Shown here one piece after another: positions 1 through 44,714 of a stretch of DNA of 44,714 nt (positions are counted from its first letter, which is position 1; every line of letters starts with the position of its first letter). The stretch is from positions 1 to 44,714 of IMG/VR virus record IMGVR_UViG_3300028595_000022; one strand, given 5' to 3'. A model generated the notes under the pieces. It saw nothing but the letters and a program-made list of their open reading frames with translations, was not told where the DNA came from and did no database searches. The translations under genes were made by a program, and so were the position numbers. Source of the stretch: a virus.

Positions 1-229
1 TATTATTTATCCAAGTAGTAATTTCATCAACAGTTTGTTTAATCGTAGGTCATAACTGTTCTCATAATTGTATCATAAATCAATCTATTGCTGATTGCAT
101 CTTAATTATACTACCTCACAAATTATCCTCCATAGTTGTAGCCATTTTTGAAGCTGCTCAGTTTGCTCATTCTAATTCTTTTGTGTATTCTCATATTTTT
201 TCACTTCAAGCAGCTAACATTATATTCAT
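1..229. repeat. Terminal redundancy, left copy
   Basis: Bases 1-229 match 44486-44714 with one difference (C at 119, T at 44604). In the tape measure frame this is a synonymous Leu change (TTG/TTA). The copy marks circular closure or a short terminal repeat, giving a unit of 44,485 bp. Confidence 0.95.
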
Positions 230-1123
230 CTCCTGCATTGCCTCTGCTCAAAATATTGTTACTAATATATTTTGTTTTTGTTTATCAGTCATTCATTCCA
301 TTCAAACCTCTAACTGTCTTATTAATTCTTTCATACCTACAAATTTTCAAGTAACATCAAACGCTTGTAATCATACAGCTTTCATAGCTTCTTCCATATC
401 TCAAGTAGGATTTTTTGCTAATCTTGTCATAGATGTACTCAAAGCCCTAGTAGCTAAACTACCTTGTAATCAAGCATTTCACATTATTCATATAACCGCT
501 GAAGCCTCTTCAAGTGAAATTCACATCGCAGCTGCACTTGGTGCTAAATATTTAAATGCTTCTCATAATTGTCTTATATCTGTATTTGCTGTCGCTGCTG
601 TTAAAGCCAATACATCTGCAACCCTACTTGATTCTTCTGCTTGTAATCTAAATCAAGTCAAAACATTACTCATAATATCTGCTGATTCTCATAACTCCAA
701 AGCTCAAGCAGCTGCTAAACTTAAACTTGAAGGCAATGCTTCCATAATCTGAACTGTATTAAATCAAGCCATTCATAAAAATTTCATAGCGTCAGTTGCT
801 TCCTTTGCTGTAAATTTAGTTGTACTTCCCATTTCCATTGCTAAATCTTTTAACCTAGCCATTTCATCTCATGTTGCTCTTGTTATAGCTTCAACATGTG
901 ATAATCATCTTTCAAATTCTATAAACCTATCAACTGACTTTTTCATCACATATCAAATAGATGTTCAAATTCAAACTAAAGCTGTTCACCATTTTTGTAA
1001 ACTTTTAGTCTGCTTCTCTGATTTTTTTGTAACCTTATCCATTTCTTTTCAAACATTTTGAAAAACCCTACTTGCTTTATCTACAGCTGTTAATTCAAAA
1101 GTTACTTTATTTCCAGTTGCCAT
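1..1123 (-). CDS. Tail tape measure protein, N-terminal part
   Basis: Sets tail length and is packed inside the siphoviral tail tube. Start is ATG at 1123 (MATGNKVTFELTAVDKA). About residues 90-290 are typical of the TP901-type tape measure core: GEAFKYLAPSAAAMGISLEE, then IGIMGNAGLQGSLATRAL and GMTDKQKQNILVTIFGAEAM. Nearly all conserved glycines are UGA. The frame is open at base 1 and continues at 44485, where the C-terminal part runs to 43719. The joined gene is 1,890 nt, about 629 aa. Upstream are frameshifted tail chaperones, the classical siphovirus order. Confidence 0.93.
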
Positions 1124-1645
1124 TATTGTTTTGTGATTTTTTAAAATTAATTTCTTTTTCTTTATTCTTATAATTTATGATTGAAGTTAATATATGAACA
1201 TCCCTAAAACTTAATTCTTCCATATCTCTTTTTGTCCAATTGAATTCTTTTGCAAAAGTATAGAACTGTATATAATAATAAACCTCGCTAATATACTCTT
1301 TTGGTTTAACTCATCATAATCCTTTTATTACCTCCTTTAGGATGTTCACAGTTTTTTTTTATCCTGTTCTACATCAAAAGATATTTTTTCTGCAATTTCT
1401 TTGACATATTTTACAGGCAAATTTTCTACATTTTCTTTTGTTATTTCTTCCTCAAAACTCCAATCCTCAATTATATTGAAACATAATTTTCACATTTCTG
1501 TAATATCTCATTTTATAAGATTCTCCCTATTCACTCAGTTAAAAAATTTTATAGTAATATCTTTTTTTATTTTTATTCGTCGCTCTTTTCACTCTTTATT
1601 GGTTCAAGTGATTTTAAAAATTTCAGTAAGTTCGCTAATTTTCAT
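1107..1645 (-). CDS. Tail assembly chaperone long form (G-T type, -1 frameshift)
   Basis: Predicted fusion made when ribosomes slip -1 on the run of nine A (plus-strand T at 1352-1360; minus codons GAT AAA AAA AAA CTG). The product runs on as KKTVNILKEVIKGLGG and ends at TAA 1107-1109, overlapping the tape measure start. The second part has no start codon of its own for its first about 40 codons, so it needs the shift. This copies the lambda G/GT arrangement directly upstream of the tape measure gene. Sequence identity to known chaperones was not judged; the call rests on position, size and slip site. Confidence 0.72.
1337..1645 (-). CDS. Tail assembly chaperone short form (G type)
   Basis: Zero-frame product of 102 aa, beginning MKISELTEIFKITG and ending KKKLGTS at TAA 1337-1339; the final Gly is UGA. 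It is acidic with a short basic stretch. It lies between the tail tube and tape measure genes, as lambda gpG does. It should coat the tape measure protein before tube polymerisation (established for the lambda family; inferred here). Confidence 0.75.
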
Positions 1646-1679
1646 TTGTAAATAAATAAGTAAATAAATAAATAATAAA

Positions 1680-2918
1680 TTATGCTGTATAAACTGTCCC
1701 AGCACTTGCATTCCTTACTTTTATTCTGATAGCTCTTGTATCTGTTGCGTCATAGTAGCAGGTTCATTCAAGAGTTACTGCATAAAGTTCGTCTGTTCAT
1801 GTAGGCATTTCATAAGTTGTCCATCTTAAATCTGATAACTCAATTAATACTCTATATTTATATTCGTTTGTATCTGTTGCACTTATAATTGTATTATTTT
1901 GTATGGTGATTTCACATGCTCTTCTTGTTTGTCTTAAATATTGGTCTAACTCTTCTCTATTCTCAAAATATTTAGTAAATTTTAATGTTGCTCTTGCTCA
2001 TTTTTCTCATATAACACTAGGTCATTGTTTTGTACTTCAATATCTTTCTTCAAGATTATTCTCCATAGTAAACTCCCAATCCTCAATATTTTCTTCTGAT
2101 GCACTTGAAGCTGCTGTTAAGTTAGCACCAAATTTAAAATCACATTGATGAAATGTAAAAAACTGAGGAGCTACATAACTTGGTGTCAAAGGTGCTAATG
2201 CTACTTTTCAATTATTTGCTACTGTATAACTGTTTCATAAAGTTCAAATTTGTATAGTTTTATTTGCTGTTGAAATACTTGCGATTGCGTCTGCTTCACT
2301 TTGAGGTGTTTCATCATATATATTAACAGTATCAGAAGTTGTTAATCAATCAACATCCTCCAAACTTATATCAACTGATGCTCAAGCAGCTGCATCACTT
2401 ATCATATCCCGTTTACTTTTTAATCAATATGCTTTAAAATTACTAGCCATATTTATTTTTCAATCACTTGCACTTAAAGTAAAACTATCAACCATAACTC
2501 AAAACGCTCTATTAATTATATAGTTTTGTAAATTGTTTGTTGAATCACTTATATTTCATTTTCATTGTTCCCAAGTATAACTTGGTAATGTATTTGCTAC
2601 TGTTAATGTATGCTCATAAACTGAAGTATCTGTTCCAGAACTTACATCAGCACTTGAGATGGTTCATAAAGCAGGATACATTATATAAGGAGCATTTAAA
2701 GCCTCTAAATCAAAATTGAAAGCTCAAGCCACTGCTTGTTTTCATGCTATTGGGTACAAAGGACCCCACCTGTTATTTTGTATAGGATTGTTTTCTATAT
2801 TTTCTTGATTAAACATAAAATCTCAATCAATGTATCTAACGAAATGAGAAGGTGTCACTCATGTTCATTTTGTTCATTCAATTTTTGTTGCTAAGTATCA
2901 TAGTCTTGTTGATGCCAT
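1680..2918 (-). CDS. Major tail tube protein
   Basis: 412 aa, starting MASTRLGYLATKIEGTKGTG. The N-terminal YLATKIEGTKGTGVTPSHFV and the C-terminal WTTYEMPTGTDELYAVTLEG segments resemble the Phage_tube_2 group of tail tube proteins, which stack as hexameric rings. Position agrees: head-tail completion genes lie upstream and tail chaperones downstream. The start follows a run of A without a Shine-Dalgarno sequence, as for most genes here. Confidence 0.8.
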
Positions 2919-2945
2919 TTTTTTTTAATAATTAAATAAAATAGA

Positions 2946-3140
2946 TTATTTTTTCTTTTTATATGATTTTTTCACATATTCTTTACTAATATCTTCTTTT
3001 TTCTCCTTTATTTCTTCAAAGTTAGGATTTCTTAATAAATATAATCCCTTAATCTCACTCACAGTTATTTCCATTCCAGGCTCATACTCTCACATTCCTG
3101 TTATGGAAAATTTTTCATTTCAAATTACTTTTAATTTCAT
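2946..3140 (-). CDS. Small hypothetical head-tail protein
   Basis: 64 aa, starting MKLKVIGNEKFSITGMGEYE, with a Lys-rich C-terminus (KKSYKKKK). An ATG 5 bases upstream opens a frame that closes after four codons, so 3140 is preferred. It sits between the tail terminator-like gene and the tube gene. It resembles the short 'binding site plus Lys/Glu tail' proteins of many tail operons, but I assign no function. Confidence 0.7.
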
Positions 3141-3162
3141 ATCATTTTTTTAAATAATAAAA

Positions 3163-3669
3163 TTATTCTCTATTTCCTATGACTGTCGCCTCAACAGTTG
3201 TGACAACTTCATAACTTGGAAACCCACGAGAATCATTAAATAAATAACTAATATTGGTTATTTTTGCTTGTTGACATGCATTATATCATCAGGTATAAGG
3301 AAGGGTCATGTTTCTTTGTATAACTCAACTTATAGTATAGTTTATTGTCTCATAACTATTATCAGTCTTTTCTGTTTTCTCTATAACATCCTGGACTGCA
3401 TAAACCTTATTATACAAAGTAGGTGTAGTCTTATAAAAATCTTTTTGATTATATACTAATCTTATTTCTACAGTATGAATCTTCTCATCGTACTCAGAAC
3501 CTCTTAATATATAATCAGTAGAAATTGGTTGTATTGTTAAAGCTGGAAGACTTTGTTCAGGGATTTGAACAGGGTCTCAGTAATAAACATTTATACCAGA
3601 AAGTGGTTGACTTGACTGTCCAGAAGCACTAGTCATCAACTCATATATTGCTTGAATAACTTTATCCAT
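3163..3669 (-). CDS. Putative minor tail / tail terminator protein
   Basis: 168 aa, starting MDKVIQAIYELMTSAS. Contains PALTIQPISTDYILRGSEYD and a C-terminal FPSYEVVTTVEATVIGNRE. Helix at the start followed by a predicted beta-rich body, size and gene order (between a gp10-like protein and the tail tube) suit a tail terminator/completion protein. The family was not identified with certainty. Confidence 0.6.
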
Positions 3670-3699
3670 AAATAAATAAGTAAGTAAGTAAAGGAGTTA

Positions 3700-4182
3700 T
3701 TATAATTGTTTTCAGAATACTCAAGTATTTTTATAAACTGCTTTTTGGAATTCTTTTTGTATCTTTTGTATTGTTTTATTATCAATATCAATTATCATCC
3801 TCTTAGGTAGTTTCTTTCATCATATCTGATGATACGCTGCGTAAGGTGCATTAAAAGTTAAAGTTCATTTTTTATTTGTTGATTTTATTGTCCTATTATC
3901 TTGTAAATTTCATGTCCGTCTCATTATTTGAGGTCTGTTTGGTTTCTTCGCATAATGTCAACGCTTGTCTGCTCTTGCTTTTAAAGTGCTTATACTTAAT
4001 GGTTTCCAATTAGGTCACTTCTCTATTTTTTTTCATTTTTCTTTAAATATTTCATCTGTTCTTTTTGTTACAATTTCCATAACATTATACAAAGTTTTTC
4101 TCATATTCTTTATATTTGTTGTAACTATTCTCAAGTTTCTTGATACTTGTTTTTGTCATGTAACTGTAATTTTTATTTCCAT
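3700..4182 (-). CDS. Virion morphogenesis / head-tail completion protein (HK97 gp10-like)
   Basis: 160 aa. The order WKPLS...RTGNLQ...NAPYAAYHQIGGKKLPKR is the signature of the phage virion morphogenesis / HK97 gp10 families, where it lies near the C-terminus. Both glycines of QIGG and that of RTGNLQ are UGA. These proteins complete the joint between head connector and tail. Confidence 0.8.
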
Positions 4183-4183
4183 T

Positions 4184-4639
4184 TTAATATGAGTCAGTAA
4201 CAGTAAAATATCTATCGTCTTCACTTGCATTTCATATTGGATAACTTATTGGTTGCTCATCATCACTCAACGGCAATTCAGCATTATCAGTTCATATTAA
4301 TTTTATGTTTCAATCCCTTATATCATCTAACAATTTAAATGCCTCATCAATTTTTTTATAACCATTCTTATCTCAATCCAATTCTTCTGCTCAAAAGGAT
4401 CTAATTAAATAATATCAACTAGTTAATAAATTTTCTATTCTTATTAATAAGTTTTGTCATTCACTTCAACTCCAATAACTACTTGCTTCAAGTAAAGCAA
4501 TATCATATTTATTTGCAACATATCAAATTACAACTCAATGAGCTTCTGTTAAATAAGTAGTTAATTCTGCGTCAGTTATGTCAGTATTATTTGTAAATCA
4601 ACTTTCTCATCTTACTGTTGTTATAGTTGCGTATGCCAT
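4184..4639 (-). CDS. Head-tail adaptor (gp6-like)
   Basis: 151 aa, starting MAYATITTVRGESGFTNNTD. The N-terminal pattern (short beta start, then DITDAELTTYLTEAHGVV, an acidic helix, then YDIALLEASSYWSG) matches the layout of gp6/DUF1320-type adaptors that bind under the portal. The gene ends two bases from the next start, indicating translational coupling. Confidence 0.68.
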
Positions 4640-4662
4640 TTTTATTTAATTAATTAATTAAA

Positions 4663-5043
4663 TTATTTCTTAAATCAATTTATTCAGTTTTCTAAAAAGT
4701 TTCTAAATGTTTTCAATATTACTCATAATATTTTACTTATAGCGTCCATTTCTTTAATTTTTTGTTTAGTTATTATAGATGTTATATTTCATATTATACT
4801 GTATCATTCACTCACAATAAACATGCTGAAAGTAAAGGTTACTAATAAAGTTAAATCAATTCAAGCTCATTTTCATACCAAAGCGACAGTTATAGGCACT
4901 AGTATTAATATAAGTTTGCTTAACACTCAAACCGCTCCTATCTTACTTGTTACATCCTTTCATAATCTTACACTTTTTATTATTCATGTAATAATATCTA
5001 TAAAGATTAATACAGTTAAGATTGTTATTGTTTCTTGATTCAA
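4663..5043 (-). CDS. Phage holin (toxin secretion/phage lysis holin family)
   Basis: 126 aa. Hydrophobic segments ILTVLIFIDIITGIIKS, GVLSKLILILVPITVAL and LLVTFTFSMFIVSEGYSII, followed by a basic tail, match the TIGR01593/Phage_holin_4 type with its conserved LIFIDIITG near the start. No ATG precedes the first membrane segment in this frame; TTG at 5043 (NQETITILT) is the best start. Unusually it lies among head-tail genes, far from the endolysin at 34270-34827. Confidence 0.82.
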
Positions 5044-5089
5044 TCATAAATAAGTGCATAATCCTCAGAAACATAAATAAAAATAAAAT

Positions 5090-5299
5090 TTAGTCTTTTC
5101 TATCATTATTATCATCTAACGTATATAAAAGTTTTTCTTGTATCATTATATTTATATTTTCTAATTCTTTATTAATCATTCTTGCCGTTTCATTACAATT
5201 AATACTTAATAATTTATATAACAAATCACTTAAATTATTTTCTATATGTAATAATTCGTTTAAACTTAAGTGTTCACAATATCTTTTTTCATATATCAT
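5090..5299 (-). CDS. Hypothetical 69-aa protein
   Basis: Starts MIYEKRYCEHLSLNELLHIE; helical, charged and without any UGA codon. No recognised family. It lies between a beta-helix protein and the holin; 46 bases separate it from the holin start. Confidence 0.7.
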   Translation of the reverse strand: MIYEKRYCEHLSLNELLHIENNLSDLLYKLLSINCNETARMINKELENINIMIQEKLLYTLDDNNDRKD

Positions 5300-5358
5300 A
5301 TTATTATTTAAAATATAAATCTTATTTATTTAATCAAGTTTTTATTATTATTCAAGTA

Positions 5359-6510
5359 TTAAAGTTCTTGTATATCTAACCGTACATCAATTGTTCTTCA
5401 AGATGAAGGACTCCAAGCACTTGCTGAAATTCTTGATCATACATTAAATATAAAATCAGTTGTATCTCAAGATCAAGATGCTTTATTCTTTTTAGATGAA
5501 AATATAGTTTTGGCGAAAAACGTTGATCCACTATCTGCTGAAAACCTTATTAATGTATTCTCTTCATTACTAGGTTGTAGTGTATATGATACAACTTTAA
5601 ACGGTTTTGTTGCAGTTACTGCTGCTCTTAATTCTATATCACTTCCCCAATCTAAATCACCACATGCAACTTCTACTCATGTTAAATCTTCAGGATATAT
5701 CATAATTGGAAATTCACCTTGTATATTTTGCCGATGATGATCTCCTACTTCATCATCTATATTTAATGTATTTTCGTGAAAAAACACATCATTAAAATGT
5801 TGACTATTTCAAGCATCTATATTTAATCATATTGTACATCCTCAAATATCAATATTGTTAAAGAAATTATTATCTGAATCAATATCAACTATTTGTATTC
5901 AATTTATACAAAAATGAGTATCTATTATTTTAAAATCACTAAACATAACTTTATTCAAATATAATCAAGTTGTATATGAAACGTTTCAAATTATTCTTAT
6001 ATCTTCAATTAATCATCAAATTAAAGCTCATCAAGATCAATCAAGTTCAATTCATTTTACCGCACCTGTGCAAGCAGATGAATTAAATCAACAGTTTCTA
6101 ACTCTGAAAGCAGACTGTGTAAATATAACTCAATTACAAGTTCAAGTTTGTGGAAAAGCTAAATCTCTTATACTTGCTTGTCAAGTAAACTTTATAATTG
6201 AAGTTGCTGAGGCATGAGAATTTGTAATTATTGATCGTCTTCTGTGTATTCATTGCAATTCTAAGTTTGCACTCCAAGTTGGATCACCAGTAACATCTAT
6301 ATTATAAGTACCAGCTCATATTAAAATAAGCGTATTATCCTCAGCATCAGTTGATGCTGCATCTAATGCAGAATTAATAGTATTATATGCTTTTTCCCAA
6401 GAAGAACCATCTGAATCATCTCAATTTTTATTTACATACAAAGTTGCAGTAACTGGTCTTCAATTTGTAGGCATTCACAATAAAGCGTCTTTAAATTTTA
6501 TAAAAGTCAT
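5359..6510 (-). CDS. Right-handed beta-helix virion protein
   Basis: 383 aa. Residues about 24-60 (LYVNKNGDDSDGSSWEKAYN, then NTLILIGAGTYNIDV) are the usual opening of pectin-lyase-fold phage proteins. Repeated short Ile/Val/Asn/Gly rungs follow (SIIKFTGQASIRDLAF, GLYLNKVMFSDFKI). A C-terminal beta domain ends VDVRL-like at IDVRLDIQEL. Such proteins bind or cut surface polysaccharide; no catalytic residues were identified. It sits in the adhesin island between capsid and connectors. Confidence 0.78.
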
Positions 6511-6520
6511 TCTTTATCTA

Positions 6521-9500
6521 TTAATATATAAATCGGTTTGTTCAATCACAATATAAACTAACACTATCATAATCTCAACTTATTACTGCTGTTGCTGATC
6601 AGTCAATTGTTTCTGCTCATTCAGTATCTATTGTAATATTATTAAGAGATGCATTTCATCAAGCATCTTTTACTATTACTATTCTTCAAGATGTTGTTTG
6701 TGCTGTTGGTAATGTTAGACTTGTTACTGCTGCAGTTGCTGTATATGTTACATTCAATATAAAATCTGTTGTTAATAAATCATAAATCGCAGTATTTACA
6801 GTTGTTATATTTCAAAATACTGCTCAAGGAAAACTTATATTTTGATTTAAAAAAGTCTGTGTAACTTCTGATTCACATTCATTATTTATCTTACCTCATC
6901 ATAAAGGCGGATTTAATACAGTTCATCATGCTCAATCCTCTGTTAAATCTAATAAAGCTGGTGTTCTAATTACTGCAGGAGTTCAATTTACTGTACCGTT
7001 ATTTCATTTTCAACTTGTATCTAACCAATCTGACGCTGTATTTCAATATCATTCATAATAACATATTAATCAATTTGTATTAGTAACTTTATTTCATGCT
7101 AATAATGTAGTCAAATTATTAGCTGTATAAGTACATACTTGTATATCTTTTATACTTCATTTCAACTGATAACTAGCATCATTTCAATATATACCAATTC
7201 TGTTTCATGTATCTACTGCATCAAGATTTCATGTAGCTGTTGCATCAACATCTGCTTGTAATACTCAATCAATATATAATAATAATCAATCAGTATTATT
7301 TTTAACTGCTACTACATGGGTCCATTTATTTAATGTTAATCATGAATCTGATTCAATATTATATCATGTTGATCAAATTGTTGCTTGTAGCCTAACTTTT
7401 CATCATGTTGAATTGAAAGATGCAATATATAAATAAAAATCATCTTGAGTTGTTAAAAAACAAGAATCAACATTTTCTTCTAAATTTACATAGAAAGATA
7501 CTAATACATTATTATTAACAAACATATCAGAAGGTAATGATATATAATCATTACTTCAATCAAAATACATAGTTTTACTATGTCATTTAGTAAGATTATA
7601 ATGTAAATTATCTTGTCAATTTACCCAAAAACTTGATAATGTCGCATTTGTAATTGTTCAATTATTTCAATTTCAAGAAATATCATAAACTATTGTTCAA
7701 TTTCATTCTGACATTGGACAGTAACATTTTATTTTAGTTGTATCTATTATATCACTTCAATCTTTTACTGAAGCTAAATCTGCTGCAGTTAATGTTCATT
7801 TAGTTACTCTAAATCAATACATATCTCACTCATAAGGACTTGTACTTCAATCTGCCCTAGTTCAAACATAAACTGATCAAGTTACTGTTGGTGCTGTTGT
7901 TTGTGTGTCTGAATCAATAGATGAACCATCAACATATATTTGTGCTGTTCAAGACACTCTTATATAAGAAATATGGTATGCAGTTCAAACACTCATACCA
8001 TGAGCTGCTGAAAGAGTGTTTTCTCAATTCATTATGACTCTTAAATTAGATACATCTTGATCAATTTGAAATAATCAACTTGCAATAGTAAATCATACTA
8101 AAGTTTGACTACTAGATGTTACATCAGCTGGTATCATCCAAAAATCTATACTAAAATCTCATGTACCAAAATCCCAGTCACTAGAATCAGCAAATACAAT
8201 ATTATCATCAGATCAATCAAAACTTATATAATTACTATTTAATGCTGTTGATGTAAATGGAATTACATCATCTGTGTATTTTTTACTAGAAAATGATTCA
8301 TCTTGATAAATCATATTTGTTATATCTGTATATCAAGCCTCTCAATCTATTTTTAAAATATTATTTTTTAATGTTGATACTACTGTACTTTCACTTTCAT
8401 TATTTATTTTTCATCATCATAAAGATGGATTTAATAATATTCATCATGCTGAATCTTCTTGTGTTCAGTCAATTAATCAAGGTATTCTTAATAATCAAGG
8501 TGTTCAATTTACTGTTCAATTATATCAATTTCAAGATAAATCTACCCAATCTTCATTAGTATTTCAATATCATGTTATATCTACTACTGCTAATTTTAAA
8601 ATATCTTGTCTATTATGTAGATCTAAAACATCTGAACCAGTTAATTGTGAATCAAAAAATTTAACCTCTAAAATACTTCAATTAAAAGGATATAAAAATG
8701 CTCATGATGTTCTTGCTCATATTCTTCATATTTCAAAAGATCAATATGAACCAGTTACATCTTCAAGATATACTCAATTAACATAATATTTTACATTTGT
8801 ACTTGTTGTTCTAATTGCTGCAATAGTTATTTCGTTTCAATCTCTAGTTATAGTATTAGTTGTTGAAGCATTTCAACTATCTCCTCTATATTCTAACTGA
8901 TTAGAAGCATTAAATCTTAATCATGTATAATTAAGTGCTGTTGTGTTTCATATTAAAGATTCATCTGTTCAAGTTTCATGTGGTATTATTCTTAAAAATA
9001 CACTATGATCATTTGCATTTAATGTTTTTTGTGAAGATAAATCTACAAAATCATCAACTCAATCAAAAAGCATAGCTTTTGTATGTCATTTATTTAGATT
9101 ATAATGTATATTGTCTTGAGTTGTTCCCCAAAATGTAGATAATGTAGCGTCTGTTATTGTTCAATTATAACCATTTCAAGAAACATCATAAGATATTATT
9201 CATCATCATTCAGATAATGGATATCATATTGTTATACTATCATCAATAAATCATCAATTATTTATATTATATACTTCTGATTGAGTTAAAACTTTTGAAT
9301 ATATAAAGAAATTATAAATATTTCATGCAATATTTAATCAATCAGAACCTGCTGTATTTAATGCTCACACATATAAATTATAAGCACTAGCACAACTTCA
9401 TGTCACATGACCAGATCATACTAATGTTTTTGTAACTGTTTGTTCAACTCAATTATAAAATATTTTACAACTATCATCTCATAATAATCAATCATAAGTT

Positions 9501-10051
9501 ATTACTATATTATAATCAGTAGCAGTACTTAATGCTCAAGTTACAACATAATCTGTTCTTAATGTAGCATTTTGAAAAAATCTTAAAGATAATATTCATG
9601 TTCAAGATATTTCTGTCCATACTCATTGGTATCAACTTGCTCAAGCTCTTCCTCAAAAAAATGATTTACTTAATGCTGAGAATTTTGTATTAAATGATAT
9701 TGTAAAAGCATCATCCCAATCAATTCATAATTGAGCTACTGTTTTATTAGTATCAATATAATCATTACTTCAATCAAAAGTACCACAATTTCATCAAGTT
9801 GCTGTAACTGTAAATGGTACTGAATTATCTATATATTCTTTATTTGTAAATGATTTATCTGCATAAACCATATCAGTTGTATTATTATACTTTGACTCTC
9901 ATTCTACTGTTATTTCACTTAAATTTTCTCAAGGTTCTATTTTATCATCTGTGTTTACTTTAAACATATTAACAAACCCAGTTCAAGCATTATTTCCTCA
10001 AATTAAATCCTGGTCGTTTGCTAAAGAAATTCTATTTTGTATATCACTCAT
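6521..10051 (-). CDS. Giant LamG/ConA-like lectin-domain adhesin
   Basis: 1,176 aa, the longest gene. It carries three or four concanavalin-like (LamG) domains, each opening like FDGSNDYI, FDGVDDFVDL, FDGSDDNIVF or FDGSNDYISL and closing with TLT/DLHN-type segments. Two long internal repeats share DVSGNGYNGTITDATLSTFW versus DISGNGNNGTITNATLSSFW, and NPSLGGGKINNESES versus NPPLGGGKINNECES. The last about 75 residues (TSGRIVIVKDAGGNA...EGAETIDGSATAVI) resemble phage fibre C-terminal domains. Probable carbohydrate-binding fibre or capsid decoration. Gly is overwhelmingly UGA. Confidence 0.85.
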
Positions 10052-10076
10052 TTATTAATTGAATTAAAATGTAAAA

Positions 10077-11576
10077 TTAAATATAATTTGCACTTACCAT
10101 TAATCAAGTAGTAGGATCTCAAGCTCAAGTACTTGTAGTAGTACAAGCATAAGTAATAGCTGTTGAGAAATCCATTCACGCTCAATTAAAATCTATTACA
10201 GCATTACTTGCTGGTGGAATTGGTATAACAAATACTGGGTTTGTTACTCATACTGTTACACTTCAAGCTGCTGTATCAAATAATTGAACATAACTATTAC
10301 TAGCATTTTGATTTTCAATTATAATTTGTCTTAATTGTCAAGATCCTGCTTTTAATACCTGTGCTGTATTATTTCAATCACTATCAAAAAAAGGAGTTGT
10401 TGCAGTTAATTGTCAAACTGATACCTCTAATTCATTACTTGTATTTACACTAGCCGTTTCAGTTCAATCTGTTATACTTATATATCAAGCTCTTCATACT
10501 GCGTCCATAGTAGGCATATCATTAGTACCGTCTGTTATATTAACATTTAATGCTTTCTTTGTACCGTCTGTTTCAATTACTGCTCAAGTTGTTCAATCAT
10601 GTATTTCAGAAGGAACTGTTTTAACTGTTCAAGTTCATAAAGTCAAATCACTAGTTCAATCTGTTAATTTTGTAAATGGTGCATTTGTATTTAAACTTCA
10701 AGTTGGTGCCACTGTTCAATCTGCTCATATATTTTGAGTTGATAATACATGATCTGTTGTTGTTCTAGCTGTATCTGCATCACTTATCAAAGCTCTGTCA
10801 TCAGTTGCTCAATTTTTTAATTCTACTGCTCATATTTCTATATCACCGCTCATCGCAACTTTTAATTTTCAATTTACATCTGTTTGTAATACTGTTGCAT
10901 CTCAATCAGTGTAAGTTGTTGGACTAGCTCTATATTCTCATCATACTGCTAGCATCTTAGGTGTTGCAGGCATTGCTGAATCATCTGTTGGTACATTTAC
11001 TCCTCATACTTGTTCAATATTATTTGATGAACTACTTGCTCAAGAAAAATTTGCTTTGTATAAATAAATAGTATCGATTAATATTCAAGTTAATGTGTTT
11101 GCACTAGCATTGAAAGTTACTACTACCGCTACATATTTAATTTGATACCAATTACATCAAGTACCTGTTTGACTTGTTTCTGAATCACAGTCAAAAGATA
11201 AATCATTCCACCCAGAAGTCAATGATGTTTCTGTATAAGTATTATAATTACTTGAATCTGTTCATATTAATAAACTAACACTAGCAACATTTGTTATACT
11301 TGAAAGATAACACATTAATTTGATTTTATGTATTCAGAAAATATTTCAATGTTTTCAATCTGCTCATCATATACTTTTATAAACTGTTCATGTTGTTCAT
11401 GTTGTTCAACTCTTTGCAAAACTTAATGAATTTTGTCAAGTTTTATGAGTAGTACTAATCGCGATACTTGTTGTATCAGTTCAAGCTGTCCAACCTGTAA
11501 TAGATTCACAATTGTCTAAATCCAATTGGTTTGAAATCTCCATTACTTTTGTAAAATTTCTATTATTTCCTGCCAT
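10077..11576 (-). CDS. Structural protein with carbohydrate-binding-like N-terminus
   Basis: 499 aa. Residues about 15-175 look like a jelly-roll sugar-binding module (LDLDNCESITGW, then SISLS-type strands and WYQIKYVAVVVTFN). The middle has GEYRASPTTYTDGDATVLQT and KLKVAMSG, typical of phage structural proteins. The C-terminus (GSGQLRQIIIENQNAS, VFVIPIPPAS) matches a common virion beta domain. Role inferred as surface binding; it directly precedes the LamG adhesin. Confidence 0.72.
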
Positions 11577-11633
11577 TGATTGATTGATTAAAAATATAAA
11601 ATAATTTTAAACTTTAGAAAAATAATGAACTCA

Positions 11634-11876
11634 TTATCCTTCTATCTTTTTACAGAATTTTTTAAGAATATCAAAACCTGCGTTTTCTATTTGTAATTTT
11701 TGTCATTCTTCATAGTTGATTCAATTGTGTTTAACATTTTGCATGAACACATATTCAACCTTAATAATCTTTATTTTATTAACTATTTTAACTTCTTTCT
11801 TAGGTTGTTTTTTAACTGTTTTTATTTTCTTTTCTACTTTTTTTCATGTATTTTCTTTTTTAACAGTTTTTATCAT
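11634..11876 (-). CDS. Small Lys-rich structural-region protein
   Basis: 80 aa with a Lys-rich N-terminal half (MIKTVKKENTGKKVEKKIKT) and the C-terminal motif HNGINYEEGQKLQIENAGFD. That motif resembles short virion-operon proteins of the DUF7210 kind. Function unknown. Confidence 0.68.
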
Positions 11877-11900
11877 ATTAATTCATTAAAATGTAAAAGT

Positions 11901-11920
11901 GAGAGAGCCTAAGCCCTCTC
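11901..11920 (-). terminator. Hairpin after beta-helix gene 11926-12921
   Basis: GAGAGAGC (11901-11908) and GCCCTCTC (11913-11920) form an 8-bp stem with a four-base loop, fully paired with one G-U when read on the minus strand. The following U-tract is broken (ACTTTTACATTTT). It may be a leaky terminator or a processing hairpin in the late operon. Confidence 0.5.
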
Positions 11921-11925
11921 TATAA

Positions 11926-12921
11926 TTATGCTGGTGTTACTGATTCGAACGCATTGTTTGAAGCAGCAGGTGCTGCAACTTTAAACGCTGTTGAATCACT
12001 TGCACTAAAGTTAGTACAATTGAACACTCATGGATTTTTAAAATTGATTGTTCATTTTACCAATGAAGCTGCTGAAGTACATGCATTTGTTAATGCAGCT
12101 CATCAAGCTGAATCTACTGATGCCATGAAGTTACAATTATCAAATAAGTTTGTAAATAATACGTCAGTGTTTGCTGCAACTTTTACTAAAGAAGCTGTTG
12201 CAGAAGAACTTGATATTAAGAAATTACAATCTTTTAATATATTTGATTTAAATTCTTGTGAAGCTGTAACTTGGTCAATCAAAAATACAGTTCTTGCATC
12301 ACTTGTTAATAATGTTTCTGTTCCGAATAAACATTCTCTATAAGTAGCCGAATCACTTCAAGCAACAAATTCATAAGTTGTTGTTCCTCATAAATTGTCT
12401 ACTACTCAGAAAGTAAATGAACAATTTTCGAATACAGTTCATTCTCATCATTCCTGGAACACTGTCAAAGCTGCAGCATCTGTATCCTGTTGAATAAATT
12501 TAATATTTCTAAAAGAGTTTCTAGTTCATGTATTTTTCATTACATAAGCATCTCAAGCTCAATCAGTTGAAACGATTTTTGCTCATTGCTGAACTAATCT
12601 TCATCAACCGTCCATACCTATGAAATTAATTCTACTCTTTGTTAAAGCCTCTCAAGCTGCAAGTGCATGACTACTATTTCCGTCTAACGCAATAATGTCA
12701 TTTCTACCACTGGTACATTGAGAGATTGCTGTTGTTAAAGAAGTTTGGATTGGACTTGTTCAATCTTCATAAGTAAGATTTGCTAACTTAGAAAATTGAC
12801 TGTAATAAGTATTACTTGAATTAAATACAAAATATACATTACCTAATGTTGGATAACCATTCATTATAGTTGCATATTTTTTTATATAATCTATTTTCTG
12901 TTTTAATGAGTTAAATCACAT
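11926..12921 (-). CDS. Beta-helix-like virion protein next to capsid gene
   Basis: 331 aa. After a helical start (MGFNSLKQKIDYIKKYATIM) the protein shows pectin-lyase-like rungs: INFIGMDGGGRLVQQGAKIV, NSFRNIKFIQQDTDAAALTV, TVFENCSFTFGVVDNLG. It begins 43 bases after the capsid stop codon, so it may be made in quantity and decorate the head. Decoration is inference from position; a tail role is possible. Confidence 0.72.
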
Positions 12922-12963
12922 TGTTTAATTATTTAAATTGTAAAATAAGGAGTTAAACCTCTA

Positions 12964-13911
12964 TTACGCAATTGCTGCTTCAATAAGATAAGCACATTTT
13001 TCATCTATTAGTTTTTGCTGGAACTTATCAGAGATTTGAATGTATTCTGATTTTCTTTGGATTGTTTCTAATCATCCTTGTCCTTGTCCTAATACCTGTA
13101 TTCTTCTTGGTGCTTTTTTCTGATATGTGAAAGCAAAACTTCTTGACATAAGAGTTGGAGAATTTTCAATATATGCTACTACAACATCTTTAGTCCAGAT
13201 ATCTGCCAAAGTATCAGTTTGACCTAAGTCTGCACTGTTATATTGAGCTTTTCAAACTAATAGTCTGTCAATTCCAAATAAAGAACCTACTGCGGAAAGA
13301 ATCATATCAGAAGAAATTTTTACTGCTCAAGGAAATCTGTCTACAATATCTGGATGAAATCTTAATTTTTGTAATACATCCCAAGCTATAATCATAGTAT
13401 TAGGGATTTTTCATGATGAACTTCTTACTGTTGTTATAGCTGTATCAATATCATCAAACGGATCTGAATTTGTATAATCACTCCATTGTGAAGTTCAAGA
13501 TAATGTTGTATAATTAGTATATGTTGAGTTAGATGTAACTGTATCTGCTAACGCTTTTTCTTTATATACAAACATTCTTTGTGTTAAGAATTCTGTTATA
13601 TCACTTCTAGGTTTCAATGGTCTTTCTGCATTCTCAAGAATTTCTTCTGGAATGAATTCTCAAAGAACATGGTCTTCCAAAACGTAATGGTCTGCTGAAG
13701 AAACATCTGTTGTAACAATATTTCATTTACCTCAAACTGCTCTTCTGTTTTCAATATATCTCATATTATCCATAGCATAAGAATATATTTTTCATGAATC
13801 TTTTGCTACTTGTACTATAGGAGCAATTTGCTCTGCTATAAATCATTCAGGTTTGTATGCCAAAGAAATTTGAGTCAAAGGCACACTAGTATATACATCA
13901 CTTAGTTGCAT
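12964..13911 (-). CDS. Major capsid protein (HK97 fold)
   Basis: 315 aa. MQLSDVYTSVPLTQISLAYK, then GFIAEQIAPIVQVAKDSGKI, an acidic E-loop-like stretch, and IPNTMIIAWDVLQKLRFHPD...ADIWTKDVVVAYIENSP are characteristic of the GpE/encapsulin-like capsid proteins. It follows the protease/scaffold and decoration genes, as in Mu-like head operons. GGN and UGA Gly codons are mixed here, with more Trp (TGG) and GGN than in the fibre genes. Confidence 0.9.
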
Positions 13912-13939
13912 TGTTAAATTTTGTTAATAAATAAAATAA

Positions 13940-14341
13940 TTAAAATGAATCGTATCTTAAATTAGGTGCTACGATTAAAATCATACCTATATCTCAATCG
14001 TCAACTGTTTCTATTGCTATTCAACAAATCAAATCACCTGCTGTAGTTGTTGCCTCTAATGCTGAATCTGTTGTTGCTGTTAACAGATTTCCTTTTGTCC
14101 AACCTCAAGAACAATGTGCTAAACTATATCAAGCTGTTCTTACTGATACCATTTGTCAAGCTGTTGCTTGTTTATTTTGTGTAAATCAAATAACTCTAGT
14201 TGTGTTTGTTGCTGCTACTACAACTTCATTAGACGCAGTTCATAAATTAACAGGTCTATAATTTGTTGTTATAGCTGCTTCTGCTTTGAATGATACATCT
14301 GTACCACTTCAATATCCTTTTACTCATCCTGTATTAACCAT
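13940..14341 (-). CDS. Capsid decoration protein (DUF2190-like)
   Basis: 133 aa. Layout AAITTNYRPVNLG...VIGFTQNKQATAGQMVSVRT...DLICGIAIETVDDGDI matches small beta-rich proteins that lie just before the capsid gene and reinforce the shell. All but the last few glycines are UGA. Family placement is by pattern, not search. Confidence 0.7.
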
Positions 14342-14366
14342 AATATTTTTTAATTAATAAATAAAA

Positions 14367-15053
14367 TTAAATTTTCTTTAGTGCTTGAGCAATTGTAATT
14401 CCTTCTTCATTTGCAAGAATTCTTGCTTGCTCAATCATTTCTAATTCTTTATCTTCTTCTGATTTTTTCTTTATATCTTTTGAATGTCATTTCTCTGAAA
14501 AATCTATTGTTTTAATTTTACTTAATAACTTAATAAATTTTTCTGCCATAGGTTCAGATAATGACAATGAAAAGTCAACAAAGTCTTTTAAATCTTTTGG
14601 AACGATAATTCCTTTTTTAGTTTTTTCATTAAAAGAAAATGTTTTAAATCTATCATTTAAGTCTCTTGACCTAGCTTCTCTTTGAAGTTTAGAAACTTGT
14701 TTTGCAAGCTCTTTAAACTCATTATATTCACTAGCTTTTATTGAAACAATTTCTTCTTTTGCTTCAATTTTCTTTTCTTCTTCTTCTTTTTTTTCCTCTT
14801 CCTCTTCCTCTTTTTCTTCACTTTCTTCTTCTTCTTTTTCCTCTTCTTCCTCTTCTTCTTTTTCATTTTCTTCTGACTTATCCTCGTCTTCTTTATTTTC
14901 CTCTTTTCATACTACTTCTTCCAATCATTCTTTGTTTTCTTTTTTCTCTTCCTCAGACAGTTCTTCGAACTTACTAATTAGAGATGTTTTTTCTTCCTCT
15001 GTTAAACTAGCTTTCTTAGCCATTTGTCAAAGGAGTTCTAAGTATTCTTTCAT
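14367..15053 (-). CDS. Nested in-frame scaffolding protein (Mu gpZ-like)
   Basis: An ATG at 15053 inside the protease gene, in the same frame, is preceded by the same kind of leader (TTTTATTTATTAA then A-rich) that precedes true starts elsewhere. It would give a separate 228-aa scaffold beginning MKEYLELLGQMAKKASLTEE with a Glu-rich stretch of about 45 residues. Nested scaffold genes of this design are established for Mu and lambda. Confidence 0.72.
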
Positions 15054-15566
15054 TTTTAAATTTTTAATAAATAAAATATAATTATTTTGTTTTTCAGTAG
15101 CGTCCTCATTTGCCATTAAACTTTGCATGTTCTTGAAAAATGGTCTATTTGTAAACGCTCATCAAACAAGTAAATTCTTTAATAATTCTCCTGTCTCTTC
15201 ATCTTTATATTCTCATAATATGATTTCAGGACTAAAATATTTATATGCTCATTTGCTTAATAAATCAGCTCACATCTTAGTTAATTCTATTGTAGCATAT
15301 AACGCATCTTTTCATTTCTTATATATTTTTTTAAATCGTCATAATGCTTTATGTTCTGGTTCGTGGTTCTCATCTACTGCAAGATCAATTTGTCTTTTTT
15401 CCCTATTAAAATTTTCTATAACATCATTTAATACTTTTTCATCTATTTTAATCTTTCAATATTGTTGATGTTTCCATTCTCAACTTCTCATTATTTGTAT
15501 ATCAATTTTATCTCATTCCTTTAGTTCTGATAGCTCCTTAAATTCTTCAAATATATATGCTTTCAT
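14367..15566 (-). CDS. Prohead protease fused to scaffold (Mu gpI-like)
   Basis: 399 aa. Residues about 1-165 resemble the Mu I protease: IDLAVDENHEPEHKALGRF carries the probable catalytic His, and KGAYKYFSPEI the conserved Ser of the YxSPE motif. NNYILFIKNLK then leads without a stop into a long Glu/Lys coiled coil and a C-terminal scaffold-like domain (FVDFSLSLSEPMAEKFIKLL). The protease should remove the scaffold during head maturation. ATG at 15566 overlaps no stop; the upstream MuF gene ends two bases before. Confidence 0.85.
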
Positions 15567-15567
15567 T

Positions 15568-16605
15568 TTATTTTAAATTATTATCTAAAATTTCTTTGAA
15601 TCATTTAATACTTTTTTCTAATTCTTTTATTCTTTTTTTATGTTGTTCCTGTCTATTTTTATACTTTCATTCCTTTACTAACTTATCTAATTTTTCTTGT
15701 CTATTTTTTATTTCCTGTTTTATAATATCTATTGCTAAACTATCTTTTAATACCTTAGGAGTTTTCATCATATTATTTTGACTTATACTCCTATTAACTG
15801 GAATACTCTTAGGTATTCAGGTTATTCTTGGTTTAAACTCTTCATCCATCAGTATTTCTACCCATATAGACCTACAATTATAATGGTTAGGTGGTGCATA
15901 CATATAGAACTCTGAACTTCATGGTTTAACTATCCTTCAATCTAAACTTAAACATAATGGAGTCGTCCTTGAATCTAATATCGCACTATATTGCATTGCA
16001 TAAACTTTCTCAGGATAAGTTTCAAAAACCGTTGTTCTCCCTAGGTTTAAACCTCCCTGTAATACCAAAGTTCATGCTCATTGTGCCTTTTTATCTATTG
16101 ATTTACCTAATATATCTCTTACTACTGGAATAACCTCTGTATTTGATGTTTTACTTATTCATCATTTGCTGTTTATTATTTCTGTAGTAATGGTCTTCGC
16201 GTCATTCTGTATATCATTATATATCTTATCAACTATTGAACTAACCTGTATTTTTAAACTATTAATTACTTCAGCCTTATTTCATGGTATTGGTACTCAC
16301 ATTTCTGTACTTGCTCAGGTTTTACCTTGCTCATATAATTTCTTATTTAATTCAGACATTAACCTTACTGTTTCTCACTTGAATTTAACTTTTAACTCCT
16401 TTATTTTTTTTATGTCTTTTCTATTAATTGCTATCTTTATATTGTTAATTATATCATCCAAAGTCTTATCCTTAATTAGTTTAAACTCCTTATTAAATAT
16501 CCTTTCGAACTTATCCAAATTCCTTTGTATCTTTAAAAAGTTTATCTTTCTTTCTGCAAAAGTCATTGGTCTTGGACTTAATCTTTCATACTCATTAAAT
16601 ATCAT
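15568..16605 (-). CDS. Minor head protein, MuF / SPP1 gp7 family
   Basis: 345 aa. The C-terminal part holds the MuF signature: QYSAILDSRTTPLCLSLDGR, then APPNHYNCRSIWVEIL. MuF proteins bind the portal inside the capsid and are often ejected with DNA. An extended helical N-terminus and a Lys/Glu coiled-coil tail (NRQEKLDKLVKEGKYKN) flank it. It lies between portal and protease as in Mu (gp29-gp30-I). Confidence 0.88.
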
Positions 16606-16613
16606 ATTATTGT

Positions 16614-18113
16614 TTAGGATTTTTTTTTTACATCTTCTGAAAGCCCTTTCATGAAATCATTATTTATTAACTTACTCAATTCACTAAAATAAAATTCATC
16701 AAACTCAGTTCCTTTAACTTCTTTATCTGGAACCTCTTTTTCCTTTTTATCCATAATCTCATCATCCTCATTAGGCATTTTTTCTTGTTTAACTTTCTGT
16801 TCTAACCTCTCCTGCTCCAATAATTTCTCCTCTGTTAATTCTTTCTTCGCTGGAAGGTCTAACTCTGTTCTTATAAATTCTTCCAAATCATCATCTGGTC
16901 TTATTATATTACTAGTTGCTAACTGTGATAATACAGCACTTAGTTTATCATAACTTACACTTCATAACTTCTTATGTTTTATCTTCGGGTATCTATCTGT
17001 ATCAAAGTTTAAATCAATCATTTCCTTTACTAAATACCTGTTTAATGTGTCCTCTATCTGTTTTGCTACTGCCTCTAATCATAATAAAAACAAATCACTT
17101 TGGTCTTCACTTAGTGCTCTGCTTCAACTCTCTGTAGCTCAAAGCTCTAAAAACTGTGCTAAAATATTTTTACTTATCTCTCTATTATGAAATTTAACTG
17201 ACTCAAATATATTAGATTGACCTCAAGCATTAATTTGAGCAAACTCAAATTTCCAATTTTCTCATGGAAGTACAACTCATGTTTGTTGAGTTGTTCTTAT
17301 ATTCTTAACTATGTTTAAAGCCTCATCCTTATCGTCTTGTGTTGCTCAATTTGGTAGTGTAATTATTGGAAATCACGCTCATCTTTCTTGTCTTATAGAA
17401 TCAAATATTAATAACTTATCTTTGATATACCGATTCTTGTAAGCACTTCTTAACACACTTATTCACTCATAGTTGTCTCATTCTCTCCTAAAAGAAAATA
17501 TTACTAACTTTTCAGCTGGAATACTAACATAATTTTCTCATTCATTTTCTCACTCTTTTAATACACTAGTTAACATCTGTGTTACTCAAGGAGTTTCTTC
17601 CAATGTTTCCCATTTATCTATAGTTTCCTGTTTTCTCCATCATAATTTTTTTAACCGTATTTTATCATCTTCAAGTTTAAATATTTTTTCAAAAACTGAA
17701 AATCCAAAAGGCAACATTGTTAAAATCTCTCTTAATAAATCATCTCGATTTTGTTCCAATCTTTCAAAAAATAATTTTTCTACAAATTCCTGCATTTCTT
17801 CATCCTCTTTTTGTATCTCTCAATTCTCATCAGTTGATGATTCAATAAACCATGAAGTAGAACGAATAGGCAACTCCATAGACAATAGTGTTGCATATAC
17901 CTGAGAATCACTCCTTCTCATTTTTTCATATACTCATAATCAAGTTGTTCAACTCAAATCGCTATTATATTCTTCATCCAGTACTCAACTGTATAATTCT
18001 GTTCAAGAACCTCAAAAATTTACAGCCATATCTTTTAGAGTTAAGTTTTTATTAGTTTGTCAAGTAGGTGAAATTTGTGACAAACCTACATTCTTTTTCT
18101 CATCTTTAGGCAT
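16614..18113 (-). CDS. Portal protein (DUF935, Mu gp29-like)
   Basis: 499 aa. LSGTTGLGVYEKMRRSDSQV, EILTMLPFGFSVFEKIFKL and AQFLELGATESGSRALSEDQ are landmarks of the DUF935 portal family; the last is the conserved GxxxxSGSRA..DQ segment, with glycines encoded by UGA. The C-terminal about 100 residues are acidic and coiled. The ring it forms is the DNA gate and docks TerL. Confidence 0.92.
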
Positions 18114-18138
18114 AGAAAATTTATTTGATAATAAAAAA

Positions 18139-18163
18139 AGTATAAGATTATTTTTCTTATACT
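18139..18163 (-). terminator. Terminator between TerL and portal
   Basis: AGTATAAG (18139-18146) pairs perfectly with CTTATACT (18156-18163). On the minus strand it is followed by a run of seven U, and on the plus strand by GTTTTTTTTTT, so it can act in both directions. Because the portal follows without a visible new promoter, it probably attenuates rather than stops late transcription. Confidence 0.72.
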
Positions 18164-18187
18164 GTTTTTTTTTTAAAATACAAGTAT

Positions 18188-19540
18188 CTAAAATTTATAA
18201 GCGTTTCATAATTCTATATAATCTTTATTCAATCATTGATTTAATTCTCTAATTTCTTTCATACTTTGTCATCATTTTGCTAACTCCATAATTCAGTATC
18301 TTAAACTATCTACTGCATGGTCTTCCATTCCTTTCTTCATCATATCTTCAACCTTGATATCGTCATATATCATCTCTGGTAGTGTCCTGATAAGATTTTC
18401 ACAGTTACTTGTTATCTTCAATCTACTGGTTATGTCTCAAGTGTTCGGGTCTTTATATGGTTTTAAGTATTCTCTTACTATATCCCATCAATCAATCCTT
18501 TCATTGTTACCTGGATACAATCTTAATCACTGTTTTTTGAACTCTTTTTGAGCTGTTGTCTCATTTGATTCACTTCTTTTATTAACAAAACTTGGGTCTC
18601 ATACTATCATATCAATAGTTTCTTCTGATGTAGTACGCTTTTTAATATTTCATGCTAATACAAAATAAGTATTTTTAGGTTTATAGTATTCTCTATAAAC
18701 AATTATATTTCATTGAGTATCTAAACACATCCAATACACAGCACTCTCATTTGAGAATCAATAATCAATACTTATTATCCTACGCTTCACTTCTCTTCGA
18801 GTAGGTACAAAAGGTTTTATTACATGTATCTCACGCCTAAACTCATCAAAAAACTGTCCTTCAAAAGCGTCCCAATCTCACTCAAGGAATGCCCTCCTTT
18901 TCATTTCAGGAAGCATTTGTAACCTAGCTAGATACGCAGGGTCTTTTTCAATAAGATATTTGTTATCATAAATTTTAGCAGGTATAAAACTAAAATGGTC
19001 TGGGTTTTCATCTCTGTTAAATTTTCTATCAATCCATATTCTTCTTACTCGCTTATGTCAAATTCATCATGGATTCGTACTAGCAAAAAAATTAGGTTCA
19101 TAATTTTTGGTCGTTCTTAAACTTCAAACCAATATCTTAAATTCATCCTCACTCCAGTGAGTCAACTCCTCTATACACATAAAATCGTACTCCAAACCCT
19201 GATAGTTTAGTACATCTTTTTTATTCTTACAATAAGAAAACCTTATAGTGGATTTATTATTGAATGTCATAATATTTTTACTAGCATTGAATTTTATACA
19301 ATCTTTTGGTACTTCCATCAACATAGGTACTACCATATTTTCTATAATTTCAGGCATTGTCCTTCTTAAAACCAATCATCTTAAATTAGGATATCACATA
19401 CATTGTTTAACACATTCTGCTCTCATAGCATAACTTTTTCCTCCTCATCTTGCTCATCAAATTAATCTAAATTTATGAGTATCCAAAGTAAACTCTCTTT
19501 GTTTAGGTTGTAACTTATATATTTTTATTTGTTCTACCAT
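18188..19540 (-). CDS. terL: Terminase large subunit
   Basis: 450 aa packaging ATPase and nuclease. Walker A FRLIGGARGGGKSYAMR near residue 32 contains three UGA-encoded glycines; Walker B-like LEYDFMCIEELTHW; coupling motif STNPGGIGHKRVRRIW; and the nuclease domain opens with IISIDYGFSNESAVYW. The C-terminus has MEDHAVDSLRYGIME. An in-frame ATG at 19567 would add nine residues but overlaps the preceding gene; 19540 fits TerL N-termini better. This gene alone shows that UGA cannot be Trp here. Confidence 0.96.
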
Positions 19541-19556
19541 ATTATGTTTTAAATAT

Positions 19557-19736
19557 CTAATATTCATAAAAAAATAATATTCTATTTTTGTATAACCATA
19601 TTTTTCTTTTGTCTCAATCAACATATTGTATGGTATTAATAAATTTTAATCATTTAACTTTTATTTTTTCCATAAATGAATCCAATCATTCATCAATGAT
19701 TATTTCTGTTCATTCATTTAATAAAATTTTAATCAT
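19557..19736 (-). CDS. Hypothetical 59-aa protein
   Basis: Starts MIKILLNEGTEIIIDEGLDS and ends KNRILFFYEY. Its start overlaps the stop of the upstream gene (ATGATTAA type), so the two are probably translated together. No family recognised. Confidence 0.65.
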
Positions 19737-19944
19737 CTTTAGTATATAATCAAAATAAAGATTCCAATATTAATACAAACAAAGCTATACTTCAAACTGA
19801 AATACTCATTAAAATTATAATAAACAATTGTTGCATTATTTCATCTACCGTCATATTATCTATTAACTGATTCCTAAAATCATGTATTTTCCTAAATACA
19901 TTTTTCTTTTCTTTTTTATCTAATCATCTAATTTTATTCAACAT
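19729..19944 (-). CDS. Hypothetical single-TM protein
   Basis: 71 aa. A charged N-terminus (MLNKIRGLDKKEKKNVFRK) is followed by a predicted membrane segment, IIILMSISVGSIALFVLILE. Overlaps both neighbours. Unknown role; a small membrane protein just upstream of terL. Confidence 0.65.
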
Positions 19945-20132
19945 GATAAAATTATTTTTAAAAAGTATTGTTTTTCAACTTCAATTCTTTTCTTTTCTAA
20001 CATCTCCCATGTATCCAAAACTTTTATTAATTCTCTAGCATTTTTCTCTATTACCTTTTTATGGATATCTTTTTTTATTTCAAGTATCGACTTATCCAAA
20101 TTTAACATTTGATTTGTTAAACATTCTTTCAT
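19920..20132 (-). CDS. Hypothetical coiled-coil protein
   Basis: 70 aa, starting MKECLTNQMLNLDKSILEIK; a strongly predicted helix throughout. One UGA-Gly near the end (SCGIKLDD) carries the frame past the point where standard-code reading would stop. Confidence 0.68.
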
Positions 20133-20134
20133 AA

Positions 20135-20392
20135 TTATTCTTTATCACAATTTAAAAAACTTTTTACTTTTTCCTCAACTATTTCTTGTATAAATTCTTT
20201 TTTACTAATATGTTTTTTTATCTCTTCTCATATCTTTCTACCAATATCTTTTCAAAGCATTTCCTCAACTCATGTACTTATTTTTTCATAAAAATAATCA
20301 TTATCAACTATTCAATCTAAAGAATTTTCAATAATATATTCAAGTTTTTCTTTTATTAGTTCCATATCCTTTATTTCTAATTCTATTTTCAT
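20135..20392 (-). CDS. Hypothetical helical protein
   Basis: 85 aa, starting MKIELEIKDMELIKEKLEYI, alternating acidic and basic helices with four UGA-Gly. No family recognised. Its start lies inside the end of the upstream gene. Confidence 0.68.
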
Positions 20393-20553
20393 TCTTTTTC
20401 TTTATTTAATAAAAGTTCTAACTCCTCAACTCTTCTTAATACTATAATTTGTAAACTATCCAACTGCTCAATTATATCTTTTTTAATATTATCAATAACT
20501 CCAAACATAATACTTACATCTGTATGTTCTTTTTGTAATTCTAATTTATCCAT
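20383..20553 (-). CDS. Hypothetical coiled-coil protein
   Basis: 56 aa, starting MDKLELQKEHTDVSIMFGVI; a heptad-like stretch (IIEQLDSLQIIVLRRVEELE). The leader TAATTTAATAAAATAATA before ATG is the standard spacer of this region. Confidence 0.65.
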
Positions 20554-20555
20554 TA

Positions 20556-20852
20556 TTATTTTATTAAATTATAAATATATTCTATACACTCATCATCTTG
20601 TTCTTCTATTGGTTTTCTTTTAAATTCCCATAAATTCATTAATTTTCAAAAATAAGTATCAAACCATGAAACATTATTATATCAATTTGGTTGTGCTACT
20701 TTACAAAATATTTCTTCTCATAATTCAAAATTATTTCACCAATCTAAAACATCTCATATCATTACTGGATTTACTTTCATTCAACATATCTCTATTTTAT
20801 CCGTTTCAACAATCACTTCATATATCTTAGAAATCTTTTCTTGTTTATTCAT
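20556..20852 (-). CDS. Hypothetical 98-aa protein
   Basis: Starts MNKQEKISKIYEVIVETDKI and contains NPVMIGDVLDWGNNFE, LWEFKRKPIEEQDDECIEYI. This pattern (start of 'VMIGDVLDW', then 'LW..KRKPIE.Q') is seen in small conserved phage proteins without a known function. Several UGA-Gly. Confidence 0.7.
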
Positions 20853-20956
20853 TATTTTTTACTTAAAACATATAAAACAAATATTACTATCAATGTAGTT
20901 ATAAATCCAACTGGTATTGAAATCATTGTTATTAAGATAATATCCTCTACTGTCAT
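20852..20956 (-). CDS. Tiny membrane protein (34 aa)
   Basis: MTVEDIILITMISIPVGFIT then TLIVIFVLYVLSKK: a single membrane span with a short acidic N-terminus and Lys tail. Overlaps its neighbours by one to three bases, as expected of a coupled operon. Confidence 0.55.
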   Translation of the reverse strand: MTVEDIILITMISIPVGFITTLIVIFVLYVLSKK

Positions 20957-21135
20957 TATATTTTAATTATAAAAATAAAAACTTGTCGTAGTATTTTTAA
21001 TTTATTAATAAAACCTTTTTCAATTTTAATAAATTGATTTTTTTCTAATAAAGAATTTGCTTCAGATGAAAGCTCAAATTTACTATTATCTTTAAATAAA
21101 ATAAAACTATTACTTATATAAATATCTTTTTTCAT
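20956..21135 (-). CDS. Hypothetical 59-aa protein
   Basis: Starts MKKDIYISNSFILFKDNSKF and ends RQVFIFIIKI. Helix-rich, basic; no UGA codon and no recognised family. Confidence 0.6.
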   Translation of the reverse strand: MKKDIYISNSFILFKDNSKFELSSEANSLLEKNQFIKIEKGFINKLKILRQVFIFIIKI

Positions 21136-21143
21136 ATTATATA

Positions 21144-21263
21144 TTAAATTATAAAACTGTCATTATTTTCTTCCATTCAAACCCCTGTATATGGAGTATA
21201 GGCACAATAGGTTTTCTTACGTTTTTTTAATATGTCAACCTTTATTCATCTTTGATAAATCAA
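21144..21263 (-). CDS. Possible small ORF with TTG start
   Basis: Open frame of 39 codons ending KKRKKTYCAYTPYTGVGMEE plus NNDSFII. There is no ATG before the conserved-looking TYCAYTPYTG part, so the TTG at 21263 (inside the preceding gene) is the only candidate start. It fills the one gap in an otherwise gapless gene run. Confidence 0.35.
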
Positions 21264-21688
21264 CTCTTTGGTACATCAAATACCACCTGTTTTGCCCCAA
21301 TATCCATTTCTCCCTTTTCTATTTGGGTTGGTTCTCATAACTCAATCTTTAATAAATTAATAATAGTCTTTATATCATTTATACTTAACCTATCAAAATC
21401 ATTTAGTAATCTAATAGCTAAATCATTTATACTTTTTATCTTTGACTTTCTTAAATTTTTTAAAACTTTCATCCGCTGTTCATCCAATTCATCTTTTATT
21501 CTATTCTCATATTGCTTAGTCTTTATTTCTCAAAACTTCTTCTTTTCCTTCAACCATCAACAGCTCTTCTGCTTAGTATATGTGTTATATCAGATATTAT
21601 GCTTCTTAAAAAATCCTTTGATAGTCATTTCTTTGTCAGTCATCCACTTACGTTTGAGGATGTTTCGGTTATATTTTGTATCAGGCAT
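21242..21688 (-). CDS. Putative terminase small subunit
   Basis: 148 aa. The N-terminus reads like the DNA-recognition HTH of TerS: WMTDKEMTIKGFFKKHNIGY, then NTYTKQKSCGWLKEKKKFGE, followed by helical oligomerisation-like segments and a tail (KQVVFDVPKSGFIKDE) that could contact TerL. It lies upstream of terL but with eight small ORFs between. Call by pattern and position. Confidence 0.58.
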
Positions 21689-21690
21689 TT

Positions 21691-22896
21691 TTATGTGTTA
21701 TTTTCTAAATTTTTTATTGTATTCTCTAAACTGTATTTTAATATGATATCCTGTTCAGTTATATTCATTTTGTTAGAGATTTTTAATATATGATTTAATA
21801 TTAATTTCTTTGTATCACTATCACTGCATTCTATAATAACAGCGTTTTTAATTTCCTTTCATTTATCTTTTTCCTGCTCATCAACTGTAAAATCAAAATC
21901 ATATTCCAACAACTCTATCTTAGTATGTATTTCTTTAATCTCATAAGGTACATTATCCTTAATCTCATCCAACTTATTTTCTTTTTTCAATGACTGAAAC
22001 AATTCAGCCTCCAAAATATCATCTACTGGTATCTTAATCTTTTCTATTGAGATTGTTTTCGCTATAGCTTTTTCTCTACTCATCTTTCAGTGATTTACCA
22101 CCTTTATTTTTCCTTTATATCATAAATCATTCAAAGCACATCGTCTATGAAATCAATCTATTATTTCATATTTTTCCTTACCTAATTCTCTTACCTCAAT
22201 CTTTTGTCCATATCAGTTATTCTGTAATGATTTCTTCACTTTCAGATACTCCTGACCATTCCTCTCATTCTCTAAATAATTTACCTTTGGGTTATAATTG
22301 TTTGGAAATACTATGATATTTTCCTTTTCAATATTCTTATATTTATTCAATCACATAAAATTAAATGGTAGCCCTGTTACATAAAGTGATTCATCAAAAT
22401 AATTACTATCACTAAATTGATTTATTATTAATAAATAATGATAATTTGTTGCTACAAAAGATTTATCCAAACATAAAAATAAAGACTCTTCAAAATTCAT
22501 AAAATACTCATCCAATCAATTCATCCCTAGTATATCATAATCATCATAACTTCATGCATGCCATATCCCATATATATCTACTGGTATATTTAGTAACTCA
22601 CTCATATATCTTGTTGCTATTATTCAATAATGCCAAGCGTCATAAAACAAAAACTTATCTCATTTCTTTATTACTCAATATTTAAATAAATTAGATATCT
22701 GTTCTATTTGTTGAGCCTTCCATATATTAGTATCAGCCCAGTTCAAAAAACTTTTACTATCTGCTCTTTTTATTTTATTATCTTTTCAATCTATCTCAAT
22801 AGTTTCTATTTTATCCTTGAAATAATTGTATATCCAAGTCTTCCACTGTGCTGTATATCTATTCTCTATAGGCTCTAAAGTTACTAAATATAACAT
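21691..22896 (-). CDS. Glycosyltransferase-like N-domain fused to ParB-like C-domain
   Basis: 401 aa in one uninterrupted frame. Residues about 1-190 match the phage GT-B-like family that opens LVTLEPIENRYTAQW, with DKFLFYDAWHYGI, IYGIWHAGSYDDYDILGMNG and SLYVTGLPFNFMGLNKYKNI...ENIIVFPNNY. Where the second Rossmann half would begin, a ParB/Srx-like domain starts: EYLKVKKSLQNNGYGQKIEV, then EIIDGFHRRCALNDLGYKGK, with a helical tail. A UGA inside GYGQ, DGFHRR and LGYKG links the parts. Probably modifies DNA or a nucleoside-related substrate; function inferred only from the domains. Confidence 0.75.
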
Positions 22897-22898
22897 TA

Positions 22899-23246
22899 TT
22901 AAAAATTATATGATAAATAAGCTCAATTCTCATTGTCTTCCAAAACCTCACAACTACATAATCCAAACGCTATTATTAATTCTTCAGCCAACATCTCACA
23001 ACTTGTATTATTTAATTCCAAAGGTTTACAATATCATTCTGTTAAATATTTTTCTATCTCTCTTTTTAATTTTATAATCTCTATATCTCTATCATGATGC
23101 GTAACTACCTTTTTACATTTGATATAAAATATATGTCTATGGTCATTTTTTAAAAAACTAACCTCATCTATATCACATCATTCTCGTTTATGTATTCACT
23201 CCATTTGTAATTTTACCACAATACAACTCTTCATTACTATACTCAT
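22899..23246 (-). CDS. Conserved small protein beside deazaguanine genes
   Basis: 115 aa. Contains VVKLQMEGIHKREGCDIDEV, SFLKNDHRHIFYIKC and VVTHHDRDIEIIKLKREIEK; the paired His-rich motifs DHRH and THHDRD recall a family of phage proteins that often sits near nucleotide-modification genes. An ATG at 23234 is an alternative start; 23246 overlaps the queE stop and is preferred. Function unknown. Confidence 0.72.
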
Positions 23247-23866
23247 CTTTTGTTATTAAAATATAAAATATGTAACCTAGGACTAAATCTTACTTTATGG
23301 TTTAAACATAGTTCTATTATATGATATAACCTTAATTGTTCATCCCTTGTTTTTCATTTAGGCATTAAATAAACAAAACTTCTTGGTATCGCGTTATCCC
23401 TACAAAATTTCATAACCTCTTCAACATCCTTTTCATTTCATACCACAAATTTAAATATTGTTCTTCAAAAATTAATGTTTCCAAAATTAGCTAATTCATA
23501 ATTATTTCAACTATTACTTAACTTAGGACTTATATTTATTTGGTCATATATAGGTTTTAATTCTATTGTTCAATTTGTTTCTATCTCAAAAAAATATCAC
23601 GGTAGGTCTTTTCTTAACTGACTAATTATTCATTGTTTCAAAGCTGGTTCTCATCAAGTAAATACTATATGATTACAATTGTAATTTCTTATCTCACTTA
23701 ATATCTCAGGCAATGTCATAATATCTCATTCTGTTTTAGCGTACTCTGTATCACAAAATTTACAATTTAAATTACATCAATGAAACCTTACGAATATTAC
23801 TGGTCTTCATATACTTGGTCATTCTCATTGTATTCAATAAAATATTTCTGTTATTTTTGCTTTCAT
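23237..23866 (-). CDS. queE: 7-carboxy-7-deazaguanine synthase
   Basis: 209 aa radical-SAM enzyme converting 6-carboxytetrahydropterin to 7-carboxy-7-deazaguanine. Landmarks: EIFYGIQGEGPSIGRPVIFV, the [4Fe-4S] cluster loop FHGCNLNCKFCDT, HIVFTGGEPAL, FEIETNGTIEL, INISPKLS and a C-terminal RLHILYFNNKRGV. Every conserved Gly of these motifs is UGA or GGN as the family requires. Intact, unlike its two pathway neighbours upstream. Confidence 0.95.
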
Positions 23867-23871
23867 ATTTT

Positions 23872-24726
23872 TTATATTAAATTAAACAATTCTTGTCTCG
23901 CTTTTGAATCCTCCCTAAATGTTCATCTCAAATCACTTGTCTTCATTATAGCTTCCTTCTTTTGTACTCATCTACTAGTCATACAAAAATGCTGTCATTC
24001 TAATATCACAGCTACTGAGATTGGATTTAATAAATATTCTATCTCATCAGCCACTTGTTTTGCTAATCTCTCCTGGTTTTGTAATCTCCTAGCATAATGG
24101 TCTAATATCCTTGCTAATTTACTTATTCATATTATCCTTTCTTTTGGTATATAATATATGTGACCCTTTCCAAAAAAAGGCAACATATGATGTTCACAAG
24201 TTGAATAAAATTCTATATTACTTAATCATACCACCTGACTTATATTACTTTCATTCTCAAAAGTTGTTATACCTAATTCTTCCTTATATCATCAATATAT
24301 TGTTTCAAAACTTTTTTTAATTCTCTTAGGTGTATCAATCAATCATTCTCTATTTGTATCATCTCATGTATATTGTAATATTCTTAATATATGGTCTTCA
24401 ATATCTTTCTCTTTTTCAAACGGTATATTTATCCATCAATCAATAATTTTATGTGTATAATCTATTTCAGGACTTCAAGGTTTTCAATATAAAGCTATTT
24501 TAATTCATTTTTTAAATTTACTCATAGTCTTTCAACTATCTATTATATTATCTAATATTATTGTATCATCTGTTATATCCTCCTCTTGATAAATTATTTC
24601 ATGTCAATAATCATACAACATCAAAGCACATATTAATCAATTCTTTGGTATTTAATAAATAAGACTCCTTGAATATTTTTTATTTATATACTCTCATAAA
24701 TTTCTTAAATCTTTATAAAAATTCAT
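23872..24726 (-). pseudogene. folE: PRTase-GTP cyclohydrolase I fusion with an in-frame UAA
   Basis: One frame of 285 codons broken once, by TAA at 24652-24654. N-terminal part: MNFYKDLRNLGEYINKKYSR then SLIY-stop-IPKNGLICALML, and TIILDNIIDSGKTM, the PRPP loop of type I phosphoribosyltransferases. The stop stands where PRTases have Gly (G-I-P), i.e. one transition from UGA. C-terminal part is a full Fol[41 protein letters not shown] (zinc ligands), GQHFCMTSRGV, TSDLRGTFRED. FolE could still be made by reinitiation at the ATG after SGKT; otherwise the fusion is dead or read through. Confidence 0.8.
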
Positions 24727-24735
24727 TTTATTTTA

Positions 24736-25143
24736 TTATCAAATAAATTCAGCATAACTTGTTGGTGTTTCATATATCCTTACTTTATAGATTTTATCAG
24801 TAAATGTATTACTGAATCTATTTTTTATATCATCATATAATATTTTACACATATTTTCTGCTGTTGCCTCACATTTTAAAAATGCTACTTTATATCATTT
24901 CTTATCTAAAAATTCTCAAACCTCATCTCATTTATGACATATATAAGCATGATCCCAAATATATTCTACCCATTTTTTAATAGGTTCAAAATCTCAAAAA
25001 TCTTTTACTAATCAATTTGTATTCACTAGTCACTTCAATGTGACTTAAACTCTATAAGTATGTCAATGAACATTTTTACATTTCAATTCATGAAATGTTA
25101 ATCTATGAGCTGCGTCAAATTTAAATTCTTTTGTTACATACAT
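24736..25143 (-). pseudogene. queD: 6-carboxytetrahydropterin synthase with an in-frame UAA
   Basis: 135-aa QueD frame: MYVTKEFKFDAAHRLTFHEL, CKNVHGHTYRV (catalytic Cys and zinc His), then TAA at 25045-25047, then VTLKGLVNTNGLVKDFGDFE, WDHAYICHKGDEV, ATAENMCKILYDDI and RIYETPTSYAEFI. Homology continues on both sides in the same frame, so this is a point nonsense codon, not a fusion error. The zinc-site and later catalytic residues lie on opposite sides of the stop, so a truncated product should be inactive. Confidence 0.85.
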
Positions 25144-25205
25144 TTATTATTTTTTAAAATATAAAAAGACTTCTTTTAATATAATCAAACAATATAAAAA
25201 TGCAA

Positions 25206-25382
25206 CTAAAAATACCTACCTTTATCTAACCCTTTCATTGCACTTTCAACAGTATCCCTTGTATCTCTTACTCATCTATAATAACTATAAATATTTAATA
25301 TAAAAATAAATATTAAAATCCCTAATAAAATTATTATTAAATCTTTTGGATTATCTATTACTATTGGTCGCATTTGTTCCAT
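25206..25382 (-). CDS. Small single-TM protein
   Basis: 58 aa: MEQMRPIVIDNPKDLIIILL then LGILIFIFILNIYSYYRG and a charged tail. Second ATG three codons in (25373) is possible. Membrane protein of unknown role upstream of queD. Confidence 0.65.
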
Positions 25383-25397
25383 TATTATTTTATTAAA

Positions 25398-25691
25398 TTA
25401 TAAATCTCTTATTATTTTTATTAAAACTCATATTATATCAAAATTTATATTCTTATTTAATTTATTTATTTTTACTAATCAAAATTCATTTTTATCTATT
25501 TTATATAAATAATATTTTCATTCTGTTTTTCTATTAGTTATCTTAAAAACTAATTTATCATCTTTACATACATTTTTAATAATTTTTCAATCTTCTTTTG
25601 CTTCTAATATAAAATATTTATACTTATCATCTAATCATTTATTAAGAGCATAAGTATCTATTTTATTATATAAATCTACTACATTATTCAT
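25398..25691 (-). CDS. Hypothetical 97-aa protein
   Basis: Starts MNNVVDLYNKIDTYALNKGL; Lys/Asn-rich, mixed helix and strand (KYYLYKIDKNEFGLVKINKL). No recognised family. Start follows the standard leader ending AAATAATA. Confidence 0.65.
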
Positions 25692-25693
25692 TA

Positions 25694-25924
25694 TTATTTT
25701 GTTAAGTTATAAAATTTCACCCTAAAATTTCACTCTAAATTATCCAATAAATTATCCAAAAATTCATCAATACCTTCTTCATGTATAAATCTATTAGCAC
25801 ACTTCTTCCAAGTTTCCTTATCAATCATAACTTCATGCTTCTCACACATAATTGGATGAATATTTATACAATAAAAAGGATTTGCCATTATTTTTTTTAA
25901 TTGTTCTGTTGTTAATTCTTCCAT
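25694..25924 (-). CDS. Hypothetical 76-aa protein
   Basis: Starts MEELTTEQLKKIMANPFYCI and has NIHPIMCEKHEVMIDKETWK, a pattern common in small phage proteins of unknown function. One UGA-Gly (NLEGNFRVKF) extends the frame twelve residues beyond the standard-code stop. Confidence 0.7.
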
Positions 25925-25947
25925 TATTTATTTATTAAAATATAAAA

Positions 25948-26112
25948 TTATTTTTCGTACTTCTTTAATATCTCTCTCTCCCAACCCTCTAATTCTTTTC
26001 AATATATATCATTTATTAATGCCCCAAAAAATGTATCATAATCATTATAGTTTCTTTTCTTTTGAATTATTTTATACACCTTTGTTTTTTTAAATTTATT
26101 AAGTTTATCCAT
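25948..26112 (-). CDS. Hypothetical 54-aa protein
   Basis: Starts MDKLNKFKKTKVYKIIQKKR and ends LEGWEREILKKYEK; basic N-terminus. Unknown function. Confidence 0.62.
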
Positions 26113-26114
26113 TA

Positions 26115-26300
26115 TTATTTTTTAGTAATAAAACAATCTAAATTATTATATACATAATCAACACATGCTTCAGATACCTCTTTCCTATCTAATTGAACAA
26201 CATCTAAAAACTTTCAGTCTTCATCATATAATTCCATTTCAATTGAATCTAATTGTCACATTGAAATATTTGCTTCTATATTTCTAAATTGTATTCACAT
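26115..26300 (-). CDS. Hypothetical 61-aa protein
   Basis: Starts MGIQFRNIEANISMGQLDSI; the second codon is UGA-Gly. Acidic, mixed alpha/beta. Unknown function. Confidence 0.62.
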
Positions 26301-26324
26301 TATATTATTTATTAAATTATAAAA

Positions 26325-26603
26325 TTATTCTTCTTCTGGAGAATGCCACATTATTTGTCAGTCATTACAACTCATACACTTATAAACTTTCCACCTACTT
26401 CCTGCTTCTAATTGTCAATTAAAAGCACTTACTTTTACACAATGATACGCTCAACAAGTTTCACATACTAAATTTACTCATTCTTTTTGATGCTTAATAC
26501 AATCATCACAAATATTTCAAGAATTGACTTTTCTTTCTAATTTAAATATATCTTTTCAACATAAAGTACATATTTCTAAAGCAACATTTCATAGATTTCA
26601 CAT
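26325..26603 (-). CDS. Zinc-ribbon protein
   Basis: 92 aa with four Cys pairs, CTLCGKDIF, NICDDCIKHQ, LVCETCGAYHC and YKCMSCNDG, likely to bind two zinc ions. The Gly after several pairs is UGA. Possible nucleic-acid or protein binding; no specific function assigned. Start is ATG TGA (Met-Gly). Confidence 0.72.
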
Positions 26604-26629
26604 TATATTATTTTTAAATTATAAAAAAA

Positions 26630-26657
26630 ACAAAAACCTCGTTTATTATGTTTTTGT
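26630..26657 (-). terminator. Possible weak terminator
   Basis: ACAAAAAC (26630-26637) pairs with GTTTTTGT (26650-26657); a long U-rich tract follows on the minus strand. AT-only stem, so stability is doubtful. It lies between the small early genes and the zinc-ribbon gene that begins the late unit. Confidence 0.4.
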
Positions 26658-26681
26658 TTTTTGTTTTTGTTTTTTTGGTTT

Positions 26682-26849
26682 TTAATAAGTCCTTTCTAAT
26701 AATTTTATATTACCTTCCCTATCCTGTCTAATTTCAAATACTTTCTCATTAAAAGTCTGATTTTCTTTCTCTTTGAACCTTTCTTCCTTTTGTTCAACCT
26801 TATCTATAAGGTTATTAAGTTTTTTAGTAATAATTTGTTCGATTTTCAT
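26682..26849 (-). CDS. Hypothetical coiled-coil protein
   Basis: 55 aa, MKIEQIITKKLNNLIDKVEQ then KEERFKEKENQTF; strongly charged helix. Preceded by the AACCAAAAACAAAA leader also seen before the three plus-strand genes. Confidence 0.62.
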   Translation of the reverse strand: MKIEQIITKKLNNLIDKVEQKEERFKEKENQTFNEKVFEIRQDREGNIKLLERTY

Positions 26850-26875
26850 TTTTGTTTTTGGTTATTTAAATAAAA

Positions 26876-26971
26876 TTAGTAACATAAATCATATTCTTTT
26901 TCCTCCTCCCTTAATCTTTTCTTTTCCATTTCTACCTCCTCTAATTCTAATAATAATTCTAATTCTATCAT
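26876..26971 (-). CDS. Tiny acidic helical protein (31 aa)
   Basis: MIELELLLELEEVEMEKKRL then REEEKEYDLCY. Supported mainly by its leader TTTATTAACCAAAACAAAA directly before ATG, the same as that of the plus-strand operon genes. Confidence 0.5.
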   Translation of the reverse strand: MIELELLLELEEVEMEKKRLREEEKEYDLCY

Positions 26972-26997
26972 TTTTGTTTTGGTTAATAAATTAAAAA

Positions 26998-27165
26998 CTA
27001 TTTTATAAAATTAATAGTATCTCAATTAGTCAATAATGCCTGGAAAACTCCTTTTTTAATTTCTTTTATTATTACTACCTTCTCGAATGTAATCGCTTTT
27101 TTTCAATACATATACTCCCTAGTATATTTAATATTATCCCCTTTTTTTAAATTTAATTTTTCCAT
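26998..27165 (-). CDS. Hypothetical 55-aa protein, first gene after promoter
   Basis: MEKLNLKKGDNIKYTREYMY then GKKAITFEKVVIIKEIKKGV: predicted small beta-barrel. It is the first gene downstream of the promoter at 27218-27245. Confidence 0.62.
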
Positions 27166-27217
27166 TTTTTTTATTGATTAATAATTTAAAACTTTTTTAT
27201 TTTTTATTGATACTCTT

Positions 27218-27245
27218 ATTATAGGAAAATTATATCAAAAATCAA
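27218..27245 (-). promoter_or_regulatory. Sigma70-type promoter, minus strand
   Basis: Minus strand: -35 TTGATT (27245-27240), 16-bp spacer, -10 TATAAT (27223-27218). Shares CTTGATTTTTG and the upstream AATTTTCG box with the copy at 29328-29355, and TCCTATAAT with the plus-strand copy at 32942-32969. Lies just downstream of a terminator, so it starts a new operon. Confidence 0.82.
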
Positions 27246-27270
27246 GCGAAAATTACAAAAAAGTCTACTA

Positions 27271-27302
27271 AAAAAAAGTAAACCCTTATCTTACAAGGGT
27301 TT
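27271..27302 (-). terminator. Rho-independent terminator
   Basis: AAACCCTT (27280-27287) pairs with AAGGGTTT (27295-27302); on the minus strand the stem is followed by ACTTTTTTTT. It ends the operon whose last gene is 27335-27979. Confidence 0.82.
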
Positions 27303-27334
27303 AAACTTTATGACTTTTTTGACTTTTTTTAAAA

Positions 27335-27979
27335 TTAACTTAATCTTTCTTGTCTTCTCAGTTCTCACTGGACAACTGCAAATTTTCTATCTAAAAAATT
27401 CTTATAAGTCCAGAGTTTATCTAATATAAACTGCTCATGGATTAATTCATCATTTAATTTTTTTAAATGTTCCTTAGTTAATGCTCTCACTTCAATCTCT
27501 TTATATTTACTAACCTCAGACGTTCTCCCATTTGCATATTCTTTCACTACTTTTTCACTTGTTAACTCTAATTTCATTTGACTATCTTCCTCTTCAATCT
27601 TTAATTTTAACTTTTCCATTAATTTTTTTTGGTCAGTAATCATCTCTCAAAACTGTGTCTCTAAATTTATTAATGTATCTAAATCCATAATCTCATATTC
27701 TCCACTACTCATATTATACAACTCATTAACCTGTTCAACCAAATTATCAGTATATTTCTTAAAATAATCTAACTGAACTAATTGTCTTCGTCAATTTGTT
27801 TCTTTTGATTGAAAGTCTTGCTCTTCATGTTCTTTGATTGATTCATCTAACTCTTCATCAATTTTATCAGATTCATCTTGTGCTTTCACAATATCATTTT
27901 CATTTGGTTCAACTCTCTGGGTTTCTTTACTATTCAACCATTCATCATTTGCTTGAATAGCTTCATCTAATGCGTCCAT
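27335..27979 (-). CDS. Coiled-coil early protein
   Basis: 214 aa, starting MDALDEAIQANDEWLNSKET. Acidic N-terminal third, then long charged helices (LETQFGEMITDQKKLMEKLK). Only two UGA-Gly. Lies in the early operon with SSB; size and composition would fit a recombination or replication accessory factor, but no family is recognised. Confidence 0.72.
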
Positions 27980-28003
27980 AATATTATTATTTAATATATA
28001 AAA

Positions 28004-28225
28004 CTAACTTAAATCAATTATTCATCTATAATAAAATTTATCCAAATCTTCTTGAGACATTTTATCATAAATAAAACAAAATTCACTTCAAAAAATATTA
28101 AATATTTTTTCTCTTGCTTCTCCATAATTATCTGCTTCAACACATCATACACAATCTTTATCAAAAACTTTATCTCATATTCTATGAATATGAGTTTGTC
28201 AAAATGTTATAAAAAATTTTTTCAT
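28004..28225 (-). CDS. Conserved small phage protein
   Basis: 73 aa: MKKFFITFGQTHIHRIGDKV, FDKDCVGCVEADNYGEAREK then FGSEFCFIYD. The FGQxHxH...DKDCV.....Y..AR...F...F.FIY pattern recurs in early regions of unrelated phages; no function known to me. Confidence 0.75.
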
Positions 28226-28252
28226 TATTATTATTTAATATATAAAATCTTT

Positions 28253-28271
28253 AAAACCCCAATCAAGGGGT
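28253..28271 (-). terminator. Possible terminator after 28288-28497
   Basis: ACCCC (28256-28260) and GGGGT (28267-28271) pair around a six-base loop; on the minus strand TTTTAAAG follows. Short but GC-rich in an AT-rich genome. Confidence 0.55.
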
Positions 28272-28287
28272 CAGAAATTAATTATAA

Positions 28288-28497
28288 TTATTTAAAATAT
28301 AAATCATAAACTACTTTTATTAATCCACGCGGTTTCGCACTAAAACCGCATAGATTAATGATAAAATATCAAAATACTATTATAAAGACCAACAAAGGGT
28401 ATATTATAAGAAATATAACCAATAACTTGTATAAAATAAATATACTCCAAAATATAAACTTAAATATTGTACTAATAATTATTGCTATATTTATCAT
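28288..28497 (-). CDS. Small membrane protein downstream of SSB
   Basis: 69 aa, MINIAIIISTIFKFIFWSIF, then LYKLLVIFLIIYPLLVFIIV: two predicted membrane spans with a basic C-terminus (SAKPRGLIK). It starts 11 bases after the SSB stop. A plus-strand frame (28358-28540) over the same DNA is also hydrophobic; the minus frame is preferred because all neighbours are minus and the spacing is operon-like. Its 3' end contains the long hairpin at 28319-28359. Confidence 0.55.
28319..28359 (-). ncRNA. Long stem-loop RNA element
   Basis: Minus-strand arms ATTAATCTATGCGGTTT and AAACCGCGTGGATTAAT pair over 17 positions using two G-U pairs, with a seven-base loop. On the plus strand those two positions become mismatches, so the structure belongs to the minus-strand transcript. 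No U-tract, hence not a terminator. It overlaps the end of the membrane-protein frame. Confidence 0.6.
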
Positions 28498-28507
28498 TTT
28501 AATTTTA

Positions 28508-29065
28508 TTATCATTTAAATTCTTCATCAACTTCATTTGATTCTAATCACTCTTTCAACGCTTCAAAAGGGTCTCATCAATCAAACATCACTTCTAAGTC
28601 AATCATTTTTGCTATATCCCATGCGTCTTTGTTTTCAAATAACGATTTACTCAAAGGCTTTACAAAATATTCTGTATCCATTTTTTGTCATTGCTTTGTA
28701 ATTTTAATATCATACTCTAAAGGACTTCCAAAATCTAAATCCTTAGCAAGTCATATTATTTCTTTTTGTACTGTCCTCTTATCCAACTCCATTGCTTGAA
28801 CACATCATTCATTATAATTATATACTATACATAACCATACATGTTTCCATTTATCTTCAAACGATCATTCAGGAACATTTAAAGGATTTTGTTCTTTGTA
28901 TGGTCTAAGTATTTTTTTCTTCTTATCTCAATCTTCAACAAATACTCTCCATCATAATATAGGAGCTGACATAAACCTTATTTTATTGTCTCAATCTTGA
29001 AACTTAAAATAATAATTTCATCCTCCTGGTAGGTCATAATCTGTAGGCAAAAAATCTGTAGTCAT
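28508..29065 (-). CDS. Single-stranded DNA-binding protein (T4 gp32-like)
   Basis: 185 aa. DYDLPGGGNYYFKFQDGDNK, IRFMSAPILGWRVFVEDG, KHVWLCIVYNYNEGCVQAME, KRTVQKEIIGLAKDLDFGSP and YDIKITKQGQKMDTEYFVKP follow the order of the phage gp32-like SSB family; the tail is acidic (LESNEVDEEFKG), as needed for recruiting replication partners. Confidence 0.88.
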
Positions 29066-29088
29066 ATTTTTTATATTAAATTATAAAA

Positions 29089-29295
29089 CTATTTTATATC
29101 AATATCCATATATTCTTCCAATTTAGATATTGTCTTAAATGAAGCTCTTCAATTTTGTTTTATTTTTAAAATTGTTGCTTCTGGTATTCACATTTCTTTA
29201 CATAACTGCTTCTGACTCATTCTATTTTTTTTTCATAACTTTACCAATCCTAATTTAAACTTCTTTAAATTAATATCAACTCACTTATTAGGCAT
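29089..29295 (-). CDS. Cro/CI-type HTH regulator
   Basis: 68 aa, essentially one HTH_3 domain: LKKFKLGLVKLGKKNRMSQK, QLCKEMGIPEATILKIKQNG then ASFKTISKLEEYMDID. First gene after its own promoter at 29328-29355. Probably a repressor controlling early promoters; the target is not visible from sequence. Confidence 0.85.
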
Positions 29296-29327
29296 CCTTT
29301 TTTTTTAATAAAATAAATATAACAAAA

Positions 29328-29355
29328 TATATAATTATTTTATTTCAAAAATCAA
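29328..29355 (-). promoter_or_regulatory. Sigma70-type promoter for HTH-SSB operon
   Basis: Minus strand: -35 TTGATT (29355-29350), 16-bp spacer, -10 TATATA (29333-29328), with upstream AATTTTCGC shared with the 27218-27245 promoter. It lies in the gap between the NinG stop and the HTH start. Confidence 0.78.
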
Positions 29356-29362
29356 GCGAAAA

Positions 29363-29800
29363 TTATGTTAATTTTTTTTTAGTTACAAGAAACTCATATT
29401 TAGATGTAAAATAATCAATCATCTCTTCCATTTCAAAAGTCTTAATATCTATTAATCTTTTTTTATTTAATTCCATTTCTTCCATATTTTTTAATCAAAA
29501 TTTTTTTATCATATATGTTTGTAATTTTCTTTTATGTCGTTCCTTATTATAATAATTACAATTACTACATCACGCATAAACATTATTTTCATTTCGTCTA
29601 TATAAATAATTTCATCTTTCGATACAATGACACGCATGACATTCTTTTGCTTTTGATTTCCAATATACAGCTTTTCAACATGTAATACATTTGACCCATC
29701 AGTTTTCATCTGCGTCTCTTGCTCTTATATATAAAGAAAATATTTCATCTAACTTATCTCTTAATGATACTTTTTTACTTTTCTTTTTTTTCTTTGACAT
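29363..29800 (-). CDS. NinG-like recombination nuclease
   Basis: 145 aa. A Lys-rich start (MSKKKKKSKKVSLRDKLDEI) leads to the lambda NinG/Rap pattern FSLYIRARDADENGWVKCIT, CGKAVYWKSKAKECHACH, NVYAGCSNCNYYNKERHKRK and a C-terminal helical part (YMIKKFGLKNMEEMELNKKR). Cys/His ligands of the HNH-like metal site are present. NinG acts on branched DNA intermediates. Confidence 0.85.
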
Positions 29801-29820
29801 ATTATTTTTTTAAAAATAAA

Positions 29821-29847
29821 AAAGGAGTAAAGAATTCTTACCCCTTT
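29821..29847 (-). terminator. Terminator upstream of NinG gene
   Basis: AAAGGAGTAA (29821-29830) pairs with TTACCCCTTT (29838-29847) with one G-U on the minus strand; then TTTATTTTT. No promoter is evident between it and the NinG start at 29800, so some read-through is expected. Confidence 0.7.
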
Positions 29848-30032
29848 GATACATTAATAATGATTTTTGATTTTTTTTCAATACTTCACTTTTTTATTAA
29901 TTTGTTATGAATAAATTGTTTTAGCAAACCGCTAAAATGAAAAGGATATTGAATGGTTACAATAATTAAATCATACCAAATACTAATAATATCACATATT
30001 GTTGCTTTTACTTCTCTTTTAACTTCTTTCAT
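29838..30032 (-). CDS. Hypothetical 64-aa protein with a true Shine-Dalgarno site
   Basis: MKEVKREVKATICDIISIWY, then DLIIVTIQYPFHFSGLLKQF. The start is preceded by AAAGGAGG six bases upstream, a rare clear Shine-Dalgarno site here, lying inside the previous gene. An internal inverted repeat (TTTTAGC/GCTAAAA, near 29921-29939) occurs in it. Unknown function. Confidence 0.62.
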
Positions 30033-30232
30033 CTTTTTATCCTCCTTTGTTTTCATTCATCCATTTTTTTATATAATAACTCCAAATCAATCTTCTTTAA
30101 AAAAGTATGTATTCTATCTTTTCAAACTGTATTAAAATTATCTAAATTTTGGAATATAATTTCAGCAGTTACCCTCCTTAATTCTGATAATCTTTTTTCA
30201 GTAATTTCTTTAAGAGGTCTTAACAGCTCCAT
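30008..30232 (-). CDS. Hypothetical 74-aa protein
   Basis: MELLRPLKEITEKRLSELRR, helical and basic, ending KQRRIKRGKKLKEK. Overlaps both neighbours by about 20 bases. Unknown function. Confidence 0.62.
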
Positions 30233-30479
30233 ATTCTTCTAGGTTAAATTCTAAAATCTCAATCATATTAATAAATATTGATTTAAAATCTTCATACCTT
30301 TCATCATTACAAACCTTAATAAAATCCAACATTAATCTTTCTTGATAAAATCAATCCAATTTGTTATAATGTAAATTTTTAATAATTAGATTGACTTCTG
30401 TTTCTAAATCCTTATACTTTTTCTTACCTTAAATTTCCTGTTTAATAGTGTTTAAATAGTCTAAAATCATTGTTTTCAT
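30210..30479 (-). pseudogene. 89-codon ORF interrupted by an in-frame UAA
   Basis: MKTMILDYLNTIKQEI, then TAA at 30429-30431, then the same frame continues GKKKYKDLETEVNLIIKNLH, LDGFYQERLMLDFIKVCNDE and stops at 30210-30212. There is no start codon for the second part until an internal ATG. Same kind of lesion as in the queD and folE genes, but here no family alignment confirms the missing residue. Confidence 0.55.
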
Positions 30480-30505
30480 AATATTATTATTAAATATATA
30501 AATCT

Positions 30506-30529
30506 AAAAGAGTAGTTACTTACTCTTTT
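30506..30529 (-). terminator. Rho-independent terminator (both directions)
   Basis: AAAAGAGTA (30506-30514) pairs perfectly with TACTCTTTT (30521-30529). The stem ends in A/U runs on both strands. It follows gene 30582-31046 on the minus strand. Confidence 0.65.
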
Positions 30530-30581
30530 TTTTAATGTATTCTTTCAATTCATCATCTTACTTGATAAATAAATATTATAA

Positions 30582-31046
30582 TTATTTCATATACTTTTGC
30601 AAATTATCATAGCATCGATAAAACGTTTTTGGAGCTTTACTTTTGAATATACATACTGTTCATTTAAATTTTGTCTCCTTTACTTTTTGGTCATAAAAAG
30701 GTATTCAAACCACTACACATTTTTCTTCTCATTTATCTTTTTTTATAATATCAGTTCTTAAAATCTCATACTCTCAATATTCTTTATACTTATCCATATA
30801 AGCAAATAAATTATAATCCTCATTCTTTTGTCTTTTTTCTATAATCTCTTTTACAATAGGTTTAACAAACTTATCCCATTTATTATGTATCTCCATCCTA
30901 GGCATACAATGGAATTTATATAACAAAGATTTAATAGATTTATCATTCCTGATATCCCTATACATTTTTTCTCATCAATCTATAACATCCTGAACATATC
31001 AACAAGTCTCATTAATTTCTTCTTTTGTAAATAATCATTTAAACAT
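30582..31046 (-). CDS. Early protein of unknown function
   Basis: 154 aa, starting MFKGLFTKEEINETCGYVQD. Conserved-looking parts: FHCMPRMEIHNKWDKFVKPI and EILRTDIIKKDKGEEKCVVV. No motif gave a family. Located just after the replication gene and its small partner in transcription order. Confidence 0.7.
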
Positions 31047-31063
31047 ATTATTATTATTAAAAA

Positions 31064-31270
31064 TTAAAATCTTTTGTATTTAGATTTGTAAGTATCTATT
31101 TTTAATATCCTATTAATATTTATTATCTCCCCTTGTAACTCAATAAACTTATCCTGGTTTATTGTTTTTAATAGTGCGTCCTTATGTTTAAACTCTATTT
31201 CCTTATCCTCTATCTCTCCATAAGGATTTCTGTAATAAATAATTAATTTCTTAGGTACAATTTTATTCAT
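31064..31270 (-). CDS. Hypothetical 68-aa early protein
   Basis: MNKIVPKKLIIYYRNPYGEI, beta-rich start then helical; no UGA codon. Lies between the replication gene and 30582-31046. Confidence 0.66.
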   Translation of the reverse strand: MNKIVPKKLIIYYRNPYGEIEDKEIEFKHKDALLKTINQDKFIELQGEIININRILKIDTYKSKYKRF

Positions 31271-31282
31271 AATATTAAATTA

Positions 31283-32410
31283 CTAATTAAAAGATTTTAT
31301 TTGTTTTTTCTCCTGTTCAATTATATTTCATTTTGCTCTTTGAATTAATTCATTTAAATTATAAAATATTTTTTTAGGGCTCGTTATCTTATGACAAAAA
31401 TATTGGTCATCCTTTATTATATTTAAAAGTTGGTCTAAATAAATATCAAAATCATACTTTCAAGATTTAATAACATCTATCTTCAGTAACTTCCTATATA
31501 AATTCCGTGCGTAGTTTCATACTTCTTTATTAGTTCAATCAATAATTCAATTATTATACTTAGCTATAACTTTTTTTATTTTATTTGTATTAGGATTTCA
31601 ATATTCTTTTTTTTCTGGAACTTGTTCAATAATATCTTTAGATTTATAATATATAGGATTCATATTTTTTTTATTTTCTTCATATTTTGTTTTATTAAAA
31701 ACTACTTCCTTAAATAATTCATAATCTTTTTTCTTTTTTCATTTTAAAGGATATTTTTCAAAAAATGGAATTACAAATTCTTTCATATTTTTTAATCATT
31801 GTATCTTTAATTGTTTTTGTCTTTCAGTTGGTATATTATAAATATTTCAAACTCAAATAGTTTTTTTAATTAATTTTAAAATTTTTTCATCATCTTCTCT
31901 TAATTTTATAGATAAATTATATATTAAATTTCAATTAGAATTTTTAAATAAATAAAAACATCATTCTCAATCTATAAATCAAGATACATACATTCAATCC
32001 GAAGGATTGTCTAATAATTTATTATTAGATATTATATTCTCTTTATCTTTTTCTTTCTCTTTATCTTTTTCTTTCTCTTTATCTTTTTCTTTCTCTTTTT
32101 CTTTCTCTTTATCTTTTTCTTTCTCTTTAGGTCATATTTTGGTTACGTTTTGGTTACTCTTTGGTTCTATTTTGGTTCTGTTTTGCTTTTTTTGTCAATT
32201 TATATATCTCTTATTATTGGCATCTAATTGTGGTTTAATTAAAACAAACATTGACTTAGCAATATTATCTTCTGTTTCTAAAATCTCTCATTCAATTCAA
32301 TAAAAACTAATCATATCGTATAGAATTAATCTACTTTCATTAGGTAGATTTTTTGATGCTTCATAAAAACTTTTATAAAAAACAAATCAATCTCTTTTTA
32401 TTCTTTCCAT
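31283..32410 (-). CDS. Replication-organiser-like protein with embedded LAGLIDADG domain
   Basis: 375 aa. Residues about 1-85 resemble DUF6291-type replication proteins: FVFYKSFYEASKNLPNESRL, LYDMISFYGIEGE, SMFVLIKPQLDANNKRYING. A Lys/Glu/Asp repeat linker follows, then a LAGLIDADG homing-endonuclease segment (MYVSGFIDGEGCFYLFKNSN, KLREDDEKILKLIKKTIG, VIPFFEKYPLKGKKKKDYEL, about residues 130-245), then a helical C-domain (GNYARNLYRKLLKID). No intein splice residues are seen. First gene of the minus early operon, behind the structured leader. Confidence 0.78.
32038..32129 (-). repeat. Microsatellite coding a KEKEKDKE linker
   Basis: About 90 bases of near-perfect tandem CTTTATCTTTTTCTTTCT-type units (18 bp), read on the minus strand as Lys-Glu-Lys-Asp repeats. 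It forms the flexible linker between the N-domain and the LAGLIDADG segment and is prone to copy-number slippage. Confidence 0.85.
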
Positions 32411-32429
32411 AATATTTTTTGAATAAATA

Positions 32430-32496
32430 AAAACACTGGGCAGTCCGGCGAAGGTGAACCCAGTGTTTTCAAGTCGCCGAACTTTTAATCACTGGA
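32430..32496 (-). promoter_or_regulatory. Structured leader RNA: pseudoknot/attenuator candidate
   Basis: In the 5' untranslated region of the replication gene (minus strand). Arms, plus coordinates: AAAACACTGGG (32430-32440) pairs with CCCAGTGTTTT (32459-32469), followed on the minus strand by a U-rich tract. The loop sequence TCCGGCGA (32444-32451) pairs with TCGCCGAA (32474-32481), making an H-type pseudoknot. CACTGGA (32490-32496) is a second copy of the arm and competes for CCCAGTG. These alternatives look like terminator versus antiterminator forms. GC-rich against an AT-rich background. Confidence 0.72.
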
Positions 32497-32505
32497 ATTA
32501 TTTCA

Positions 32506-32533
32506 TATATAATTATATATTTTCAAAAATCAA
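32506..32533 (-). promoter_or_regulatory. Promoter of the replication operon
   Basis: Minus strand: -35 TTGATT (32533-32528), 16-bp spacer, -10 TATATA (32511-32506). Transcription would begin near 32499, just before the structured leader, so that all its arms are in the RNA. Confidence 0.78.
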
Positions 32534-32540
32534 GAGTTTT

Positions 32541-32815
32541 CTAATTATCTAATATTTCATCAATGTAACTCTGGTCTATCTTATAAGGCTCGTCAGTAAA
32601 CTTTTCTAAGGATTTGATTAATTCAGTATAATAGTGAATCCAAAACTCTACTCAACTACCATAATTTCATTCATGTTCTTGTTGTCGTTTTTTCATTTGA
32701 TTAATTACAATTCTGATTTTTCTCATTTTAAAAAAGACAATAAAATAAAAATGATTTACCCCATCGTCCTCTTCAGTTTTGTAAAAAAATATCTTAATAC
32801 TTCATATATAATCAT
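32541..32815 (-). CDS. Early ORF needing a -1 frameshift at an A/T homopolymer
   Basis: ATG at 32815 opens MIIYEVLRYFFT and stops after 19 codons. From the run of seven (plus A at 32783-32789; minus TTT TTT then AC) the -1 frame continues YKTEEDDGVNHFYFIVFFKM, then GVEFWIHYYTELIKSLEKFT and ends YIDEILDN at TAG 32541-32543. The joined product would be 91 aa. Either programmed frameshifting, a homopolymer sequencing error, or a shorter gene starting at the internal ATG. Confidence 0.5.
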
Positions 32816-32858
32816 TTATTTATAAAAATAAAGGGCTTTTTTGAAAAAGTTATCTTTT

Positions 32859-32870
32859 TAGTTTAAACTA
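32859..32870. promoter_or_regulatory. Palindromic operator candidate
   Basis: TAGTTTAAACTA is a perfect 12-bp palindrome in the gap between the divergent early units, followed at once by a half-site-like TTTAAACCTAG. It could bind the HTH protein 29089-29295. Speculative. Confidence 0.35.
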
Positions 32871-32941
32871 TTTAAACCTAGTTCTTAATTATCTTCTGTT
32901 CATTTTTAAAAAAAAATATATGACTTTTTTCGCTGTTTCAC

Positions 32942-32969
32942 TTGATTTTTGTAATATTTTTCCTATAAT
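32942..32969 (+). promoter_or_regulatory. Promoter of the plus-strand operon
   Basis: -35 TTGATT (32942-32947), 16-bp spacer, -10 TATAAT (32964-32969), 45 bases before the first plus-strand ATG. CTTGATTTTTG and TCCTATAAT are identical to the minus-strand promoter at 27218-27245. The rest of 32816-33014 has no gene that I can see. Confidence 0.85.
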
Positions 32970-33014
32970 ATAGATATATAATAAAATATTTTAAATTATT
33001 AACCCAAAAATAAA

Positions 33015-33254
33015 ATGAAAACAAAAAATTTAATTAAAGAATCTATTGATACTAAGTATTGAATATTTGATATTGAAATTGAATACAATTCAGAAATTTA
33101 TATTGATTTTGATTGATTTGATTTCTTTTCAGATATTGACCTAGACGAATGTTTAGAATATATAATATTTGTTCTTCAAGAAAAATATTTAATTGAAGAA
33201 GAATTTCATTTATATCCTCATAATTATGAAGTATTAAATGAAGGATTAAGATAA
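33015..33254 (+). CDS. Acidic 79-aa protein, first plus-strand gene
   Basis: MKTKNLIKESIDTKYGIFDI then EIEYNSEIYIDFDGFDFFSD; strongly acidic, with two UGA-Gly. Followed immediately by a terminator, so it can be made alone. Acidic small proteins of this kind may mimic DNA, but nothing here proves it. Confidence 0.75.
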
Positions 33255-33262
33255 ATAAATCG

Positions 33263-33295
33263 AACCTATCAGATTCGTTTGATAGGTTGCTTTTA
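33263..33295 (+). terminator. Terminator after first plus-strand gene
   Basis: AACCTATCA (33263-33271) pairs perfectly with TGATAGGTT (33280-33288), then GCTTTTATTT. It would lower expression of the two following genes relative to the first. Confidence 0.78.
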
Positions 33296-33318
33296 TTTAT
33301 TTATTAACCAAAACAAAA

Positions 33319-33585
33319 ATGAAAACAAAAAAAATTGAAAGTGTTATTAAGGACACTCAAAAAGAACTTAATATCTTATCTATTCAGTATGATTGATTAA
33401 CTTTAGAATTGGAACGGCTTTGGCAGGAAGAAAAAAGGTTGGATAACCTTTATAGGTCTACAAGAAAAACTAAATATTTAAAAAAGGCAAATAAAACTAT
33501 TTTAGAAAGTTATTCCATACGGAAAAATAGAACAGAAATTCAAGACAAAATTAATAACTTAACCTTAGCAATTATGTATTGCTAA
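33319..33585 (+). CDS. Coiled-coil protein
   Basis: 88 aa, MKTKKIESVIKDTQKELNIL, then LELERLWQEEKRLDNLYRST; basic, helical throughout, one UGA-Gly. Shares the first residues MKTK and the leader TTATTAACCAAAACAAAA with its neighbours. Unknown function. Confidence 0.72.
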
Positions 33586-33612
33586 TTTTTTATTTATTAA
33601 CCAAAAACAAAA

Positions 33613-34149
33613 ATGAAAACTCTAATTCCAGAAGTCATAAGAAAAATGGAAATTATTTTATTCACTCAACTCAGTTTTCTTAGTTGACTTTTTCTAAGCT
33701 TTCCTGATATTGTATGTCAGGCTTTACTCAGTTTATTATTCATTGAACTTAATTGATTAATTTGAAAATGTTTACTATCGTTCATTATTTTTTATAATCT
33801 ATATAGACATCGGAACAAATTTGAATATGTTTCAATAGATAAAAAAGAAGAACTAAAAGAAACTACAGATAATATAAATATTATCAAACAAAAAATAATT
33901 GATTATGTTCAAAAAAATCAAAACCTACCTCAACACATTGCTAGGGATTTTGGATTGAATATTCCTAAACATTCCAAATTAATATGAATCCTTAAACAAC
34001 ATTGATTTATAGAAAAATGAAAAAATAATAAAACAATAATTACAGCTACTCAAGATGAACTCAACTCTATTCTATCCTATTGATGAATTTATGATATCAA
34101 TGGAGAAGAATATAAACCTAGTGAAGAACTAGATTTAAGTATTATTTAA
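33613..34149 (+). CDS. Membrane-anchored winged-helix protein
   Basis: 178 aa. Two hydrophobic stretches (about residues 13-36 and 38-58: LFTQLSFLSGLFLSFPDIVC, LIGKCLLSFIIFYNLY) precede a soluble part with a winged-helix pattern: DYVQKNQNLPQHIARDFGLN, then SKLIGILKQHGFIEKGKN. The glycines of LKQHGFIEKG are UGA. Membrane-tethered DNA-binding proteins can sense the cell envelope or anchor DNA; the role here is inferred only from topology. Confidence 0.72.
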
Positions 34150-34190
34150 ACCTGGATTAATCATACCTTAAACTACAGTTTAAATAAAAA

Positions 34191-34224
34191 AACTTTTCCC
34201 AAACCAGCGGGAGAAGTTTTTTTT
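34191..34224. terminator. Bidirectional terminator between plus operon and late unit
   Basis: AACTTTTCCC (34191-34200) and GGGAGAAGTT (34209-34218) pair with one wobble; U-tracts follow on both strands (TTTTTTTT plus; TTTTTATTT minus). It ends the plus operon at 34149 and the long minus late unit at 34270. A second inverted repeat, TTAAACT-AC-AGTTTAA, lies just before it near 34168-34183. Confidence 0.85.
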
Positions 34225-34269
34225 ATAACAAGAAAATTATAACCAAAATTAATATTATTCTTTTTATTG

Positions 34270-34827
34270 TTAATTTCTTTCTCATCTAATATATTGAGCA
34301 ATCTCATTCAGTCTCTTTCTTATCTCATTATGCTCAACCCTATCCCAAAACCATTTACAAATTAATTCTAATGTATCATATAATTTTCATTCAAGTCTTT
34401 GTCTTATTAATTTATTCATATTAAACTTAAACCCAGGACAACTCTTTCAACTTACTACTTCATTATGTCACATAATTTTTATATTAGGAAATTTTGTTTG
34501 AATTTCTTTAATTAGTTTAAAACATGTTTCGTATTGTTTTTCATTTGGTTCCTCAATATCAAAATTACCACACAAACATATTCATATACTTTTTTTATTT
34601 ATATTTCGATTTCACGCATGGTATCATATTTCTTTTAATGGTCTAGTTTTTTTAACTTCGCCCTTACCTCATATTACATAGTGATACGCAATATGTAATC
34701 AATATCAATTAGGTCCTGGATGTAACCTTTCTTTATGATTCTTATTAAAACTTTCTATACTCTTGTTTAAACTTATATCCTTACTTGTTAAACTGTGATG
34801 AATAATAATATACTTTAAACTCCTCAT
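34270..34827 (-). CDS. Endolysin, N-acetylmuramoyl-L-alanine amidase
   Basis: 185 aa. Amidase_2/PGRP fold: YIIIHHSLT (first zinc His), HIAYHYVIGGKGEV, KEIGYHAGNRNINKKSIGIC, and MGHNEVVSGKSCPGFKFNMN with the second His and the Cys zinc ligand. The C-terminus is a helical part possibly for wall binding. Cuts the peptide from the glycan in peptidoglycan. Last gene of the late unit, with no holin beside it. Confidence 0.9.
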
Positions 34828-34833
34828 TATATT

Positions 34834-35112
34834 TTAATTAGGATTTAAAACATTTTCTAAAAACTTTCATTTCTTATAATAATATCAAGCATTATCTATT
34901 ATCTTTAAATATAAATTACCAGTATTAAAATCATATTTTTCTTTAGTTCATAATACTGCTGTATGGTCTAACGCAATTACTAAATCTTTAAAATCTGATC
35001 TATTTATTTTATAAACATTATTTGTATTTGGTTTGTTTAAACACCGAGGGTTTCGTCAATGTCTAAAACTTCAAATCACTCAATCTTTATTTGGAAATAT
35101 TTCTATTAACAT
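34834..35112 (-). CDS. Hypothetical 92-aa protein between fibre and endolysin
   Basis: MLIEIFPNKDGVIGSFRHGR, then CLNKPNTNNVYKINRSDFKD. Start overlaps the fibre stop by one base. Position suggests a lysis or fibre accessory protein; no family recognised. Confidence 0.65.
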
Positions 35113-36641
35113 TACATTATATCATTAAGTTGTGAATTTATTATATTTCAAACAGTTGCTGAACCTGTTGCAGCACTTCAAGCACTTCAATCTGAATCAC
35201 TATTTCATCATTCTGAACCCTTACTTCAAGCACTTCAATTACTTCAAGCTGTTCTTCATGTTGTACCTCAAAAACTATTTGTATATCATATTAATAAATG
35301 AGCTCATCATCATGCTCAAGCTCACGCACCTCCTCATCATCACGCTCATCAATGAGTTGAACCTCAATCTCATCAATCACCTCAATTCAATCAATTACCT
35401 CAGTCAGAAGTTATTGTTCAACTTCAAGTAAAAGTTTTTGCAAACAACATTAAAGACGCACCCCCTCATCATCAATCTCATCACGCTCATCATCATCATC
35501 ATCAATAATTATTATATTGTCATCAATTATCTCAATTATTTCAATAAGCATCTCATCAATCTCATCATGCTTGTAAATCAGGTTCTGCCACATTATATCA
35601 TCAACCTCATCATCAAGATGAATTTCATCATACACTTCAATCATGATCTGCCTGTGAAGATGCTAATCATCATGCTCCTCAAGTTCAACCTGGAGTTCAT
35701 CAAACCCCTCCTGCTCATCAATTTGCATCATCTCATGCTCCTCATCATCATCATCATCAATATTTATCCGATACAGTACCTCAAATTCAAGCTGTTGCTG
35801 CTGGTGTGTTAGTAGCACTTCAAGCTCATCAAGCCCCTCAAGTAGCATCTGTTCAAGCACTAACTGAAATATTTAATAATTCAGAAGTGATATTTTCTAA
35901 TTCTCATAATATTAATCAGTCTAAATCTATTGTTCAATCTATTGTGCATATTCATAAACATTTTAATTTCATTATTCAACTCGTATCTGTCGAACTTAAA
36001 ATTGCCCCTCAACTTATACTTATAGATGAATAATTATATACAGTATCTAAATTTATATTTGTTGTTCAACTTGAAACAGTTAAAGCTCAATCACTTCAAT
36101 CTCAAAATAAAAAAGGTATTAAACTTAATCATAAATTTGACATAGTAACCTTTTTTAAATTATTACTATCCTCTGAATCTGATACTAATAATTCATCTGC
36201 CTCAACTAATGTTGTTTTTGCAGATTTACCATTTATATCAGGGTCTTGTAGGTCTCATCAAAAAGTATCTGGTCTATGTAACGCTACATTTGTTATTTTT
36301 CAACTACTTGCTGTTACTATTGCAAGTCTTGCATAACTAGCATTCCAAGCAACTGTGCTTTGTTGAATTGCTCAAACGTTATCTATCATTATATAATTAG
36401 TTGCGTCATCTGTCACTAATATATCTGTTCATCAAGCATAGGTTCAATGAATTTCTCAAACTCTCCGAGCTCCTGCTCATATATCTATTTTCAAAGCCGT
36501 TCAACTTACAGCTTCAACAACTCTTAATCTGTCATCTCAATTTGCATAGATGTCATCTATATCCTCATTAAAATCTTGAAGTCTTGATCCTGTGACTTGG
36601 TCTCAAGTACTCCAATTAGAACTGTTTTCACGTGGGCTCAT
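35112..36641 (-). CDS. Glycine-rich tail fibre/adhesin
   Basis: 509 aa. The N-terminus is phage-fibre-like (WSTGDQVTGSRLQDFNEDID, IDIGAGARRVGEIHGTYAGG), with SKGSK-type collar sequences. About residues 255-480 are glycine-rich blocks such as GGGGGAGDD and GGDGGGGGAS, in which nearly every Gly is UGA, with up to five UGA in a row. Such blocks form polyglycine-helix bundles in T-even adhesins. Reading UGA as Trp or stop gives nonsense. Confidence 0.88.
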
Positions 36642-36651
36642 TTTTTTTATA

Positions 36652-37251
36652 TTAAGTATTAAAATATTTTCGTATATAATTTCATGCTGTTTTACGTTTT
36701 CAATTACAACATTTCCATAAACTAGATAAATCTATTTTTAAATTTCTTCTTATATCCATCATTGAATCTCGTATTTTAATTAATTTTCATTCTCTAGTAT
36801 ATTGATTAATTTTTATAGATTGTGGATTTAATTTTCATCTTTTTCATAATCGAGTTCATTTTCTTCAAAGTTTTTTAAAACTGTATTTTACATTTTCTTG
36901 ATGAGTACACCATTCTAAATTTTCTATTCTATTATTTCATTTGTTTCAATCTTTATGATTTATACATGGTTTATTTTCTTTATTTTTTATAAATGTTTGT
37001 CATACCAATCTGTGTACTAATCTAGGATATTTTTTTCAATTTTTATATAATATAACTTTATAATATAAATCTGGAGTTCTTCATGGTTTTAATAATCTTG
37101 TATTAGTTCAATTCCGTTTTATTAAACTTTTAATACTTCAAACTTTATTACATTGATATAATCATTCAAATAAAGGTATATCTTTCCATTTTATTCATTT
37201 ACATTTTTTAGAGATTTTATTTTTAGTTTCTTCTGTATGTTTTCATATCAT
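36652..37251 (-). CDS. HNH homing endonuclease (NUMOD4-HNH-NUMOD1)
   Basis: 199 aa free-standing endonuclease. Domains in order: NUMOD4 (WKDIPLFEGLYQCNKVGSIK), HNH_3 (LVHRLVGQTFIKNKENKPC, INHKDGNKGNNRIENLEWC) and NUMOD1 (INQYTREGKLIKIRDSMMDI, KCCNGKRKTAGNYIRKYF). Catalytic His and Asn are present. Inserted between two fibre genes; not needed for the virion. Start ATG 37251 chosen because the next ATG is out of frame. Confidence 0.92.
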
Positions 37252-37328
37252 AATAATATTTTTAAAAAATAAATACTATGATATTAATTGTTTTGTCCAT
37301 AAAATCAAACCTTTTATCTTCTATAATA

Positions 37329-37853
37329 CTATGTCGCACTCGATAATGTAATCGTGCAGTTGCAAGTAAGGTTCTCACTCGCTGCAACTGTTTCATTTAT
37401 TAATACTCTACTTAATAAATATCAACTATCTGCTGACGCTGTTCAATCTACAAATATTCAAGCCTCTAAATAAGTATCTCATCAAACTTCACTACTATCA
37501 AAAAACTTATCTAAATACGCAACATTGTCTGCTGAATATCTATTTGTAAATGTTCATCTTAATAACTCATTTCATAATGCAGTATCTCAAGAAGCTGGAG
37601 TAGTATTATCATCTCAAATAGCAATGTAATTCGCTTTTAAAGTAGGAGTTATTGTTGTTCCACTTATTAACAAAGCCATTTCATATAATAATATATTAGG
37701 AATTTTATTATGATATTCTTTTATTTCAATCTCATCGTTGTATTTTCAATCATAAGAGCACAAGATATTACATGCTACAGATTTATAAACATCAAGCAAT
37801 CAACCTTGTTCTTTTATGAAATGTCAACGATGGAACCTTAGTTTTTCTTCCAT
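37329..37853 (-). CDS. Tail-fibre-type structural protein
   Basis: 174 aa. MEEKLRFHRGHFIKEQGGLL, then the common virion pattern ITPTLKANYIAIGDDNTTPA, GNELLRGTFTNRYSAD, EAGIFVDGTA and ending NLTCNCTITLSSA. This layout is typical of small proteins attached to tail tips or fibres. The sequence NCTITLS is the conserved final strand. Confidence 0.7.
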
Positions 37854-37890
37854 TATCTTTCATAAAATTTTATCTTTTACTTTAATTATC

Positions 37891-38217
37891 TTATAATTTA
37901 ATCATATTCAGATTTCTCAATTTATCATTATTTTTTTTTAATTGTAAATTATTTATCTTTTTTAGCAAAAAATTATCTAATTCCAAATCTTTATCTTCAC
38001 TAGATTTTTTTACCATTTTCATTTCATATATATCTTTATTAGTGAATTTATCTTTAAAAGTTTGTTTATCTATTACTACTACTCATTCAGGTAACTCATA
38101 ACTATCATCTGATACTCAAAACATTCTTCATGTTTCATCTGGATAATATCATCAATCATCTATATAACTTGGTATTTTACCGTTATCTAATTTGTATTCT
38201 ACTATAATTTTAGTCAT
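37891..38217 (-). CDS. Small protein B (intact copy), possible fibre assembly factor
   Basis: 108 aa: MTKIIVEYKLDNGKIPSYID, DGGYYPDETGRMFGVSDDSY, ELPEGVVVIDKQTF. Its start overlaps the stop of the fragment upstream, as in the sister cassette. A truncated copy exists at 38476-38616. Role as fibre chaperone is inferred only from location among fibre genes. Confidence 0.66.
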
Positions 38218-38506
38218 TGTTTAATAATTTATTAATAAAAATTTTGTCTACTTGTGTTGACTCTTCTAATTTGTCCATGTCTACTTTTCAATTGTCTAAG
38301 AAATCAGTTATTTTATTTTTTGATCATTCTAATATAGGATCATACCTAGACATCTTAACAGCTTCAACAACTCATTTACTTATTCATGTCAATCTTTGTA
38401 TAACCTCACCTTTAGCTTGATTACTTAAATTCCATTCCCAATATAAAGGTTCTTCTTCTTGATATTGTTCATTTGTTATAGGTCATCAATTATTTTTGTA
38501 TCAACA
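38210..38506 (-). pseudogene. Decayed second copy of gene A (C-terminal half)
   Basis: Open frame without a start codon, opening after TAA and reading NNGGPITNEQYQEEEPLYWE, then AKGEVIQRLTGISKGVVEAV. It is clearly similar to the C-terminal half of gene 38604-39299 (LNGGPITDEQYQQEEPEYWK, TGISKGVVNAL). The 5' half is missing. Confidence 0.75.
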
Positions 38507-38616
38507 TTATCTTTTGTTATTCAAATTAATTTATTTCAAATCATAAAATATCCTTAATCCTCTATATAATCTGGTATCTTTCAATTTTCAAGCTCATATT
38601 GTACTATTTTTTTCAT
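38476..38616 (-). pseudogene. Decayed second copy of gene B with UGA-to-UAA change
   Basis: MKKIVQYELENGKIPDYIED then TAA at 38554-38556, then GYFMIGNKLIG. The intact copy B reads IDD-G-GYY with UGA at the matching place, so the stop stands exactly where the paralogue has UGA-Gly. The frame ends at 38476 and overlaps the gene A fragment. Confidence 0.75.
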
Positions 38617-39299
38617 TGTTTATCGATTAAATTATAAAAACTTTTATCTTTAATTTTATTGTATTTAATTTTAGGTGTATATCAATTTATTATTTTTTCT
38701 ATATTAAGTTGTCATTCATTATTTAATACATCATTTATTCTATAATCTGGTAATAATTTATTTTCTATACTACTCATATCTAAAGCATTTACAACTCATT
38801 TACTTATTCATGTATTCTTTTGTATTAACTCTTGTCTTGCTTGATTAGTTAGATTCCATTTCCAATATTCTGGCTCTTCTTGTTGATATTGTTCATCTGT
38901 TATAGGTCATCAATTTAATTTCTCCATTTCTAATCTAATATATTCATATCTTTCACATCTAGCCTTTTTATCTACTATCTCATACTCCGTATCATCAAGT
39001 TGTCTTATCAATTCTTCAACTTGAAGGTCATAAAATTGTTCTTTTCATTCATTATCTATAAAAGTTCATTCTTTAGTTTTATAAATTTTAATCAATCTTT
39101 CTAATCTTTCTTTCTCTAAATAAAACCTTTTCAATTCTGATAAAGAATATTTATACTGACACATAACAAAATGATACTGATGTGCTATGAAAGGTCACTC
39201 TTTATCTAAGGTAAATTTCAGTATATCGAAGTCTGATTTCTTTCTTCACATTTCTTTAAATACTGGTCTTAATTTGTCTATAAGTTTCGTAGTATCCAT
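38604..39299 (-). CDS. Gene A, fibre-region protein of unknown function
   Basis: 231 aa, MDTTKLIDKLRPVFKEMGRK, helical N-terminal half, then LNGGPITDEQYQQEEPEYWK and WNLTNQARQELIQKNTGISK. Stop TAG overlaps the start of the B copy. The ITDEQY..EEPEYWKW motif recalls fibre assembly proteins in general layout; no firm family. Confidence 0.66.
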
Positions 39300-39315
39300 A
39301 TATCGTTATTATCAA

Positions 39316-40227
39316 TTAAATTGATCAATGTGCATTTTTTGCAGCTGTTAAATCTCACCTATCTGCTGCGTTTCAAGTTGTCGTTGTATTATCAATATAG
39401 TCAATTGTATTAACACTTCAAGTCGTATATCATCATGTAAAATATCAGTATGAAGATCAACTAACTCATCAAATACCATACCTACTTTGAGTCAAATCTC
39501 ATTTATCTGAAGCATTTCAAGTTGTTGTGGTTATATCATGGTAGTCAATCACGTTGGAAAGAGATCAAGTTGTTCATCATCAACAATATCAATATGAAGA
39601 TCAACTTACTCAAGCACATGAATATCTAGATATAGTTAAGTCTGATTTATCAGTAGCATTTCAGCTTGTAGTAGTATTGTCTATATAATCAATAATATTT
39701 GAATATGCTCATGTTGTTCATCAACAAAAATATCAATATGAAGATCAATTATTTCAAGCTGTTTGTGCTCTTCAAGCTGTTAAATCTCATTTATCAAGAC
39801 TATTTCATGTTGTTGAAGTTTTATCGAGATAATCAATTGTATTTAAATAATTTGATGATCAATTTCATCATCAACAATATCAATAGGTTGTTCATTCAAC
39901 TCATGTTACTCACCACCTAGCCACTGTCAAATCTCATTTGTCTGAAGCGTTTCAAGTTTCTGTTGCTAATGTAATATAATCAACAATATTAACATAGGTA
40001 CCAGTATAACCTCAACAAAAGAATCAATAAGTTGCTCATCTTAAACCACATATAGCACGTCTTGCAACTGTTACATCTCAACCATCTGTAGCGTTTCAAG
40101 TTGTTAATGTGTTATCAAAATAGTCGATTGCATTAACATTAACTGTTGTTTGTCATGCTCACATATATCAATAAGTTGCTGCTGGTGATGTTCATCATAT
40201 GAAATAAGGGTTTATTATAAATGTCAT
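39316..40227 (-). CDS. Kelch-like repeat fibre protein
   Basis: 303 aa made of about six repeats of roughly 50 residues with the core NTIDYID-TTTTGNA-DKGDLT followed by GVSGSSYGY and GG. The repeats (e.g. VNTIDYIDNTTTTGNAADRG) are the kelch-like blades common in phage tail proteins and should close into a six-bladed beta-propeller. Nearly every Gly is UGA. Probable receptor-binding part. Confidence 0.8.
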
Positions 40228-40229
40228 TT

Positions 40230-40976
40230 TTATGTTTTATAACCAATTAAATAAATTTTTAATCATGTTCATGCTGTTCCACTTCATATCTGGTCAATAT
40301 CTACTGTAATTTCTGCATCATCAGCTAAAGCACTATCACTTATTACTGCAGGTGTAGCTGCTGTTGTACTTGTTTTCTCACTTGCATCAATTGTTAATTT
40401 TGTACTTAATATTGTACTTCAACTTTCATTTATATCTACTATAATTGTAGATCAAACAGGTGCTGTTGTTACTGATGCCCTAACAGCTGTTAATGTAAAA
40501 GCATATGGCATTCTAAATGTAACTTTTGCTGTTCATGTAGTTAAGTCTGTTGTTTCATCAGATGCTGCAACACAAAAACTTTGTATATTATCAACCCGTT
40601 CTGGTGCTGTAACTCAACTATTCATTCTTAAATGTTGATATGCCGTTCATTTTCATAATCTTGTTAAAATATTACCGGATCTATAATAAATATCTCAATT
40701 TGCATCAGATCACAATGTTATAGTTGCTCATGCTAATACTGCTCATGTACCTAGTGTTCAACTTGTTACTATTCATATAGTAGTTATATTTGAACTTCAA
40801 GCCCATGTACTTAATGCTGTATTTTCAACATTATTTAAACTCATTCAAGTTTTCGTTTGAGTTAAAGTTGATTTCTTCCACGCATCACTTGCTTCACTGT
40901 CTGCTATTAATATTAAATCTCCTCCAACTGGAGTATTTTTTGATGTTGCATCTGTTGGAAAAATTTTATCTACCAT
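40230..40976 (-). CDS. Tail fibre protein with conserved C-terminal beta domain
   Basis: 248 aa. MVDKIFPTDATSKNTPVGGD, then TQTKTGMSLNNVENTALSTW (trimer-linker type) and a C-terminal domain starting SDETTDLTTGTAKVTFRMPY and containing ISDSALADDAEITVDIDQIG, a domain widely shared by phage fibre tips. Likely trimeric fibre attached to the hub. Confidence 0.8.
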
Positions 40977-40986
40977 TTTTTATATA

Positions 40987-43716
40987 TTAATAATAAATTA
41001 TTATTTTATCTCAATCTGTATTTGTAATATTATCATTATCTGTATTTAATAAATATGCTTTCAATTGTTGTGTCTCACTAAATCCTGCTACTGCTGGATT
41101 GCTTTCACTATCTGCTGTACTGTCTATTATTCATATATCTGCAAAACTTACTGTTCAAGCTGCTCAAACCACTGCGACTTCTATTTCTCAAAATCAAGTA
41201 CTTCCATTTGTTGTCACTGTTGTACTACTTTTAAAAAAATCTTGTATTGTGCTTTTATTTCATATTGTTGTAGTAGCCAAAACTGCTCATCATCTTTTAT
41301 TTGCATATTCTCTTAATCTTATATACGCATAATCACTTCAACTTAAATTAGTTAATGTAGTAGGTATTTCAATCCATCATTGTAAAGTATATTCTGTATT
41401 AGGTTTTAATACTATTCTTTTCCATGTAAACGATTTTATACTTAATCAAGCTCATCAAGTATCTGTTACTATTTTCATAGCTTGTCAATTAACATGGTTT
41501 GAACTTGTATCTATACTTATACTTCAAGTTTCTCCTCATCAAAAAACTCATACTCGTGGACTTTGTATTTCCCCGCTATTCGGGGTTACATATCAATCTG
41601 CTGTGATTGTTCAAGTTATTCATTGAAAGTCTATATAATAAGTTCATTTATCTCAAGCTGTATATATATAACTATTAACATCTGTTGTTATAGCATCAGT
41701 AAATTGTATCTCTCAATCTACATTCTGAATTAAATCAACTATTTCATTTTCATCTATTTGAATCTTATCACTTCTTTTTAATAATAATTGAAAAAATTCT
41801 ATTATTCAAAACAATGTACTACTCGCTTGAATATAATATTGGAATATATCATTTTCTTTACTTATTATACTTACTTTTTGTATTAAATAATCATCACTTA
41901 TACTTCTTGAACTATCTACTATATTAATTAATTGTCATGGATGTAATCAATCTTTCTCAGTACTAAACATTATTGTAACCATAGGATTTTTATACTGGTC
42001 TAATTCTGCTGTTGCCCTTTCTCTTGCTTCTTCAAAAGTCTTAATTGTATAATCATTTATTACTGCTCAATCAAATATTCAATCTCATCATACCAAAGCT
42101 TTCATTGAAGTAATACTTGTTAAATCCTGTGCTCTTACTCTTATAGATTTAAAAGGATAATAAACTAATTTTACTTTATCTCAATTACTAGGTGTTGCTA
42201 TATTTGCTGTTCTTATCACTTTCTCATTAAAATTGTATACAAAATCATACGCTGTTTCATCAACTAAATTTTCTACTCATACAGTTTTTTGAACATATCA
42301 TCATCAAGTATCAACAGATACCTCCAATTCTTTTGGTTTATAATCTAACCTCCAACTCGCTTTCTCTCAATCTGCTACCTCTATTTGTGTATACTGTGTC
42401 TCACTTGGAGCCTCTCATCATCTCACTGTCTGTCTGTTTTTTACTGTTGTTATATCTGTTGAATAACTTAAATCAGAATAATTTGTACTTGAATCTGTTA
42501 TATTAAATCTACTCAATTCAAAATAGTTTTCAAATACATGTAAATCCTTATTATAATCTATATACCAAAAAATATTACTTAATTTACATATCTTATCAAC
42601 TGCCACTGTAGGTTTTAAATACTGTATTTTAGCATCATCAAATTCTGCTATTCATCTAAAACAATTTTGTATACTAAATCATCAATCACTACCAAATATA
42701 TAATCAAAATTTAAATTTGTATCTGCTATTGTAGCAGTTGTTGTTATTCTATACTGTAAATGTGTTACAGCACTTAAATCAGGACTTCATGTTTGAGTTC
42801 AATCAATAAATTTATGAGTTTCATAATTCCAACAAATTTCATATCCTATTCATATATTTGTTACATCAAACTCATAATAATTACTTGAATCACTTCCTAT
42901 CCTAACCTTGAACTCACTTATACTACTTCAATTTCATACTGTTACTTTCCACCAAAATCTTATAGCTGTTTCACTTGATATATCAGTACTTCATATTGTT
43001 TTAGTCCAGATAGCTGTTCAACTTCAACTTGTCCCAGTGGTTTGGGATTTTGTTCATTCTATAAAATCATCAGTATCATCACCCATTGCTAAAGCTGTTC
43101 CGCTTTCTGTCCAGGCACTCTCAAAAGTATCTAAACTTGTAGTACTGTTAGTCGCAACAAAATCATATACTATTCTCCCAAATATCTCTCTTGGGTACAT
43201 GTCTTCATAAGTATCTACAACCAATTTATTATCAAATAATTTTGTATAATCAGTACATCTCACTTGATAAGATAATGTTCAATTATGGTCTATCTCCTCA
43301 TCTGGATTATCTACTATCGTTCATCAAAAAACTTTTCTTCAACAATAAGTTCTTAAACTTAAAGTAGATGTTAAATTAGTTGTCAATGTTATTGTTTTTG
43401 CATCATGGTCGATTGAACTTATTGTATAATCTTTTTCTCATGACTCATTTACATCTATTGTTAAAACATCTCAAGCCTCAAATTTATCTTGGTTTTCAAA
43501 AGTATTATTTACATTTAATACTGCTTGTCATGAACTCGCTTCCTCAGTTAAATAAAATCATTCGTATAATTTAATTTCAGTTCAAGATGTTATTGTTGTT
43601 CAATTTATCTTAAAATCACAGGTATTAGCTCTATTAGAAAGTTGTTCAGTTATTCTCACTGAATTATGTTCTAAATATTCTGTCTTATCTGTACCTCAAA
43701 TTATTAATTTTATCAT
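40987..43716 (-). CDS. Tail hub / distal tail protein
   Basis: 909 aa directly downstream of the tape measure gene. The start MIKLIIGGTDKTEYLEHNSV, RITEQLSNRANTCDFKI is typical of siphoviral hub proteins; the middle has FEEARERATAELDQYKNPMV and LHPGQLINIVDSSRSISDDY, matching the phage hub domains that bind the tail tip; the C-terminal third is a beta-sandwich sugar-binding-like module (SFTWKRIVLKPNTEYTLQWG). It should close the tail tube and carry the fibres. Confidence 0.8.
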
Positions 43717-43718
43717 TT

Positions 43719-44714
43719 TTAAAAACTTTCAAAATTATAATGTTGTCTGAATTGTTTTATTATTTCATCTCATACTTTCTCAGCAAATCTTTTATCATCT
43801 CAATAAAAATTATTTCAACTTACATTTATATTTATTCTTCATTTTAACTGTCATACTAAATTTTTTTGTTGTGCTGCATTCAATATAACTTCTCATGGAG
43901 TTGCCATAATTGGAACCGTATCTGTAGTTCATGAGATTGTTCAACCATTTGCATATCAAGGAACTATTCATCATTTTGCCATTCATAAACCACTTCTTAT
44001 TGAACTTCATACATTTGATATTTTTGTTCATATTCAACTTAATGTACTCTTTATTGTATTAAAGGCTCAAGTAACCTTATTAACTAACCACATTATTTTT
44101 TCAGCCAATCAATCTATTATTCAATTTATTGTATCTCTTATAACTTCAAAGGTTCAAACTATTATATTTTTAATTCATTCCATACCTCACTCCCAAGTTT
44201 TGGTTATTGTATCTATAATTTTAACAGTCATTTCAGGTATAAACTTAAATAATCGTTCATAAGAACTTCTGAATCGATTTATAGTTAATTTAATTGTACT
44301 TATTATTCTATCTCTATATAAATACCAATATGTTAAAGCTGCTTCAACCAAAGGTTGTATAACTCAAAATAATCTTCTCCATCATTCAATTGTTGTTGAT
44401 ATTACAGTCCAAAGAAATTTTAATATTCATATCATTGCTTGAATCGCACTTGATATTTCATCTATTGTTTGTTTATTATTTAGATTATTATTTATCCAAG
44501 TAGTAATTTCATCAACAGTTTGTTTAATCGTAGGTCATAACTGTTCTCATAATTGTATCATAAATCAATCTATTGCTGATTGCATCTTAATTATACTACC
44601 TCATAAATTATCCTCCATAGTTGTAGCCATTTTTGAAGCTGCTCAGTTTGCTCATTCTAATTCTTTTGTGTATTCTCATATTTTTTCACTTCAAGCAGCT
44701 AACATTATATTCAT
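43719..44714 (-). CDS. Tail tape measure protein, C-terminal part
   Basis: Continuation of the gene at 1-1123: the last 229 bases (44486-44714) duplicate 1-229, and 43719-44485 adds the C-terminus. Contains a hydrophobic/helical region (AALTYWYLYRDRIISTIKL) and the classical end MAKGGIVPGYANGGTISG, then PIMATPGEVILNAAQQKNL. Gly again mostly UGA. Stop TAA at 43719-43721; the hub gene starts three bases upstream of that end on the plus map. Confidence 0.93.
44486..44714. repeat. Terminal redundancy, right copy
   Basis: Second copy of bases 1-229, differing at 44604. Removing one copy gives a closed 44,485-bp unit in which the tape measure frame is continuous (1,890 nt). Confidence 0.95.

Follow-up and report, generated by a model that had tools for sequence, protein, structure and literature searches.

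Leaders that choose between alternative folds decide whether rep is transcribed in the plasmids pIP501 and pT181, where the attenuators of the Rep mRNA use a counter-transcribed antisense RNA made from a convergent promoter. In the C4 antisense RNA of phages P1 and P7 (RF01695), which acts on translation of the antirepressor, variable complementary arms define the specificity. The IncI/IncB repZ leader (PK-repZ, RF01087) places a pseudoknot before a replication gene and controls translation, not termination, and riboswitch leaders with a pseudoknot and a terminator are two-state elements in which a long-range helix competes with the terminator. The way in which phages time or limit their entry into replication has mostly been described in terms of proteins. 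In phage P4, an RNA derived from the leader blocks the replication genes by premature termination of transcription (PMC4825925). IsrK of Gifsy-1 has been grouped with this CI RNA as structural kin.

Here we analyse a compact RNA design in the leader of a gene of a 44.7 kb, AT-rich virus genome (44,714 nt; IMG/VR record IMGVR_UViG_3300028595_000022), the whole of which is referred to as the window. As in the seqA-seqB immunity of P4 (PMC4825925), an untranslated phage leader contains two complementary segments, here a and a', ahead of replication genes (a replication operon in the relatives), with premature transcription termination as the predicted outcome. It differs from P4 in that the 3' segment, a', is located inside the loop of a terminator hairpin, in that neither the window nor ten phages of the leader family A2 (see below) have a third, seqC-like site, and in that no integrase was found, leaving the temperate character of the P4 system unmatched, with the reservation that A2 records may be incomplete. 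Alternative leader folds are shared with pIP501 and pT181, but no counter-transcribed antisense RNA has been identified here; variable complementary arms are shared with C4 RNA, but without an Rfam match to the window or its relatives; a pseudoknot leader before a replication gene is shared with PK-repZ, but the window scores only 18 bits where the cut-off is 44. The two-state design of terminator and competing long-range helix is that of riboswitches, whereas no aptamer-like core is conserved between families here and the long-range helix is hypervariable. No Rfam family (C4, isrK, PK-repZ, preQ1 and others) exceeded its gathering cut-off for the leader of the window or those of its relatives; the sole Rfam match, DUF805b in locus L174, lies about 900 nt away from the leader. 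A type III toxin-antitoxin RNA was considered and rejected, the element being a single unit rather than tandem pseudoknot repeats and the downstream DUF6291/LAGLIDADG gene not being ToxN-like.

Structure of the leader and the gene it precedes

The GC-rich leader (minus strand, 32496-32422) is located between a co-directional small ORF (32726-32541) and a 375-aa gene (Table 1). Its elements follow each other in the order z, a, c, a', c', U-tract and ATG, the RNA reading UCCAGUG (z)-AUUAAA-AGUUCGGCGA (a)-CUUGAAAA-CACUGGG (c)-UUCACCU-UCGCCGGACU (a')-G-CCCAGUG (c')-UUUUUAUUUAUU; after 12 more nt comes the AUG. The sequence-only reading had described a promoter, related arms and a U-rich tract before the ATG. 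All these elements are present on the minus strand, the evidence for the promoter being suggestive only, since promoter-like matches to the consensus around the leader are about as frequent as in shuffled sequences. An TTATATATGAA box occurs twice on the minus strand of the window, before the leader (32502-32512) and before the small upstream ORF (32801-32811), and is a candidate for a phage promoter motif of the host group. The GC-richness noted earlier was confirmed: the 71-nt core contains 46% GC compared to 26% for the genome, placing it among the top 0.2% of segments of its size. The third arm, CCAGTG, did not hold up as a general feature; arm z was not seen in relatives, and CCAGTG is rare in the window. 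The P1 hairpins around arm a are stronger in the relatives than in the window.

Table 1. Positions of the leader elements and of the controlled gene in the window.
Feature	Positions	Strand	Basis or remark
Promoter-like TTGATT-16 nt-TATATA	32506-32533	minus	Sequence; predicted start near 32499, uncertain
Arm z, UCCAGUG	32490-32496	minus	Partners c in the earliest nascent fold (MFE, first 44-54 nt)
Small, weak P1-like hairpin AAGU-UCGGCG-ACUU, displaying arm a	32471-32484	minus	Sequence; similar hairpin in MFE
Arm a, AGUUCGGCGA, 5' side of the 10-bp long-range helix (antiterminator or kissing contact)	32474-32483	minus	
Arm c, AAAACACUGGG, 5' side of the terminator stem	32459-32469 (CACUGGG 32465-32459)	minus	
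Arm a', UCGCCGGACU, 3' side of the long-range helix, within the terminator loop	32442-32451	minus	
Arm c', CCCAGUGUUUU, 3' side of the terminator stem	32430-32440 (CCCAGUG 32440-32434)	minus	
U-rich tract of the intrinsic terminator	32422-32433	minus	Sequence
Controlled gene, 375 aa (TGA=Gly), DUF6291 N-terminal domain and LAGLIDADG_1	31283-32410	minus	Profile match

Only with TGA decoded as glycine (code 25) do long ORFs open in the window. Phages of Absconditabacteria and Gracilibacteria use TGA in this way (PMC10746230), and codon use and promoter boxes lead us to infer that the host probably belongs to one of these two groups. In the protein encoded downstream of the leader, the DUF6291 domain (PF19808, 1.6e-14) is followed by a K/E-rich repeat linker (tandem repeat 32037-32129), the LAGLIDADG_1 domain and a C-terminal part; the LAGLIDADG_1 domain may be an in-frame insertion akin to a homing endonuclease or an intein. 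The designation of the gene as a replication gene is an inference, resting on DUF6291 holding the slot of O-like initiators ahead of DnaB in related operons. DUF6291 is thus probably a replication initiator or helicase loader, and the window gene a probable initiator or organiser of replication; the contexts of the leader point to a replication role for this uncharacterised domain.

Predicted folding

When successive lengths of the transcript were folded, three structures replaced each other: z:c (-12.4) at 44-54 nt, a:a' (-18.0) at 58-66 nt, with arm c trapped in the loop, and the terminator c:c' (-22.9) from 70 nt. The pairings had been proposed to be mutually exclusive, and the computed folding of the growing transcript bears this out. 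The predicted order, z:c to a:a' to c:c', is the folding order of an antiterminator/terminator attenuator, with the proviso that a:a' might persist as a kissing or loop contact beside the terminator rather than oppose it. For the window, a representative of family A2 and eight of ten inspected relatives, a:a' is the minimum free energy fold of the nascent RNA and the terminator that of the full-length RNA; these ten relatives had been selected for having the long-range helix.

The pairing between loop and tail had been noted as 8 bp long; it exists, and extends over ten contiguous pairs, of which one is G-U, with a stacking energy of -19.4 kcal/mol. Dinucleotide shuffling of the upstream strand gave a helix of this strength in only 2 of 5000 cases (p ~4e-4), GC-matched shuffling in 8 of 5000, and among about 135 terminator-like stems on both strands of the whole window, the next-best long-range helix reaches only -11.2. 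The 81-nt leader as a whole has an MFE z-score of -3.3, with none of 200 shuffles as good. There are no further copies of arms a and a' in the window.

Leaders with the same layout in other phages

No direct sequence homologue of the leader was found, hence no covariation supports the window sequence itself. A blastn search of INPHARED with the leader returned weak AT-rich matches only, and the full-length replication protein three remote relatives only, all without a leader. Exact-arm scans of IMG/VR DNA were discarded, one giving, among the matches listed, a flood of plain inverted repeats and others chance matches within GC-rich genes, as was a TGA-glycine-specific DUF6291 pattern, whose one match was a chance one in an SbcC-like gene. 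The DUF6291 genes of Riemerella phages have no convincing leader. As a terminase-based search recovered no sister phages, relatives were sought via the N-terminal DUF6291 domain, yielding 42 loci and then 80 viral and 25 genomic ones.

Many of these loci contain a promoter box, a hairpin with arm a, a terminator hairpin with arm a', a U-tract and an ATG within 12-30 nt. Despite this common layout the leader sequences are unrelated between loci, as are their arms: GGUAACGUU/AACGUUACC in L150, GUAACGUUG/UAACGUUGC in L145, GCGGCCAC/GUGGCCGC in L178 and UGGCCUUGG/CCAAGGCCA in L160. The long-range helix of L158, which also uses TGA for glycine, is 13 bp long. A joint descriptor of hairpin, long-range helix and terminator (total <= -41, a:a' <= -10) was met by 15 of 125 DUF6291 upstream regions, where shuffles predict 0.1, and by 2 of 505 upstream regions of other genes on the same contigs, one of these genes being itself a DUF6291 homologue. 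Some of the 15 leaders are near-duplicates; counting weaker but inspected cases, there are about ten sequence-unrelated leaders or phage lineages. The element is missing from most DUF6291 upstream regions (about 100 of 125). That the layout recurs in unrelated phages, heading replication operons, is new.

At 2845-2950 of L158, a second pairing from upstream to the loop (AATACAAT/ATTGTATT) is present besides the 13-bp one, so that three helices are interleaved.

Covariation in family A2

In a pattern scan, 22 leaders of one alignable family were identified, the 19 distinct ones forming alignment A2. Its structure consists of P1, the terminator, P3 and the long-range helix a:a', and 99.8% of the cells pair. 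The eight pairs of the long-range helix comprise 152 cells, every one of them Watson-Crick, without a single G-U, and four pairs have changed on both sides; when the partners are slid by 1-3 columns, pairing drops to 28-43%. A fully paired helix with changes on both sides implies that the RNAs of A2 do form the long-range pairing, and in this one family we regard the helix as proven by covariation, which is a new point. The expectation of compensatory changes is therefore fulfilled in leaders that share both the layout and the class of gene; direct homologues, of which none were found, do not contribute to this. Two G-U pairs of the terminator stem never vary, and exactly there the strand also fits a local GCCC/GGGC hairpin, which is what an arm with dual use would show; in the window, arm z could play the role of this local hairpin. 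The window itself was rejected as a member of A2, its best score against covariance model R1 being 2.5 bits with filters off, which means that it is linked to A2 by layout and gene context, not by sequence.

Each A2 phage has a single copy of the leader, co-directional with the replication operon. Downstream genes are an O-like initiator followed by DnaB, or DUF6291 followed by DnaB or another protein; behind other A2 leaders, the gene encodes a C5-methyltransferase or an HNH protein. The head of the same operon can be taken by either DUF6291 or an O-like initiator, often followed by DnaB (for example L298, L308, L316 and L318). From codon use and promoter boxes, some phages with this design are probably phages of Bacteroidota; the A2 model found no match in 296 Bacteroidota genomes and eight others, in a search without a positive control. 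The RNA design thus spans a phage using TGA for glycine and phages probably of Bacteroidota, and stays while the initiator protein is exchanged. By eye, no conserved upstream ORF, as in ribosome-mediated attenuation, was noticed in A2.

The A2 arms fall into six alleles, all Watson-Crick, and allele GTCGAAGC occurs on divergent leaders. Leaders L298 and L300 share 99% identity outside the arms, yet differ at two of the eight positions of each arm, fully compensated, and L309 and L314 show 6% differences outside the arms against three of eight positions in them. The sample consists of 19 leaders only, not all independent, and overall the linker and P3 vary as well, so that the pattern comes from close pairs, without a formal selection test. 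In these pairs, the arms appear to evolve like specificity alleles, which is again new. This suggests recognition between RNAs, in trans, of which no effect has been measured; the nearest precedent for such allele-like arms would be the CI-RNA immunity of phage P4. Should the arms act in trans, they would constitute an RNA-only self-recognition system for replication control.

Proposed mechanism and alternatives

We think it probable that the leader is a transcription attenuator heading a phage replication gene; the switching is computed only, and there are no transcript, termination or expression data. An attenuator needs an intrinsic terminator in the leader of the controlled gene, which c:c' and the U-tract provide (32469-32422, with the ATG at 32410), and an exclusive fold trapping a terminator arm, which is met by prediction and by the a:a' covariation in A2. 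RNA polymerase would start just upstream, and arm a would first pair with a', forming an antiterminator that traps c; after synthesis of c', c:c' could form the terminator 12-23 nt upstream of the start codon. The balance between the folds would set how much transcription enters the replication gene, with a:a' as the inferred permissive state, and termination would yield an RNA of about 70-80 nt as a by-product. As for the signal, the leading candidate would be a second RNA, which might be a leader terminated on a sister genome or a co-infecting one. The attenuator proposed in the sequence-only reading is thus supported by the predicted folds and has good comparative support from the recurrence of the layout and the covariation in A2, regulated readthrough being only inferred; a riboswitch in the strict, ligand-binding sense is unsupported, no aptamer-like sequence being conserved across leaders.

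Control in trans, as in P4, would refine the attenuator reading and remains a tentative possibility: arm a or a' of a terminated leader would pair with nascent leaders and cause termination, serving copy-number control or superinfection specificity, with the arm alleles as specificity groups. Arms whose rate of change far exceeds that of the remaining A2 leader, the same allele on divergent leaders and the absence of G-U from 152 cells of six alleles would all fit. Against it, the phage genomes lack a third copy of the arms (no enrichment of a third target site in ten A2 phages), and only 19 partly non-independent leaders are available. Furthermore, neither an integrase nor a resolvase was found in the window phage (no PF00589 above cut-off, no PF00239) or in the near-complete or larger A2 contigs, which makes lysogenic immunity unlikely. 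On a broader scale, and as a less likely possibility, the leaders may belong to an undescribed, widespread class of phage RNA switches in replication operons of phages with very distant hosts, recognising self by fast-evolving arms; terminated leaders of the same allele would report the number of genome copies, or the presence of a co-infecting sister phage, and hold back the replication genes without lysogeny or a repressor protein.

Promoter box, short structured RNA and terminator would also make a complete unit for a stand-alone small RNA with other targets, the terminator merely ending it. This seems unlikely, as the position is always directly before a replication or early gene, the phage genomes lack extra matching sites and the variable arm is tied up in pairing with its partner. 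Little credence can be given to an ordinary intrinsic terminator of the small upstream gene (32541-32726), standing by chance before the next gene: the hairpin is strong and the ORF co-directional, but the 10-bp a:a' helix, the A2 covariation, the recurrence before DUF6291 genes and the promoter boxes beside the hairpin would remain unexplained, and the gene would be silenced by a mere terminator placed 12-23 nt ahead of its start codon. That the same A2 leader, even with the same allele, precedes non-homologous O-like initiator, DUF6291, C5-methyltransferase and HNH genes speaks against autogenous binding by a single protein and makes it very improbable that the DUF6291 protein represses itself through its structured leader, as T4 gp32 does with a pseudoknot, even if this leader immediately precedes its gene. 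The adjoining probable initiator gene might point to a DNA-level element such as a replication origin (a cruciform or initiator site), an idea that is barely credible with a strand-specific U-tract and a nested order of arms that fit RNA, and with initiator exchange leaving the leader unchanged.

Other genes of the window

Genes for a QueE-like radical-SAM protein and GTP cyclohydrolase I lie side by side on the minus strand (23237-24624), next to a possible QueD-like gene without a Pfam match; the pair suggests 7-deazaguanine synthesis, as in phage DNA modification. Amid the tail-region genes, an HNH_3 endonuclease gene (36652-37251, minus strand) likely encodes a free-standing homing endonuclease.
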